A DNA stretch of 64,000 bases, taken from Rhodanobacter sp. C05 (GTDB lineage Bacteria > Pseudomonadota > Gammaproteobacteria > Xanthomonadales > Rhodanobacteraceae). Position numbers and translations under genes: made by a program. The notes under the pieces are model-generated. The model made no database searches. It worked only from the letters and a program-made list of their open reading frames with translations, and was not told the origin of the DNA. Of this stretch, positions 1-64,000 are shown in pieces. The stretch covers positions 1 to 64,000 of the forward strand of contig NZ_MUNQ01000019.1 of NCBI RefSeq assembly GCF_002001165.1. Direction: 5' to 3'. Positions within the stretch are counted from its first letter, which is position 1. Each line of letters begins with the position of its first letter.

Positions 1-92
1 CCCCTGCTCGCAGGGGAGGGTCGGGGCGGGGTGCTCTTCGTCACAAGGTCAAAAGCTTTACTCCTCCCACCTCCCTCTGCAGGCAGAGGGAG
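1..92. repeat. bipartite palindromic repeat, copy 1 (cut by window edge)
   Basis: Two hairpins flank a spacer containing GGTCAAAAGC. The first is CCCCTG-CTCG-CAGGGG at 1-16, the second CTCCCTCTGC / GCAGAGGGAG at 71-92 with a 2-nt loop. The same layout (G/C hairpin with CTCG loop, GGGxGGGGT, ATCAAAAGC, second hairpin) recurs at 45436-45536, so this is a dispersed REP/REPIN-like element. It lies 3' of the ubiquinone hydroxylase gene and the second hairpin could serve as its terminator, but there is no clear T-run. Confidence 0.6.
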
Positions 93-101
93 GAGAAAAG
101 T

Positions 102-1313
102 TCAGAATCCGGCGGCATGCCCGGCGATGCGCCGCTTCAGCGGCGCAAGGTGATCGAGCAGGCGCACGCCGAGTCCGCGTGCGGCGACCAGCGCCGGCGA
201 TTGCCACGCATAGATACGTGCCAGCGCATCGAAGCCCAGTGCATCGAGCGTGTCGGCACTGCGCCGGCGACGTGCGTAACGGCGCAGTACATGCCTGGCG
301 CCGATGTCGCGGCCGGCGTTGCGTGCTGCGAGCAACGTATCACGCAACTCGGCCACGTCGCGCAACCCGAGATTGACACCCTGGCCGGCCAGCGGATGCA
401 CTGCATGCGCGGCATCGCCAAGCAACACGAAACGATCGGCCTGATAGCTTTCGGCAAGTTGCAGCTTCAGCGGAAACGCCGCACGCCTTGTCGCGGCAAG
501 GATCCGCCCCAGCCGGAAATCGCTGGCCAAGCCAAGTTCGTCCAGAAAAGCCTGCTCGTCCAGTGCCAGCACACGCTGTGCCTCAGCCTCAGGCAACGAC
601 CACACGATCGAGCTGCGACCATCCGCCAACGGCAGCAAGGCCAGCGGCCCGCTCGGCAGGAAGCGTTGCCACGCGGTGTTCTCGTGCGGCCGCTCCGTGC
701 GGACATGGGCCACCACCGCGCGCTGCGCATAGTCGCGACCACGCGTCCCGATGCCTGCCAGCTGACGCAGCGGCGAGGCGGCGCCGTCGGCGGCCACGAG
801 CAATCCCGCAGCCAGCGTTTCACCATCCGCAAGCTCCAGCTGGATGCGATCCTCGCGTGCCTCGAAACCCTTCACCTCGGCCGGGCACAGGCGACGCACG
901 CCGGCGGCTTCGAGTGCCTGCCACAGTGTCCACTGCACCAGACTATTTTCGACGATATAGCCGAGCAGGTCGTGCCCTTCGCTGGCTGCATCGAAGTCGA
1001 TCGCCGCACCGCTCTCGGCATCCCATACATGCATGTGTGCATACGGACCAACACGGGCATCACGAATGGACGTCCAGACGCCCAGATCCTTCAGTAGCGC
1101 CAGCGAGGATGGCGCCAGGCCAACCACGCGCAGGTCCACTTCGTCGTCCATGCTCCACGCTGTCGGTGCACGCGCCTCCAGCAGCGCAGTACTGAAGCCT
1201 GCACGTGCCAACGCCAGCGCAGCGGCGGCACCAACCATGCCGCCGCCGACGACGGCGACATCCAGTGCCGGTGCACGGCGGCGCATCGAAACCTCCTGCA
1301 GTGGCGTATTCAT
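102..1313 (-). CDS. UbiH/UbiF/VisC family FAD-dependent hydroxylase (UbiI-like)
   Basis: A 403-residue flavin monooxygenase of the ubiquinone-biosynthesis hydroxylase family, which adds hydroxyls to the ring of the polyprenyl quinone precursor using FAD, NAD(P)H and O2. The N-terminal Rossmann motif GGGMVGAAAALALARAG is at residues 23-39, a mid-protein ADGAAS motif matches the DG signature, and GDAAHAVHPLAGQGVNLGLR is the C-terminal FAD-binding GD signature in the form usual for VisC/UbiI/UbiF. The start ATG overlaps the stop of the upstream ubiH (ATGA), so the two are translationally coupled. Which ring position it hydroxylates cannot be told from sequence; UbiI (C5) or UbiF (C6) are the candidates. 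Confidence 0.9.
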   Translation of the reverse strand: MNTPLQEVSMRRRAPALDVAVVGGGMVGAAAALALARAGFSTALLEARAPTAWSMDDEVDLRVVGLAPSSLALLKDLGVWTSIRDARVGPYAHMHVWDAESGAAIDFDAASEGHDLLGYIVENSLVQWTLWQALEAAGVRRLCPAEVKGFEAREDRIQLELADGETLAAGLLVAADGAASPLRQLAGIGTRGRDYAQRAVVAHVRTERPHENTAWQRFLPSGPLALLPLADGRSSIVWSLPEAEAQRVLALDEQAFLDELGLASDFRLGRILAATRRAAFPLKLQLAESYQADRFVLLGDAAHAVHPLAGQGVNLGLRDVAELRDTLLAARNAGRDIGARHVLRRYARRRRSADTLDALGFDALARIYAWQSPALVAARGLGVRLLDHLAPLKRRIAGHAAGF

Positions 1314-2539
1314 GAAAGCCGCTCCAGTACTGCCAGCGGCGATTCACCCCTGAACCCCATGCCACGCCGTGCCAATGCGCGTTGCAGCGGTGGCACACGG
1401 TCGCAGGCCAACAAGGCCAGCGAGCGTAGCGGCGCCAGCATGGGTTGTGGCAGGCAGGCCAGCCGCACCAGGCCGTGACTCATCGCCATGGTGCCGCCGC
1501 GATCCGGTGCACGGCGTGCGGCATAGCGCTCCAGCAGATCGACAGCACCCGGATCCGGTGCTGCCGCCACCAGCTCGGCCAGCGTCAGCGCGTCACGCAG
1601 ACCCAGATTGAAACCCTGCGCACCGATCGGATGCACGGTCTGTGCGGCATTCCCGACCAGTACCGCACGCGGCCCGGTCAACTGCGCCGCGGCGACGCGA
1701 TGGATCGGATACGGATGACGCCGGCCGGGCCGCGTCAGGCGACCGAGACGCCAGCCGAATCGACGCTGCGCCAGTTCGATGAAGCCTGCATCATCGAGTG
1801 CGGCGACCGCATCCGTCTCGTCGGCAGCGACGGTCAGCACCAACCCGCAGCGACGCTCGGCCAGCGGCAGCAGCGCGATCGGGCCATCATCGGCGAAACG
1901 CTCGTAGGCACGATTGGCATGCTCGCGCTCTGGCGTGACCGTGCAGACGAACAGCGTTTGCCGATAATCATGCCGCTCGGCATCGATGCCGAGCTGTGCG
2001 CGCACGAACGAGTTGGTACCGTCAGCACCGACCAGCAGCCGCGTGTCGATGCTGCGCACGCCATCGGCGGTACTGATCTGCGCACGCCAGCCATCAGCCA
2101 GCGGCTGCAGCGCGGACAAGGTCGCAGGTGCGAGCCGGGTCAGCCGGGTGCATTCGTCCAGCCGCTGCAGCAGGGCCGCGCCGAGTTCGCGCGCTGGCAG
2201 CGTCCAGCCCAGCGCATCGACACCGTGCCGATCCGCATCGATGCGTGCACTGCCGAATTCACCGGCACGGCTTACATGGATATGCCTGATCGGTGTGGCA
2301 CGCGCCGCGGCATGCCGCCATACACCGATCGCATCGAGCCCGTTGACGGTGGCCCGTGCCAGTGCCAGGTTGCGTTCGTCGTAGCTGGGCTGGGCATCGG
2401 CGCGCGGCGCGGCGGTTTCGACCAGGGTGGTGGCGACACCTGCGGCATCCAGCGCGATCGCCAGGCTGGCGCCCACCAGGCCACCACCGATGATCAGGAC
2501 GCCAGGCTCGTTCATGGCGGAAGAAGCGAGGTCATTCAT
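1310..2539 (-). CDS. ubiH: 2-octaprenyl-6-methoxyphenol hydroxylase UbiH
   Basis: A 409-residue FAD-dependent hydroxylase of ubiquinone synthesis. The Rossmann motif GGGLVGASLAIALDAAGV is near the N-terminus. The C-terminal signature GNAAQTVHPIGAQGFNLGLR, with NAAQ rather than DAAH, is typical of UbiH and separates it from its VisC-like neighbour. Start choice is uncertain: ATGs at 2581, 2539 and 2515 are all in frame and none has a strong ribosome-binding site; 2539 or 2515 keeps the usual short lead before the FAD motif. The gene is divergent from the BtuM-type gene, so promoters for both must lie in about 90 bp. Confidence 0.88.
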   Translation of the reverse strand: MNDLASSAMNEPGVLIIGGGLVGASLAIALDAAGVATTLVETAAPRADAQPSYDERNLALARATVNGLDAIGVWRHAAARATPIRHIHVSRAGEFGSARIDADRHGVDALGWTLPARELGAALLQRLDECTRLTRLAPATLSALQPLADGWRAQISTADGVRSIDTRLLVGADGTNSFVRAQLGIDAERHDYRQTLFVCTVTPEREHANRAYERFADDGPIALLPLAERRCGLVLTVAADETDAVAALDDAGFIELAQRRFGWRLGRLTRPGRRHPYPIHRVAAAQLTGPRAVLVGNAAQTVHPIGAQGFNLGLRDALTLAELVAAAPDPGAVDLLERYAARRAPDRGGTMAMSHGLVRLACLPQPMLAPLRSLALLACDRVPPLQRALARRGMGFRGESPLAVLERLS

Positions 2540-2627
2540 GGGCCGATGATACGCGGTGAGGCTGCCTGCGTCCTCGTGCATTGGGCTAGACTAGCGGTTT
2601 ATACAGACGCCTATACGGAGCACCTCC

Positions 2628-3254
2628 ATGGTCAAGACACTGACCCAACGCCTCGGCATCTTGCTGGTACTCGCCCTGGTGATGGCGGCCACCCGCGTGC
2701 ACCACTCCTTCCTGCATCACTTCGATGCGCTGCCGGACGCCTCGTGGGGCATTTTCTTCCTTGCCGGCTTCTGGCTGCGCGGCACCGGTCGCTGGGCCGG
2801 CTTTCGTTGGGCATTTCCGCTGCTGATGGCCGAAGCAGTGCTGATCGACTATCTGGTCATCACCAACCAGGGCATCGATTTCTGGAGCCACTACTGCGTA
2901 TCGGCAGCCTACTGGTTCCTGATTCCGTCGTATTTCAGCCTGTGGCTGGGTGGCAGCTGGTTGGCACGTCACCAGATCGGCTTGCGTTTGCAGACTCTGG
3001 GCATGGCCGTCGTGGCCCTGCTGGTCAGCTGGGCGGTGTGTTATCTGCTGTCCAATGGCAGCTTCTACTGGCTCAGCAGCAGCGTGCCGCTGCCGCGCAG
3101 CTTTGCGGCATGGTTCGCCAATCTGGGCGACTGGTATCTGCCGTTCCTGCAGACCACGGCGCTGTATGTCGGCGTAGGTGCTTTCTTGCACGTCCTGGCG
3201 ATCCAGCTGACGCGTGCACTGAAGCAGGCTGACCAGCCGAATCTGCCGCGCTGA
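2628..3254 (+). CDS. btuM: BtuM-type cobalamin transporter (solitary ECF S-component-like membrane protein)
   Basis: A 208-residue protein with about six membrane segments. It resembles the BtuM family, lone S-component-like proteins that bring cobalamin across the inner membrane in Gram-negatives and are often encoded beside a cobalamin adenosyltransferase, as here (19 bp to the next gene). Residues reported to matter in the Thiobacillus denitrificans protein have counterparts with similar spacing: His31 (HHFDALPDAS), Asp74 (LIDYL), Cys90 and Tyr95 (HYCVSAAYWF) and Arg157 (LPRSF). The Cys is the proposed axial ligand of the cobalt. A ribosome site GGAG lies 7 nt before ATG. No riboswitch fits in the short upstream gap. 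The call rests on recalled family features and neighbourhood, not an alignment. Confidence 0.72.
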   Translation: MVKTLTQRLGILLVLALVMAATRVHHSFLHHFDALPDASWGIFFLAGFWLRGTGRWAGFRWAFPLLMAEAVLIDYLVITNQGIDFWSHYCVSAAYWFLIPSYFSLWLGGSWLARHQIGLRLQTLGMAVVALLVSWAVCYLLSNGSFYWLSSSVPLPRSFAAWFANLGDWYLPFLQTTALYVGVGAFLHVLAIQLTRALKQADQPNLPR

Positions 3255-3273
3255 GTCAGCGCAGCAAATCGCC

Positions 3274-3846
3274 ATGGGCAACCGCCTTTCGAAGATCTAT
3301 ACGCGTACCGGCGACGACGGCAGTACCGGCCTCGGCGACGGCTCGCGCGTGGGCAAGGATTCGCTGCGGGTCAATGCCTACGGCACGGTGGACGAGCTCA
3401 ACAGCACGATCGGCATGGTGCTGGCTGCCGACGGTGTCGATGCCACGATAAGCGACGTGCTCGGCCAGGTGCAGCACGCCCTGTTCGACCTCGGCGGCGA
3501 GCTGTGCATCCCGGGCATGGCGCTGATCGAGGATGCCGACATCGAACGGCTGGAGCAGGTGCTCGATGGCTTCAACGATCCACTGCCGCCGCTGAAGGAT
3601 TTCATCCTGCCCGGTGGCGGCATGGCAGCGGCCTGCTGCCACCTGGCACGTACCGTGTGCCGCCGCGCCGAGCGCGAGGTGATCACCCTGGCGCGGGTCG
3701 AGACCGTGCGTCCGCAGGTACAGCGTTACCTCAACCGATTGTCCGACCTGCTATTCGTGATTTCGCGTGTTCTGGCGCGTACCAGCGGCCATGGCGAGGT
3801 GCTGTGGCAGCACGAGCGGCGTCGCAAGCCCCAGTCTGCCGGATAA
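3274..3846 (+). CDS. PduO-type cob(I)alamin adenosyltransferase
   Basis: A 190-residue ATP:cob(I)alamin adenosyltransferase of the PduO/MMAB family, which transfers the adenosyl group of ATP to cob(I)alamin to make coenzyme B12. The N-terminal ATP-binding motif TRTGDDGSTGLGDGSRV is at residues 10-26, followed by RVNAYGTVDELNS at 32-44 and the conserved C-terminal YLNRLSDLLFVISR helix. Length is normal for the family. It sits 19 bp after the BtuM-type transporter and 8 bp before the amidohydrolase gene, suggesting one operon in which imported B12 is adenosylated at once. Confidence 0.93.
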   Translation: MGNRLSKIYTRTGDDGSTGLGDGSRVGKDSLRVNAYGTVDELNSTIGMVLAADGVDATISDVLGQVQHALFDLGGELCIPGMALIEDADIERLEQVLDGFNDPLPPLKDFILPGGGMAAACCHLARTVCRRAEREVITLARVETVRPQVQRYLNRLSDLLFVISRVLARTSGHGEVLWQHERRRKPQSAG

Positions 3847-3854
3847 GCCACCGC

Positions 3855-4775
3855 ATGCAGCGGCTGTACACCCATCCCGCCTGTCTGCTGCATGATCCCG
3901 GCCCGGGACATGCCGAACAGCCGGCGCGACTGCGTGCCGTGTTGCAGGCACTGGATCACGATCGCTACGCCGCGCTCGACCGCGTCGAGGCGCCTCAAGC
4001 CACCCGTGAGCAGCTGTTGCGGGTGCATGGCGCCGCCCATGTCGACCGGATCCTGGCCTGTACTGCGCACGAAGGCAGGCAATGGCTGGATGCGGACACG
4101 GCGATGTCGCCGGGATCGATCGAGGCGGCCCTGCGCGCCGCCGGCGCCGCCGTGGCGGCGGTCGACGCCGTCATGACCAGCGCGACCACGCACGCGTTCT
4201 GCGCTGTGCGTCCGCCTGGCCACCATGCCACGCGCGACCAGGCGATGGGCTTCTGCCTGTTCAACAACATCGCCGTGGCCGCGGCGCATGCGCTGGATGC
4301 GCATGGCCTGAAGCGCATCGCCATCGCCGACTTCGACGTGCACCACGGCAACGGCACGCAGGCCATCTTCGAGCGCGAACCGCGCGTGCTGTTCGCATCC
4401 AGTCACCAGTCGCCGCTGTACCCGGACAGCGGGCGCGAAGACGAACGCGGTGTCGGCAACATCGTCAACGGCATCCTGTCGCCCGGTGCCGGCTCGCATG
4501 AGTTCCGCGAGTTGTGGGACAGCGTGCTGCTGCCACGGTTGCAGGCCTTCAAGCCACAATTGGTACTGGTCTCGGCCGGCTTCGACGCGCATCGCAACGA
4601 CCCGCTGGCGGACATCAGGCTGGGCCAGGAAGACTACGTCTGGATCACCGAGCGCCTGGCGACACTGGCCCGAACATATGCCGGTGGCCGGCTGGTCTCC
4701 ACGCTGGAAGGCGGCTACGACCTCGCTGCACTGGCCGCCTGCGCAAGCGCGCATGCGGGCACGCTTGCCGACTAG
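3855..4775 (+). CDS. histone deacetylase-family amidohydrolase (class II-like)
   Basis: A 306-residue zinc amidohydrolase of the arginase/histone-deacetylase fold. Bacterial members remove acetyl groups from proteins, polyamines or other small amides; the substrate here is unknown. Catalytic features are intact: the His pair in RPPGHHA (119-125), zinc ligands Asp161 and His163 in DFDVHHGNGTQ, Asp244 in AGFDAHRNDPL, and catalytic Tyr288 in LEGGYDL. The ATG at 3855 is chosen because homology begins there (YTHPACLLHDPGPGHAE); the reading frame stays open far upstream but only as a shadow of the adenosyltransferase gene. Probably co-transcribed with the two cobalamin genes, without an obvious functional link. 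Confidence 0.88.
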   Translation: MQRLYTHPACLLHDPGPGHAEQPARLRAVLQALDHDRYAALDRVEAPQATREQLLRVHGAAHVDRILACTAHEGRQWLDADTAMSPGSIEAALRAAGAAVAAVDAVMTSATTHAFCAVRPPGHHATRDQAMGFCLFNNIAVAAAHALDAHGLKRIAIADFDVHHGNGTQAIFEREPRVLFASSHQSPLYPDSGREDERGVGNIVNGILSPGAGSHEFRELWDSVLLPRLQAFKPQLVLVSAGFDAHRNDPLADIRLGQEDYVWITERLATLARTYAGGRLVSTLEGGYDLAALAACASAHAGTLAD

Positions 4776-5078
4776 CCCTCCTTAACCTGGCGGTTTGGGT
4801 ACCCACGTCGTACTTGCTTCGCGCCACGGGCGCACAGGTATAGGCACCCGCCTCATGATGATGGTGTCACTGTCCGCTGAAAGGTGGTTCGATGGCCAAA
4901 CAGCGGCGGATCGCATGTTGCTTCTGAGCCAGCCCGACGTGCCATCAGGCATCGGTCCTGCTCGATTTGTGCCCACTCATGCTGAATCTTCGCACTGCCC
5001 CGATAAAGGTTTGCCTGCCGCCAGATGGGGCTTTCTGCTAGCTTAACCAGCCTTCAACGTCGGCAGACTTCCACTGTG
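4776..5078. other. intergenic region upstream of lptD
   Basis: About 300 bp with no supported gene; short open frames here lack a ribosome site and coding character. It should hold the promoter of the lptD-apaH operon, with TTGCCT upstream of GCTAGCTTAA near 5010-5045 as a weak candidate. I see no convincing envelope-stress (sigma-E, GAACTT) element. Confidence 0.4.
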
Positions 5079-7508
5079 ATGTCCAAGTTCCCCCCACGCC
5101 GCCTGCTGGCGGTTGCCGCAGCTCTTGCCCTGGTCGGCGGACAAGCCGAAGCCAAGGGTGACCAGAACCGTCCCAAGAGCTCGCTGGACGGCTCCGAACA
5201 GGTATGCCCACTGGGTTCGTTTCACTGTACGCCGCGGCCCTACAACTACGCGATGTGCCGACCCAACGCCATGCTGGAGTTCTACGACCCGACCCTGAGC
5301 AAGGACTCCGATCTGCGTGATACCAGCCCGGCGTATGCCAGGGCAAAGTTGGTGGACAGCTCGAACCAGACGATTTATCACCTGGCTGGCGACGCCTGGC
5401 TGACGCGGGCGGATCAGCGCGTACAGGCCGACACGATCGATTACAACGACGACACCACCGACTACGATGCCCGCGGCAACGTCCGTTACCAGGAGGCCGG
5501 CCAGCTGATGGCGGGTTCCCACATGCGCGGCAACACCGATGCCAACCGCGGCATTGCCGACGACGTGCGCTACCAGATGCTGGATGAGCGCGGCAACGGC
5601 GTGGCCAAGCAGGGACAGATGCTGGATGCCCAGCACACCCGTTATTCCATGGCCACCTATTCCACCTGCGACCTCGGCCATCACGCGTGGGAGTTCCGTG
5701 GCAAGACGATCACCATCGACAAGGCAACCGGTGTCGGCGTGGCACGCGATGCCACCATGCGCATCGGCAACGTGCCGTTCCTTTACCTGCCGTACTTCAG
5801 CTTCCCGGTCGATCACCAGCGCAAGAGCGGTTTTCTGTATCCGAGCTTTGGTCGAAGCAGCCGTTCCGGCTTCGAGATCAGCACGCCGTACTACCTGAAT
5901 CTGGCGCCGAACTACGACGCCACCCTGGATCCGCGCATCTATACCCTGCGCGGATCGATGCTGGCCGGCGAATTCCGCTATCTGGTACCCGGCAGCAACG
6001 GCCAGCTCAACCTGGAATATGTACCGAACGATCATGGCCCCAGCGACGGGCTGGCCGATACCCAGGGCACATCCCGGTATCTGGTCAGCTACACGGATCG
6101 CACGCAGCTGTGGCAAGGCTGGGCCTTCGTCGGCTCCTACAATCATGCCTCGGACAGCAGTTACCTGTACGACTACGGCAATGCGCTGTCGCATACGGTG
6201 ATCTATGCCTTTGCCTCCAATGCCGCGATCGTTGGTGGCGGCAAGTGGTGGAATGCCTCGTTCGGCGGCACGATCTACCAGAACACCAATCCGTTCGCCA
6301 CCGACTCCTCGCTGCCCTATGAGCAGCTGCCCTATGCAAATTTCAGCATGGACGTGCCGCTGAACCACTGGCTGGAATTCGGCATGAACAGCTCGGTGGC
6401 GGAATTCCGCAAGGACGACAACGTCGACGGCCAGCGCGCTGACATCTACCCCTATCTTGCCGCCGATTTCGGCACCTCGGCCTGGTTCGTGCGACCGAAG
6501 CTGGCCTATCGCTACACCGCCTACCAACTGGATGGCGACTACCAGAACTACGGTTACTACGGACTACTCAGCAGCGGCACCACATCACCGTTCACGCAGC
6601 AATCGCCAAGCCGCTCGCTGCCCATCGTCAGCCTCGACAGCGGCCTGGTATTCGACCGCAGCACCTCGCTGTTCGGCGACAGCTACACGCAGACCCTGGA
6701 ACCGCGGCTGTATTACCTCTACGTTCCCTACCGCAACCAGAACGACCTGCCGCTGTTCGACAGCAGCCTGATGTCATTCGACTACTGGCAGCTGTTCTCG
6801 CCAAACCAGTTCGCCGGCGCGGATCGCCAGATGAACGCGAACAACCTCACCGGGGCTATCACCAGCCGTCTGCTGGACGAAGATGGCGTCGAACGCCTGT
6901 CGGCCAGTTTCGGGCAGATCCGCTATTTCACGCCGCAGCGGGTGCAGTTGCCCAACGGATCGAACACCATTCCCGCCGTCACCGACTGGTCCGGCTCGGA
7001 CTATGTCACCGAGCTGGACCTGCAGCTCAGCGATCGCTGGCGCCTGAGCAGCGAATATCAGTGGAACCCGAACAGCCGCGGCACCGACATGGCCTCGCTG
7101 GAACTGCAGCACCGGCTGGGCAGCGACGGCGTCCTCAATTTCTCGTATCACTATCGCCGCGACCTGATGGAACAATACAGCGTATCCGCGGTCTACCCGC
7201 TGTCTGATCGCTGGCGCCTGCTCGGATCCTGGACTTACGCGGTTCCCATCAAGAACATGGTCGAGGCACCCACCGGTACGGTCGATGCCATGGCCGGCGT
7301 GGAATACGACAGCTGCTGCGTCACTCTGCGGCTGGTCGATCGCAGTTATGTAAATCAGGCTTATTACGGACTGATTCCGGTCCCCACAGGCAGCAATATC
7401 AATCGTCGCGATAACGCCGTCATGTTCGAGATGGTCTTCAAGGGACTGGGCTCGTCGGGCGGTAAAATCGATAACCTGCTACGCCGTGATATTCTCGGCT
7501 ATCAATAA
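5079..7508 (+). CDS. lptD: LPS-assembly protein LptD
   Basis: An 809-residue outer-membrane beta-barrel that, with the lipoprotein LptE, inserts lipopolysaccharide into the outer leaflet. A signal peptide spans roughly residues 1-25 (MSKFPPRRLLAVAAALALVG then GQAEA). An N-terminal periplasmic OstA/LptA-like jellyroll precedes the barrel. Cysteines that form the maturation disulfides are recognisable: a cluster near residues 43-60, one in YSTCDLG, and the adjacent pair in DSCCVTL near the C-terminus matching Cys724-Cys725 of E. coli. ATG 5079 is preferred because it begins a proper signal peptide; GTG immediately before it and ATG 5025 are alternatives. First gene of the lptD-surA-pdxA-rsmA-apaG-apaH run; SurA, encoded next, chaperones LptD folding. 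Confidence 0.95.
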   Translation: MSKFPPRRLLAVAAALALVGGQAEAKGDQNRPKSSLDGSEQVCPLGSFHCTPRPYNYAMCRPNAMLEFYDPTLSKDSDLRDTSPAYARAKLVDSSNQTIYHLAGDAWLTRADQRVQADTIDYNDDTTDYDARGNVRYQEAGQLMAGSHMRGNTDANRGIADDVRYQMLDERGNGVAKQGQMLDAQHTRYSMATYSTCDLGHHAWEFRGKTITIDKATGVGVARDATMRIGNVPFLYLPYFSFPVDHQRKSGFLYPSFGRSSRSGFEISTPYYLNLAPNYDATLDPRIYTLRGSMLAGEFRYLVPGSNGQLNLEYVPNDHGPSDGLADTQGTSRYLVSYTDRTQLWQGWAFVGSYNHASDSSYLYDYGNALSHTVIYAFASNAAIVGGGKWWNASFGGTIYQNTNPFATDSSLPYEQLPYANFSMDVPLNHWLEFGMNSSVAEFRKDDNVDGQRADIYPYLAADFGTSAWFVRPKLAYRYTAYQLDGDYQNYGYYGLLSSGTTSPFTQQSPSRSLPIVSLDSGLVFDRSTSLFGDSYTQTLEPRLYYLYVPYRNQNDLPLFDSSLMSFDYWQLFSPNQFAGADRQMNANNLTGAITSRLLDEDGVERLSASFGQIRYFTPQRVQLPNGSNTIPAVTDWSGSDYVTELDLQLSDRWRLSSEYQWNPNSRGTDMASLELQHRLGSDGVLNFSYHYRRDLMEQYSVSAVYPLSDRWRLLGSWTYAVPIKNMVEAPTGTVDAMAGVEYDSCCVTLRLVDRSYVNQAYYGLIPVPTGSNINRRDNAVMFEMVFKGLGSSGGKIDNLLRRDILGYQ

Positions 7509-7533
7509 TCACCGTAGTCACCGGCTTTCACTG

Positions 7534-8877
7534 ATGAAGCAACTCATTGCACTTCTCCTGTTCGCACTCGCGATCACGCTCCCCGCTCATGCCCAACTGC
7601 TGACGGCAAACGTGCCGGCCAGCCAGCCGATTGATCGCATTGTGGCCGTTGTCAACGATGACGTGATCCTGCAGAGTGATCTGGACAGCGCCGTGCGCTC
7701 GATCCAGCAACAGTACGCGGGCCACACCGAACAGCTGCCGCCGATGAACGTACTGCAGCAACAGGTGCTCGATCGACTGGTGCTGATGCGACTGCAGTTG
7801 CAGAAGGCGGGTGACCAGGGCGTACACGTCTCCAACGACGATGTCGATCAGGCCGTGGCCAGCGTCGCCCAGCAGAACAAGCTCACCCCCGATCAGCTGC
7901 GTGCGGCCGTGGAGCAGTCAGGCGCCAGCTTTGCAGCCTTCCGCGAGCAGCTGTCGGACCAGATCACGGTGCAACGCCTGCATGAGAGCGTGGTGCACGA
8001 TTCAGTCACGGTCACTGACAGCGAGATCGACAACCTGCTGAACAGCCCGACCTACAAGGCGGGGGAAGTGCATCTGGCACACATCCAGATCAGCATTCCC
8101 GGCGGCGCCGACGCAGCCGCGATCCAGACCAGTCAGACCAAGGCCGAGCAAGCACTCGCCGCGATCAAGGGCGGGATGGATTTCCATGCCGCGGCGATCC
8201 GCTACTCCGATGCGCCCGATGCGCTGGACGGCGGGGACCTCGGCTGGCGTCGCATGGACGAGATTCCGCCGGCCTTCGCGGACACGGTCGAGTCGATGAA
8301 GTCAGGCGATGTCAGCGCGGCCCTGCGCGGCCCGACCGGCTTCCATATCATCAAGCTGATCGATCAGCGCAAGAACGACCGTTCGATGGTCACCGAATTC
8401 CATGCCCGGCAGATCCTGATCAAGCCGAGCGAACTGGTGACTCCCGCACAGGCCCAGCAGCAGGCGCAGGATCTGTACAGCCGTATCGTCAACAAGCATG
8501 AAGACTTCGCCGCACTGGCCAAGGAACATTCCAAGGACGACACCACCGCCAATCTCGGCGGCGACATGGGCTGGTTCCCGCAGGACCAGTGGGGTTCGAT
8601 CATCGCCAAGCAACTGGACGACCTGAAGGACAACGAAGTCTCGCACCCGTTCCAGAGCGAGGCCGGCTGGCACATCCTGCAGCGTCTCGGCACCCGTCAG
8701 AGCGACAAGACTGTGCAGCTCGCGCGCAATCAGGCACGCGAGGCGATTGGCAACCGCAAGTCCGATCAGGTCTACGACGATTATCTGCGTGACCTGCGCG
8801 CCAACGCCTACATCAACATCCTGGTACCCGAGCTGCGTGAGGCCGGCAACCAGGCTGCCGCCGACGCGTCACCGTAA
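7534..8877 (+). CDS. surA: periplasmic peptidyl-prolyl isomerase / chaperone SurA
   Basis: A 447-residue periplasmic chaperone that escorts outer-membrane proteins, including LptD, to the Bam complex. A 20-residue signal peptide ends at LPAHA. The SurA N-domain begins at IDRIVAVVNDDVILQSDLD, and two parvulin domains follow; the second contains EFHARQILIK and the GDMGWF block, and the first has GGDLGWR. The length is typical. ATG 7534 lies 25 bp after the lptD stop; the in-frame ATG at 7486 inside lptD would prepend a non-secretory leader. Confidence 0.95.
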   Translation: MKQLIALLLFALAITLPAHAQLLTANVPASQPIDRIVAVVNDDVILQSDLDSAVRSIQQQYAGHTEQLPPMNVLQQQVLDRLVLMRLQLQKAGDQGVHVSNDDVDQAVASVAQQNKLTPDQLRAAVEQSGASFAAFREQLSDQITVQRLHESVVHDSVTVTDSEIDNLLNSPTYKAGEVHLAHIQISIPGGADAAAIQTSQTKAEQALAAIKGGMDFHAAAIRYSDAPDALDGGDLGWRRMDEIPPAFADTVESMKSGDVSAALRGPTGFHIIKLIDQRKNDRSMVTEFHARQILIKPSELVTPAQAQQQAQDLYSRIVNKHEDFAALAKEHSKDDTTANLGGDMGWFPQDQWGSIIAKQLDDLKDNEVSHPFQSEAGWHILQRLGTRQSDKTVQLARNQAREAIGNRKSDQVYDDYLRDLRANAYINILVPELREAGNQAAADASP

Positions 8878-8883
8878 GCCGGT

Positions 8884-9879
8884 TTGGGCGCCCACCTTCC
8901 CCGGCTCGCGGTCACTGCCGGCGAGCCGGCGGGCATCGGTGCGGAACTGCTGATCCGTCTGGCCGCCAGTACGCTGGCGGTCGATCTGGTCGCAATCACT
9001 GATCGCACCTTGCTGGAGCGTGCCGCTGCTCGCTGCGGCACCCTGATCGAATTGACCGACGATGACGGCAGCATGCAGACGCAGCGTCGCCCAGGCACGC
9101 TGCGTCTTCACCATATACCGCTGGCGGTTGCCGAGGTACCCGGCCAGCCCGATCCGCGCAACGCCCGTCATGTGCTGGCCACGCTTGCCGAAGCCGCCGA
9201 TGGATGCATGGCCGGGCGCTACGATGCCGTGGTCACCGCACCACTGCAGAAATCCTCGATCAACGAGGCCGGCATCCGCTTCAGCGGGCACACCGAATTC
9301 TTTGCCGAACGCGCGCACGCCGACGTGGTGATGATGCTGGCCAGCCCGGAACTGCGGGTGGCACTGGCGACGACCCATCTGCCGCTGGCGGCGGTATCGG
9401 CAGCCATTACCCGCGAATCGCTGACCCGCACGCTGCGCATCGTGCACGCCGAGCTGCGTCTCAAGTTCGGCATCGCCGAACCACGCGTGGCTGTGCTGGG
9501 TCTCAATCCCCACGCAGGCGAAAGCGGTCATCTCGGTCACGAGGAAATCGACACGCTGATTCCGGTACTGGACACATTGCGCGGCGAAGGCATGCATCTG
9601 CTCGGCCCGCTGCCGGCCGACACCGCGTTCGTGCCGGCGCAACGTCTGCACTACGATGCGGTGCTGGCGATGTACCACGACCAGGCGCTGCCGGTGCTGA
9701 AGAGCGAAGCGTTCGACCGCACCGTCAACCTCACCCTCGGCCTGCCGTTCATCCGCACCTCGGTCGATCACGGTACTGCGCTGGATCTGGCTGGCAGCGG
9801 CAAGGCCGACCCGGCCAGCCTGATGGCAGCAACACGCATGGCCATGGATCTTGTTGCACGCAGGGAGCACGCCGCATGA
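8884..9879 (+). CDS. pdxA: 4-hydroxythreonine-4-phosphate dehydrogenase PdxA
   Basis: A 331-residue NAD-dependent metalloenzyme of pyridoxal-5'-phosphate synthesis (DXP-dependent route). Conserved elements are LAVTAGEPAGIGAE at the N-terminus and metal-binding histidines in GHTEFFAER, NPHAGESGHLGHEE and MYHDQALP. The start has to be the TTG at 8884: the frame is shared with surA, whose TAA at 8875-8877 closes it, and no ATG or GTG lies between that stop and the conserved LAVTAGEP block. The stop overlaps the ATG of rsmA (ATGA). Confidence 0.93.
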   Translation: MGAHLPRLAVTAGEPAGIGAELLIRLAASTLAVDLVAITDRTLLERAAARCGTLIELTDDDGSMQTQRRPGTLRLHHIPLAVAEVPGQPDPRNARHVLATLAEAADGCMAGRYDAVVTAPLQKSSINEAGIRFSGHTEFFAERAHADVVMMLASPELRVALATTHLPLAAVSAAITRESLTRTLRIVHAELRLKFGIAEPRVAVLGLNPHAGESGHLGHEEIDTLIPVLDTLRGEGMHLLGPLPADTAFVPAQRLHYDAVLAMYHDQALPVLKSEAFDRTVNLTLGLPFIRTSVDHGTALDLAGSGKADPASLMAATRMAMDLVARREHAA

Positions 9880-10664
9880 ACGCCCGCCCCAAAAAAAGCT
9901 TTGGCCAGCATTTCCTGCACGACCGGCGCTACATCGATCGCATCGTCAGTGCAGTTGCGCCACGAGCGGAGGATTTCGTGGTCGAGATCGGTCCCGGCGA
10001 AGGTGCGTTGACGCTGCCGCTGCTGGCCGCCGCCGGCAAACTCACCGCGATCGAGCTGGACACCGACCTGATTCCCGGCCTGCAGGCACGCGCTGCCACG
10101 GCGGGTGAGCTGCATATCATCCACGCTGACGTGCTGAAGGTGAACTTCACCGCGATGGCGCACAGTCATGGCGTACCGCGCCTGCGCATCGCCGGCAACC
10201 TGCCTTACTACATCTCCAGTCCGATCCTGTTCCACTGCGTCGAACACGCTGCGGCAATCCAGGATATGCACTTCATGTTGCAGAAGGAAGTGGTCGAGCG
10301 GATGGCCGCCGAGCCGGGCAGCAAGGTGTACGGCCGGTTGTCCGTGATGTTGCAGCTGGCATGCCGGGTCGAACCGCTTTTCGATGTGCCGCCGGAGGCC
10401 TTTCGACCGCCACCGAAGGTGGAGTCCGCCGTGGTGCGGCTGCTGCCGCTGCCGACCGACGAGCTGCATGACGCCCAGCCCGGGCACGTTTATGCGGTGG
10501 TCAAGGCGGCGTTCGGACAGCGGCGCAAGACGCTTGCGAATGCGCTCAGGCAACTGATGGATGGTGATGCCATCCGTCGCGCCGACGTCGACCCCAAGGC
10601 CCGTGCCGAGACGCTTGCCCCAGCTGACTTCGTGCGCCTGGCCAAGGTCTACGGCAGTCTCTGA
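9876..10664 (+). CDS. rsmA: 16S rRNA (adenine1518-N6/adenine1519-N6) dimethyltransferase RsmA/KsgA
   Basis: A 262-residue SAM-dependent enzyme that dimethylates two adjacent adenosines in the 3' terminal hairpin of 16S rRNA late in 30S assembly. The N-terminus KKSFGQHFLHD, the SAM-binding motif VEIGPGEGALT and the catalytic NLPYYISSPIL are diagnostic. The start overlaps the pdxA stop, implying coupled translation. Order surA-pdxA-rsmA-apaG-apaH is as in E. coli. Confidence 0.96.
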   Translation: MNARPKKSFGQHFLHDRRYIDRIVSAVAPRAEDFVVEIGPGEGALTLPLLAAAGKLTAIELDTDLIPGLQARAATAGELHIIHADVLKVNFTAMAHSHGVPRLRIAGNLPYYISSPILFHCVEHAAAIQDMHFMLQKEVVERMAAEPGSKVYGRLSVMLQLACRVEPLFDVPPEAFRPPPKVESAVVRLLPLPTDELHDAQPGHVYAVVKAAFGQRRKTLANALRQLMDGDAIRRADVDPKARAETLAPADFVRLAKVYGSL

Positions 10665-10735
10665 TTTCCGCGCATGCCCGCAGCGGATTGCGGCTGCATC
10701 GCCCCATTCGTGACGGCAGGCCTTACAATCGGTCC

Positions 10736-11119
10736 ATGACTGAAAAACCTTCCTACACGATCGACGTGCAGGTCGAAACCCGCTTCGTTCCCGACCAGTC
10801 GAAGCCCGGTGACAATCGCTACGTTTTCGCCTACACCGTCACCCTGCGCAATGCCGGCGACATGCCGGCGCGCCTGCTCACCCGCCACTGGATGATCACC
10901 GACGCCAACGGCAAGGTGGAGGAAGTGCGTGGCGATGGCGTGGTTGGCGAGCAGCCATGGATGCGTCCCGGCGATGATTACGAGTACACCTCGGGTGCCG
11001 TGCTGGAAACTCCGGTCGGTACCATGGGTGGCAGCTACCAGATGCTGGCCGACGACGGCACGCAGTTCGATGCGCCGATTCCGACCTTCACCCTGTCCAT
11101 CCCGCGTACCCTGCACTGA
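10736..11119 (+). CDS. apaG: ApaG family protein (DUF525)
   Basis: A 127-residue single-domain protein of the ApaG family, an immunoglobulin-like fold of uncertain role linked in enterobacteria to divalent cation tolerance. The body VFAYTVTLRNAGDMPARLLTRHW... and the GVVGEQPWMRPGDDYEYTSG block are characteristic. ATG 10736 is chosen over the upstream in-frame ATG at 10688 because family similarity starts just after it. The TACAAT just upstream could be a -10 box, so an internal promoter for apaG-apaH is possible. Confidence 0.93.
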   Translation: MTEKPSYTIDVQVETRFVPDQSKPGDNRYVFAYTVTLRNAGDMPARLLTRHWMITDANGKVEEVRGDGVVGEQPWMRPGDDYEYTSGAVLETPVGTMGGSYQMLADDGTQFDAPIPTFTLSIPRTLH

Positions 11120-11133
11120 TGGCCCTGCTCTAG

Positions 11134-11985
11134 ATGGCCACCTATGCGATCGGCGACGTGCAGGGCTGCTATCCCGAACTGCAACGCCTGCTGGACAAGC
11201 TGCGTTTTGATACGGCACAGGATCAACTGTGGTTTTGCGGCGACCTGGTCAATCGAGGCGGCCAATCGCTGGAAACGCTGCGGCTGATCCACGGCCTGCG
11301 CGAGCACAGCGTGGTCACGCTCGGCAACCATGACCTGAGCCTGCTCGCGATCGCTCAACGACGCCAGGATGCCCAGGCGCGGGTGAACCCCGAGCTGCGT
11401 GAAGTGCTGTTTGCCGAGGACGCACCGGTACTGTTCGAATGGCTGCGTTCGCAGAAACTGCTGCACCACGACGAACAGCTCAACTGGACGATGGTGCATG
11501 CGGGCTTGGCACCGATGTGGACACTGCGTCAAGCCCAGCGCTCCGCCCAGGATGTCGAGCGCGAGCTCTCCAGTCCGCGGCATCCGCGCCTGCTGCGCAA
11601 CCTGTTCGGCAACCGTCCGGCAGTCTGGTCAAGCCGCCTGCAAGGCCTGGAGCGCCAGCGCGCGACGATCAACACGATGACCCGGATGCGCTACTGCGAC
11701 GTCAATGGCCGTATCGATTTCGAGGCCAAGGACATTCCCGGTACACAGAAGCCTGGCCTCTACCCGTGGTACGAAGTGCCTGGCATGCGTCGTCGCGATA
11801 CCCGCATCGTGTGCGGGCACTGGTCGGCACTCGGCCGTTTCGCGGGGCTCGGCGTGCACGCGATCGACACCGGCTGCGTGTGGGGTGGTCAGCTCACCGC
11901 GCTGCGCCTGGATGGCGAGGAGCCGCAGTACATCGCGGTCAACGCCGAACCGCATCGCAAACGACCGCCGGGCGTCGAGGACTGA
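11134..11985 (+). CDS. apaH: symmetrical bis(5'-nucleosyl)-tetraphosphatase ApaH
   Basis: A 283-residue metallophosphatase that splits Ap4A into two ADP and, in E. coli, also removes Np4 caps from RNA. The calcineurin-like metal motifs are present: GDVQGC near residue 7, GDLVNRG and GNHD, with later HAGL and GHWSALG histidine motifs. It starts 14 bp after apaG and is the last gene before a strong terminator. Confidence 0.95.
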   Translation: MATYAIGDVQGCYPELQRLLDKLRFDTAQDQLWFCGDLVNRGGQSLETLRLIHGLREHSVVTLGNHDLSLLAIAQRRQDAQARVNPELREVLFAEDAPVLFEWLRSQKLLHHDEQLNWTMVHAGLAPMWTLRQAQRSAQDVERELSSPRHPRLLRNLFGNRPAVWSSRLQGLERQRATINTMTRMRYCDVNGRIDFEAKDIPGTQKPGLYPWYEVPGMRRRDTRIVCGHWSALGRFAGLGVHAIDTGCVWGGQLTALRLDGEEPQYIAVNAEPHRKRPPGVED

Positions 11986-11990
11986 TCCGT

Positions 11991-12032
11991 CACCCAGGAA
12001 AAACCCCGCCGCGGCGGGGTTTTTCCTGGGTG
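11991..12032. terminator. bidirectional terminator between apaH and secA
   Basis: A perfect 42-nt palindrome. The arm CACCCAGGAAAAACCCCGCC (11991-12010) and one further base pair with the complementary right arm 12012-12032, so A5 on one side becomes T5 on the other inside the stem. It lies between the convergent stops of apaH and secA and can end transcription from both sides. Confidence 0.85.
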
Positions 12033-12042
12033 TCACGCCGAC

Positions 12043-14769
<2,727 letters not shown>

Positions 14770-15001
14770 CGATCTTCCGGATAGGGAAACAGGTTACCCG
14801 CTGCGGTCACGGGCCAATCGGGCATCTTACTACATGCCTACTACGGCCGGCCCACTTCGACCGGCCTACTAACGAGAGACTTGCCGCGGCATGGCCACCG
14901 TGACACGGGCCATCCGGAGCCACACAGCCGCCAATCCAAGCGGGATGATGAATGGCGCCAGCCGCAGCAGGATTCAAGGGAGGCGCAGCGGGCTCTTCGC
15001 C

Positions 15002-15931
15002 TTAGCGGTGATTACGCACAAAGGCCAGCGGATTGACCACGCGACCTCCATACCAGACCTCGAAATGCACATGCGAGCCAGTCGAACGCCCGGTGGAGCC
15101 GGCCTGGGCAATCACATCACCGACCTGCACATGCTGGCCAGGATGCACGTCCAGCGCACTGTTGTGCGCATAGCGTGTCATGTAGCCATTGCCATGATCG
15201 ATCTCGACCACGTTGCCATATCCACTGCGCACACCGGCAAAGGTCACCATGCCCTCGGCCACGGCATGCACAGGCGTGCCGAACGGGGTCGAGATGTCGA
15301 TACCGGTATGGCGCGCAGAATGGCCGTCGAACGGATCGGGGCGCGCGCCGAAATAGGACGAGATATAACCTGGCACCGGCATCCCGGTCGGCTTCAGGTT
15401 CGACTCGATGCGTGCATCCAGCAACAAGCTCTGCAGGGCCGACAGCTGCGCCTGCTGGATGTCCAGCTGACTGGCCAGCTGGTTGATGCTGCTGTCGAGC
15501 GCCGGCGGCAATGCATAGGCGCTGCCACCGACATCCTCGACACCGCCAATCGCGGGGGACTGGTCGAAATTGAACTCGCCATCGTCGAGCTTGCCGACCT
15601 GCACCAGACGCTCACCGAGTGCATTCAATCGGGTCGACTGCGCCTGCAGCTGACCCAGCTTGACCGCCAAGGCATCCAGTCCGCGCTGCGCATCCTCGCG
15701 CACTCCGCCCAACTGTGCGTGCTGCTGCTTGATCTGCTGCTGGAGCTCCCGGATTTCCGCCAGCGCCCGATCGCGCGGGCTGGCGACCGTCAAGGCCAGC
15801 ACGACGCCGATACTTACGCAGCCGAGCACCGCCACGGCCAGCGCCGAAAACAGTTTCCAGCGCAGGCGCCGGTCAGCCAGATCAAGGGTTTTCGGCAATT
15901 TCCTGGCGTGTGATACGAGTATGATTTGCAT
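15002..15931 (-). CDS. M23 family membrane-anchored peptidoglycan peptidase
   Basis: A 309-residue protein with a short cytoplasmic N-terminus, one membrane segment (roughly residues 29-50), a coiled-coil region (EIRELQQQIKQQHAQLGGV and following) and a C-terminal LytM/M23 domain. Zinc ligands appear intact: HTGIDIS and HVHFEVW, with DHGNGYMTRYAH between, so it is probably an active endopeptidase cutting peptidoglycan cross-links. ATG 15931 has GGAAAG upstream; the ATG at 15967 would overlap the divergent dciA start. It sits between secA and dciA, an arrangement I recall from other gammaproteobacteria. Confidence 0.88.
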   Translation of the reverse strand: MQIILVSHARKLPKTLDLADRRLRWKLFSALAVAVLGCVSIGVVLALTVASPRDRALAEIRELQQQIKQQHAQLGGVREDAQRGLDALAVKLGQLQAQSTRLNALGERLVQVGKLDDGEFNFDQSPAIGGVEDVGGSAYALPPALDSSINQLASQLDIQQAQLSALQSLLLDARIESNLKPTGMPVPGYISSYFGARPDPFDGHSARHTGIDISTPFGTPVHAVAEGMVTFAGVRSGYGNVVEIDHGNGYMTRYAHNSALDVHPGQHVQVGDVIAQAGSTGRSTGSHVHFEVWYGGRVVNPLAFVRNHR

Positions 15932-15958
15932 GTCTTTCCAACATCGAATTCCGGCACC

Positions 15959-16441
15959 ATGCAGCACGCCGCTCCAGTTCTTTCCCGCCGCACCGGCAAC
16001 GGACCGAAATCCCTTGCTGAATGTGGCTCCTTCGCGACACTGGCCAAAAGGGCCGGCGCGCTGGAAGCGCTGGATCGTGCACTGCGCCAGACGTTGCCAT
16101 CGCCGTTGCGCGAGCAGGTGAGATTCGCCGACCTGCGCAACGACCGCCTCGTCTTTCTGGCGTCTTCACCGGCCTGGGCATCGCGCCTGCGTTTGATGCA
16201 AACACAGATCCTTGCCACCGCACGCGCCATTGGCACCTGCGCCAGTTCAGTCACCGTGAAAGTGGCCCCCCAACCACCGGTCACAACGGAGCCGGATCGG
16301 TCGAAACCGCTTTCGCCTGCCGCAGCCACCCATCTTCGGGCCGCCGCGGCGTCAATTTCAGACCCCGAATTGCGGGTACTGTTCCTTGAGTTGGCGTCCC
16401 TCGCCGAAACCGCTGATTCCGGGGCCGATGGGGCGACCTGA
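15959..16441 (+). CDS. dciA: DUF721 protein, likely DciA replicative helicase loader
   Basis: A 160-residue DUF721 protein. DciA is the ancestral loader of DnaB helicase in bacteria lacking DnaC/DnaI; the Pseudomonas aeruginosa example is encoded in the same secA-lpxC neighbourhood. The conserved stretch LPSPLREQVRFADLRNDRLV with SSPAWASRLRLMQTQIL after it carries the DUF721 signature (W in SPAWASRLR). The C-terminal third (SDPELRVLFLELAS) looks helical and variable. ATG 15959 is 27 nt from the start of the divergent M23 gene, so the two promoters must overlap the opposite gene or the starts lie further in. Confidence 0.82.
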   Translation: MQHAAPVLSRRTGNGPKSLAECGSFATLAKRAGALEALDRALRQTLPSPLREQVRFADLRNDRLVFLASSPAWASRLRLMQTQILATARAIGTCASSVTVKVAPQPPVTTEPDRSKPLSPAAATHLRAAAASISDPELRVLFLELASLAETADSGADGAT

Positions 16442-16538
16442 GCCCCTGGCATCGTCTTGCTTGCCGCACATGGTCAGGCCGAAACCTGCCACGCGTAGAT
16501 CATGAAGCTTGGGTTTATACCACGCACTCTCGCCCGCG

Positions 16539-16560
16539 GACAGCGTCGAGCGCTGTCTTT
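16539..16560 (+). terminator. candidate dciA terminator hairpin
   Basis: GACAGCG-TCGAG-CGCTGTC followed by TTT. The stem is 7 bp with only a short T-run, so a weak terminator downstream of dciA is the simplest reading. Confidence 0.4.
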
Positions 16561-16603
16561 ACATGAAACTGAATCGCTTACCGGCAACCGGGTTCACAAA
16601 AGT

Positions 16604-16635
16604 GAAACGGCCGTGTCGCAAGACACGGCCGTTTC
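16604..16635. terminator. bidirectional terminator between dciA and lpxC
   Basis: A 14-bp perfect stem GAAACGGCCGTGTC / GACACGGCCGTTTC with loop GCAA. It lies between the convergent 3' ends of dciA (plus) and lpxC (minus). GTTTCGTTT on the plus side and CACTTTTGTG on the minus side supply modest T-runs. Confidence 0.75.
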
Positions 16636-16668
16636 GTTTGGAACTTGCGCCTGAAGCTTGCGGCAGGG

Positions 16669-17583
16669 TCAGACTGCCTGGGCAGGATGCGCGTAGGAGA
16701 TCGGCGATGTGGCCGGATCGTCCTGATAGCTGACCTCTTCCCATGCCGTGGCATCGGCCATCAGCGTGCGCAGCAACTTGTTGTTGAGCTCGTGACCGGA
16801 CTTGTGCGCGTGATAGGCGCCGATCAGGCTGTGACCGAGCAGGTACAGATCACCGATCGCATCGAGGATCTTGTGCTTGACGAATTCGTCTTCGTAACGG
16901 AGGCCGTCCTCGTTCAGCACGCGGTAGTCATCCAGCACCACGGCGTTGTCCATCGAGCCGCCCAGCGCGAGGTTGTGTTCGCGCAGCATCTCGATGTCGC
17001 GCATGAAGCCGAACGTGCGGGCCCGACTCACTTCCTTGACAAAGGAAGTGGTGGAGAAATCGATCTCGGCGCGCGAGGTGCGCTTGCTGATGATCGGGTG
17101 ATTGAAGTCGATCGAGAAGCCGACCTTGAAACCCTCGAACGGCTCGAAGCTGGCCCATTTGTCGCCTTCCTGCACCTTCACCGGCTTGCGGATGCGGATG
17201 AAGCGCTTGGCGACGTTTTGTTCTTCAATACCGGCGGATTGCAGCAGGAACACGAACGGACCGGCACTGCCATCCATGATCGGCACTTCCGGTGCCGACA
17301 GATCCACGTACGCATTGTCGATGCCCAGGCCCGCCATCGCCGAGAGCAGATGCTCGACTGTGGAAACACGCGCATCGCCATTCACCAGCGTGGTCGACAA
17401 TCGCGTGTCACCGACGTTGTCCTGACGCGCGCGAATGTCCACCGGCGGACTGAGGTCGGTGCGACGAAACACGATGCCAGTGTTGGGTGCTGCCGGTCGC
17501 AGCGTCATGTACACCTTGTCACCGGTGTGCAACCCAACGCCGGTGGCCCGGATGATGTTTTTGAGCGTACGCTGCTTGATCAT
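16669..17583 (-). CDS. lpxC: UDP-3-O-acyl-N-acetylglucosamine deacetylase LpxC
   Basis: A 304-residue zinc deacetylase, the committed step of lipid A synthesis. Diagnostic elements: [20 protein letters not shown] near the N-terminus, [19 protein letters not shown] (zinc His), the [14 protein letters not shown] block (His and Asp), and [15 protein letters not shown]. The start is the ATG at 17583 (MIKQRTLKN); the upstream in-frame ATG at 17658 adds a non-conserved leader and lies before a good promoter. Separated from ftsZ by 459 bp, so it is likely transcribed from its own promoter as well as by read-through from ftsZ. Confidence 0.96.
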
Positions 17584-17624
17584 TGTTGTTGGTACCCGTG
17601 GAGGCAGCAGCCAATCGGAGACGG

Positions 17625-17652
17625 ATGCTAACACAGTTTTAACCTGTGGCAA
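17625..17652 (-). promoter_or_regulatory. sigma-70-type promoter for lpxC
   Basis: On the minus strand TTGCCA (17652-17647, 5/6 match to the -35 consensus) is followed after 16 bp by TAGCAT (17630-17625, 4/6 match to -10). Transcription would begin about 35 nt before the lpxC ATG. Confidence 0.6.
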
Positions 17653-18042
17653 AAGCAAACCGCACCGTACAGTCTGATTAAGTCTTCATATAACTTTCAT
17701 GCCTGGTGAACGTTGACTTTCAGGCCTGTTTCTTCCGCCATCCCGCGGATCGACACGACGCCCCGTGCCAGGGACGGGAGTCCGGCACGGGGCGTCGAAC
17801 CAGCCGACACGGGCAACCCGAGCGACTGGTCATGCGTCATCCCTACGCACAGTCTTGCTGCCTTTACCTAAGAACAGCGATCCGATGGCCATCAACCCAC
17901 ACCTGCAATCCAGGCCGGAACCTGACCCTGGATAACGTCACCCCCAACTGCGAACAGCCGACACGGACACGTTGGTGAACTGACAGGCACAACGGACGTT
18001 CGTTCAATTTTTTCGCATCTCCTTAACCTGGACGATTCGACC
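17653..18042. other. ftsZ-lpxC intergenic region with long stem-loop
   Basis: No gene is supported here. The main structure is a 13-bp perfect stem GACGCCCCGTGCC (17757-17769) / GGCACGGGGCGTC (17784-17796) with a 14-nt loop. In minus-strand RNA it lies downstream of ftsZ, without a T-run, so it could mark a processed or attenuated 3' end of the division operon transcript rather than a classical terminator. Confidence 0.5.
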
Positions 18043-19233
18043 TCAGTCGGCCTGACGCCGCAAAAACGCAGGAATATCCAGGTAATCGAAGCCCGGATCG
18101 GCATTCTTGGCCGGTGCCGCGGATTCCGCACGACTGGAGCCGTTGATCATCATCTCCGGACTCGCGTAGTCGACCACTTCGTTGCCGGTGCCGGTACGCA
18201 GCACTACAGGACGCGGGCGCATCTGCATCTGCTGTGTCTCGACCATGCGCATGGGCGGCTGCTGACGCGAGGCGGCGGCACGGTTGAGGCCGGTGGCCAC
18301 CACGGTGACGCGCACGTCGTCCTTCATTTCCGGGTCGAGCGAGGTGCCGATCACCACGGTAGCGTCTTCGCTGGCGAAGTCATGAATGATACGACCGATT
18401 TCGTCGAATTCACGCATGGTCAGGTTCGGACCGGCAGTGACGTTGACCAGGATGCCGCAGGCACCGTTGAGGTTGACGTCTTCCAGCAGCGGATTCTTGA
18501 TCGCCGCTTCGGCCGCCGCCTGGGCGCGGTCGTCGCCACGGGCGGTGCCCGAGCCCATCATCGCCAGGCCCATCTCCGACATCACGGTGCGCACGTCGGC
18601 AAAGTCGACGTTGATCAGGCCCGGGGCGGTGATCAGGTCGGCGATACCCTGCACGGCGCCCTGCAGCACGTCGTTGGCAGCCTTGAACGCATTCAGCAGG
18701 GTGACATCGCGGCCGAGCACGCTGAGCAGCTTCTCGTTCGGCACCGTGATCAGCGAATCGACGTGCTGCGACAGGTCCTCGATGCCCTTGAGGGCGACCT
18801 GCATGCGCCGGCGACCCTCGAACGGGAACGGCTTGGTGACCACCGCCACGGTAAGGATGCCCTTTTCCTTGGCCAGCTGCGCCACCACCGGCGCCGCGCC
18901 GGTACCGGTGCCACCGCCCATGCCGGCAGTGATGAACACCATGTCGGCGCCTTCGAGCATCGCCTCGATGCGTTCACGATCTTCCAGCGCCGCCTGACGG
19001 CCCACTTCCGGGTTGGCGCCGGCGCCGAGACCCTTGGTCACGTTGCCGCCCAACTGCAGGTGGGTGCGCGAGCTGCAGCTGGTCATCGCCTGGGCATCGG
19101 TATTGGCGACGATGAATTCGACGCCTTCGATGTTGGAGTTGAGCATGTGCGCCACGGCATTGCCGCCGCCACCGCCCACGCCGATCACTTTAATCACTGC
19201 ATTGGGTGCGAGTTTATCAATAAGTTCAAACAT
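18043..19233 (-). CDS. ftsZ: cell division protein FtsZ
   Basis: A 396-residue tubulin-like GTPase that forms the Z-ring. GVGGGGGNAV opens the nucleotide-binding domain and GGGTGTGAAPV is the tubulin signature. The conserved C-terminal peptide DYLDIPAFLRRQAD that binds FtsA and ZipA is present, after a short variable linker with a Met/Gln-rich patch (MRMVETQQMQMRPRP). A strong ribosome site GGAGGA precedes the ATG. Last division gene before lpxC; 130 bp separate it from ftsA, enough for an extra promoter. Confidence 0.97.
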   Translation of the reverse strand: MFELIDKLAPNAVIKVIGVGGGGGNAVAHMLNSNIEGVEFIVANTDAQAMTSCSSRTHLQLGGNVTKGLGAGANPEVGRQAALEDRERIEAMLEGADMVFITAGMGGGTGTGAAPVVAQLAKEKGILTVAVVTKPFPFEGRRRMQVALKGIEDLSQHVDSLITVPNEKLLSVLGRDVTLLNAFKAANDVLQGAVQGIADLITAPGLINVDFADVRTVMSEMGLAMMGSGTARGDDRAQAAAEAAIKNPLLEDVNLNGACGILVNVTAGPNLTMREFDEIGRIIHDFASEDATVVIGTSLDPEMKDDVRVTVVATGLNRAAASRQQPPMRMVETQQMQMRPRPVVLRTGTGNEVVDYASPEMMINGSSRAESAAPAKNADPGFDYLDIPAFLRRQAD

Positions 19234-19363
19234 TTCCCGTCCTCCGTAGAGTTGTTGTCGTTGTAACCAGGGATCGCGACTCCTGTCGGTCCTTGGTGGT
19301 GGGCGGATATCCTTCCGCCCGGAGCGACGCTTCGTGCGTCACCCAAAAATCAAAAACCGACCA

Positions 19364-20596
19364 TCAGAAATTCTTGGTGAGCCAGCCCCGCAACTTGCCG
19401 ACCAGACCGCCGACGCTGCCGCCGACCGGACCGCTTGCGCGCATGCCGCCAGCGCGTGCGCCGTGCAACAACAGGCCGACACCGGTGGCATGCAGCGGAC
19501 TGGAGACAACCTCGCCGAGACCCTCGATCTGCTGCGGCACGCCGATGCGCACCATCTTGTGGAAGATCTCCTCGGCCAGCTCCAGCGCGCCTTCCATCTT
19601 CGAAGCGCCGCCGGTCAGCACCACGCCCGCCGCGACCAGACTTTCGTAGCCGGACCGACGCAGCTGGTCCTGCACCATCTCGAAGATTTCCTCGTAGCGC
19701 GCCTGCACGCTCTGCGCGAGCGACTGCCGCGCGAGCCGGCGCGGTGGGCGATCGCCGACGCTGGGCACCTGGATGGTTTCTTCGGCATGTGCCAGCCCGG
19801 TCTGCGCGCAGGCGTACTTGATCTTGATTTCCTCGGCATGCGCAGTCGGCGTGTGCACGCCGTACGCGATGTCGCTGGTGACCTGGTCGCCACCGACCGG
19901 CAATGAGGCGGTGTAGCGGATCGAACCCTGGGTGTAGATCGCGATGTCGGTGGTGCCGGCGCCGATGTCGACCAGGCACACACCCAGCTCGCGCTCGTCG
20001 TCGGTCAGCACGGCCTTGGCGCTGGCCAAGGCCGATGGCACCAGTTCGTCCACCGACAGCCCGCAGCGCTGGATGCATTTGGTGATGTTCTGCACCGCCG
20101 CGGCCGCACCGGTGACCAGATGCACGTTCGCCTCCAGCCGCACACCGCTCATGCCGACCGGCGAGCGGATGCCGTCCTGACCATCGATGCGGTATTCCTG
20201 CGACTCCTTGTAGAGCACCTTGCGGTCGGCCGGGATCGCCACCGCACTGGCTGCTTCCAGCACCTGCTCCAGATCGCCCGCGGTCACCTCACGGTCGCGG
20301 ATCGCCGCGTTGCCGTGCGAGTTGCGGGTTTCCAGATGGCTGCCGGAGATCGACGCATACACCGAGCGGATGTCGCAGCCAGCCATCAGCTCGGCCTCTT
20401 CCACGGCCCGCTGGATCGAGTGCACGGTCGATTCGATGTCGACTACCGAGCCGCGCTTCATGCCGCGCGATACATGGGTACCGATGCCGATCACGGTGAT
20501 CGGCTCGCCCGGTTCGTACTCGCCGACGATCGCCACCACCTTCGAGGTGCCGATATCGAGGCCGACCACCAATTGCTTGTCGTTGCGTGGCTTCAT
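19364..20596 (-). CDS. ftsA: cell division protein FtsA
   Basis: A 410-residue actin-like ATPase that tethers FtsZ to the membrane. GLDIGTSKVVAIVGE is the phosphate-1 motif and VDIGAGTTDIAIY the phosphate-2 motif, with GGASKMEGALELAEEIF further on. The C-terminus ends in an amphipathic membrane-targeting stretch (GKLRGWLTKNF). ATG 20596 is used because conserved sequence starts immediately; the frame is open upstream over ftsQ without coding sense. Gap to ftsQ is 10 nt. Confidence 0.96.
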   Translation of the reverse strand: MKPRNDKQLVVGLDIGTSKVVAIVGEYEPGEPITVIGIGTHVSRGMKRGSVVDIESTVHSIQRAVEEAELMAGCDIRSVYASISGSHLETRNSHGNAAIRDREVTAGDLEQVLEAASAVAIPADRKVLYKESQEYRIDGQDGIRSPVGMSGVRLEANVHLVTGAAAAVQNITKCIQRCGLSVDELVPSALASAKAVLTDDERELGVCLVDIGAGTTDIAIYTQGSIRYTASLPVGGDQVTSDIAYGVHTPTAHAEEIKIKYACAQTGLAHAEETIQVPSVGDRPPRRLARQSLAQSVQARYEEIFEMVQDQLRRSGYESLVAAGVVLTGGASKMEGALELAEEIFHKMVRIGVPQQIEGLGEVVSSPLHATGVGLLLHGARAGGMRASGPVGGSVGGLVGKLRGWLTKNF

Positions 20597-20606
20597 AGTG
20601 AGATAG

Positions 20607-21341
20607 TCATGTGCGGGGCGAACCTCCAGCGTTGGCGGCGGCCGCTTGCGGCCAGCGCACGGCAAATCCATTGGTGTAGCGAAGATCGGCGTAGGCGAAG
20701 CCATCGGTGTGGCCGGCCATCAGCTGCGGATAGACATCGAGGAAACGGCGCAGCCGGCGCCCGGCCTGCGCGCGATCCCCGATCGCGATCTGCGCACCGC
20801 TGGCGGTGGTAACGCTCCAGCTGCCGCGCTCGGTCAGCGCGACGCCGGTGATCTGCAGATGGGTGCCGGCGAACGCCTTCTGCGTGTCGGCGTAGAAGCT
20901 CACCACCTCGGCCAGCCGCGCATCCGGGCCATGCAGATCCGGCAACGCATTGATGCCATCCATGCCCGGTGCGTCGAACACCAGGCCTTGCCTGCTGATC
21001 AGCTGCTTGTCGTTCCAGCGGGCAAACGGTTGGCGTTCGTAGATGCGCAGCAGCAAGGTGTCCGGCCAGCGCTTGCGCGCCTCTGCCGATTCCACCCACG
21101 GCAACGCCGCCACCGCTTTTTGCACGGTATCGAGGTCCAGCGCGAAAAAGCCCTTGCCCAGCCGCGGCAACACGGCCGCCCGGATCTCGTCCGGGCTGAC
21201 GTGCTTGAACTCGGCCTGCACCGTCAGCTGGGTCACCGGCCAGCGGTTGGCCGCAAACCATCCGCGCAGCACGCCGACGATCGGCAGCGCCACCAGCGCG
21301 ATGGCCAGACACCAGGCAACGAGGCGAAGGGCTCCCTTCAC
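20607..21341 (-). CDS. ftsQ: cell division protein FtsQ
   Basis: A 244-residue bitopic divisome protein: one membrane helix ([20 protein letters not shown], starting near residue 5), a POTRA domain ([20 protein letters not shown]) and a C-terminal beta domain that binds FtsL and FtsB. The start is GTG at 21341, overlapping the ddl stop (GTGA) with GGAGGA placed just ahead; no ATG is available at the right position. Confidence 0.93.
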
Positions 21342-22300
21342 GCATCCTCCCGCAAACTGGTTTCCAGCACGCGCCAGCACAGCTCCTGGTAATCGATGCC
21401 GGCGACCTTGGCTGCTTTCGGCACCAGCGAGTGCGAGGTCATGCCGGGCGCGGTGTTCACTTCCAGCAGCCAGTTGCGGCCGCTGCGGTCGCGCATCACA
21501 TCGACGCGACCCCAGCCCGAGCAACCCAGCGCGTCGAACGCGGCCAGCGACAGCGCACGCAGTTCCTCGCCGGCCACGCCTTCCAGACCGGGACAGATGT
21601 ATTGGGTATCCTCGGCCACATACTTCGCGTTGTAGTCGTAGAACGCACCCTTGGGCACGATATGGATGCTGGGCAGCACCTGGCGGCCAAGGATCGCGAC
21701 GGTGAGTTCATCGCCCTCGATCAGGGTTTCCATCAGCAGGTCGCCCGGATACTGCGCAGCCAGCTTGACCGCCTCGTCCAGGTCCTTCTCCGCGAACACC
21801 CGCGTGACGCCGACGCTGGAGCCTTCGCAAGCGGGTTTCACGATCAACGGGAAACCGACCTGACGTGCTGCTGCATGCACGTCCGCACCACGCGGCAGCG
21901 CGACAAACTTCGGCGTAGACACGCCAAGCGACTGCCACACCCGTTTGGAGCGCGTCTTGTCCATCGACAGCGCCGAACCGAGCACGCCCGAACCGGTGTA
22001 AGGCACATGGAGCGATTCCAGCGCACCTTGCAGCACCCCGTCCTCACCGCCGCCGTGCTGACCATGCAGGATGTTGAACACGCGAGTGAAATGGCCGGCA
22101 CGCAGCGCATCGAGCAGCGCCGGAATGCCATCGATCGCGTGTGCGTCGACACCACGGGCCAGCAGTGCCTCCAGCACGTTGCGACCCGAATCGAGCGACA
22201 CTTCGCGCTCGGCCGAACTCCCGCCCATCACCACGGCAACGCGGCCAAACTGGGCTGGATCACTGATTCTGTTCACGCTGATCTTGTTCGCGCTCATCAT
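21338..22300 (-). CDS. ddl: D-alanine--D-alanine ligase
   Basis: A 320-residue ATP-grasp ligase that makes the D-Ala-D-Ala dipeptide for MurF. Motifs: [31 protein letters not shown], the glycine-rich [10 protein letters not shown], and [18 protein letters not shown] at the metal site. Two ATGs in tandem (22300, 22297) lie right after the murC stop; about 12 residues longer at the N-terminus than the shortest family members. Phe/Tyr at the D-Ala versus D-Lac selectivity position was not resolved. Confidence 0.95.
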
Positions 22301-22305
22301 GTAGC

Positions 22306-23745
22306 TCACTTGCTTGTCCTCAGATGACCCGCATGGGCCAGTTCCACCGCCGCCGTGCCGATGTCGCCGGCACCGAGCAGCAGCAACAGATCGCCGTCGC
22401 GCAGCAACGCCGGCAGCGTTTCCTTCAGATCGCGGGGATGTTCGATCAGCACCGGGTCGACCTTGCCGCGCGCGCGCACCGCGCGCGCCAGCGCACGGCC
22501 GTCGGCACCGGCAATCGGCGCTTCGCCGGCCGGGTAGACATCGGTCAGCACCAGCACATCGGCCTCGGCCAGCACATTGGCAAAATCGTCGAGCAGGTCT
22601 CGCGTGCGGCTGTAGCGATGCGGCTGGAAGCCGACCACCAGCCGACGCTCCGGCCACCCGCCGCGGGCAGCGGCAAACACTGCAGCCAATTCACGCGGGT
22701 GGTGGCCGTAATCGTCGACCAGCAGCACGCTGCCATGATCGAGCGCAATCTCGCCGCGCCGATGGAAGCGTCGACCGACACCCTGGAAGTGTTCCAGCGC
22801 ATGTGCCAGCGCACCGGCCTCGACACCGAGCTGCCAGCCGATCGTGGCCGCGGCCAGGGCATTCAGCACGTTGTGCCGCCCCGGCAGGTTCAACTTCACC
22901 GGCAGTGCATCGCCACGGTTCGGCAGCAGCAGGTCGAAGTGCATCTCGAAGCCGTGCTGGATAAGGTTCACTGCGCGCACATCGGCATCCGGCGTGTCGA
23001 TGCCGTAGGTCATCACGCGGCGCGTGGTCGACTTCGCCAGTGCGGCGACTTCCGGATCATCCACGCACAGCACGGCCAGGCCATAGAACGGCAGCCGGTG
23101 CAGGAAATCGGCGAACGCCTTCTTGACCTGGGCGAAATCCCCGCCGTAGTTCTCCAGGTGATCGGCGTCGATATTGGTGACCGCGGCGATCACCGGCGAC
23201 AGCAGCAGGAACGATCCATCGGATTCATCGGCTTCCGCGACCAGATACTGGCCGGTACCCAGTCGCGCATTCGCGCCGGCAGCATTCAGCTGGCCACCGA
23301 TCACGAAGGTCGGGTCATAGCCGGCCTCGGCCAGCACGCTGGCGGTGAGGCTGGTGGTGGTGGTCTTGCCGTGGGTGCCGGCGATCGCCACGCCACGGCG
23401 GAAGCGCATCAGTTCACCGAGCATCTCCGCTCGGGGGATCACCGGGATGCGCGCGGTACGCGCGGCTACCAGTTCCGGATTGTCCTGCCTGATCGCACTC
23501 GAAGTCACCACCACGTCGGCATCGCCAATGTGCTCGGCGGCATGCCCGACATGCACGTCGATACCCAGCTGCTGCAGCCGCTGCGCGGTCGACGAATTGG
23601 CCCGGTCGGAACCGGACACCGCATAACCGAGGTTGTGCAGCACTTCGGCGATACCGCTCATGCCGACACCACCGATGCCGATGAAGTGCACGCGGCGGAA
23701 CGTGCTCATCAGATCTTCATGCGCATGCAGGCGACGGGGCGTCAT
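22306..23745 (-). CDS. murC: UDP-N-acetylmuramate--L-alanine ligase MurC
   Basis: A 479-residue ligase that adds L-Ala to UDP-MurNAc. [14 protein letters not shown] binds the nucleotide-sugar, [12 protein letters not shown] is the ATP P-loop, and [10 protein letters not shown] plus [10 protein letters not shown] are conserved Mur-ligase blocks. The start at 23745 is favoured: it overlaps the murG stop (ATGA) and has GGAGGT 7 nt upstream; an ATG at 23709 is possible. No murB is found in this cluster. Confidence 0.96.
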
Positions 23746-24815
23746 GCAGCCACCTCCAGGCAGGCGCGGGCAATCACCTCGGCCGCATCGGGCTTGGCCA
23801 GCGTGCGCGCAGCGGTCGCCATGCCGACGAGTTGTGCTGGAGTATTCAACAGCGTGCCCAACTGCTGGGCGAGAACCTGTACGTTCAGATCGGACTCCTG
23901 GATCACCACGGCGGCACCTGCGGCCACCAGTACTTCGGCATTGCGTGTCTGGTGGTCGTCCACCGCATGCGGGAACGGCACCAGCACCGCGCCGAGCCCG
24001 GCAGCGGTCAGCTCGGCCAGGGTCAGCGCACCCGCGCGACAGACTGCGAGATCGGCCCAGCCATAGCTGGCCGCCATGTCATCGATGAACGGCACCACCT
24101 GCGCCTCGACCCCTGCCTGCGCATAGGCCTCACGCGCTTCGTCGAGACCGCGATTGCCGGATTGATGCAGCACGTCGGGACGCTGCTCCGGCTTCAGCTG
24201 GGCCAGCGCCTGCGGCACAGCGAGATTCAAGGCGCGCGCACCGAGGCTGCCGCCCAGAACCAGCAAACGCGACTTTCCGGTGCGTGCGGCCATGCGCTGG
24301 GCCGGCGCGGGTAACGACGCGATGGTCGTGCGCACGGGGTTGCCGACCCACTCGGCCTGCGGCAACGCATCGGCAAATCCAGCCAGCACGCGCTTTGCGA
24401 ACCCAGCCAGCCGACGATTGGTAAAGCCAACCACGCGATTCTGCTCATGCACCAGCAGCGGGCGACGCAGCAACCATGCAGCGAGACCACCAGGGCCAGC
24501 CACGTACCCACCCATCGACAGCACGCTGCGTGGCTTCACCTTGCGCAGCACAGCCAGCGATGCGAGCAATGAACGCAACAGCATCCACGGTGCCAGCAAG
24601 CGGGTCTTGAAACCCTTGCCACGCAGACCGCCCACCACCACCGTATGCAACTCGATCTGATGCGCAGGCACCACTTTCGTTTCCATGCCGCCGGCCGCGC
24701 CCAGCCACACCACCGGCACACCTTGCGCACGCAGGCAGTCGGCCACGGCCAGACCGGGGAAGATGTGGCCACCGGTACCACCGGCCATGATCAGCACGGG
24801 CGACGACGCGGTCAT
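23742..24815 (-). CDS. murG: UDP-N-acetylglucosamine--undecaprenyl-PP-MurNAc-pentapeptide GlcNAc transferase MurG
   Basis: A 357-residue GT28 glycosyltransferase that converts lipid I to lipid II on the inner face of the membrane. MAGGTGGHIFPGLAVA is the N-terminal G-loop; GGSLGARALN and CRAGALTLAELTAAGL with VPFPHAVDDHQTRNA form the UDP-GlcNAc site. The start overlaps the ftsW stop (ATGA). Confidence 0.96.
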   Translation of the reverse strand: MTASSPVLIMAGGTGGHIFPGLAVADCLRAQGVPVVWLGAAGGMETKVVPAHQIELHTVVVGGLRGKGFKTRLLAPWMLLRSLLASLAVLRKVKPRSVLSMGGYVAGPGGLAAWLLRRPLLVHEQNRVVGFTNRRLAGFAKRVLAGFADALPQAEWVGNPVRTTIASLPAPAQRMAARTGKSRLLVLGGSLGARALNLAVPQALAQLKPEQRPDVLHQSGNRGLDEAREAYAQAGVEAQVVPFIDDMAASYGWADLAVCRAGALTLAELTAAGLGAVLVPFPHAVDDHQTRNAEVLVAAGAAVVIQESDLNVQVLAQQLGTLLNTPAQLVGMATAARTLAKPDAAEVIARACLEVAA

Positions 24816-26050
24816 GCGGCCACCGCCTCGCGTGATGGCGCCGCGACATTCGCATCGACTGCTGCGACAGCAGCCGGCATGCGCGTAGCCATCTGCCGTG
24901 CATCCAGCGCGCGATTCACCTCGAACGTGGCGCGCAACAGCACACCGACCATGGCACAGGTCAGCACCATCGACGAGCCGCCATAGCTGATCAGCGGCAG
25001 GGTCAGGCCCTTGGTCGGCAGTGCACCGAGATTCACGCCGACCGACACGATCGCCTGCATCGCCAGCATCAGCGAACTGCCGAACGCGACGTAACCGGCG
25101 AAGCGCTGACCAATCTCGACGCCTTTCAGACCCAGATACAGGCCACGCCCGACCGCCAGCGCGAACAGGCCGATCACCAGCAGTACCCCGGCCAGACCGA
25201 GTTCCTCGCCGATCACCGCGAAGATGAAATCGGTGTGCGCCTCCGGCAGATAGGACAGCTTCAGCACGCTGGAACCCAGCCCCACGCCATCCCATTCACC
25301 GCGACCGATCGCCATCAGCGACTGGGTCAGCTGGAAGCCGTCGTTGAACGGATCCTTCCACGGATCCATGAACGAGGTCAGCCGCTTCATGCGGTAGCTT
25401 TCGCCGGTCGCCGCGATGTACAGCAGCGGCATCAGCGGCAGACCCATGATGAACAGGAAGATCGGCCGCGCACCACCCAGCCAGACCATCGCGATGCTCA
25501 CTGCGATCACCAGCGTGGCCGAGCCGAAGTCCGGCTGCGCCAGCAGCAACAGCACGATCATCCCGGCAACGAAGATCGGCTTGATCAGGCCGAGGAAGCG
25601 TGTCTCGACACTCTCGCGATGACGCACCAGATAACTGGCGATATAAATCACCAGAATGAGCTTCACCGCCTCGACCGGCTGGAAGCTGGTCACCAGCAGG
25701 TTCAGCCAGCGCCGCGCGCCGTTGATGCGCATGCCGAAATGCGGTACGAACACCGCCAGCAGCAGCACGAACGCCACCGCCAACAGCGGGAACGCGTGCT
25801 TCTCCAGCAGTTTCAGCTCGGTGCGCATCGCCATGCCGGCGGCAACCAGACCGAGGCCAAGAAAGAGCAGATGCTTCTTCAGGAAATAGAACGCGCCCAG
25901 GTGCTGGCTGTCGGCCACGGCAATCGAGCTCGAGGTCACCATCACCACACCGACGCTGATCAGCCCGACCAGCGCGACCAGCAGCCACAGATCGAAGCTG
26001 CCGCGCGGACCCTGCCGGCGTTTTGCCTGGGTTGTATCGAAGCCGAACAT
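24812..26050 (-). CDS. ftsW: peptidoglycan glycosyltransferase FtsW
   Basis: A 412-residue SEDS-family protein with about ten membrane helices; it polymerises septal glycan from lipid II together with FtsI. Conserved pieces are GARRWL in the loop, QPVEAVKL, QPDFGSATLV and the C-terminal GLTLPLISYGGSSM. It follows mraY directly with a TGATG overlap: murD, usually between these two genes, is absent. Confidence 0.95.
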   Translation of the reverse strand: MFGFDTTQAKRRQGPRGSFDLWLLVALVGLISVGVVMVTSSSIAVADSQHLGAFYFLKKHLLFLGLGLVAAGMAMRTELKLLEKHAFPLLAVAFVLLLAVFVPHFGMRINGARRWLNLLVTSFQPVEAVKLILVIYIASYLVRHRESVETRFLGLIKPIFVAGMIVLLLLAQPDFGSATLVIAVSIAMVWLGGARPIFLFIMGLPLMPLLYIAATGESYRMKRLTSFMDPWKDPFNDGFQLTQSLMAIGRGEWDGVGLGSSVLKLSYLPEAHTDFIFAVIGEELGLAGVLLVIGLFALAVGRGLYLGLKGVEIGQRFAGYVAFGSSLMLAMQAIVSVGVNLGALPTKGLTLPLISYGGSSMVLTCAMVGVLLRATFEVNRALDARQMATRMPAAVAAVDANVAAPSREAVAA

Positions 26051-27150
26051 CAGCGCACCTTCAACGTGGCAAGACCGACCAGCACCAGCACCACGCTGAT
26101 GATCCAGAAACGCACGATCACCCGCGGCTCCGGCCAGCCCTTCAACTCGAAGTGATGGTGGATCGGCGCCATCCGGAACACGCGCTTGCCAGTCAGCTTG
26201 AAGCTGGCGACCTGGATCATCACCGAGGCGGTTTCCATCACGAACACGCCACCCATCACCAGCAACACGATTTCCTGGCGCACGATCACCGCCACGCAAC
26301 CGAGCGCGGCACCCATCGCCAGCGCGCCGACATCGCCCATGAACACCTGTGCCGGATAGGTGTTGAACCACAGGAAACCCAGCCCCGAACCGGCCAGCGC
26401 GCCGCAGAAGATCGCCAGTTCACCGGCACCTGGGATCGAGGGAATGCCAAGGTATTCGGAAAACAGCTTGTTGCCGGCCAGGTACGCAAACACGCCCAGT
26501 GCACCGGAGACCAGCACGGTCGGCATGATCGCCAGGCCATCCAGCCCGTCGGTGAGGTTCACCGCGTTGGAGAAACCGACGATCATGAAATAGGTCACCA
26601 ACACGAACAGCAGCCCGAGTGGCAACACCACATGCTTGAACAGCGGCACGTACAGCGCGGTCTCCGCCACCGGCAGGCCGGCAACCGCTGCTGGTGCGCT
26701 GTAATACAGGAACAGCGCTGCTCCGAGGCCGAACACCGACTGCCAGAAATATTTCCAGCGACTGGCCAGACCGCGACTGTCCTTCAACACCAGTTTCTTG
26801 TAGTCGTCGTAGAAACCGATCACGCCGAAACTGATCAGCACGGTCAGGACGATCCACACATAGCGGTTATGCAGGTCGGCCCACAGCAAGGTGGCCACGC
26901 TGACCGAAAGCAGGATCATCACGCCGCCCATGGTCGGCGTGCCGGCCTTGACCAGATGCGTCTGCGGACCGTCGCTGCGCACCACCTGGCCTGCCTTCAG
27001 CGCCGCCAGCCGGTTGATCAGCCATGGCCCGCACAGCAGCGACATCGCCAATGCGGTGAGCGCAGCCATGATCGTGCGGAAGGTGATGTACTGGAACAGA
27101 TGCAGTGCGGTGAAATGCCGTGCCATCCAGTCCGCCAGTTCAAGCAGCAT
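26050..27150 (-). CDS. mraY: phospho-N-acetylmuramoyl-pentapeptide transferase MraY
   Basis: A 366-residue membrane enzyme with ten helices that moves phospho-MurNAc-pentapeptide to undecaprenyl phosphate, making lipid [39 protein letters not shown] and the HHH triad in [12 protein letters not shown] are diagnostic. ATG 27150 starts inside the last codons of murF (11-nt overlap), with GGGAGGG upstream. Confidence 0.96.
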
Positions 27151-28507
27151 CGGAGGTGCCCTCCCCTTGCTCAAGGTTTTGCAATGCGGCAACCACCTGT
27201 TCCATGCCCGCCGAATGCGAGCCCTTGACCAGACACGTCACGCCGCCATGCAGGCGTGACTGCAAGGCAGCGATCAGTGCCGCCTTGTCATCGAAATGTT
27301 CACCCTGCACGCCGAATGCCTCGACCGTGGCAGTGCCCAAGGGGCCGACCGCGAGCAGGCGCTCGATGCCGTGTTTGCGTGCACGGACACCGACCTCCGC
27401 ATGCAGCGCACGTGCATCCGTGCCCAGTTCCGCCATGTCGCCCAACACCAGCCAGCGCTCGCCATGCGCCAGTGCCAGCGTGTCGATCGCAGCCGCCATC
27501 GAACTGGGGTTGGCGTTGTAGCTGTCATCGATCAGTGTCCAGCCACCAGCCATCGCCTTACGCTTGAGCCGGCCTGCGACAGCGGTCGCCTGCTCAAGTC
27601 CGGCGACGATCGTCGTCAGCGGCACGTCCAGCGCCAGTGCGATCGCCGCAGCCGCCAGCGCGTTGGCTACGTTGTGTCGTCCCGGCAACGGCAACGACAC
27701 CTCGGCGTCGCCTGCCGGCGTGCTCAGTACGAAGCGCGATCCGTCCACGCGCTGCTCGATGATGTCGGCGCCCACATCCGCCTTGTGGTCGAGACCAAAG
27801 CGCAGCACGCGACGCGTGCCAGCCAGGCCGCTGAAGAAGCTGGCGAACGCATCGTCCGCATTGATGATCGCCACACCGTCGGCTGGTAGCGCCTGATACA
27901 GCGCGCCCTTGGTCTCGGCGACGCCTTCCACGCTGCCCATCCGCTCAAGATGCGCCGGCGCAATGATGTTGACGAGGCCTATATCTGGCCGCGCGATGGC
28001 GGCGAGATACGCGATGTCACCCGGCTTGCCGGCACCCATTTCCAGCACGGCGTATTCGGCGTCGGCCGGCATCGCCAGCAAGGTCAACGGCAGGCCGATC
28101 TCGTTGTTGTAGCTGCCGGCATTCACATGGGTGCGGCCATGCAGCGAAAGGATCGCTGCAGTCAGCGTCTTCACCGTGGTCTTGCCGTTGGAACCGGTGA
28201 TGCCGATCACCCGCGCGCTGCGCTGCGCACGCACCGCGCTGGCCAGGTCACCCAGTGCCAGTTCCACGTTGTCCACCAGCACCTGCGGCAACTCGCTGTC
28301 GACCTTGCGCTCCACCAGCGCTGCGACAGCACCGTGCGCAGCCGCCTGAGCAAGATAGTCATGCCCATCCACGTGCTCGCCCTTGAACGCCGCGAACAGG
28401 TCGCCCGGCTCGAGCTTGCGGGTATCGATCGCGACACCGGTGACTTCGACATCGGTACCGGACAGCTGCCCATGGGTCCACACGGCGACGGCGCTCAGCG
28501 GCATCAT
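27140..28507 (-). CDS. murF: UDP-MurNAc-tripeptide--D-Ala-D-Ala ligase MurF
   Basis: A 455-residue Mur ligase that adds the D-Ala-D-Ala dipeptide. The P-loop is [14 protein letters not shown], followed by [18 protein letters not shown], and [12 protein letters not shown] lies in the C-terminal domain, a MurF hallmark. Tandem ATGs at 28507/28504 overlap the murE stop. Confidence 0.95.
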
Positions 28508-30009
28508 GCGCGCGGCTCCCGGCTGATCCGTTCCAGCGCCGCATGCGCGACCGCCAGATCGTCGAACGGACGCTTGCCGGCCGCACCTTCCTGATAGGTT
28601 TCATGCCCCTTGCCGGCAATCAGCACCACGTCGCCGGGCTGTGCCAGCTGCAGGGCCTGACCGATTGCCATCGCGCGATCACGCTCGACCGTCATCGCGC
28701 GTGCCGCGGCCATGCCGGCGACGATCTGCTCCACAATCGCATCACCGTCTTCGCCACGCGGATTGTCGTCGGTGACGATCGCGACATCCGCCAGCCGTGC
28801 GGCGATCGCGCCCATCAACGGACGCTTGCCGGCATCGCGCTCACCGCCGCAACCGAACACGCAGATCAGCCGGCCGGCGCAATGCGCACGTACCGCGTTC
28901 AATGCCTGCTCCAGTGCATCCGGTGTATGTGCGTAATCCACCACCACCAGCGGCAGGCCATGCAGGCCACCGAGCCGACTCATGCGACCGTTGACCGGTT
29001 GCAGTTGCTCGACCGCCGCCACGATGTGCCCGAACGATTCGCCCAGCGCGCCAAGACAGGCCACCACGATGAGCAGGTTCGCCACATTGAAGCGGCCCAG
29101 CAAATGGCTGTTCAGCGCGCGCGATCCCCACGGCGTACGCAGCCGGAACGCCAGACCTTCAGCCGTCGTGACAATCGCGCTGGCGGTGATCTCGGCCTCG
29201 ACATCATCGATCATGCTGAAGCGCAATGGCTTCACACCGGCAGGCAGTTGCGCCGCCAGCTCTCGACCGAACGCATCGTCGGCATTGATCACCGCGCTCT
29301 GCAGACCCGGCCATGCGAACAGCTTCGCCTTGGCCGCGCCGTACGCCTCCATGCTGCCGTGATAGTCCAGATGGTCGCGGGTGAGATTGGTGAAGGCAGC
29401 CACCTCAAAATCCACCGCGGCGACACGCCCCTGCTCCAGCGCGTGCGACGACACTTCCATCGCCACATGACTGACGCTGGCTTCACGAAATTCCGCCAGC
29501 AGGCCCTGCACACTGATCGCGTCGGGTGTCGTGCGCTCACCCTCGCGCAGTTGGCCGTGCATGCCCGCGCCCAGCGTGCCGATGGTCGCCGCGCGACGAC
29601 CGAGGAAAGTCAGCGCCTGTGCCAGCAGCTGCACGCAGGAAGTCTTGCCGTTGGTGCCGGTGATGCCGACCACACGCAGCGCCTCGGTCGGGCGATCGTA
29701 GAAGCGTGCGGCGATTTCGCTGACCTGATCGTGCAGGCCGTCGATCCACAGCAGCGGCACATCCAGCGCCGCCACTTCGACTGCCGGAGCCTCGGCCAAC
29801 ACGACCTGGGCACCACGCTGCACCGCATTGGCGGCAAATTCGATGCCGTGGCCCTGGCTGCCGCGCAATGCGAAAAACGCATGACCGCGATGCACCTTGC
29901 GCGAGTCGAGCGCAAGCCCGGACACCACGATGCGGCCAGCACCCGACGTCGCCGCAACCTGCGCGTCGGCAATCCCCAGCAACAGCTGATCGAGATGGCC
30001 GATGCTCAT
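28504..30009 (-). CDS. murE: UDP-MurNAc-L-Ala-Glu--2,6-diaminopimelate ligase MurE
   Basis: A 501-residue Mur ligase adding the third amino acid. GTNGKTS (118-124) is the P-loop; DNPR (415-418) is the motif that recognises meso-diaminopimelate, so the third residue should be meso-DAP as in other Gram-negatives. The start overlaps the ftsI stop (ATGA). Because the second residue in relatives may be installed by an L-Glu ligase plus epimerase rather than MurD, the exact substrate stereochemistry before this step is worth noting. Confidence 0.95.
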   Translation of the reverse strand: MSIGHLDQLLLGIADAQVAATSGAGRIVVSGLALDSRKVHRGHAFFALRGSQGHGIEFAANAVQRGAQVVLAEAPAVEVAALDVPLLWIDGLHDQVSEIAARFYDRPTEALRVVGITGTNGKTSCVQLLAQALTFLGRRAATIGTLGAGMHGQLREGERTTPDAISVQGLLAEFREASVSHVAMEVSSHALEQGRVAAVDFEVAAFTNLTRDHLDYHGSMEAYGAAKAKLFAWPGLQSAVINADDAFGRELAAQLPAGVKPLRFSMIDDVEAEITASAIVTTAEGLAFRLRTPWGSRALNSHLLGRFNVANLLIVVACLGALGESFGHIVAAVEQLQPVNGRMSRLGGLHGLPLVVVDYAHTPDALEQALNAVRAHCAGRLICVFGCGGERDAGKRPLMGAIAARLADVAIVTDDNPRGEDGDAIVEQIVAGMAAARAMTVERDRAMAIGQALQLAQPGDVVLIAGKGHETYQEGAAGKRPFDDLAVAHAALERISREPRA

Positions 30010-31823
30010 GGCGTCGCCTCTTCGGCTGGCGCTTCTTCGATGTTCGGCGCGACGGGTGGCTGGTTGCCGGTCAGCCCGTTCTGAACCTGCAAGGGGCCGC
30101 CAACGTACCAGCGACCGATATTGTCGGGCGGGATGTCGAGCAGGCGCAGCGCACCCGCCATGACCGTGGCAAACACCGGGGCCGAGACCAGGCCGCCGTA
30201 GTAGCTGCCCTTTCTGGGATTGTCGACCACCACGGCTGCCACCAACCGCGGGTTGGTTGCCGGCACCATGCCGGCAAATGCAGCACCGTAGTTGTCCTTC
30301 GAATAGCCGCCCGCCACGGCCTTGTGCGCCGTGCCGGTCTTGCCGGCCACCGTGTAATTGGCAATCCAGGCATACGGTGCCGCCGTACCGCCCGGCTGGG
30401 TGGTGGTTTCCAGCATGTTCACCAGTTGCTGGGCTATCTGCGGCTCGATGATCGCCTTGGCATCGCTGTCGTTGCCCTTGATGAAGGTCGGCGAGTGCAT
30501 GACGCCGCCGTCGGCAATCGTCGCGTAGGCATTGGCCAACTGCAGCACGGTCACGTTGAGGCCATAGCCATAGCCCAGGATGGCCTTTTCCAGCGGCCGC
30601 CAGTCGCGTCCGATCTTCAGATAACCGGACGCCTCACCGGGAAACCCGCTATTTGTACTGTTGCCAAAGCCGAACGCGCGATAGGTGTCGTACATCAGTC
30701 CGGTATCGAGCTGCATGGCGATATGCGCGGCGCCAACGTTGCTCGACTTGGTGATCACGCCGGTCGGCGTCAGCAGTCCGTAATTGTGCGTGTCGTGGAT
30801 GTCGTGGCCCTGGAAATACCAGTGACCTCCCGTGGTGTCGATCGCCGGACCGGTCGGCGTGAATTTGCCGCTGGACAGCGCCGCAGCCATCAGCACCGGC
30901 TTGATCGTGGAGCCTGGCTCGAGTACGTCGGTCATGGCGCGGTTGCGGCGATTCGACGCCGATGTGCTGCCTACCGCATTCGGGTTGTAGGTCGGCAGGT
31001 TGACCATTGCGAGCACTTCGCCGGTTTTCGCGTCCAGTATCACCATCGAACCGGAGTCGGCCTGGGACTTTTCCAGCGTGCTCTTCAGTTCGCTGTAGGC
31101 AAGGAACTGGATGCGCCGATCAATGCTCAGCGTGAGATCACGCCCAGGCTGCGGGGCACGCACCTGCTCCAGATCCTCGACGATGTGACCCTTGCCATCC
31201 CTGATCACACGCTTGATGCCCGGCTTGCCGGACAACCAGTCGTCGTAGGCCAGCTCCAGTCCTTCCTGGCCGTGGTCGTCGATATTGGTGAAACCAAGGA
31301 CGTGCGCAGTCACTTCGCCTGACGGGTAGTAACGCTTGAATTCGCGCTGACCGTTGATGCCGGGAATGTCCAGATCGAGCACGGATTGCGCCGCCTCGGG
31401 CGCCATCTGGCGACGCAGATAGACGAACTCGCGATCCGCACGTTGTTCGAGATACTGCTTGATGGTGTCCGGGTCGTCGTTCAGTGCCTTGGCCAGCGCA
31501 GGAATGCGGTCCGCGTTGTCCAGCACTTCGGAGGGGTTCGCCCAGATCGACATCACCGGCGTCGATACCGCCAGCGGCTCGCCGTTGCGGTCGAAGATGG
31601 TGCCGCGCGACACCGGAATCTTCATTTCGCGCAGGAACCGCGCGTCGCCCTGGCTCTGATAGAACTGCTTGCGCACCACCTGCAGGTCGAAGGCGCGCGC
31701 GACCAGTCCGATCGAGGCCAGACCCAGCAGGCCGACCACGACCGTCATGCGCCGACGTGCGCTGGGACCCGTGCCGTGGCGGCGACCTTGCCGGGAGGGT
31801 GCGGTGTGATCGCGCCAGCCCAT
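30006..31823 (-). CDS. ftsI: septal peptidoglycan transpeptidase FtsI (PBP3)
   Basis: A 605-residue class B penicillin-binding protein that cross-links septal peptidoglycan. One membrane helix at about 26-44 follows a basic N-terminus; the dimerisation domain begins at SRGTIFDRNGEPLAVSTP. Active-site motifs are STIK (305-308, Ser305 acylated), SSN (360-362) and KTGT (495-498). A Pro/Glu/Ala-rich C-terminal tail (APNIEEAPAEEATP) extends past the domain. It overlaps ftsL by TGATG. Confidence 0.96.
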   Translation of the reverse strand: MGWRDHTAPSRQGRRHGTGPSARRRMTVVVGLLGLASIGLVARAFDLQVVRKQFYQSQGDARFLREMKIPVSRGTIFDRNGEPLAVSTPVMSIWANPSEVLDNADRIPALAKALNDDPDTIKQYLEQRADREFVYLRRQMAPEAAQSVLDLDIPGINGQREFKRYYPSGEVTAHVLGFTNIDDHGQEGLELAYDDWLSGKPGIKRVIRDGKGHIVEDLEQVRAPQPGRDLTLSIDRRIQFLAYSELKSTLEKSQADSGSMVILDAKTGEVLAMVNLPTYNPNAVGSTSASNRRNRAMTDVLEPGSTIKPVLMAAALSSGKFTPTGPAIDTTGGHWYFQGHDIHDTHNYGLLTPTGVITKSSNVGAAHIAMQLDTGLMYDTYRAFGFGNSTNSGFPGEASGYLKIGRDWRPLEKAILGYGYGLNVTVLQLANAYATIADGGVMHSPTFIKGNDSDAKAIIEPQIAQQLVNMLETTTQPGGTAAPYAWIANYTVAGKTGTAHKAVAGGYSKDNYGAAFAGMVPATNPRLVAAVVVDNPRKGSYYGGLVSAPVFATVMAGALRLLDIPPDNIGRWYVGGPLQVQNGLTGNQPPVAPNIEEAPAEEATP

Positions 31824-32092
31824 CAGTGCAGCAACCGGATGTCTTGCGGGGGCGGGTCGAGCATGCCCAGCCGCTGCCGTGCCTCGTCATTGATGCGACG
31901 CGGCTCGGCATAGGTGGCCTGCTCGAGTTCGAGCTTGCCGTATTCGATGTTCAGTTCGTCCCGCTGATTCTGCAGCGCGGTCAGATTGACGAACAGCACA
32001 CGGCTCTCGTGGCGCGTCCAAACCACGCCGAGTGCACTGGCCAGCACCGCCGCCAGCAGCATCAGCATGAACAGACCGCCGATCGCCTTCAT
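31823..32092 (-). CDS. ftsL: cell division protein FtsL
   Basis: An 89-residue bitopic protein: an N-terminal membrane helix (about residues 4-25) followed by a periplasmic coiled coil ([20 protein letters not shown]). It forms the FtsQLB complex that activates FtsWI. Identification leans on size, topology and position between rsmH and ftsI, with overlapping codons on both sides. Confidence 0.9.
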
Positions 32093-33042
32093 GCGCGCCC
32101 TCCCTGCGACTGCGCCTGGTCGGCCAATTTCTCCGCCACGCGCAGCACGGCCGAACGCGAACGCGGATTCACCGCGATCTCCGCATCCGACGGGAACTGC
32201 GCCTTGCTGACCGCTGCCAGCCGTGCCGCCATCGCCTGCACCGGCGGACCGCGCCGGCTGTTCTGCACGCGGCCGGAGTGATCGCGGATGAACAGCTTCA
32301 CCGCACGGTCTTCCAGCGAATGGAAACTGATCACCGACAACCGGCCACCCGGCTTGAGCCGTTCCAGCGCAGCATTCAGGCCTTGCTGCAAGGCGTCCAG
32401 CTCGCCGTTCACGCGAATGCGCAGTGCCTGGAAGCTGCGCGTGGCCGGATGCTTGCCCGGTTCGCGGCGACCGACGATGCGTTCGATCAGCGCGGCCAGC
32501 TGGCCGGTGCGGGTGAACGGCGTGGCCGCACGATCTTCGACGATGGCGCGGGCAATGCGCCGGCTATGGCGCTCCTCGCCATACATCCACAGCACGTCGG
32601 CAATCTCGCGCTCATCGGCATGCGCCAGGAAATCCGCAGCGCTATCGCCCTGCGTGGTGTCCATGCGCATGTCCAGCGGCGCATCGGCCATGAAGCTGAA
32701 GCCGCGGGCGGCCTCGTCCAGCTGCGGGGAGGACACGCCCAGATCGAGCAGCACGCCATCCAGACCGTCCGCCGTTTCGTCCCACTCGGCCAGGCTGGAG
32801 AAATTGGCATGCCGGATCGCCACGCGCGGATCGCCAGCGAACTCGGCCTGGGCGGCGGCGATCGCGACGGGATCACGATCCATCAGCAACAGCCGACCGG
32901 CGGGGCCAAGGCGCGACAGTACGGCGCGAGCATGGCCACCGCGTCCGAACGTACCATCGAGATAACGCCCGTCAGACTGCACGGACAGACCCTCCACCGC
33001 TTCACCCAGCATCACCGGGATGTGCCGCCACTGCTCGGCCAT
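32089..33042 (-). CDS. rsmH: 16S rRNA (cytosine1402-N4)-methyltransferase RsmH
   Basis: A 317-residue SAM-dependent methyltransferase that modifies C1402 in the ribosomal P site. The N-terminal [46 protein letters not shown] and [13 protein letters not shown] are all family signatures. The start is ATG 33042 with GGGAG upstream; the partner enzyme for the 2'-O methyl of the same base, RsmI, is encoded at 34252-35079. Confidence 0.96.
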
Positions 33043-33096
33043 GCCGCACTCCCGCCCCGTCCAACAACGCGATTCCACTGCACCCACCGTTTTCGG

Positions 33097-33543
33097 TTAC
33101 AGGCGCAGAACTGCCATTTCGTCTGTGATGTCGTCTTCGCCGATGCTCTGGCGGATCTTGGCCAGATGGGCCTGCTCGCTCCAAAGCTCGAACTTGTTGC
33201 CCATGCCCAGCAGCACTGCCTTCTTCTCGATGCCCGCCGCCGCACGTTGACTGGCTGGCAACAACACTCGCGCCGCGCCATCAGGCTCGACCACGGCCGC
33301 GGCACCGACCAGCTTCATCTGCATGTCGCGATGCGCCGCCTTGACCTTGGGCAGTGCATTCACCTGATCTCGCACCTGTTCCCATTCGGCATGCGGGAAC
33401 AGCCACAGGCAGCCCGGTTCGAACGGGTTGTAGGTGATCACCAGACGGTTGCCGCACTCGCCCGTCACCAGATCGCGATATGCAGTCGGGATGGCCAGGC
33501 GGCCCTTGTCGTCTACAGTGATGGCGGTTTCGCCCTGGAACAC
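33097..33543 (-). CDS. mraZ: transcriptional regulator MraZ
   Basis: A 148-residue DNA-binding protein with two tandem SpoVT/AbrB-like MraZ domains; [13 protein letters not shown] marks the first and the second carries an equivalent [16 protein letters not shown]. It represses its own operon by binding repeats near the promoter. The start is GTG at 33543 (GTG TTC CAG GGC), with GGAG about 10 nt before; no ATG lies near. First gene of the division and cell-wall operon. Confidence 0.94.
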
Positions 33544-33553
33544 AGTGTCTAGA

Positions 33554-33588
33554 CTCCACTAAAACCCACGATTTCACACTGGAACCCA
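33554..33588 (-). promoter_or_regulatory. MraZ operator: four 5-nt boxes with 10-bp spacing
   Basis: Read on the minus strand: TGGGT (33588-33584), TGTGA (33578-33574), TGGGT (33568-33564), TGGAG (33558-33554), each separated by exactly 5 nt. MraZ is known to bind TGGGN-type repeats with 5-nt spacers upstream of mraZ. The two outer variants are degenerate. The last box (TGGAG) coincides with the mraZ ribosome site. Confidence 0.75.
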
Positions 33589-33616
33589 CGATAATCTCGC
33601 CCCATGAGACTGTCAA
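33588..33616 (-). promoter_or_regulatory. promoter of the mraZ division/cell-wall operon
   Basis: A perfect -35 box TTGACA (33616-33611) is followed after 17 bp by TATCGT (33593-33588, 4/6 match). The -10 box touches the first MraZ box, so bound MraZ would exclude RNA polymerase. Confidence 0.7.
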
Positions 33617-33816
33617 GGGAAATTCGCTTGAGAATCAAAGAGAAAGGCGAAGTTGTGACGGTATTTCCAGCGCTTTCTCATGAACCTGTGCAAGGTGCTT
33701 GAAAGCAGGGGATTTTTTATTTCGCGACTTGCTGCCCGATGGCGTCAAATCAGGCTTGATTCGATGTTTCAGGCCGGTCCGGGATGAACCGGCGTTCAGT
33801 ACCAGACGCCACACGA

Positions 33817-33847
33817 GCTTCCGGCGCGGACAAGCCGCGCCGGAAGC
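33817..33847 (-). terminator. hairpin downstream of rnpB
   Basis: A 13-bp perfect stem GCTTCCGGCGCGG / CCGCGCCGGAAGC with a 5-nt loop, 11 nt past the mature 3' end of the RNase P RNA. The position suggests the rnpB transcription terminator, although no T-run follows on the minus strand. Confidence 0.55.
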
Positions 33848-33858
33848 ATTCGGGAAGA

Positions 33859-34227
<369 letters not shown>

Positions 34228-34251
34228 GGGAATTGTACTCCACGCGAGGCC

Positions 34252-35079
34252 TCAGCCTTCGTAGAGCAGCTTACGCGGTGCACCGGTGATCGCTGCGGCC
34301 ATCTTCGCCGCCTTCGCCGGCGGCAACTCCTCGCGCAGTATCGCGAAGATACGCTGGCCCTCGGCGAGCTTCGCATCCGTCTCTTCGCCGCGACCGGCGA
34401 CCAGGATCACGCACTCGCCGCGCTGCTGGTCGGGATCGGCCGCGACCCGTGCAGCCAGTTCGGCCAGCGGCTCGCCCAGCACCGTCTCGAACATCTTGGT
34501 CAGCTCGCGCGCCAGCACCGCCTCGCGCGCGGCGCCGAAAACATCGCGCATATCGGCCAGACTCTCTGCCACACGATGCGACGACTCATAGAAGATGAGC
34601 GTGCGCGCATCGCCGGCCAGCTCCTGCAGACGGCTGCGCCGTGCCGCGACCTTCGGCGGCAGGAAACCCTCGAACACGAAGCGGTCGCTGGGCAGTCCCG
34701 CCACCGACAGCGCGGCAATCGCCGCGCAGGCGCCCGGCACGGGAATACAGCGAATGCCGGCGGCACGCGCAGCACGCACCAGGCGAAAACCGGGATCGCT
34801 GATCAGCGGCGTGCCGGCATCAGAAATCAACGCCACCGAGTCGCCACCTTGCAGCCGCCTCACGATCGCGTCCACCGCATCGCGCTCGTTGTGCTCGTGC
34901 AAGGCGATCAGTGGTGTGTCGACGTTGTGATGCACCAGCAAGGGGCGACTGTGGCGAGTGTCCTCGGCGGCAATCACTGCCACCGCACGCAAGGTTTCGA
35001 TGGCACGTGTGGACAAATCGTCGCGGTGGCCGATCGGCGTGGCGACCACCCACAGGCAGCCTGGCTGAACTGATGACAT
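34252..35079 (-). CDS. rsmI: 16S rRNA (cytidine1402-2'-O)-methyltransferase RsmI
   Basis: A 275-residue SAM-dependent methyltransferase of the tetrapyrrole-methylase fold; it completes modification of C1402 begun by RsmH. LWVVATPIGHRDDLSTRA, AEDTRHSRPLL, SDAGTPLISDPGFRLVR and the C-terminal GAPRKLLYEG are typical. The start is ATG 35079 (MSSVQPGC) with CAGGAG 8 nt upstream; a longer frame to 35304 runs through the inverted-repeat element and is not coding. The C-terminal half also shows the common RsmI extension (PPAKAAKMAAAITG). Confidence 0.95.
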   Translation of the reverse strand: MSSVQPGCLWVVATPIGHRDDLSTRAIETLRAVAVIAAEDTRHSRPLLVHHNVDTPLIALHEHNERDAVDAIVRRLQGGDSVALISDAGTPLISDPGFRLVRAARAAGIRCIPVPGACAAIAALSVAGLPSDRFVFEGFLPPKVAARRSRLQELAGDARTLIFYESSHRVAESLADMRDVFGAAREAVLARELTKMFETVLGEPLAELAARVAADPDQQRGECVILVAGRGEETDAKLAEGQRIFAILREELPPAKAAKMAAAITGAPRKLLYEG

Positions 35080-35098
35080 CTGAGAACTCCTGCGCCGT

Positions 35099-35368
35099 AA
35101 GAGGCTGTCTAAAGTCTCCCCGTAGCCCGCGCCGGGAGCTGTTTGCGCGCAGGCCAAGGAAGAACGAGGGAGTGTACGTCGGTACACGACCGAGTGATGA
35201 CGCTGGCATGTGGGCAAACAGACCCGGCCCGAAGGGTTGCCTTTGAGTGGCCGCCATGCGGTAGCGCGCGGCTTGACTTGACGGCCAGTCAGGCGCTGCG
35301 CCACGCACTATCACCTGACGGCCACTCAACGGAAACGCGAGCTGCGGGGAGACTTTAGACAGCCTCTT
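35099..35368. mobile_element. MITE-like element with 24-bp perfect terminal inverted repeats
   Basis: A 270-bp segment between the divergent rsmI and lpoA starts. Its ends are perfect inverted repeats: 35099-35122 (AAGAGGCTGTCTAAAGTC onwards) and 35345-35368. Inside are further palindromes: GTGTAC/GTACAC at 35172-35187 and TGAGTGGCCG (35244-35253) / CGGCCACTCA (35319-35328). No open frame with coding character and no clear target duplication. It fits a non-autonomous miniature inverted-repeat element; whether other copies exist cannot be checked here. Confidence 0.65.
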
Positions 35369-35429
35369 TGCCGGCAATCCGATCGGCTATGATCGCGCAT
35401 TGATGACCATGACGAACAAGGGATCTCCC

Positions 35430-37373
35430 ATGCGCTTCATGCGCCTCTCGCGCACCGCTGCGATCGGACTGGTGTTTTCGCTCGCCCTTGCCGCCTGCGT
35501 ACCGACCAACGTCCAGCGCTCGCCGGCGGAAATCGCCGCTGCACAGAGTGCCGCCGCGCTGGCACAGCAAGGTCAGTTCGACCAGGCCGCGCAGGCGTAT
35601 CTCACGCTGGCCACGCAATCGCCAGGTCACGCCGACAGCTACCGCCTGCTGGCCGCCGAGGCCTGGCGCGAGGAAGGTCAGATCGAACGCGCCGCCCCTA
35701 CCCTGGACAGCATCAAGCGCCAGCGCCTGGGCGGTGACGAGCCGCTGCGCCTCGACCTGTTGCGCGCCGAACTGGCCTTGAGCCGGCACGATGCGCAGAC
35801 CGCGTTGCAGCTCACCACCCAGCCGAATGTCACCGTGCCGGCCGCCATGCAACTGCGCCTGCTGGAACTGCGCGCCCGTGCCATGCAGGCCAGCGGTGAC
35901 AACTGGGGCGCCGCGCGCACCCGCGTGCAGATGGACGACCGGCTGAGCGGCTTCGACCACACCCAGAACCGTCGACAGATCCTGGATCTGCTCGGCAAGG
36001 TGGACGTCGATTCGCTCAAGCAGCGTACCGCCGCGATGAGCCCGGGCGACCGCATGCTGTCGTGGGCCAATGAGGCACTGAGCCGTCGTGGCGTGGTCGT
36101 GGCTCGTCCACAGCCGGAGCTGCAGCAGCCGGTCGGCACCTTGCTGCCGGGCGCCAACGCGAACGTGCGCGAAGGCTACAAGGCGCCCACGCAACTGGCC
36201 CTGCTGCTGCCCAGCGACGGCAACTACGCCGCGGCCAGCACACCGATCCGTGAAGGTTTCTTCGCCGCCTATCTCGATGCCGGCCACAACCATGCACCAC
36301 GTCCGATCGTGCGCGTGTATGACAGCCACGGCACCGCCGATGGCGCCATCAAGGCTTACCAGCAGGCGGTCAGCGACGGCGCCACCCTGGTGGTCGGCCC
36401 GCTGACCCGCGGCGAAGTCTCCGCGGTGTTCGGGCAGGCACAGCTGCCAGTACCGCTGCTCGCACTCAACCATCCGGATGACCGCCAGCTGCCAGCCGGC
36501 GACACCAGCGAATTCGGCCTGTTGCCGGAAACCGAAGGTGCCCAGGCCGCCGACCACATGATCGAGCGTGGGCTGCACCATGCCTACGTACTGGTCTCCA
36601 ACGATGATTTCGCCCAGCGCGCGGCCGGTGCCTTCAAGGCGGAGCTCGCCGCTCGCGGCGGCCAGCTCGACAACATGCTGACCCTGACCAGCTTCACCGA
36701 TGCGGTCAGCGGACTGAATATTCCGCATGCCAGCCCGGCTACAGCTCCCGCAGCCAGTTCCAGCACTGCCAGCAGCGCCGACGTCGCACCGACGGAGACG
36801 GATAACAGCGCCGGCAACGATACGGGCATCTTCATCAGCATGCGGCCGAACCAGGCACGCATGCTGATACCGCAACTGCTGATCGCCAACATCCATTTGC
36901 CGGTGTTCGCCACCTCGCACGTCTATGACGGCAGCGACGACGCAACTGCGAACCGCGACCTCGATGGCGTGGAGTTCTGCGACTCACCATGGCTGTTCAA
37001 CGCCCAGCCGGGCCTGCCCAACCATGACGATATCGCGGCCCAACTGCCGTCCGCCCGCGGCAGCGCCGCACGACTGTTTGCCTTCGGCATGGATGCATGG
37101 AATCTGGTGCCGTACCTCGACTGGCTGCGTACGCATCCGGGCAGTTACATGCCCGGTGCCAGCGGCCAGCTTGCCGCCGACCAGTTTGGCCGCATCCGCC
37201 GCGTGCTGATCTGGGCCAGGTTCCAGGATGGCCTGGCGCGGCCCTTGAGCGGCAGCCTGCAGACGGATGACGTGCCCTCCAGCGCGCCACCCGCCGATAC
37301 CGCACCGGCACCGGCCGGGTCCATGCCGGCAAGTCCGTCGTCGACCGGTCCCAGCTCACCCATGCCGGGCTGA
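35430..37373 (+). CDS. lpoA: LppC/LpoA family outer-membrane lipoprotein, PBP activator
   Basis: A 647-residue lipoprotein. A signal peptide ends in the lipobox LAAC with Cys23 as the acylated residue. The N-terminal region (about 30-270) looks like TPR helices (AAALAQQGQFDQAAQAYLTL), and the C-terminal region is a periplasmic-binding-protein-like domain starting at APTQLALLLPSDGNYAAAS. In E. coli LpoA stimulates PBP1A from the outer membrane. A Ser/Ala/Thr-rich insert (about residues 437-470) and a Pro/Ala/Ser-rich tail are low-complexity additions. ATG 35430 has AGGGA 7 nt upstream and starts the signal peptide; upstream ATGs at 35403 and 35409 remain possible. Confidence 0.9.
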   Translation: MRFMRLSRTAAIGLVFSLALAACVPTNVQRSPAEIAAAQSAAALAQQGQFDQAAQAYLTLATQSPGHADSYRLLAAEAWREEGQIERAAPTLDSIKRQRLGGDEPLRLDLLRAELALSRHDAQTALQLTTQPNVTVPAAMQLRLLELRARAMQASGDNWGAARTRVQMDDRLSGFDHTQNRRQILDLLGKVDVDSLKQRTAAMSPGDRMLSWANEALSRRGVVVARPQPELQQPVGTLLPGANANVREGYKAPTQLALLLPSDGNYAAASTPIREGFFAAYLDAGHNHAPRPIVRVYDSHGTADGAIKAYQQAVSDGATLVVGPLTRGEVSAVFGQAQLPVPLLALNHPDDRQLPAGDTSEFGLLPETEGAQAADHMIERGLHHAYVLVSNDDFAQRAAGAFKAELAARGGQLDNMLTLTSFTDAVSGLNIPHASPATAPAASSSTASSADVAPTETDNSAGNDTGIFISMRPNQARMLIPQLLIANIHLPVFATSHVYDGSDDATANRDLDGVEFCDSPWLFNAQPGLPNHDDIAAQLPSARGSAARLFAFGMDAWNLVPYLDWLRTHPGSYMPGASGQLAADQFGRIRRVLIWARFQDGLARPLSGSLQTDDVPSSAPPADTAPAPAGSMPASPSSTGPSSPMPG

Positions 37374-37729
37374 TGCGCGCCGCCGGCGACCCGTTCGAAG
37401 CGCGCGCCTGCAGCGAACTGGAGCGCGCCGGACTGACCCTGCTGGCACGCAACTACAGCACCCGTCATGGCGAGCTGGATCTGGTGATGCGCGAAGGCGA
37501 TATCGTGGTCTTCGTCGAAGTGCGCTATCGCCGCAGCGCCAGTCACGGCGACGCCGCCAGCTCGGTCACCGCCAGCAAGCAGGCCAGGTTGATCCTCGCT
37601 GCGCAGCACTGGCTGGCCGCACATCCACAGCATGCGCGGAGCACCTGTCGCTTCGACGTGGTCAGCTACGACGGGCCAGCCGACGCCATCCGTCGCGACT
37701 GGCTGCGTGGCGCATTCGAGGCTGGTTGA
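37373..37729 (+). CDS. yraN: UPF0102 (YraN) family endonuclease-like protein
   Basis: A 118-residue protein of the YraN family with a predicted restriction-endonuclease-like fold: E (FEARACSEL), then GELDLVMREGDIVVFVEVRYR giving the D-x(n)-ExK-like core (ExR here). The role is unknown; it is commonly the neighbour of lpoA and rsmI, as here. The start overlaps the lpoA stop (TGATG). Confidence 0.92.
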   Translation: MRAAGDPFEARACSELERAGLTLLARNYSTRHGELDLVMREGDIVVFVEVRYRRSASHGDAASSVTASKQARLILAAQHWLAAHPQHARSTCRFDVVSYDGPADAIRRDWLRGAFEAG

Positions 37730-37753
37730 CCAAACGACCTTCCGCCGAATCTG

Positions 37754-37913
37754 CAGGAGCGCCCAATGGGGATCTCGAAAAACCATCGTCATTCCTGCGA
37801 AAGCAGGAATCCAGCGACTTCAAGCGACTGAATCCCAAGGCACTGGATCCCTGCTTTCGCAGGGATGACGAGCAAAAGCCTGGTTTTTCGAGATTCCCCA
37901 ATGTGAGCTCCTG
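37754..37913. repeat. 160-bp imperfect palindrome (REPIN-like)
   Basis: Nested inverted repeats: outer CAGGAGC...CAATGGGG against its imperfect complement; next GGGGATCTCGAAAAACCA (from 37768) against TGGTTTTTCGAGATTCCCC (to 37899, one-base indel); inner arms TCGTCATTCCTGCGAAAGCA and following against the complement ending in GGGATGACGA, each arm itself a small hairpin. It lies between yraN and the FAD oxidase gene. The inner unit has the look of the dispersed CATTCCTGCGAAAGCAGGAA repeats common in these bacteria. Confidence 0.7.
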
Positions 37914-37982
37914 CGCATGGTCGTGACGGCAGCGAAACCCGTGCACGCCGAAATTCCCCTGCGAGTGGATTACGCTTCACGC

Positions 37983-39353
37983 ATGCCGCTCTCCACCGAA
38001 CTGCTCGCCCGCCTGCACGAAATTTTCCCCGCCAATGCGCTTGCCAGCGGCGAGGCCGAGCGTATCGCCTATTCGTACGACAACTCGCGCCAGCACGCAC
38101 TGCCGGATGCCGTGGCGTTCCCCACCGAACACGCCCAGGTCGAAGCGCTGGTGCAGGCATGTCGCGCACACAGGATGCCCGTGATCGCACGCGGCCGCGG
38201 CAGCAACACCACCGGTGCCACCGTACCGGTGGACGGCGGCGTGGTGGTGAGCTTCGAGCGGATGAACCGGATCCTGCGCATCGACCCGGACAACCGCCTC
38301 GCAGTGGTCGAGCCGGGCGTGTTGAACGGTGATCTGCAACAGGCGCTGCTGCCGCACGGTTTCTTCTGGCCACCCGATCCATCCTCCGCACCCTGGTGCA
38401 GCATCGGTGGCAACCTCGCCTGCAATTCGGCCGGCCCGCGCACGGTGAAGTACGGCAGCCCGCGCGAGAACACACTGGGGTTGCGGGCCGTCTCCGGCAT
38501 CGGCACAGGATTTCGCTGCGGCACCTATACCAGCAAGGGCGCAACCGGCTACGACCTGACCCGATTGCTGATCGGCTCGGAAGGCACGCTGGCATTGATC
38601 ACCGAAGCCACGCTCAAACTCACCCCGAAACCGTCCGCCGTGCGTACCTTGCGTGCCACCTACCGCAACGTCGGTGCGGCCGCCCGTGCGGTGGCGCGGA
38701 TCATGGCGCAGCCGGTGACGCCTTGCGCGCTGGAATTCATCGACGACGTGGCGCTGAAGCTGGCGCACGCGCACGGCGGCGACAGCGTGCCGCTGGCTGG
38801 CGCGATGCTGATGATCGAGGTCGATGGCGAGCCGGACAGCCTGCCATCCTCGGTTGAAGCCGTCTCGCGCGCTGCCCGTGGCGACGGGCTGGAAGAGCTG
38901 CGCCTGGCGGAAACCGCCGAGGAAACCCGCGCGCTATGGTCGGCCCGCAAGGCACTCTCACCAGCGCAGCGCACGATCTCGCCGAACAAGATCAACGAGG
39001 ACGTGGTCGTGCCGGTCAGCCACCTGCCCGAACTGGTCGACGGCATCAAGCAGCTTTCGGCTAAACACGATGTACTGATCGTCACCTTCGGCCATGCCGG
39101 CAACGGCAACCTGCACGTCAACCTCCTGCCTCGCGACGAGGCCGAGCGCACGCGTGCGCATGCCTGCCTCGCCGAGGTGTTCACGCTGGTGATCCGGCTG
39201 GAAGGCACGCTATCGGGCGAGCATGGCATCGGCATGATCAAGCGCGAATTCATGCCGCTGGCGCTATCGCCGAATACACTCGAGCTGATGCGCAACATCA
39301 AGAGCGCGTTCGATCCAGACGGCATCCTCAATCCGGGCAAGCTGCTGCCTTGA
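37983..39353 (+). CDS. FAD-linked oxidase (GlcD / D-lactate dehydrogenase family)
   Basis: A 456-residue flavoprotein of the vanillyl-alcohol-oxidase fold. The PCMH FAD-binding half contains PVIARGRGSNTTGATVPVDG and NLACNSAGPRTVKYG; the C-terminal FAD_oxidase_C half contains TFGHAGNGNLHVNLL and SGEHGIGMIKREFM. Members oxidise 2-hydroxy acids such as D-lactate or glycolate and pass electrons to the quinone pool; the actual substrate is not evident. No iron-sulfur extension. ATG 37983 is preferred over 37917, which lies at the edge of the palindromic repeat. Confidence 0.88.
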   Translation: MPLSTELLARLHEIFPANALASGEAERIAYSYDNSRQHALPDAVAFPTEHAQVEALVQACRAHRMPVIARGRGSNTTGATVPVDGGVVVSFERMNRILRIDPDNRLAVVEPGVLNGDLQQALLPHGFFWPPDPSSAPWCSIGGNLACNSAGPRTVKYGSPRENTLGLRAVSGIGTGFRCGTYTSKGATGYDLTRLLIGSEGTLALITEATLKLTPKPSAVRTLRATYRNVGAAARAVARIMAQPVTPCALEFIDDVALKLAHAHGGDSVPLAGAMLMIEVDGEPDSLPSSVEAVSRAARGDGLEELRLAETAEETRALWSARKALSPAQRTISPNKINEDVVVPVSHLPELVDGIKQLSAKHDVLIVTFGHAGNGNLHVNLLPRDEAERTRAHACLAEVFTLVIRLEGTLSGEHGIGMIKREFMPLALSPNTLELMRNIKSAFDPDGILNPGKLLP

Positions 39354-39417
39354 ATGGCAAGAGACAACGCTTTTGTTCTTGTCATTCCGGCACAGGCCGC
39401 AATGACGGCGATATTCC

Positions 39418-40014
39418 ATGACTGACACTGTGGACAAGCTACTGAGCGAAATCCGCGCCTGCCGGATCTGCGATGTGCACCTGCCGCTGGGTCCACGGCC
39501 CGTGCTGCAGGCTTCGTCGACCGCACGATTACTGATTGTCAGTCAGGCACCGGGACGCAAGGTGCACGACACCGGTATCCCGTTCAACGACGTTAGTGGC
39601 GATCGGTTGCGTACATGGCTGAGCATCGATCGCGACACGTTCTACGATGCCAGTCGCATCGCGATCGTGCCGATGGGCTTCTGCTTCCCCGGTACCAGCC
39701 GTAGTGGCGATCTGCCACCACGGCCGGAATGCGCACCGACCTGGCATCCGCGACTGTTGCCGTTGCTGAAACAGGTCCGGTTGACGCTGGTGATTGGCCA
39801 GTATGCGCAGGGCGGTATCCTCGGTGTGCCGCGCGGCACGCGCCTCACCGACACGGTGCAGGCCTGGCGTGAACATCTCGCGCACGGGCACTTGCCGCTG
39901 CCGCATCCCAGCCCGCGCAACCGGCTGTGGCTGGTGCGCAATCCGTGGTTCGAGACCGAGTTGCTGCCGCTGCTGCGCGAGCGCGTGGCTGCCGTCCTGC
40001 ATGCGGCAGCCTGA
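39418..40014 (+). CDS. uracil-DNA glycosylase family protein
   Basis: A 198-residue protein of the uracil-DNA-glycosylase superfamily. Motif 1 resembles SQAPGRKVHDTGIPFNDVSG (42 onward), and motif 2 is LPHPSPRNRLW with the His-Pro-Ser core. An N-terminal CRIC pair (Cys15, Cys18) recalls the cysteines of iron-sulfur family 4/5 enzymes, but the full four-Cys set is not obvious. It may remove uracil or another lesion base, or have a nucleotide-related role. Starts about 65 bp after the oxidase. Confidence 0.8.
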   Translation: MTDTVDKLLSEIRACRICDVHLPLGPRPVLQASSTARLLIVSQAPGRKVHDTGIPFNDVSGDRLRTWLSIDRDTFYDASRIAIVPMGFCFPGTSRSGDLPPRPECAPTWHPRLLPLLKQVRLTLVIGQYAQGGILGVPRGTRLTDTVQAWREHLAHGHLPLPHPSPRNRLWLVRNPWFETELLPLLRERVAAVLHAAA

Positions 40015-40024
40015 AAGCTCGCCA

Positions 40025-40098
40025 GTAGGAGCACATCCTGTGCGCGATGCTCTTCGCTCGATCGACACCAGGGCGTCGCACACAGGATGCGCTCCTGC
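40025..40098. repeat. REPIN-like inverted repeat
   Basis: Left arm GTAGGAGCACATCCTGTGCG (from 40025) and right arm ending ACAGGATGCGCTCCTGC (to 40098) are complementary at about 20 of 23 positions, with a 28-nt spacer. It starts 10 nt after the uracil-DNA-glycosylase-like stop. The rest of the gap up to 40283 shows no gene. Confidence 0.65.
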
Positions 40099-40283
40099 AA
40101 ATTCGGAAGGCTCGTGAGCGGGACAGCCGACGATTTTCGCAAGCCACTGCTTTTCGCCGGCTCGCGCGGTCGCTGCAGCGCGCCTTGCCGCTTCCCCGCA
40201 GCTTCCTCTAACCTGCCTCGGCTGGTGGCCACGGGGCATTTCCCTCGGCTGCGTCAGGGGACACACATGCCGGATACCTGCCC

Positions 40284-41561
40284 GTGAATTTGAAGCTCCG
40301 CCTTGTCGTCATGAATTTTCTCCAGTACTACATCTGGGGTGCCTGGCTGCTGACCATCGGCACGTGGTGGTTCCAGACCTTGCACTGGTCGGGCACCAGT
40401 TTCGGCGCGATCTTCTCGACGATGGGCATCGCCTCGTTGTTCATGCCTTCGCTGGCGGGCATCGTGGCGGACAAGTGGGTCAACGCCGAACGTCTGTACG
40501 GCCTGTTCCACATCCTTGGCGCGGCGGTGCTGCTCGCGATTCCGCATGCGGGCAATCCGCAGCAGATGTTCTGGGTAGTGCTGCTGTACATGTGTTTCTA
40601 CATGCCCACCATCTCGCTCGCCATCGCGGTGGCGTACAACGCGCTGAAGCAGGAGGGGCTGGACGTGGTGAGCACCTATCCGCCGATTCGCGTGTGGGGC
40701 ACCGTCGGTTTCATCGCCGCCACGTGGACGACCAGCCTGCTGGGCCTCAAGGCATCTGCCGCGCAGTTCCACGTGGCCGCGGGCGCTTCACTGCTGCTGG
40801 GCCTGTACGCCTTCACACTGCCCAAGTGCCCGCCCAAGCTCGATGCCTCGCACAGCCGCAGCGTGATGGATCGGCTCGGCCTCACCTCGTTCGTGCTGTT
40901 CAAGAACCGCAACATGGCGGTGTTCTTCATCTTCGCGATGCTGCTGGGCGCGGCGCTGCAACTCACCAACGCCTACGGCGACGCCTTCCTCAGCGACTTC
41001 GTCAAGGTGCCGGCCTACGCCAACCTGCTGACGGTGAAATACTCCACCATCATCATCTCCATCTCGCAGTTCTCCGAAACCGCGTTCATCCTCACCATCC
41101 CGTTCTTCCTCAAGCGCTTCGGCATCAAGGCAGTGATGACGATGAGCATGTTGGCCTGGGTGCTGCGCTTCGGCCTGTTCGGCTTTGGCAACCCGGCCGA
41201 CGGCCTGTGGATGATCGTGCTCTCCTGCATCATCTACGGCATGGCGTTCGACTTCTTCAACATCTCCGGCTCGCTGTTCGTGGAGAGCCAGGCCGACCCG
41301 AAGATCCGCGCCAGCGCGCAGGGCCTTTTCATGCTGATGACCAATGGCGTGGGCGCCGTGCTGGGCAGCTTGATCGCGGGCTGGATGATCGACCGCTTCT
41401 TCACCAGCCACACCTGCGACGACACCGTCGCCATCTGCAAGGACTGGCACGGCATCTGGCTGGCCTTTGCCGGCTATTCGCTGGTCATGGCGCTCCTGTT
41501 CGTACCGCTGTTCAGGCACAAGCATCAGGCGCAGCCGCTCCAAGTCCTGCCGACCCACTGA
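40284..41561 (+). CDS. nupG: NupG-type nucleoside:H+ symporter
   Basis: A 425-residue major-facilitator transporter with twelve predicted helices that imports nucleosides with protons. It matches the E. coli NupG/XapB pattern throughout: MNLKLRL start, GIASLFMPSLAGIVADKW, YPPIRVWGTVGFI, FILTIPFFLKRFGIK, FDFFNISGSLFVE and RASAQGLFMLMTNG. The start is GTG at 40284, where similarity to NupG begins; no upstream ATG is in frame nearby. Confidence 0.92.
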   Translation: MNLKLRLVVMNFLQYYIWGAWLLTIGTWWFQTLHWSGTSFGAIFSTMGIASLFMPSLAGIVADKWVNAERLYGLFHILGAAVLLAIPHAGNPQQMFWVVLLYMCFYMPTISLAIAVAYNALKQEGLDVVSTYPPIRVWGTVGFIAATWTTSLLGLKASAAQFHVAAGASLLLGLYAFTLPKCPPKLDASHSRSVMDRLGLTSFVLFKNRNMAVFFIFAMLLGAALQLTNAYGDAFLSDFVKVPAYANLLTVKYSTIIISISQFSETAFILTIPFFLKRFGIKAVMTMSMLAWVLRFGLFGFGNPADGLWMIVLSCIIYGMAFDFFNISGSLFVESQADPKIRASAQGLFMLMTNGVGAVLGSLIAGWMIDRFFTSHTCDDTVAICKDWHGIWLAFAGYSLVMALLFVPLFRHKHQAQPLQVLPTH

Positions 41562-41601
41562 CGCCCGGGCTCGCGGCGGCCCGGCCGGCTACAATGTGCG
41601 G

Positions 41602-42588
41602 ATGCGCATTGGTCCTTACCTCATCGACCCACCCGTGGTGCTCGCCCCGATGGCGGGCGTCACCGACAAGCCGTTCCGCCTGCTATGCAAGCGGCTGGGC
41701 GCAGGTCTGGCCGTGTCGGAAATGACCAATGCCGATCCGCGTCTGTGGCATACACGCAAGTCGTTGCAGCGGATGGATCACGTCGGCGAACCCGAACCGG
41801 TCAGCGTGCAGATCGCCGGCTACGACCCGGCGATGCTGGCCGAGGCGGCGCGCTTCAATGTCGCCAACGGCGCGCAGATCATCGACATCAACATGGGCTG
41901 CCCCGCGAAGAAGGTCTGTAACGTATGGTCGGGATCGGCCCTGCTGCAGGACGAACCGCTGGTGGCGCGCATCGTCAAGGCCGTGGTCGATGCCGTCGAG
42001 ATACCGGTAACGCTGAAGATCCGCACCGGTTGGGACCGGCAGAACAAGAACGCACTGAACATCGCGCACCTTGCCGAGGACAACGGCATCGCCGCGCTGG
42101 CCGTGCATGGCCGCACCCGCGCCGACAAATACGAAGGCGAAGCCGAGTACGACACCATCACGGCGGTGAAGGCAGCCGTGCGCATCCCGGTGCTCGCGAA
42201 CGGTGATGTCAGTACGCCGCAGCAGGCGCGGCATGTACTCGACATCACCGGCGCCGATGCGCTGATGATTGGTCGCGGCGCACAGGGTCGGCCGTGGATC
42301 TTCCGCGAGATCGCGCACTACCTGGCCACCGGCCAACTGCTGCCCGAGCCCGAGCCGGCCGAAGTCGCCACGATCCTGCTCGGCCATCTCGAACAGCTCT
42401 ACGCGTTCTACGGTGAATTGCAGGGCGTGCGCATCGCGCGCAAGCACCTGGGCTGGTACGCCAAGGATCGGCCGGAGAATGCCGCATTCCGGCAGGTGGT
42501 CAATCGCGCCGAATCGGCCGATACGCAGTTGCGCCTGACCCGCGAGTATTTCGCTGCACTCGCTGCCGGCGAACGCTTGGCAGCCTGA
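41602..42588 (+). CDS. dusB: tRNA-dihydrouridine synthase DusB
   Basis: A 328-residue FMN-dependent reductase that converts specific uridines of tRNA to dihydrouridine. APMAGVTDKPFRLLCKRLGA, the catalytic-cysteine motif INMGCPAKKVCN, KIRTGWD, VHGRTRADKYEG and IGRGAQGRPWIF identify the DusB subfamily. TACAAT lies about 10 bp before ATG. The fis gene that often follows dusB in enterics is not here; the metE riboswitch follows instead. Confidence 0.95.
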   Translation: MRIGPYLIDPPVVLAPMAGVTDKPFRLLCKRLGAGLAVSEMTNADPRLWHTRKSLQRMDHVGEPEPVSVQIAGYDPAMLAEAARFNVANGAQIIDINMGCPAKKVCNVWSGSALLQDEPLVARIVKAVVDAVEIPVTLKIRTGWDRQNKNALNIAHLAEDNGIAALAVHGRTRADKYEGEAEYDTITAVKAAVRIPVLANGDVSTPQQARHVLDITGADALMIGRGAQGRPWIFREIAHYLATGQLLPEPEPAEVATILLGHLEQLYAFYGELQGVRIARKHLGWYAKDRPENAAFRQVVNRAESADTQLRLTREYFAALAAGERLAA

Positions 42589-42686
42589 ACCACGATCCCC
42601 GTGTCTGGCCCCGGTCGATTCGACGAAAACGATTGGTCGATTGGCGGCAAGCCAGCCTGTCGTTCCTGCATCACCCGATGCATGGT

Positions 42687-42715
42687 TTGACTTCGGACGT
42701 CCATACGGCTAATTT
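42687..42715 (+). promoter_or_regulatory. promoter of the riboswitch-metE transcript
   Basis: TTGACT (42687-42692, 5/6 to -35), 17-bp spacer, TAATTT (42710-42715, 3/6 to -10). The predicted start near 42722 falls at the 5' edge of the cobalamin riboswitch, which supports the weak -10. Confidence 0.5.
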
Positions 42716-42723
42716 TTGCGACG

Positions 42724-42912
42724 CTGATGGTAACTATCTCTTCATGCGAATAAAGAGATAACTCAAGGGAAGCCGGTGTGAATCCGGCGCTGCCCCGCAG
42801 CGGTATGTGGAAACGACCTCCGTTACATGCACTGGACGCGATGCGTCCGGGAAGCGACGGACAGTAGGTTGAGCCGTACGTCCACGAGCCCGAATACCTG
42901 CCTCAGCCGGAA
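42724..42912 (+). promoter_or_regulatory. cobalamin (B12) riboswitch controlling metE
   Basis: The conserved core is clear: AAAGAGATAACTCAAGGGAA, then GCCGGTGTGAATCCGGCGCT, GCCCCGCAGCGGTATG, and the B12 box GAGCCCGAATACCTGCC. Adenosyl- or methylcobalamin binding represses the downstream gene. About 200 nt separate the aptamer from the metE start. This explains how the cell switches off the B12-independent methionine synthase when cobalamin is available. Confidence 0.93.
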
Positions 42913-43082
42913 GCGTGCATGCGCGCTTCTGTCCGACCTGGCGTTTCCGCGGGGGAACACCGGAGCCCGTGCGCCCTCCGTCATATGCGGATGATGCGCT
43001 GGCTTCTCTCATCCCGCGGCAGTGCCGGCTCGCCCGCGGGGGCGAAGGTCAAAGGCACAGCGATCATGCTGGTCATCCTTCG

Positions 43083-43108
43083 TTCCTCTTTGCCCATTGC
43101 AAGAGGAA
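43083..43108 (+). promoter_or_regulatory. hairpin sequestering the metE ribosome-binding site
   Basis: TTCCTCTT (43083-43090) is perfectly complementary to AAGAGGAA (43101-43108), which contains the metE Shine-Dalgarno; an alternative register extends the stem by TGC/GCA with one bulge. This stem-loop just before the ATG is a good candidate expression platform for the upstream riboswitch, acting on translation. Confidence 0.6.
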
Positions 43109-43113
43109 ATCCA

Positions 43114-45414
43114 ATGTCACTCGTTACCTATTCAGGCTTTCCGCGCATCGGCCTCAAGCGTGAACTCAAGCGCTCGCTTGAATCACACTGGCGCGGTGAA
43201 ATCAGTGCAGAGGCGCTGTCCGACACCGCCAGCATGTTGCGTCATCGGCATTGGCAGCTGGCCGCGGACGCCGGTGCCGATGTCGTGCCGTGCAACGACT
43301 TCAGCCTGTATGACCATGTACTCGACACAGCCGTGCTGTTTGACGCCATTCCCTCGCGCTATCGGCCGGTGTTCGCCGAAACCCCCCTGGACGGCTATTT
43401 CGCGATGGCCCGCGGCCACAAGCGCGACGGCCATGACCTGCATGCGCTGGAAATGACCAAGTGGTTCGACACCAACTACCACTACCTGGTGCCCGAACTG
43501 GAGGCTGGTCAACGTTTTGCGCTCAGCGGCGACAAGCCACTCGCTGAATTCCGCGAAGCGCAGGCACAAGGTCATCGGGCACGCCCCATACTGCTCGGCC
43601 CGGTTTCGTTCCTGCTGCTCTCCAAGGCTGTCGACGGCAGCGACCGCCTGGCGTTGCTGGACAATCTGCTGCCCGTCTACGTCGAGCTGCTCGAACAACT
43701 GGCGGACGCCGGTGCCGACTGGGTGCAACTTGACGAGCCCTGTCTTGCGCTCGATCAGGATGACGATGACCACGCCGCTTATCGGCGTGCCTACGCTGCA
43801 CTGGCCAGGGCGCGCACACCACGACTGCTGCTGGCGAGTTACTTCGGCGCCTTGGGCGACAACCTGAAGCTGGCGACTGCGCTGCCGGTGGATGGGCTGC
43901 ACATCGATCTGGTGCGTGCGCCGGAACAGCTCGACAGTGTGCTGGACGCGCTGCCGCCCAGCCATATCCTCAGTGTCGGCGTGGTCGATGGGCGCAACAT
44001 CTGGCGCAGCCAGCCCGAGCGCGTGCTGCCGCTGTTGCACAAGGCTCGGGCGCGCATCGGCAGTGAACGCCTGTGGCTCGCACCATCCTGCTCGTTGCTG
44101 CACGTGCCGATCGATCTCGCGGCGGAAACCACACTCGATCCAGCGCGCCTTGCCCCCATGGCCTTCGCCCGGCAGAAAATCGAGGAGCTGCGCGTGTATG
44201 CCGATGCGCTCGCCGGCCTGCCGGAAGCCGACGCCGCACTGGCGGCGCAGCAGGCCCTGTTGACCGCACAGGCGCATGCACCTGGCGTCATCGATACCGG
44301 GGTTCGCAGCCGCCTGCGCGCACTCAACCCGCAGGCGACCTTGCGTCGCTCCGGCTATCCCATACGCCAGCTGACACAGTCCGAGACCTTGGCATTGCCG
44401 CCGCTGCCGACCACCACGATCGGCTCCTTCCCGCAAACCGACGAGTTGCGCAAGGCGCGTGCCGCCCATCGTGCCGGCAGGCTGGACGATGCCGCCTACA
44501 ACGCCCTGCTGGAAGCCGAAGTCGAACGTGTAGTGCGTTTCCAGGAACACATCGGTCTGGACGTCCTGGTGCACGGCGAACCCGAACGCAACGACATGGT
44601 CGAATACTTCGGCGAACAACTGGATGGCTATCTGTTCACCAAGCTTGGTTGGGTGCAGAGCTACGGTTCGCGCTGCGTGAAGCCACCGGTGATCTATGGC
44701 GATATCGCCCGTCGCGCACCGATGACCGTGCATTGGTCGAGCTACGCGCAATCGCTGACCGAAAAGCCGATGAAGGGCATGCTGACCGGCCCGGTGACGA
44801 TGTTGCAATGGTCGTTCGTGCGCGACGATCTGCCGCGCGAGACTGTCTGCCGGCAGATCGCGCTGGCCTTGCGCGACGAAGTGCATGACCTGGAAGCCGC
44901 CGGTATCCATGTGATCCAGATCGACGAGCCGGCGCTGCGCGAAGGCCTGCCACTGCGCCGCAGCGAGTGGCCTGCGTATCTGGCATGGGCCGTGGAATGC
45001 TTCCGCATCACCGCCGGCGGCGTGCGCGACGCGACGCAGATCCACACGCATATGTGCTACTCGGAGTTCAACGACATCATCGATGCGGTGGCCGCGATGG
45101 ATGCCGATGTGATCTCGATCGAGACCAGCCGCTCGCGGATGGAACTGCTCGACGCGTTCGTGCGCTTTCGCTACCCCAACGGCATCGGCCCGGGCGTGTA
45201 CGACATCCACTCACCGCGCGTGCCCGAACCGGCGGAAATGCTCGACCTGCTGCACAAGGCGCTCGACGTGCTGCAACCGGACCAGCTCTGGATCAATCCC
45301 GATTGCGGGCTGAAGACCCGAGGCTGGCCCGAGGTGGAGCTGGCACTGCGCCACATGGTTGGTACCGCGCAGCAGTTGCGAAGCGAACTCAAACTGCTGG
45401 TATGCGACTTTTAA
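43114..45414 (+). CDS. metE: 5-methyltetrahydropteroyltriglutamate--homocysteine methyltransferase MetE
   Basis: A 766-residue cobalamin-independent methionine synthase with two homologous (beta/alpha)8 barrels. The N-terminal barrel starts [20 protein letters not shown]; the catalytic barrel starts [16 protein letters not shown]. Zinc ligands are visible in HTHMCYSEF (His, Cys), SIETSRS (Glu) and [11 protein letters not shown] (Cys). The ATG at 43114 has AGAGGA 7 nt upstream; the frame is open further upstream only through the leader. Controlled by the B12 riboswitch. Confidence 0.97.
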
Positions 45415-45435
45415 CCCTCCTCCTGCTCATAGGCT

Positions 45436-45536
45436 CCTCCCCCTGCTCGCAGGGGGAGGCTGGGAGGGGGTTACCCGGCCTTGCGACAGAGATCAAAAGC
45501 ACCCTTCCCCGGCCCTCCCCTGCGCACAGGGGAGGG
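45436..45536. repeat. bipartite palindromic repeat, copy 2
   Basis: Hairpin CCTCCCCCTG-CTCG-CAGGGGGAGG (45436-45459), a spacer with GATCAAAAGC, then CCCTCCCCTG-CGCA-CAGGGGAGGG (45513-45536). It shares layout and spacer motif with 1-92. It lies between metE and metK and may double as a processing or termination structure, without a T-run. Confidence 0.65.
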
Positions 45537-45642
45537 AGCACCAAGGGCGACTGAACATGCGCCTAACCCCGCAGCCACCAAAATCAGCCCGGGCTGCAAA
45601 ACCGGGAGCGTCGATGTATCATGTCGGGCTTCTTTATCTCTC

Positions 45643-45660
45643 TATCCGCACGAAAGGATA
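45643..45660 (+). promoter_or_regulatory. possible metK leader hairpin over the ribosome site
   Basis: TATCC (45643-45647) and GGATA (45656-45660) can pair across an 8-nt loop; GGATA overlaps AAAGGA, the likely metK ribosome site. The stem is only 5 bp. I could not match the leader to any SAM- or SAH-riboswitch consensus. Confidence 0.3.
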
Positions 45661-45669
45661 TATACCGCG

Positions 45670-46869
45670 ATGTCCAACTACCTGTTCACCTCCGAATCGG
45701 TCTCCGAAGGCCATCCGGACAAAGTCGCCGACCAGATCTCCGACGCCGTGCTCGACGCGATCCTCGCGCAGGACCCGCGCGCCCGCGTCGCTTGCGAAAC
45801 CATGGTCAAGACCGGCGTGGCGATCGTCGCCGGCGAGGTCACCACGAGTGCCTGGATCGATCTGGAGGCGCTGACCCGCAAGGTCATCGTCGACATCGGC
45901 TACAACTCCAGCGAAGTCGGTTTCGACGGCGAGACCTGCGGCGTGCTGAACCTGATCGGCAAGCAGTCGCCGGACATCAACCAGGGCGTGGACCGCAAGA
46001 ACCCGGAAGACCAGGGTGCCGGCGACCAGGGCCTTATGTTCGGCTATGCGACGAACGAGACGAAGGACATGATGCCGGCGGCGATCTACTACTCGCACCG
46101 CCTGGTCGAGCAGCAGGCCAAGGTCCGCAAGAAGAAGAACTCGCCGCTGCCATGGCTGCGCCCGGATGCCAAGAGCCAAGTCACCCTGCGCTACGAGAAT
46201 GGCGTGGCGACCGCGATCGACGCCGTGGTGCTGTCGACCCAGCACGATCCGAGCGTGAAGCAGAAGGACCTGATCGAGGCCGTGCGCGAGCACATCCTCA
46301 AGCCCGTGCTGCCGGCCAAGCTGCTGCACAAGGGCACCAAGTTCCACATCAATCCGACCGGCAAGTTCGTCATCGGTGGCCCGGTGGGCGACTGCGGCCT
46401 GACCGGCCGCAAGATCATCGTCGACACCTACGGCGGCTGGGCCCGTCACGGTGGCGGTGCGTTCTCGGGCAAGGATCCGTCCAAGGTCGACCGCTCGGCC
46501 GCCTACGCCGCGCGTTACGTGGCCAAGAACATCGTGGCCGCCGGCATTGCCGACCGCTGCGAAGTGCAGGTGAGCTACGCGATCGGTGTGGCGCATCCGA
46601 CCTCGATCTCGGTGACCACCTTCGGTACCGGCAAGATCAGCGACGAGAAGATCGAGAAGCTGATCCGCAAGCATTTCGACCTGCGCCCTTATGGCATCCT
46701 CAAGATGCTCGACCTGGTCCATCCGATGTACCAGCAGACCGCCAGCTACGGTCACTTCGGCCGTACCCCGTACGAGATGAAGGATGCCAGCGGCAACACC
46801 TTCACCGCGTTCTCGTGGGAAAAGACCGATCGCGCCGAAGCGCTGCGCAAGGATGCCGGGCTGAAGTAA
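45670..46869 (+). CDS. metK: S-adenosylmethionine synthetase MetK
   Basis: A 399-residue enzyme making SAM from methionine and [35 protein letters not shown] (the hexapeptide region), [20 protein letters not shown] and [19 protein letters not shown] are diagnostic. The ATG at 45670 begins the conserved N-terminus. It sits about 250 bp after metE, putting the production of methionine and its activation side by side. A classical terminator follows. Confidence 0.97.
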
Positions 46870-46900
46870 GCCGGTAACATTGCTGTGATGTGCTGACAAG

Positions 46901-46930
46901 AACGGGCCGACTCAAACGGCCCGTTTTTTT
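46901..46930 (+). terminator. rho-independent terminator of metK
   Basis: AACGGGCC (46901-46908) and GGCCCGTT (46918-46925) form an 8-bp stem with a 9-nt loop, running into a seven-T tract. Confidence 0.9.
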
Positions 46931-47464
46931 ATTCAGAGCCAACGCCATTCGCAAGAAATAGCGACATGGCTCATGCACTAAAAGCAGAGAGCATGTCCCT
47001 CGATCGGAGCGAATTGAAAGATCGATCCAGGCACGTGCGTAACGAATGATCATCTCGACATCACATACTCAATACGCAGCGAGATGCATAAGCAAAGACC
47101 GCAAGAACACATGCGAGCTCAATTCGACTATCAACCTTGACACTCCATTCACCTACACAGCCACTGGCTGAACGCTTGCAAGGTACTGCAGATATCGTCT
47201 GCTCCTGCATGATAAAATCGGGCTTCGCATCTACTGATATCGCTAAACACGAACCATCACTGAGGGGCACGATCGGCATGCTGCTGCGACACGCATGCTG
47301 TTCATGGCAGTGATTCCGGAACAAACGGCGAAATTCGACCACCAGCACATCTCGTTGCCCTGATCTATTGCGACACGCGCCAAAAACCGTCTCCGGAATT
47401 CCGGAAGCATTCTTTTTGACATGATTCAATTAGGACACTAAGACCTCCTATGCAGGACACACGG
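46931..47464. other. intergenic region before the polysaccharide locus
   Basis: About 530 bp, AT-richer than the flanking core genes. An open frame on the minus strand (47061-47429) has no ribosome site, unusual Cys/Ser composition and no recognisable family, so it is not called. A candidate promoter for wecA lies at the right end. I saw no JUMPstart/ops element. Confidence 0.4.
47416..47444 (+). promoter_or_regulatory. candidate wecA promoter
   Basis: TTGACA (47416-47421, perfect -35), 17-bp spacer, TAAGAC (47439-47444, weak -10). Predicted transcription start is about 47450-47451, i.e. right at the first in-frame ATG of the gene. Confidence 0.45.
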
Positions 47465-48574
47465 ATGCTCCTTGCTTGCCTGGTCGCCGCATGCACCTCA
47501 GCATTGGCGATAGCGGTTCTGCGCCGATTCGCCATCCCACTGGGCCTGGTCGATCATCCGAACGAGCGCAAACATCACGTAGGCAGCGTCCCATTGGTTG
47601 GCGGCTTGGCCATTTTCATGGGTGTGCTCGCTGGTGCGCTCTGCTATGGCCGGTTCCATACGTTTCTGAACTCTCTGCTGAGCACTGCTGCCGTACTTGC
47701 CTTGCTTGGTGCATTGGATGATCGATTCGACCTGAGCGTACGGGTTCGCTTGCTGGTTCAGACCATTGCGATCCTGGCCGTCATCGCCAGCACGGGCGTG
47801 TATGTCCACACCTTGGGGCACATCTACGGTTACGAGCTGGAGCTCGGCTGGTTGGGCATACCGTTGACCGTGGTCGCCGTGATCGGTCTGTTGAACGCCT
47901 TCAACATGATGGATGGCATCGATGGCCTCGCTGGCAGTCTGGCGCTGGTAAGCATCGCTGCGATCGTCATGTTTGCGGGACCACTTCCATTGCACAGCGG
48001 CATGGCACTCATGACGCTATTGGCCGCTGCAGTAATTCCATATCTAGCTGCGAATCTAGGCTTTATGGGCCGCAAAATTTTTATGGGTGATGCTGGCAGC
48101 ATGTTCGTTGGCTATCTATTGGCTTGGGCCTTGATCCACATGAGCCAAGAGCCAGGAACACGTCTGTCGCCAGTCAATGTCCTGTGGTGCGTGGCTTTGC
48201 CTGTACTTGATACCTTTGCTGTGATGTACCGCCGGTTACGCCAAGGGAAGTCGCCATTTAAGCCGGATCGCGGGCACATTCACCACATCCTGCTTCGCGC
48301 TGGCCTAAGTTCACGTGCAACGCTAATTGCTCTCGTTGCGCTAGCCGCTTCCATTGCTTTCGTGGGTAGCGTAGCTCGCTCACTCGGTGCCGGAGCTGGC
48401 TCCAATCTGGCGATATTTTGCATCTTTGGCGGCGTCTACATAATGACTGTTACACGAATCTGGGTTCGTCAGAATGCACAACCAATCAGCGCCTCGACTC
48501 GGATTAATGCAGCCAATGACGACCGCATTACGAACAAAGTTGCAATGATTAAAGCAGCGCGTCCTGCCGATTAA
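47465..48574 (+). CDS. wecA: undecaprenyl-phosphate GlcNAc-1-phosphate transferase (WecA family)
   Basis: A 369-residue polyprenyl-phosphate HexNAc-1-P transferase of the MraY/WecA family with about eleven helices. It loads the first sugar phosphate on undecaprenyl phosphate for O-antigen or a related glycan. Signatures: GGLAIFMGV, GALDDRFDLSVRVRL (the DD motif), NAFNMMDGIDGLAGS, GDAGSMFVGYLL, and the cytoplasmic RGHIHHILL. Two starts compete: ATG 47450 has no ribosome site and lies on the predicted transcription start; ATG 47465 has AGGA 7 nt upstream and is chosen. The last third is AT-richer than the first. Confidence 0.88.
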   Translation: MLLACLVAACTSALAIAVLRRFAIPLGLVDHPNERKHHVGSVPLVGGLAIFMGVLAGALCYGRFHTFLNSLLSTAAVLALLGALDDRFDLSVRVRLLVQTIAILAVIASTGVYVHTLGHIYGYELELGWLGIPLTVVAVIGLLNAFNMMDGIDGLAGSLALVSIAAIVMFAGPLPLHSGMALMTLLAAAVIPYLAANLGFMGRKIFMGDAGSMFVGYLLAWALIHMSQEPGTRLSPVNVLWCVALPVLDTFAVMYRRLRQGKSPFKPDRGHIHHILLRAGLSSRATLIALVALAASIAFVGSVARSLGAGAGSNLAIFCIFGGVYIMTVTRIWVRQNAQPISASTRINAANDDRITNKVAMIKAARPAD

Positions 48575-48857
48575 TAGCTTTCGAACCTATGGCAAGGCCA
48601 TCAGATAGGGGCTGATCAAGCTCCATCTCGTCAGTAGTCATTAGCTAAATAACAGCCCCACTGGATGTGCGGCATGCATGATTATGCCTACAAATGCATC
48701 GAAATTGCCCATATTAGCGCCATCAAGAGCTGCATACCGCTCCCATGCCAAGAGGAAATTAGCACTGACTAAGCGCGGATATTTCTATGTATACAGAAAC
48801 TATAGTGTGAACTATCTTCGAGCCACCAAGTTTCAGCGCTCCGGTTAATCACACGAT

Positions 48858-49607
48858 ATGTACTTCCCGCCCTTCTTTTACGGGTACAGCCACCCGATTA
48901 CGCATGCAGTGGTTATATGCCTTATCGGGTTGATCTTCGTACTGACGCGTCACCGTCGCATCGGCTTGGGTATCGTAACTCTTGGAGCTCTATGGGTCAC
49001 CTTCTGCGCCATGCCAGTATTTGTCGATCACTTGCAGCGCGGCCTCGAAGACCAATACGCCATCAAGCCGGCCTCAACCTACCCTAACGAGGGTGCTATC
49101 GTCGTACTCGGTGGTGATATACCGCCACATGAAAACAGCGATTGGAACGACGATACGAACATTACGGCAGCCACTCGTGCCGGCTTCGGCTATCTGCTCT
49201 TCAGGGCCCAGCGCGCGCCACTCGTTCTGCTTTCAGCAGGTGATGGCGGCGCACAGGACATGGCTCGCATGCTTGAGCAGCAAGGTGTCCCATCCACGGC
49301 GCTATTGATCGAGGATCGCAGTAAAACCACCTATGAAAACGCGCTTTACTCGGCAGCCATACTCAGACACCAAGGCATACAGCGCATTCTGCTGGTGACC
49401 TCGGCTCTACACATGCCGCGAGCAGTCGCCAGCTTCCGTAAACAGGGAATGGACGTAGTACCCGCGCCAGCGTTTAGCTCTCAGCTAAATAGTCCCTTTC
49501 GAGATAACCATCGATGGCGACCACAGCGTGCGGAGCTGTGGCGTTGCTCGCATATTTTGCATGAATACCTTGGCCTGTGGATCTACAAGCTTCGTGGCCT
49601 CGCCTAA
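48858..49607 (+). CDS. ElyC/SanA/YdcF family (DUF218) membrane protein
   Basis: A 249-residue protein with two N-terminal membrane helices (about 13-30 and 36-55) and a periplasmic DUF218 domain: GAIVVLGGDIPPHE, then EDRSKTTYENALYSA and ILLVTSALHMPRAVASFRKQG. Size and topology match E. coli ElyC, linked to undecaprenyl-phosphate metabolism and envelope integrity. Its place after wecA suggests a role in lipid-carrier handling for this polysaccharide. The 280-bp gap before it is AT-rich and shows no gene; no clear ribosome site precedes the ATG. Confidence 0.82.
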   Translation: MYFPPFFYGYSHPITHAVVICLIGLIFVLTRHRRIGLGIVTLGALWVTFCAMPVFVDHLQRGLEDQYAIKPASTYPNEGAIVVLGGDIPPHENSDWNDDTNITAATRAGFGYLLFRAQRAPLVLLSAGDGGAQDMARMLEQQGVPSTALLIEDRSKTTYENALYSAAILRHQGIQRILLVTSALHMPRAVASFRKQGMDVVPAPAFSSQLNSPFRDNHRWRPQRAELWRCSHILHEYLGLWIYKLRGLA

Positions 49608-49639
49608 ACTTCCGCACTCGACATAAGCGTCATCGCATT

Positions 49640-51079
49640 TCAGGGAGTGACTCGTCCACGGAACTGGACCGTTTCACCGCTAGCGACCGGACGTACGCCG
49701 CTACCCAGCTGGTTATTGTACTCAAAGCAAGATTCGTCGAGAACAACGCTGCTGGCACCTCCATTCACACTCTTGCTCACGGCCAGAAAAACCGTATTTA
49801 TAGGCCGACCAGCAACCAGGCGCGCACTATGTTGCACCACATTTCCCGAAATGATTACCGACTCAATATGTCCTGCAGTATTGGCCATATCCTCTGTCGG
49901 GAAGCTGATGCAGGTACCCACAATGTCGGTGAAACTGTTTCCGGCGCACACCAGCCCATTTACACCGATTACGCCGATCACACCGAGTTGTGGGTGAATG
50001 CCGCTGAACATGTTGCCAGTGATGACCGCATTGAGAGCGCTGCTGCTGCGAGCGGAGGTGGACGTGCCTAGGCGGATCGCATCACCACCTTTCCCGGCTC
50101 CGGGCGGTAACCGTTCGAAGATGCACGCCATGATTCGCGTGCCATTGAGACCATTCACCGCTACATCTGTGCGGACAGAATTCAGGAAGTGGCAGTGACT
50201 GATCGTAAGATTGTCTTCGACATCACCGACATTCTTCGGTTTTGCCGAGGATGCGATACCCCAGTAACAGTTGTCGAACTGGCAACCAATCACCTCCCAG
50301 TCGTGCATGTTTTGCCCGACTTGATAGGCATTGTGGAATGTGATGCCCGCTGTGTTGGTGGAGTCGATGTTGCGGAACTTGCAGTCTCTGACGCTGACGT
50401 CGCGATAGATACTCCAGTTGTGATCAGGCTCGAAGTCGATGCCACCGACTGATGCCGACAGCTTGGAGTTGCCAATATTTTGAAATATGCAGCTGTCGAC
50501 GATCAGGCCGTCACAGTCGATAACCGACAAACCGTTGCGATTGTTCTTGACTGCACCGTCGAACAAGCAATCGCGCACCAGGATGCGCTGGTTGAATCGT
50601 TTGGTCGTGTTCAGTGTCCCGGAACCAACGTACATGCCATCACCACGGAAGCCATAGAACGTGACCTGCTCTACCTTCATGTCTGACGTGGCGTTAACAG
50701 CCAGTAGAAAAAAGAATGGCGAATAGCCCAATTCCGCCACACGCCCATTGAGTTTGAGCCCATGGATATGGATATTGCGCAGATTGTCTGCAGTGTTTTC
50801 GGTACCCCCATCACGTACATGGGTAGCCAGCAGAAATTGGCATGCGGTCGTCGCGTCATACACCCTCAGTTCGCTGGATGGACCCGCACCATAGAATTCG
50901 ATGCCGGATTTCAGGTTCAGCTGCTTGGTGAGATATACCCCAGGCGGTACATACACACGATCCCCCGTGTCGATTGCCTTCTGGATGCCGGCGGTGCAGT
51001 CGTAATTACTGGTACCAGCATGGATGGCGGCATGCTCAGCCACCGGCAAAAAATCGAGCACGCTCACTTGCTTCGTCAC
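49640..51079 (-). CDS. right-handed parallel beta-helix protein (pectate-lyase-3-like)
   Basis: A 479-residue protein beginning VSVLDFLP...AGIQKAIDTGDRVYVPPGVYL, the typical entry to a pectate_lyase_3/GH28-type beta-helix. Repeated short strands (NIHIHGLKLNG, VEQVTFYGFRGDG, ILVRDCLFDG, VSVRDCKFRN, LTISHCHFLNS) mark helical rungs. No signal peptide is apparent. Such proteins in polysaccharide operons are lyases, hydrolases, epimerases or scaffolds; catalytic residues cannot be assigned. Start is GTG at 51079 with GGAG 8 nt upstream. Last gene of the minus-strand operon, converging on the ElyC-like gene. Confidence 0.75.
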   Translation of the reverse strand: MTKQVSVLDFLPVAEHAAIHAGTSNYDCTAGIQKAIDTGDRVYVPPGVYLTKQLNLKSGIEFYGAGPSSELRVYDATTACQFLLATHVRDGGTENTADNLRNIHIHGLKLNGRVAELGYSPFFFLLAVNATSDMKVEQVTFYGFRGDGMYVGSGTLNTTKRFNQRILVRDCLFDGAVKNNRNGLSVIDCDGLIVDSCIFQNIGNSKLSASVGGIDFEPDHNWSIYRDVSVRDCKFRNIDSTNTAGITFHNAYQVGQNMHDWEVIGCQFDNCYWGIASSAKPKNVGDVEDNLTISHCHFLNSVRTDVAVNGLNGTRIMACIFERLPPGAGKGGDAIRLGTSTSARSSSALNAVITGNMFSGIHPQLGVIGVIGVNGLVCAGNSFTDIVGTCISFPTEDMANTAGHIESVIISGNVVQHSARLVAGRPINTVFLAVSKSVNGGASSVVLDESCFEYNNQLGSGVRPVASGETVQFRGRVTP

Positions 51080-51142
51080 GATGCTTACTCCGGTTCTGAT
51101 GCTGACCGATACACTGCCTGCAATCGCCGGCGTATTGGTGGT

Positions 51143-51745
51143 TCATTCTGCCGCATCGATAGTCATTGACAACCGCTGGCTATAAATCGTCGATGCTTCG
51201 TTCTGATGGACCTCGATCTCCGCAATCGGCAGTGCACCCATGCGCCGATAGAACCTGTGTGCCGGCGCCAATGCCGTGCCCACTATGATCTTGAACTCAT
51301 CGATACCTTGGCGGCTGAAAATTTCTGTCAGCTTTCGATAGAGTGTTTCGGCGTGCTGCTGGCCCCGATAGGCCGGATCCACCGCGATGCTCAACAGCTC
51401 GGCACGTGGCAGGTGCACCGACCGATCATTTCTGTGGCTATAACGCAGTATCTCAAGCATTCGTCTAACCCGGCGCAGCGAGAACAGCGAGGGCAGTAAC
51501 GCGAGCATCACCCGTGGAGCATGACGCAACATCCGGCGATAGATCGGCCTCATGCCGCTGCCACCGGCAACAAAACCGATCACACGATCATCACGCTCAA
51601 TAACCAGCAACACGCTTTCCTCGCCCTCGTCGATCGCCTGATACATCAGCGACACGAAGCGCACACCAAGCAGCGACAAGAAACCCTGATCAATGTTCGC
51701 GACATGCAGGGCCGCGACTTGACGATACAGTTCACGCTTGCTCAT
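51143..51745 (-). CDS. GNAT family N-acetyltransferase
   Basis: A 200-residue acetyl-CoA-dependent transferase. The GNAT core is visible: VLLVIERDDRVIGFVAGG (beta4), LLSIAVDPAYRGQQHAETLYRKL (motif A, acetyl-CoA loop RGQQHA) and APAHRFYRRMGA (motif B). Context suggests it acetylates the 4-amino group made by the adjacent dehydratase and aminotransferase. ATG 51745 is chosen; an in-frame GTG at 51760 is equally near the preceding stop. No strong ribosome site, 16 nt after the sugar transferase. Confidence 0.82.
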   Translation of the reverse strand: MSKRELYRQVAALHVANIDQGFLSLLGVRFVSLMYQAIDEGEESVLLVIERDDRVIGFVAGGSGMRPIYRRMLRHAPRVMLALLPSLFSLRRVRRMLEILRYSHRNDRSVHLPRAELLSIAVDPAYRGQQHAETLYRKLTEIFSRQGIDEFKIIVGTALAPAHRFYRRMGALPIAEIEVHQNEASTIYSQRLSMTIDAAE

Positions 51746-51761
51746 GGCATGCGTGTTCACA

Positions 51762-52433
51762 TCACGTACCAAGCACTTCAGCCAACCCAGCGGGTGGGCG
51801 AGGCAAGTTATCGAAGGCTTGCCAGACAATCGACGACCTCGGGGAGATCACGACCCAGGCGGTTATTACGATCAGCATGAAGTAGCTGCGCAGCCCCTGA
51901 TTGGCCACATACCACTCTTCAAGCACCCCCTTATACGGGGCAATCACTTCATCGTAATAGCGCTCTTGCTCGACATGACCATGCATCAGATTTTCCTCGT
52001 CGCGAAACACGATCGACCCGATGCCGGACAGGCCCGGCCGCACCTTGATGACCTGCTCCTGTACCGCCTCGGAAAATGCATCGAAGCAGCGCTGGGTCTG
52101 CGGGCGCGGCCCGATGATGCTCATGTCGCCCTTGAGGATATTGATCAGCTGCGGCAGCTCGTTGAGTTTCGTCTTGCGCAGGAACCTGCCTATGGGCAGT
52201 ACACGTGGATCGTCCTTCACGGTGACCGTACCGGTGGCGAGGTTCGGGCTGTTCTTCAGCATGGTTGCCAACTTGAGCAGCCCGAACAGTTTGCCACTAC
52301 GACCAACCCGTTGCTGCACGTAAAAGATCTCGCCTTCACCGCTAAGGCGCAGGATGATCAATACTGGGATCAACAGCGGCGAGAGCACCAGCAACGCAAG
52401 CAGGGATAAAGCTATGTCGAAGAAACGTTGCAT
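51762..52433 (-). CDS. initiating sugar transferase (small monotopic phosphoglycosyl transferase, PglC-like)
   Basis: A 223-residue bacterial sugar transferase that moves a phospho-sugar from UDP to undecaprenyl phosphate. A single N-terminal membrane segment (ALSLLALLVLSPLLIPVLII) is followed by the catalytic domain with FLRKTKLNELPQLINILKGD, MSIIGPRPQT and VRPGLSGIGSI. In Campylobacter PglC the catalytic dyad is Asp-Glu in the equivalent LDEL; here it reads Asn-Glu. ATG 52433 has AGGA upstream; GTG 52439 overlapping the previous stop is an alternative. Confidence 0.88.
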   Translation of the reverse strand: MQRFFDIALSLLALLVLSPLLIPVLIILRLSGEGEIFYVQQRVGRSGKLFGLLKLATMLKNSPNLATGTVTVKDDPRVLPIGRFLRKTKLNELPQLINILKGDMSIIGPRPQTQRCFDAFSEAVQEQVIKVRPGLSGIGSIVFRDEENLMHGHVEQERYYDEVIAPYKGVLEEWYVANQGLRSYFMLIVITAWVVISPRSSIVWQAFDNLPRPPAGLAEVLGT

Positions 52434-52435
52434 GC

Positions 52436-53623
52436 TCACATCCTGCTGTCGAGGTACTTGCCGGTTTCCTTGTGCGCGAAATCCGGAATCATGTGATTGA
52501 AGAGATCGACAATCTCACGCTTGTCCCAGCTTGCGCCTGAACGGATCGAGCTGATCGTGATGAGAAAGTGCTCCAGCCGTGCCTCGTCGTATACCGGTTC
52601 GTTCTTGATCACACCGATACTTTCAAAGCGTGCCATGTCCAGAGTTTCGGCATGGGTGAAGAATTCCTCGAAGTCCTTTTCGCCGGTAGTGTCGCTGGCG
52701 AAAAAATAGCAAGGCCACTTGCGTTGCGCGATGAGTTCGCCGGTACGCAAACGTGCCTCGTCCTCGCTGGCACATTCATAAGCCTCATAACCGAGGTTTT
52801 GCAGATAGCGTACCGCGATGTCGGAGAAACGGGTGAGGTGCAGATGCTCGCTGAGCTTGGGAAAGAAAATGTCGCGGTTGTCACCGAGCAGGCACGACAG
52901 AAGGCATAGCTCACCGGATTCCTGTGGCGTGACGAAGTAGCGACGCACATCGTTCGGCGCGGAGATCGGCTGACGTTTGGCAAAGCGCTGGTTGAAGCCG
53001 TGCAGCAAGGAGCCGTCAGAAAATGCCACGTTGGCGAAGCGCGCGGTGGAGATCGGCAATTGTGCGCTCGCGCGCATCAGGAACATTTCCATGATGCGCT
53101 TGCTCGCGCCCATCATGTTGACCGGGTTTGCTGCCTTGTCGGTGGACACGCAGAAATATTTCCTGGCTCCGTGTTCGTGCGCCTGCTTTATCGTGCGGAT
53201 CGTGTTGAGCACGTTTACCTCGATCAACCGCATCAGGGTGAACGGGTCCTTCTCGCTGCGCACATGCTTGAGTGCAGAGAGGTTGAGCACATAGTCGTAA
53301 CCACCCTCGCTGCGCATCAACGCATCGAACTCCCGGCCACCACAGTCGATCGCGAAAGTGCGGAAATCGCCGTCGATATAGCCAAGCGTGCTGCGAATGT
53401 CGCGTACCAGCTCGACCATGTTGTTCTCGCTGATATCCACCACGTGCAGCGCCCGCGGTTTTCGCTTGAAGATTTCGCGCGTTACCGCCTGTCCGATTGA
53501 GCCAGCGCCACCGATCACCAGGAAGCGCCCTGCAGCCACCTTTTCTGACAGCAACTTTTCCTCTCGCTGCACGTCCAGATCGAATAGCTGGCGCTCACGA
53601 CCGATCATCTCAAGCAGATTCAT
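52436..53623 (-). CDS. nucleotide-sugar 4,6-dehydratase (UDP-GlcNAc 4,6-dehydratase-like, short CapD/PglF form)
   Basis: A 395-residue short-chain dehydrogenase of the polysaccharide-biosynthesis CapD group, without the N-terminal membrane part of PglF/WbpM. The NAD motif GGAGSIG is at 38-44; LNLSALKHVRSEKDP and STDKAANPVNMMGASKR follow, the latter with Met in place of the usual catalytic Tyr (MGASK), as in retaining UDP-GlcNAc 4,6-dehydratases. A C-terminal extension (CYFFASDTTGEKDFEEFFT) is characteristic of this subgroup. Expected product is a UDP-4-keto-6-deoxy-HexNAc for the aminotransferase upstream; starts overlap (ATGA). Confidence 0.85.
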   Translation of the reverse strand: MNLLEMIGRERQLFDLDVQREEKLLSEKVAAGRFLVIGGAGSIGQAVTREIFKRKPRALHVVDISENNMVELVRDIRSTLGYIDGDFRTFAIDCGGREFDALMRSEGGYDYVLNLSALKHVRSEKDPFTLMRLIEVNVLNTIRTIKQAHEHGARKYFCVSTDKAANPVNMMGASKRIMEMFLMRASAQLPISTARFANVAFSDGSLLHGFNQRFAKRQPISAPNDVRRYFVTPQESGELCLLSCLLGDNRDIFFPKLSEHLHLTRFSDIAVRYLQNLGYEAYECASEDEARLRTGELIAQRKWPCYFFASDTTGEKDFEEFFTHAETLDMARFESIGVIKNEPVYDEARLEHFLITISSIRSGASWDKREIVDLFNHMIPDFAHKETGKYLDSRM

Positions 53624-54807
53624 GGATTCACCACCTTCAAAGCATGATCGGGGACACTGGATGGAATATTGACGACGCGATCCTCCAGCCAGCGCGAATT
53701 TTCCAGACCATCATGCTCGCAGTCACTGAACATGGGCAGCCGCGTCATCAGCCGCCAGATCGGCCGGACCATCACACCGCGGCTGTTGCTGTATTCGAGA
53801 AACGCCTCACGCTCGGCCAGCGAATCTAGCACGAGTGCATTGAGCCAGTAGTTGGAAATAGCACCAACAGGCGAGTGCACAAAGTGCATGCCCTGTCCTG
53901 CGAAGAATGCCGCGTAACGAGCGGCAACGGCCGCTTTGATTTCGAGAAATTCCGGCAACCGCTCCATCTGCGCGCAGCCGAGCGCAGCATTCAAGTTCGG
54001 CAGACGATAGTTGTAGCCAGTCTCGTCGTGCACGAACTCATACGGATGCGGCACCTTCGCGGTAGTGGTGATGTGCTTTGCGCGCTTTGCCAGTTCGCTA
54101 TCGTCCGTGAGGATCATGCCGCCAGCACCGGTAGTGATCACCTTGTTGCCATTGAAGCTCAGCGTTGCCAGCTTGCCGAAAGTGCCGGTATGACGGCCAT
54201 CGCGGTAGCTTCCAAGCGACTCGGCAGCGTCTTCGATCACAGGGATGCCGTATTCGTCGCATAGCGCAACGATCTCCTGGATCCGGCACGGATGGCCAAA
54301 CGTATGCATCGGCACGCAGGCGGCGATCCGACGACCAGTCGCCATGTTGAATGCATTGCCATCGCGACGAACGACCTTCGTGGCCAGAAACGCTCCTAGA
54401 GCATCCGGACTCAGGCCCATCGTCTCTCGATCCACATCGACGAACACGGGATGCGCACCGCAGTACGCAATCGCGTTGCAGGTCGCGATGAAGGTCAATG
54501 CCTGGGTAATGACCTCACTATCGCGATCCACCCCGGTCAGTTGCATTGCCACATGCAATGCCGCGGTGCCATTGACAGTGGCAATGGCATGCTTTGCGCC
54601 GGTGAATGTGGCAAGTTGCTGCTCGAATTCCACCACCTTCTTGCCGACTGAGGATACGAAGTTCGATTCGATGCAATCTAAAAGGTACCGCTTCTCGTTA
54701 CCTTCGAACACTGGCCGATGCAGCGGAATCGGCCCATCGCCATAAATGCTCCGCACGACGCCAAGCACCGCGTCAAAACGGGCGTCTGTTTCCTGTATTG
54801 CCTGCAT
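53620..54807 (-). CDS. LegC/PglE-type sugar aminotransferase (DegT/DnrJ/EryC1)
   Basis: A 395-residue PLP-dependent aminotransferase that turns a 4-keto sugar nucleotide into a 4-amino sugar. GTAALHVAMQLTGV, VPMHTFGHPCRIQEI, EDAAESLGSYRDGRHTGTFG and SFNGNKVITTGAGGM (Lys of GNK binds PLP) match the LegC group. Start is ATG 54807 with GAGGA 8 nt upstream. Together with the dehydratase it should make UDP-4-amino-4,6-dideoxy-GlcNAc or an isomer, the precursor of bacillosamine- or legionaminate-type sugars. Confidence 0.87.
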   Translation of the reverse strand: MQAIQETDARFDAVLGVVRSIYGDGPIPLHRPVFEGNEKRYLLDCIESNFVSSVGKKVVEFEQQLATFTGAKHAIATVNGTAALHVAMQLTGVDRDSEVITQALTFIATCNAIAYCGAHPVFVDVDRETMGLSPDALGAFLATKVVRRDGNAFNMATGRRIAACVPMHTFGHPCRIQEIVALCDEYGIPVIEDAAESLGSYRDGRHTGTFGKLATLSFNGNKVITTGAGGMILTDDSELAKRAKHITTTAKVPHPYEFVHDETGYNYRLPNLNAALGCAQMERLPEFLEIKAAVAARYAAFFAGQGMHFVHSPVGAISNYWLNALVLDSLAEREAFLEYSNSRGVMVRPIWRLMTRLPMFSDCEHDGLENSRWLEDRVVNIPSSVPDHALKVVNP

Positions 54808-54830
54808 ATTTTTTCCTCGCAACTGGCTGC

Positions 54831-55961
54831 TCAAGCGATACCCATCTGCACGAGCATTGATTGATTGACCTTGTGCACGTCATATTTGTATTCGGCAATT
54901 TCACGCGAGCGCCGACCCATGCGCTCTATCAACGCAGGTTCGTCGATGAGGCGGCGCATCGTTGCCACCAGCGCATCTACCGATTTCACCGGCACCAGAA
55001 AACCGTTGTCGCCATCGGTCACTGTCTCGCGACAACCTGGAGCATCCGTGGTAATCACCGCGCGGCCCATCGCCATCGCTTCCAGAACGGTGCGCGGTGT
55101 GCCCTCGCGGTACGAGGGCAGTACATACACACTGCATGCAGCAATGGCTGGCCGTACGTCACTCAGGCGCCCAGCGAACTCGAGCGTGCCTTCAGCTATC
55201 CATTGGGCAAGTTCCTGCTGCGTAATCGCGTCCGGGTTCTCATCGATCCATCCGACCAGTGTAAAACGCACCTGCGGATGCATTGCGTGGATGCGTCGCG
55301 CAGCCTCGACGTATTCGCGCACACCCTTGTCGCCGAGCAGGCGTCCGATGAGCAGAAAGCTCGGCGATGTAGGCAGCGGCGTCACGTTGTACGCTGCCAC
55401 GTCGACGCCGGAGCCATTGACCACGAACGATGGCGTTGTCGATGGCAAGATACCGAGTTTTCGAAATAGAGCTTCGTCGTCCGGATTCTGAAACAACACC
55501 TTGTGCACACCTCCCAATGCCAGCCTGTACAGGCGCTGCGCCAGGGAACGCAACAGACCACGCCGGCTCCTGTCGCTTGAGTCATTGCCAGTGAATGCAT
55601 AACCCAGCCCGGTGATCAGCGCGTAACGTCGCGGCACGCGAGCCAACCGTGCCGCAAGCGAGCCATAGATTACCGGCTTGATCGTGTAGGCCAGAGCGAT
55701 GTCGGGGCCTATCGTGCGCATCAACCTCTTCAGATGGAATAGCGTACGCAAGTCTGCCAATGGATTCATGCCGGTGCGCTGCAATGGGATGTCGTGCACC
55801 ATGACGCCTCGTGCCTGCAACTGCGTACGCATCATCGAACCTTGCGCCAGATCCGGGGCTGCCACATGCACGACGAGGCCGCGCGCCTGCAGTGCATCGA
55901 TCAGTGGTCCGCGAAAATGCAGGACCGAGTCGGCGAAGCTGGCGATTAAAAGAAAGGTCAT
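54831..55961 (-). CDS. glycosyltransferase family 4 (PglA-like)
   Basis: A 376-residue GT-B glycosyltransferase. YTIKPVIYGSLAARLA in the N-terminal domain recalls PglA, the enzyme that adds HexNAc to undecaprenyl-linked bacillosamine; LLIGRLLGDKGVREYVEAA and YREGTPRTVLEAMAMGRAVI (E-x7-E) mark the nucleotide-sugar domain. Position right after the amino-sugar module supports it adding the second sugar. Donor and linkage are inference. Confidence 0.85.
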   Translation of the reverse strand: MTFLLIASFADSVLHFRGPLIDALQARGLVVHVAAPDLAQGSMMRTQLQARGVMVHDIPLQRTGMNPLADLRTLFHLKRLMRTIGPDIALAYTIKPVIYGSLAARLARVPRRYALITGLGYAFTGNDSSDRSRRGLLRSLAQRLYRLALGGVHKVLFQNPDDEALFRKLGILPSTTPSFVVNGSGVDVAAYNVTPLPTSPSFLLIGRLLGDKGVREYVEAARRIHAMHPQVRFTLVGWIDENPDAITQQELAQWIAEGTLEFAGRLSDVRPAIAACSVYVLPSYREGTPRTVLEAMAMGRAVITTDAPGCRETVTDGDNGFLVPVKSVDALVATMRRLIDEPALIERMGRRSREIAEYKYDVHKVNQSMLVQMGIA

Positions 55962-56025
55962 TCAAGCGAGCTCTGGAAACCATTGCGTTATGCGCCCATC
56001 TCCCATGGCGCCTGGTCCAATTCTG

Positions 56026-57144
56026 TCATGCCATAGCGGCACCATCGCGTCGCGATACTCCACCGATACCCACACTGCGCAGCACTTCTGCCAGTCGTGG
56101 AGCCTGTACCTCAAGGCAATATTCGTGCTCGACCCGCTCACGTCCGGAGCGACCCATGCGCCGGCGCAAGGAGACATCCAGTACCAGTCGAGCCAGGCTC
56201 TCTTGCCAGGCAATAGTGTCCGCAGCCAGAAAACCGCTGGTGCCGTGCTGCACGATGTCCGTATTGACTCCCACTGGCGATGCCACGACAGGTAATCCGC
56301 AGGCCATGTATTGGATCAGCTTGTAGCCGCACTTGCCTCGCTCCCACGGACCATCAATCAGCGGCATGACACCGATATCCATGCGGGCGATGCTGGCCGC
56401 CTCACTTGCTTCACTCCAGGGCACAATCTCGATGGGTATTCCCGCCAGCTGCTCGCCCATCTGCGCACTGGCACCGACCAGCAGCAATCGCGCATCATGC
56501 TTTGCGCATACCTGCCGCAGTGCATCGCGGATATCAAGCAGGTACTTCTGCGTGCTCGGTGAACCAATCCAGCCGATCACAGGCTGCGCCCGCTCCCCAT
56601 GTGTCACTACCGCATAACGTCGGTGATCTACCACCGTGGGGATGATCTCGACCCGTTTCGCGCCCGCTTGGGTAGCGCGTGCAGCGAGATAACCGTTACC
56701 GGCGATCACGCAGGCTGCGTGCTGCATGACTTTGTCGATCTTGCGACCGAGTGCGTACCTGACCAGCGGATTTCGTGCCATATCGTAGTTGTGGAATAGC
56801 GCATCGTCGTAGTCAGCCACGTATGGCGTAGCCGTTCGACGAAGCATTGATTCGAACCAATATGGCAATTTCGGGAAAAGCTCACCCTCAAGCCACACCA
56901 CATCGTACTCATCCTTGCGGGAAAGTTGCACGATGCGCTGCCAATAGCTCCTCCAGACCTGTTTGCCAAGCGCAAGCAGGTTGCCGCCGTAGCGAGCTTT
57001 CAGATAGGCATCCGAAAAACGCTCGCGCACTTGCACTTCGATACCTTGCTGCTCAAGTACCGGCACGTACTGCAGGCTGCGCAGGCGTGAACTCGCGCCC
57101 ATACGCGAATACTTCGAGTACAGGGTTACCTTGAGCTGCTTCAT
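56026..57144 (-). CDS. glycosyltransferase family 4 protein
   Basis: A 372-residue GT-B glycosyltransferase. VIGWIGSPSTQKYLLD and MPLIDGPWERGKCGYKLIQY with ACGLPVVASPVG form the C-terminal donor-binding half. The start ATG 57144 overlaps the polymerase stop (ATGA). The frame stays open far upstream as a shadow of the polymerase gene. Sugar specificity unknown. Confidence 0.83.
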   Translation of the reverse strand: MKQLKVTLYSKYSRMGASSRLRSLQYVPVLEQQGIEVQVRERFSDAYLKARYGGNLLALGKQVWRSYWQRIVQLSRKDEYDVVWLEGELFPKLPYWFESMLRRTATPYVADYDDALFHNYDMARNPLVRYALGRKIDKVMQHAACVIAGNGYLAARATQAGAKRVEIIPTVVDHRRYAVVTHGERAQPVIGWIGSPSTQKYLLDIRDALRQVCAKHDARLLLVGASAQMGEQLAGIPIEIVPWSEASEAASIARMDIGVMPLIDGPWERGKCGYKLIQYMACGLPVVASPVGVNTDIVQHGTSGFLAADTIAWQESLARLVLDVSLRRRMGRSGRERVEHEYCLEVQAPRLAEVLRSVGIGGVSRRDGAAMA

Positions 57145-58469
57145 TTCGGAGCCGACATCCGTGCGGCCGAATGTTCCACAAAGAAACCCACCACAGGGAG
57201 TACGTACATCCACTGAAATGCGAAAGCTTCGATATATGGATTCGTGCTGGACGCAATGAATGCGCAGATGAAGCCACAGAACATAAACTTCATGCCTGGC
57301 GTGAGACGACGCTGTAGCGCGATCTTCAGCACCTTGGCGATATACACGAAAAACAACGCGGCATATACGAGGGCACCAAGGATGCCAACTCGTAGCACAG
57401 TCGCCAACCATACCAGTTCGTAGCGCCACGGATAATCCGAGCTACGAATGAAAGACACGCCGATGCCGTGTCCGACGCCCATCCCACCGCTATTCAGGAT
57501 ACCTTCGTAAAGAGCATGCGCCTGCCCTACACGTTCGTCGCCACCACCAGACGCAACCTTATTCGCGACGCCACCAAGAATAAGCGACAGATTGATCTTG
57601 GTGAACTGACTGAGCGCCAGCATGACCAGGATGACTGCAAAAGCCACCGGCAAGCCGTATTTCATGACCTGTGTAATCACCGATCGACGCCCCTGACTGC
57701 CGATTGTGCGCGGCGTGAGTACCATGCCCAACAGCAATCCAAGCGGCACTGACAAGATGAGCGCCGCACGCCCCGACGTGATCGCACATACAAGCAACGA
57801 TGCCAGCAGAACCAGCCGCAGCAACCTGTTGCGGATCAGTTCTGGCGAACTGAAAAATCCACCGCATAGGAAGATCAACGATCCATAGACATGCATTACT
57901 GCACCGGCATAGCCGTCTTTCGTATTTACATTCGCCGATTCTGTAAAGAACGAAACCGCATCTGCTCCACGGGTGTTATACAGATAGAAGTACATCGCCA
58001 CGCTGCAACAACACAAGATGGCCAGCCAGACAAGCCATTCGACCAGCCGATCCTCACCCAGCTGATTGAATAGCCGCGCAGCAATGACGATCCACAGAAA
58101 TGGCGAGACAAGGTAAATCGCCGGAATCTGTACCGCGGCCATCAACGGCGCTGCGCTCAAGAAGCCCACGGCCATGAAGAGAACCGTCACCGTCGCCGAA
58201 CACGTATAGAAAATGAAGACCGTCTTTAGCCCGCGCACCATCCTGAAGCCGGGCAGGCACAGTAGAAAGCAGATTGCCAGCATGACGGCAGTGGGTATCT
58301 GCAGCGAATTCGGAATGACCACCGACAGGAACAGCAATAGCATGGCGGCGCCAACGAACATGCTGCCTTGAGTCAACACGCGTTGCCACGGGCTACTCGA
58401 CCGCGGCACGTGCCCTTGCCGTGACATGACACGTCCGGCGGGCGCCGGCAAACCCACGTCAGTGGTCAT
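57141..58469 (-). CDS. O-antigen ligase/polymerase (Wzy-like) membrane protein
   Basis: A 442-residue multi-pass membrane protein with ten or more helices and a large periplasmic loop near residues 270-370 containing GVGHGIGVSFIRSSDYPWRYELVW, the region expected in Wzy/WaaL-type enzymes. It probably joins repeat units into the polysaccharide. ATG 58469 is chosen for GGGGAG 5-6 nt upstream; ATGs at 58529 and 58484 would add a basic leader. Symbol withheld because Wzy proteins are poorly conserved. Confidence 0.75.
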   Translation of the reverse strand: MTTDVGLPAPAGRVMSRQGHVPRSSSPWQRVLTQGSMFVGAAMLLLFLSVVIPNSLQIPTAVMLAICFLLCLPGFRMVRGLKTVFIFYTCSATVTVLFMAVGFLSAAPLMAAVQIPAIYLVSPFLWIVIAARLFNQLGEDRLVEWLVWLAILCCCSVAMYFYLYNTRGADAVSFFTESANVNTKDGYAGAVMHVYGSLIFLCGGFFSSPELIRNRLLRLVLLASLLVCAITSGRAALILSVPLGLLLGMVLTPRTIGSQGRRSVITQVMKYGLPVAFAVILVMLALSQFTKINLSLILGGVANKVASGGGDERVGQAHALYEGILNSGGMGVGHGIGVSFIRSSDYPWRYELVWLATVLRVGILGALVYAALFFVYIAKVLKIALQRRLTPGMKFMFCGFICAFIASSTNPYIEAFAFQWMYVLPVVGFFVEHSAARMSAPK

Positions 58470-58541
58470 ATCGCTCCCCCGCATCGTCTCGCCCGACGGA
58501 AATCGTCGAGCGTTGTGTCCGACATACAAGCTCGCGACGCA

Positions 58542-59819
58542 TCAAGCCACCATGCCAGTCAGCCATCGGTCGAACTGTTTGACCTGCTCGACCTTGCTGT
58601 AAACACCAATTTTCCGCCGCACGATTGTATGTCGCGACGCTGTGAACACATTGTTGAGCAGTTCTTGTGCCTTCGCATCTTCGGTTTTCAGCACGGTCTC
58701 GCCGGCGCCTGTCTCGGAAAGAATATGGGATGCCTCATTCACGACGCCGGAGAAGCAGATTACTTCTGAACCAGCTGCGAGATACTCGAACAATTTACCT
58801 GTCGCGCAACCTGTGCCATCACCGGTGATCAGCAGCAATATTTCGCAATGCTTCATCAGTCGCAACGCAACCGGACGCGCCACCGAGTCGACCGTGCTAT
58901 ACGTGCATTCCAGTCGACTGATAATATCGTGTTCTGGCGCTGTCAATTCTCCGACAAAAAGTGCGTGAGCGTACTGCCGTGCACCCGCACTTGCGTTCAT
59001 CGAACGCACGAAGCACTCCAGACTTCCAATACGGGTCTGGTCACTCGCGCTAATGCGGCCGAAATGGCCGATCAAATGCTTATCTGGCGGAACTTTTTGC
59101 GCCACGAGATTAGTGGCGGCAACACTGTTTGCATCTTCTTGCACGATAAAATCAGCTGGATCGTAGCCATTCGGCATCAAACCGACTTTCTTGCCTGCGT
59201 AGCGTCGCTCGAAATCATCCACCAGCGCCCTGCTCACGGATGTGACCAATATGGATTCACTGACCACTCTTTCCTCGACGAGGGCCTTCATCAATGACCT
59301 GAACCTACCCTGTTTGCCGAGTGCTTCGAACGTCAGCCCATCTCTGAAATCCTGCTGACAAGGGATCTGATGCCTGACGGAAAGACAACGCGCGGCAACC
59401 AGCGCATCGATCGGTGAGTAAGTACCGATGGCAATGCATGGCTCACCATTCTTCAGCCGCTCGCGACACAATGTGTCTGCCGCAACCAACGCATGTATCA
59501 ACCATGCCCTATTACTACGTCCGAACAACCGGTTGACGAGGAACGGGGCAAAAGAAAAGAACGCCGATAACAAAGCCAGAAGCGAGCCCAATGCCGAAGA
59601 TTCATTGCCGACGCAATGTCCTGGAAAGTTCATCACAGTGATATCAGCATCACTGTGAAATGTATGGGCACTAGCTTCCTCTTTAGGTTCGCGAGAAAAA
59701 ATGAAGACCCGATATTTCTGAAAATCCAGATATTTCACCAGCCCCTTGAACCGCTGCGAAGCAATGTTGTTGGACGAGTGATGGGTCGCGAAGATGAACA
59801 AATTAATCTTTCTCACCAT
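58542..59819 (-). CDS. glycosyltransferase (GT4-like)
   Basis: A 425-residue probable GT-B glycosyltransferase. The N-terminal THHSSNNIASQRFKGLVKYL and the C-terminal LLLITGDGTGCATGKLFEYLAAGSEVICFSG (Glu of KLFEYLA at the donor site) are the clearest pieces. Base composition is lower in GC than the core genes. Role in repeat-unit assembly is inferred from the locus. Confidence 0.75.
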   Translation of the reverse strand: MVRKINLFIFATHHSSNNIASQRFKGLVKYLDFQKYRVFIFSREPKEEASAHTFHSDADITVMNFPGHCVGNESSALGSLLALLSAFFSFAPFLVNRLFGRSNRAWLIHALVAADTLCRERLKNGEPCIAIGTYSPIDALVAARCLSVRHQIPCQQDFRDGLTFEALGKQGRFRSLMKALVEERVVSESILVTSVSRALVDDFERRYAGKKVGLMPNGYDPADFIVQEDANSVAATNLVAQKVPPDKHLIGHFGRISASDQTRIGSLECFVRSMNASAGARQYAHALFVGELTAPEHDIISRLECTYSTVDSVARPVALRLMKHCEILLLITGDGTGCATGKLFEYLAAGSEVICFSGVVNEASHILSETGAGETVLKTEDAKAQELLNNVFTASRHTIVRRKIGVYSKVEQVKQFDRWLTGMVA

Positions 59820-59886
59820 GGGCTCTCAACTTGTTTGTCCTGGATACGGTCACTGAAATTGCCGTATAGCATGTCTACAATGGCAC

Positions 59887-60948
59887 TCACAGCGCTTTTA
59901 CGACGAGCTCGGCGGCGCGCCCCTGACCGTAAGGCTGTACGGTTGTAGAGATATGGCCTGATAGCATTCGCTCGTAAGCCGCTTCCAGCGCCGCTGCAGA
60001 AGCACCAACGATGCAATTCGCTCCTATCTCCACTAGTTCAACCCACTCTGTTTCATCGCGAAGTGTGATGCAGGGTTTGCCGTGAAAATAAGCTTCCTTC
60101 TGTACACCGCCGGAATCAGTGAGTACCAGTCTGCAGTGTGCTTCCAGCCAGACCATTTCCAGATAGCCCACTGGCTCGATTACGCGAACGTTGGCAGGAA
60201 ACTCGATCCCGGAACTAGTCATCCGCGCGCGCGTTCGCGGATGTAGTGGCAGGATTACCGCTGTGGGCAGCGCAGCAAGACCGCTAAGAATGTTCGTCAG
60301 TCTCGTGACATCGTCAGTGTTTTCGGCGCGATGAATGGTACAGAGCACGAACTCATTTTCGACGAGGTTATCTAGCACCGGCACAGTAGGTCTTCGGGCT
60401 TTTTTAAGATAATAAAGCGCGGCGTCGTACATCACGTCGCCGACCACCTGTACTTTCGGTCCGCTGATTCCTTCGTTATGTAGATTGCAACGCGCTCGCT
60501 CACTGGGCACCAGCAATAGACTGGCGACATGATCAGTCAGGAGTCGGTTGATTTCTTCAGGCATGCGTCGATTATAAGAGCGTAGTCCGGCTTCAACATG
60601 CGCAACAGGGACATGCAGCTTGCACGCCGCAAGCGCACCTGCAAGCGTGCTATCAGTATCACCGTAAACCAACATCCAGTCAGGTTGTTCAGTCAGCAAT
60701 AGCGCTTCGATCTTCTCAATCATGCGCCCAGTATTCTGACCATGCGTGCCACCGCCAATCCCTAGATGATGTTTTGGTCGCGGAATGTCCAGTTCATCAA
60801 AAAACACATCCGACATGTTGGCGTCATAATGTTGTCCCGTGTGCACTATCAATTCCTGAACATCAGAGCGTTGATTGGCAAATGCACGCGATACAACGGC
60901 AGCCTTAATAAATTGAGGCCTTGCACCGACTATGGTGATAATTTTCAC
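59887..60948 (-). CDS. wecB: non-hydrolysing UDP-N-acetylglucosamine 2-epimerase family (WecB/WbpI)
   Basis: A 353-residue epimerase: GARPQFIKAAVVSRAF, YGDTDSTLAGALAACKL, HVEAGLRSYNRRMPEEINR, SGGVQKEAYFHGKP and LRDETEWVE. WecB makes UDP-ManNAc from UDP-GlcNAc; the TEWVE ending of the last motif also occurs in WbpI-type enzymes acting on diacetamido-uronates, so the substrate is not fixed. The start is GTG 60948 (VKIITIVGARPQF); a TTG at 60972 is less likely. Confidence 0.85.
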   Translation of the reverse strand: MKIITIVGARPQFIKAAVVSRAFANQRSDVQELIVHTGQHYDANMSDVFFDELDIPRPKHHLGIGGGTHGQNTGRMIEKIEALLLTEQPDWMLVYGDTDSTLAGALAACKLHVPVAHVEAGLRSYNRRMPEEINRLLTDHVASLLLVPSERARCNLHNEGISGPKVQVVGDVMYDAALYYLKKARRPTVPVLDNLVENEFVLCTIHRAENTDDVTRLTNILSGLAALPTAVILPLHPRTRARMTSSGIEFPANVRVIEPVGYLEMVWLEAHCRLVLTDSGGVQKEAYFHGKPCITLRDETEWVELVEIGANCIVGASAAALEAAYERMLSGHISTTVQPYGQGRAAELVVKAL

Positions 60949-61079
60949 GTTGCTACCCAATAAATTTTGCAAGCACGGTTAAAATCACTAAATACCATCG
61001 ATAGGCTTATTTCATAATCGACCTCAAGTAAGTGAAAGGAGAGAGCGTAAACAACGTATTTTCGACCCGTCTCACCATA

Positions 61080-62534
61080 CTATCGATATTCATTTGCACG
61101 ACTAAAAATCTTTCGTCGCACTTCAAGAAAAATGTGCGCACATGCATGCATAGCCAACCGCATAGATGATCGAAACCAGACAAAAACTATCGATCCAATA
61201 CCCACCCAGATACTCGTGAATAATAATCTATTATTCTCGCCGAACAGGACAAAACAGATCGCAGCGCTTGTGACCAACGCCATCGTGCTGTACAGCCGAG
61301 TTCGCGGCACAGCGTGCCAGACGTGGCAAGAAAATTCTGTTTTTACGATAAGGAAAACCATAAAGGAAACAGCCGTTGAAATCACTGCTCCGCTCGCACC
61401 AAATCTCGGCACAAGTAAATAATTTCCCAGAAAATTTACGGCTGCTGAAATAAATGATGCCAGCATGGAATATATGCTTTTTCGGGCCAATGCAATGCCA
61501 ATCGCCGTGCATTCGGACAGCGCATAAAGCAATGGCGGTGCCAGACTGGCTACCACCAAATATTGAACTCGGTCATAGGCATGCGGAAGTAAATAAGATA
61601 TCACCCACGAGAACAATCCGGTAATTACAAAGATCGAAAGAATGGCCGCCAACAGATGCGTAGTTACATTCTCGATTTTCTGTCTGGCAGCACCCGCAGC
61701 CGCCCACCGATAGACGGTCGGTGCCCAGATCGTGGTGAAAATTCCCGAGACAATGCCCGCCGCCGCGGCGACGCTGGCCGAGACCGAAAAAATGCCGAGC
61801 TCTGTCAGAGTGGACATATCGCGCAGAAACAACCGATCCATTGCCATGAATGCCCATGAGGCAAGACCGCCAAAAATCAGTGGAAAGCCAAAGTTCAGCA
61901 AACGGCCTGCCTGCGCCCTGTCGATTGATGAGGAAAGGGCCGGAATCCACGCATGCCTTGTGTTCCAACCATATATCAGTGTCACTGCTGCAGCTGCAGC
62001 TGCATTGGCAAGCAGCAATTTGGAGAAATTGTATTTCGCACCGAATAGCGCATACGCTGCAACAATGGCCAAAAAGAGTGCCTTGGGCAGAATCTGGCTT
62101 ATGGAAAATGCGAAGCCTTTTTCTTCCATGCGCAAAATAATCGAAAAAAACTTGGAAACAAAGGTTGCCACAATCGTGAATGCAGCTACTGCGCTGAACA
62201 TTGGTTCGTTCAGAACAAATAGCCATCTGGAAAGCAGGGCTGGATCAAAGCTCAACAGAGCCACCATGAGCATCAGCAACGCAAGCAACCCAGGCGCCAC
62301 CGCTGCTTTCAATAGAGCAGACTTGTCACTGACTTCGTGATATTCGCGTGCATAGCCTTGATCAAGACCAAATGTGAAAAGTATGACCGCAAAATTTGTT
62401 GCCACCTGAAGCATGGATATGCGACCGATATCTTCAGCGGTAAAGAACCACGCAAGCATCGGAAGAGTCACAAAACCGATCAGGGCTGAACCCAGGGGAC
62501 CGAGCGCAAAGCCCGCAACTTTCATCTTGCTCAT
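61080..62534 (-). CDS. polysaccharide flippase (Wzx-like)
   Basis: A 484-residue membrane protein with about 12-14 helices of the MATE/PST fold. The N-terminal GFALGPLGSALIGFVTLPMLAWFF and the paired LNFGFPLIFGGLASW / NFLGNYLLVPRFGASGAVIS stretches are typical of O-antigen flippases. It should turn undecaprenyl-linked repeat units to the periplasm for the Wzy-like polymerase. Clearly AT-rich. A 107-bp gap precedes wecB; a short basic tail (RRKIFSRANEYR) ends the protein. Confidence 0.83.
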   Translation of the reverse strand: MSKMKVAGFALGPLGSALIGFVTLPMLAWFFTAEDIGRISMLQVATNFAVILFTFGLDQGYAREYHEVSDKSALLKAAVAPGLLALLMLMVALLSFDPALLSRWLFVLNEPMFSAVAAFTIVATFVSKFFSIILRMEEKGFAFSISQILPKALFLAIVAAYALFGAKYNFSKLLLANAAAAAAVTLIYGWNTRHAWIPALSSSIDRAQAGRLLNFGFPLIFGGLASWAFMAMDRLFLRDMSTLTELGIFSVSASVAAAAGIVSGIFTTIWAPTVYRWAAAGAARQKIENVTTHLLAAILSIFVITGLFSWVISYLLPHAYDRVQYLVVASLAPPLLYALSECTAIGIALARKSIYSMLASFISAAVNFLGNYLLVPRFGASGAVISTAVSFMVFLIVKTEFSCHVWHAVPRTRLYSTMALVTSAAICFVLFGENNRLLFTSIWVGIGSIVFVWFRSSMRLAMHACAHIFLEVRRKIFSRANEYR

Positions 62535-62544
62535 GCGGATAGCA

Positions 62545-63765
62545 TTAGTGAATTAGCCCAGGCACTTGATTTACTCCATCGGTAGATAGCTTATCCAGTA
62601 CTTCGGTGTACACCTTCTTGAGGCGCTCCACGATCGCATGCTCGCCAAATCTCGCTAGACATGATTGGCGAATCTCTTCGGGGTCGTATTCGCTGATCCT
62701 GTCTCGAATTGCAGACATTGACATGGCCAAACTGGCATCATCATTTACTGGAACAAGCATGCCGTCACGATCCCTCACAATGGAATCTGGGCCGCCGCAT
62801 CGGGTTGCTACTACCGGCTTGCCTAAGGCAAGCGCCTCGATCAGGACGACACCGAAAGTTTCGTAACTGCTGGGGTGAACCAAGACATCCGCACTGGATA
62901 TCTCACGCACCACATCTGCCCGGGTAAGTGAGCCGAGAAAATCCACCCGGTTGTACACCCCCAATGTTTCGGCCAAGCGTTCAAGACGAGACCGTTCTGG
63001 TCCGTCGCCGCCAATTTTCAAAACCACTTGGGGGTCAGACGAGAACGCCTTGGCAAAGGCAGTGATCAAATGGTGAATACCCTTGCCTTCAACAAGCATC
63101 GCGATACTTACAAACACAAAATGTTTGTCGATGAGGCTCTTCTCCACAATTACGTTCTGGAATATGCCGTCGACTATATTCGGCATCACCTCCCAGCTCG
63201 ACGGTTCTTCATCAAAATAATTGTCGAGAAAAGATGCAAACCGTTCGCTCACGGCAAATTTCCTGTGCGCCTCATTGAATACCTGCTTGGCGATCCTTGC
63301 CTGTGTCTTGCTTACCCTGCCACGGGAGAATGATGAGCTATGCTCGGTAATCACAAAGGGAACGGATTCATGCTGCGATAGCAACCTCGCAAGCTCGCCC
63401 GCGTAAAGTGCCGAATGCGCATGAATGATGTCCGGCTTGCCGAACTGGCTGACATAGTTTTTGTACAGCTCAAGCCCATGTCGTGACCATAGTCTCGATG
63501 CAGCACCATGCAAGAGCGGAAACCAGTTCACTCCGCGAGATCGAAGTGTCGGGATTGCTCCGTCAAATTCCAGCGTCCGGCAAGCTGCAGATGCAGCCGA
63601 ACGCCAATTCCGCAACGATTTCAGCTGCGGATAAATCACACCCACGACGCACCCGGATCGTTGCAGAGCCATTGCCTGCTCTCGGAAGAAGCTTCCGGTA
63701 ATATCTCCCGGCTTATCGGGATACCACGATGGAATGATCAAAACATGCACAATAAGCTGGTCCAT
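62545..63765 (-). CDS. glycosyltransferase family 4 protein
   Basis: A 406-residue GT-B glycosyltransferase. IIPSWYPDKPGDITGSFFREQ at the N-terminus and VSIAMLVEGKGIHHLITAF, KIGGDGPERSRLERLA and YETFGVVLIEALALGKPVVA (E-x7-E) in the donor domain are standard GT4 features. ATG 63765 is used; a TTG at 63783 and a GTG at 63750 are alternatives, none with a clear ribosome site. Ten nt before the flippase gene, so co-transcribed. Confidence 0.85.
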   Translation of the reverse strand: MDQLIVHVLIIPSWYPDKPGDITGSFFREQAMALQRSGCVVGVIYPQLKSLRNWRSAASAACRTLEFDGAIPTLRSRGVNWFPLLHGAASRLWSRHGLELYKNYVSQFGKPDIIHAHSALYAGELARLLSQHESVPFVITEHSSSFSRGRVSKTQARIAKQVFNEAHRKFAVSERFASFLDNYFDEEPSSWEVMPNIVDGIFQNVIVEKSLIDKHFVFVSIAMLVEGKGIHHLITAFAKAFSSDPQVVLKIGGDGPERSRLERLAETLGVYNRVDFLGSLTRADVVREISSADVLVHPSSYETFGVVLIEALALGKPVVATRCGGPDSIVRDRDGMLVPVNDDASLAMSMSAIRDRISEYDPEEIRQSCLARFGEHAIVERLKKVYTEVLDKLSTDGVNQVPGLIH

Positions 63766-63798
63766 CGGTATTGCTTGGAACAAAAACTTTCAAAAATG

Positions 63799-64000
63799 CT
63801 ATGCCGACGGCATTTTCCCATATATAAAAAAGTCTGCGAGCGATCCAGTCGCATTGTCTCCAGCGTACGGATAACGATTGGGTACGTGCTCAAGCATTTC
63901 CCATTCTCGCCGATTTTCAGCCACCCACTTGGTGAAATTGCGATGCCTGACATGAGATGTCTGCTTGTCACTCTTATCGGATGAATAAACAATCACATAG
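63799..64000 (-). CDS. C-terminal part of an unassigned protein (possible class I methyltransferase)
   Basis: The last 66 codons of a gene whose start lies beyond the right edge. The fragment reads YVIVYSSDKSDKQTSHVRHR, then NFTKWVAENRREWEML and ends FFIYGKMPSA. The pattern of HVRHRNFTKW with a following PNRYPY and an ADFFIYGK end is one I associate with SAM-dependent methyltransferases in capsule and O-antigen loci, but the evidence is thin. AT-rich like its neighbours and in the same orientation. Confidence 0.45.
   Translation of the reverse strand, partial: YVIVYSSDKSDKQTSHVRHRNFTKWVAENRREWEMLEHVPNRYPYAGDNATGSLADFFIYGKMPSA

Follow-up and report, generated by a model that had tools for sequence, protein, structure and literature searches.

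A BtuM-family membrane protein paired with a PduO-type adenosyltransferase: a candidate minimal module for cobalamin uptake in Rhodanobacter sp. C05

In the genome of Rhodanobacter sp. C05 a gene for a 208-residue membrane protein is followed on the same strand by an adenosyltransferase gene, which raises the question of whether the membrane protein is a cobalamin importer of the BtuM type and whether the two products act together in B12 uptake. The features of the locus in the window (the whole 64,000-nt stretch of DNA analyzed, from contig NZ_MUNQ01000019.1) are collected in Table 1. With high confidence, the btuM-pduO pair was read as a minimal inner-membrane B12 uptake module. The btuM stop and the adenosyltransferase ORF are separated by 19 nt. 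The monooxygenase, which we take to be UbiH-like, probably has its true start inside the listed ORF. Elsewhere in the window, a bacterial RNase P RNA of class A was found on the minus strand (33858-34224, Rfam 316 bits).

Table 1. Positions in the window of the genes, codons and elements discussed in the text.
Feature	Position	Strand	Basis
btuM, class-1 (Lysobacterales) branch, 208-aa membrane protein with S-component-like fold	2628..3254	+	PDB match, profile, predicted fold
PduO-type ATP:cob(I)alamin adenosyltransferase, 190 aa	3274..3846	+	PF01923, TIGR00636, PDB 2zhy
FAD-dependent monooxygenase, divergent neighbor outside the B12 pathway	1310..2581	-	PF01494 5.3e-34
Histone-deacetylase-family gene, 3' of the adenosyltransferase	3855..4775	+	PF00850 2.7e-90
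Cys90 codon, predicted alpha-axial cobalt ligand (Td Cys80)	2895..2897	+	Alignments
Phe85-Trp86 insertion directly before the Cys loop, class-1 signature	2880..2885	+	Alignment of relatives
Asn165 codon, at the position of Td BtuM pocket Arg153	3120..3122	+	Alignment of relatives
TAGACT, putative -10 element of btuM	2587..2592	+	Block conserved upstream of related btuM genes
Cobalamin riboswitch before metE (ORF listed 42919-45411)	42710..42919	+	RF00174 87.7 bits; metE by PF01717/PF08267

The first-pass annotation had called the 208-aa protein a BtuM-type importer, and PDB sequence match, profile and predicted fold all pointed to the same solved BtuM chain (8c7p/8ovv). The chain was matched by phmmer at E = 9.2e-28 among 177,635 PDB sequences, which is far beyond chance, and a 37-sequence profile of the protein matched it at 3e-39. 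The two entries, titled 'Tagless BtuM in complex with' hydroxycobalamin (8ovv) or cyanocobalamin (8c7p), leave the organism unnamed; the numbering of the chain fits all five residues reported for the BtuM of Thiobacillus denitrificans (Td BtuM; PMC6072759, cited, like the other papers below, for the sections available). Td BtuM was also matched at 6.2e-36 by a profile of the class-1 branch described below (hhalign). The AlphaFold2 model of the protein, built with 53 sequences, had six helices and a mean pLDDT of 91.1. Foldseek searches with this model returned 8ovv (E = 3.2e-9) and 8c7p (E = 5.6e-9) as the sole matches at E ≤ 0.001; all others had E > 0.9 and were left unused. Superposition of the model on 8c7p with VIA-align gave Z = 20.6 over 176 residues, followed by ECF S-components and related chains (Z 7.5-10.8). 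By these sequence and model comparisons, the 208-aa protein belongs to the BtuM family. The PDB sequence, profile and fold searches brought up no separate entry for the crystal structure that PMC6072759 reports in the sections available.

Placement in another family had been named beforehand as the outcome that would speak against BtuM, and the profile search brought no other family above cut-off in Pfam or NCBIfam, the latter giving no match at all. A Pfam match to Herpes_UL73 (E = 0.27) was under the cut-off and disregarded, and a 693-residue collagen fusion in the PDB sequence search was taken as a chance match, as were two designed proteins that the class-2 profile brought up. As the solved BtuM chain and two class-2 proteins likewise had no Pfam or NCBIfam match at E ≤ 1, no BtuM model is apparent in these libraries, which fits the earlier remark that such proteins are usually left as 'hypothetical'; the family may be missed by profile-based annotation.

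The next gene had been described as adenosylating cobalamin, and its product is, on profile evidence, a PduO-type adenosyltransferase, with scores of 200.2 bits against a cut-off of 24 for PF01923 (Cob_adeno_trans, E = 3.4e-59) and 201.4 against 108.45 bits for TIGR00636 (PduO_Nterm, E = 8.3e-60). It matches PDB 2zhy, a PduO-type ATP:corrinoid adenosyltransferase, over nearly its full length (3e-63), as an ordinary member with no notable difference.

Related loci were collected from a scan at the level of the family Rhodanobacteraceae, in which 143 of 197 genomes had a BtuM match, so that B12 uptake in the group could be underestimated. Judged by best E-value, 120 of the 143 carried the class-1 type (3e-45 or better), and the other 23 had a distant type only (1e-26 or worse). 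The class-1 set comprised 81 loci (30 of them with only 1.5-kb flanks) with 67 distinct proteins, and the class-2 set comprised 20 distant-type loci with 21 proteins, drawn from a larger number of matches. PduO was present in all 81 class-1 loci, with no CobA or btuB in the stretch examined; at the 67 distinct loci, the PduO gene lay beside btuM, downstream and on the same strand, in every case. The median gap was 6 nt, and 61 of the 67 gaps fell between -20 and 100 nt; four others measured 138-705 nt and two -44 nt, at least one of the latter arising from a match that extends past the stop. PduO still followed btuM where BtuM identity was down to 46-53% (seven loci, in Luteimonas, Pseudoxanthomonas, Xanthomonas and another Lysobacteraceae).

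In the class-2 loci, a CobA-type adenosyltransferase adjoined btuM and a cobalamin riboswitch was present (both 20/20), and btuB was found in 18 of the 20, L088 and L093 showing only weak receptor pieces. At these two loci the riboswitch runs straight into btuM-cobA with no btuB, and the opposite strand upstream carries a different TonB-receptor-like frame; at L091, cobA is followed by genes typed as cbiB, cobD and cobQ. For 13 of the 20 class-2 loci, the genome of origin has a class-1 btuM as well. The BtuR, PduO and EutT types of adenosyltransferase are mutually non-homologous (PMC8123684), and in T. denitrificans, as in most other hosts, btuM co-localizes with btuR (PMC6072759). Across the wider class, 39 of 369 genomes had a BtuM match, and only four of them (E < 1e-70), belonging to the same order and the same two families in it, look class-1; of these, the three other than the window's own genome have PduO. 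At 25 other loci with flanks of about 1.5 kb, PduO was found in none, CobA in 15 and btuB in 18.

A tree of 77 rows, in which 30 of the 67 class-1 proteins were kept, placed class 1 on one branch (support 100/99). Class 2 required two changes, with 20 of its 21 rows on one branch (99/94) and the remaining one, a member of a tandem pair in L082, grouping with L132 from another gammaproteobacterial family (100/99); this grouping of the sequences suggests transfer behind that copy. The midpoint root was used for drawing only, and the tree therefore does not tell which arrangement is ancestral. Rows flagged for length (L147, L148, L150, L151) or odd composition (L128, L148) belong to neither class. 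The tandem genes of L082 (L082:5393-6580) are flanked by btuB and cobA/cobB, and their genome, of the same genus, has a class-1 btuM too; another same-genus genome, G018, had four BtuM matches.

The best surviving alternative is that btuM and pduO are neighbors by history only, the adenosyltransferase serving NrdJ and the mutase with no role in uptake. The flanking genes are conserved too, the monooxygenase in 78 of 81 class-1 loci (the exceptions, L068, L072 and L073, being cut near a contig end) and the histone-deacetylase-family gene in 81 of 81 (about 3 kb further on in L078), so the block may simply be inherited. This explanation is nevertheless considered unlikely, since PduO follows btuM even at the seven loci with 46-53% BtuM identity and class-2 BtuM is linked, at all 20 loci, to the non-homologous CobA. 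Two BtuM types, each strictly tied to its own adenosyltransferase, the two enzymes being unrelated, speak for metabolic trapping but do not prove it, as the reading of the pair as an uptake module would have it. A sister branch linked as strictly to a non-homologous enzyme offers independent genomic support for trapping and a natural second test system.

Five residues of the 208-aa protein, His31, Asp74, Cys90, Tyr95 and Arg157, are present as had been reported. Asp74 and Tyr95 fell on Td Asp67 and Tyr85 in every alignment made, and Cys90, whose alignment with the cobalamin-binding Cys had been set beforehand as a check, fell on Td Cys80; Arg157 falls in a class-1 insertion and was rejected as the equivalent of Arg153. 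The Cys90 column held C in 67/67 class-1, 21/21 class-2 and 25/25 other gammaproteobacterial proteins (113/113), Asp74 and Tyr95 were invariant in the same three sets, and Cys90 sits between predicted helices 62-80 and 93-114, at the position of loop L3. His31 is invariant in all 67 distinct class-1 proteins, falling on Td His28 in multiple alignments and on an invariant class-2 His in the profile-profile comparison; the pairwise alignments and that of the class-1 profile with Td BtuM put His26 on Td His28 and His31 on Td His33. The register is thus ambiguous, and His31 is favored over His26 as the conserved pocket His because it is the invariant one.

At the column of Td Arg153, a conserved pocket residue of BtuM (PMC6072759), all 67 class-1 proteins have Asn165, while Arg was found in 19/21 class-2 and 20/25 other proteins. 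The Arg was not taken as defining for BtuM, as the R153A variant of Td BtuM retained cobalamin binding and decyanation (PMC6072759) and five of the 25 other relatives also lack it. The insertion before the Cys loop (Phe85 in 67/67 and Trp86 in 66/67) corresponds to a gap in 46/46 other proteins, and Asn165, Asp168 (66/67) and Trp162 (also in 2/21 class-2 proteins) are further class-1 signatures. Given Asn165 in place of Arg153 and the insertion at the Cys loop, substrate or chemistry could differ.

The absence of a B12 riboswitch before btuM, unlike metE, had also been noted, and the scans agreed: one lies just before metE, and at the btuM locus none was detected by Rfam at gathering score or, over 1300-5000, with relaxed thresholds. 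The only relaxed match at the locus, mir-449, scored far under its cut-off and was set aside. None of the 28 class-1 loci scanned (28 among 51; Rfam gathering score) had a cobalamin riboswitch. In the window's own genome three were found (150 of 230 candidates scored), before btuB, the ribonucleotide reductase large subunit and metE. A B12 user that depends on uptake typically represses btuB and its B12-independent isozymes. The riboswitch at C11:243248-243462 precedes a large subunit with an ATP cone that is separate from the B12-dependent NrdJ on C6. Upstream of btuM, the TAGACT block was largely conserved across the upstream regions of 15 chosen relatives, three of which have variants of it, and is a putative -10 element; used as such, it would give a leader of about 25-35 nt, too short to hold a riboswitch aptamer of 190 nt. 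A consensus promoter scan of the locus called no promoter, and two terminator-like matches (1.0 expected) were both within genes and not retained.

The genome searched (30 contigs, 99.97% complete) encodes a single BtuM, for which the closest named relatives found were those of Rhodanobacter sp. B04 and C01 (both 94% identity). BtuB and NrdJ scored over their cut-offs, a methylmalonyl-CoA-mutase-family protein is present, and MetH appears as two adjacent frames (376 and 916 aa, C25:43623-47418), the C-terminal one over cut-off. By family search, the genome had no FecCD permease (13 of 14 control genomes positive) and therefore no BtuC, no CbiQ/EcfT protein (PF02361; 10/14), no SbmA/BacA protein (positive in only 2/14) and no CobS (10/14). 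The suggestion of a B12 route without BtuCD is supported by the lack of a FecCD permease, and BtuM is, by sequence search, the only inner-membrane B12 importer candidate among the kinds tested (FecCD, CbiQ/EcfT, SbmA/BacA). No importer is encoded by the genes scanned beside btuB, which specify RND efflux, a TonB-like protein, an amidohydrolase and G6PD; an antisense frame of 850 aa at btuB, which is on the minus strand there, had no Pfam match and was discarded. The NrdJ frame (1182 aa, C6:28224-31253) was matched as two pieces about 1.1 kb apart, and between them lay a LAGLIDADG_3 domain (6.6e-24) together with an intein-splicing match below threshold; from this, NrdJ probably carries an intein.

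These data also bear on a second alternative, that class-1 BtuM takes mainly another corrinoid (a cobamide with another lower base, or adenosylated forms) and cobalamin only secondarily. It has in its favor the class-specific Phe-Trp insertion beside the Cys, Asn in place of Arg153 and the two types being kept side by side in the genomes behind 13 of the 20 class-2 loci. Here, however, class 1 is the sole BtuM in a genome with BtuB and B12 enzymes and with no tested rival importer, and loss of the Arg in Td BtuM R153A leaves binding and decyanation (PMC6072759), so that this reading was judged distinctly improbable.

For the preferred reading, the btuM-pduO pair as an uptake module, computation showed that the protein falls in the BtuM family and has the conserved Cys and the predicted BtuM fold, that an adenosyltransferase is linked to it, that BtuB and B12 enzymes are encoded, and that the rival importers tested are absent. 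BtuB would carry cobalamin across the outer membrane, and BtuM, as a solitary S-component-like protein, would bind it base-off via Cys90 on the periplasmic side, might strip cyanide from it, and would let the corrinoid pass inward by facilitated diffusion, with no ATPase involved. The adjoining PduO-type enzyme, possibly co-transcribed with btuM, would convert the product to adenosylcobalamin, which would feed NrdJ and the acyl-CoA mutase, and adenosylation would trap the vitamin in the cell. We infer base-off binding, decyanation and transport by analogy with Td BtuM, which restores B12-dependent growth of E. coli without BtuC, BtuF and MetE, an effect abolished by C80S, and which supports growth on hydroxycobalamin as well (PMC6072759); facilitated diffusion with trapping by BtuR is the proposal of the same paper. 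A third alternative, in which the 208-aa protein processes (decyanates) or senses corrinoids at the membrane and transport falls to another protein, draws on the chemistry that Td BtuM performs on its substrate (PMC6072759) and on the S-component fold being common to receptors too (PMC11109136), but is very improbable given the hydroxycobalamin-supported growth and a genome with no FecCD, EcfT or SbmA/BacA protein.

A further-reaching and rather doubtful proposal, entertained only tentatively, is that the Lysobacterales btuM-pduO pair may be a second, independently assembled B12 capture-and-trap module with a remodelled cobalt loop, a non-homologous adenosyltransferase and freedom from riboswitch repression, in which base-off corrinoid may be handed directly to PduO. 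If true, the convergence of BtuM on adenosyltransferases of two unrelated kinds would make adenosylation the driver of net uptake through this ATPase-free importer. No description of a PduO-linked BtuM branch was found in the literature searched, in the sections available; the search did not reach the 2024 Structure or 2003 JBC papers.

Compared with known systems, the window's BtuM is closest to Td BtuM (PMC6072759; 8c7p, 8ovv), to which it is 38-45% identical across almost its full length, the figure varying with the alignment. The two have in common the fold, the Cys, the Asp, the Tyr and a His, an adjoining adenosyltransferase, and the lack of any ECF module found; the window's protein differs in Asn for Arg153, the Phe-Trp insertion by the Cys and a longer loop after the second helix, and its partner is PduO-type, whereas that of Td BtuM is btuR (PMC6072759). 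Class-2 BtuM of the same family is homologous to class 1 (profile match 1.2e-49), has the same Cys, Asp and Tyr and likewise stands beside an adenosyltransferase, but is only 34-40% identical to the window's BtuM, mostly has the Arg, and comes with riboswitch, CobA and usually btuB. A riboswitch, btuB, btuM arrangement like that of the class-2 loci is described in Azotobacter (PMC4465626). The ECF S-components for biotin, thiamin and riboflavin have a similar fold (VIA-align Z 9.3-10.8, where Z under about 13 in helical proteins may reflect only a common arrangement) at only 8-11% identity, and the same resemblance is reported for Td BtuM (PMC6072759); they work with an EcfT/ATPase module, whereas no such module was found in the window's genome. 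The movement of B12 by a solitary S-component-like protein without an ATPase is the question on which the class-1 branch bears. The BtuM importer family itself is already known, and by sequence the window's branch is set apart by a different enzyme partner, the lack of the usual riboswitch and a changed pocket.
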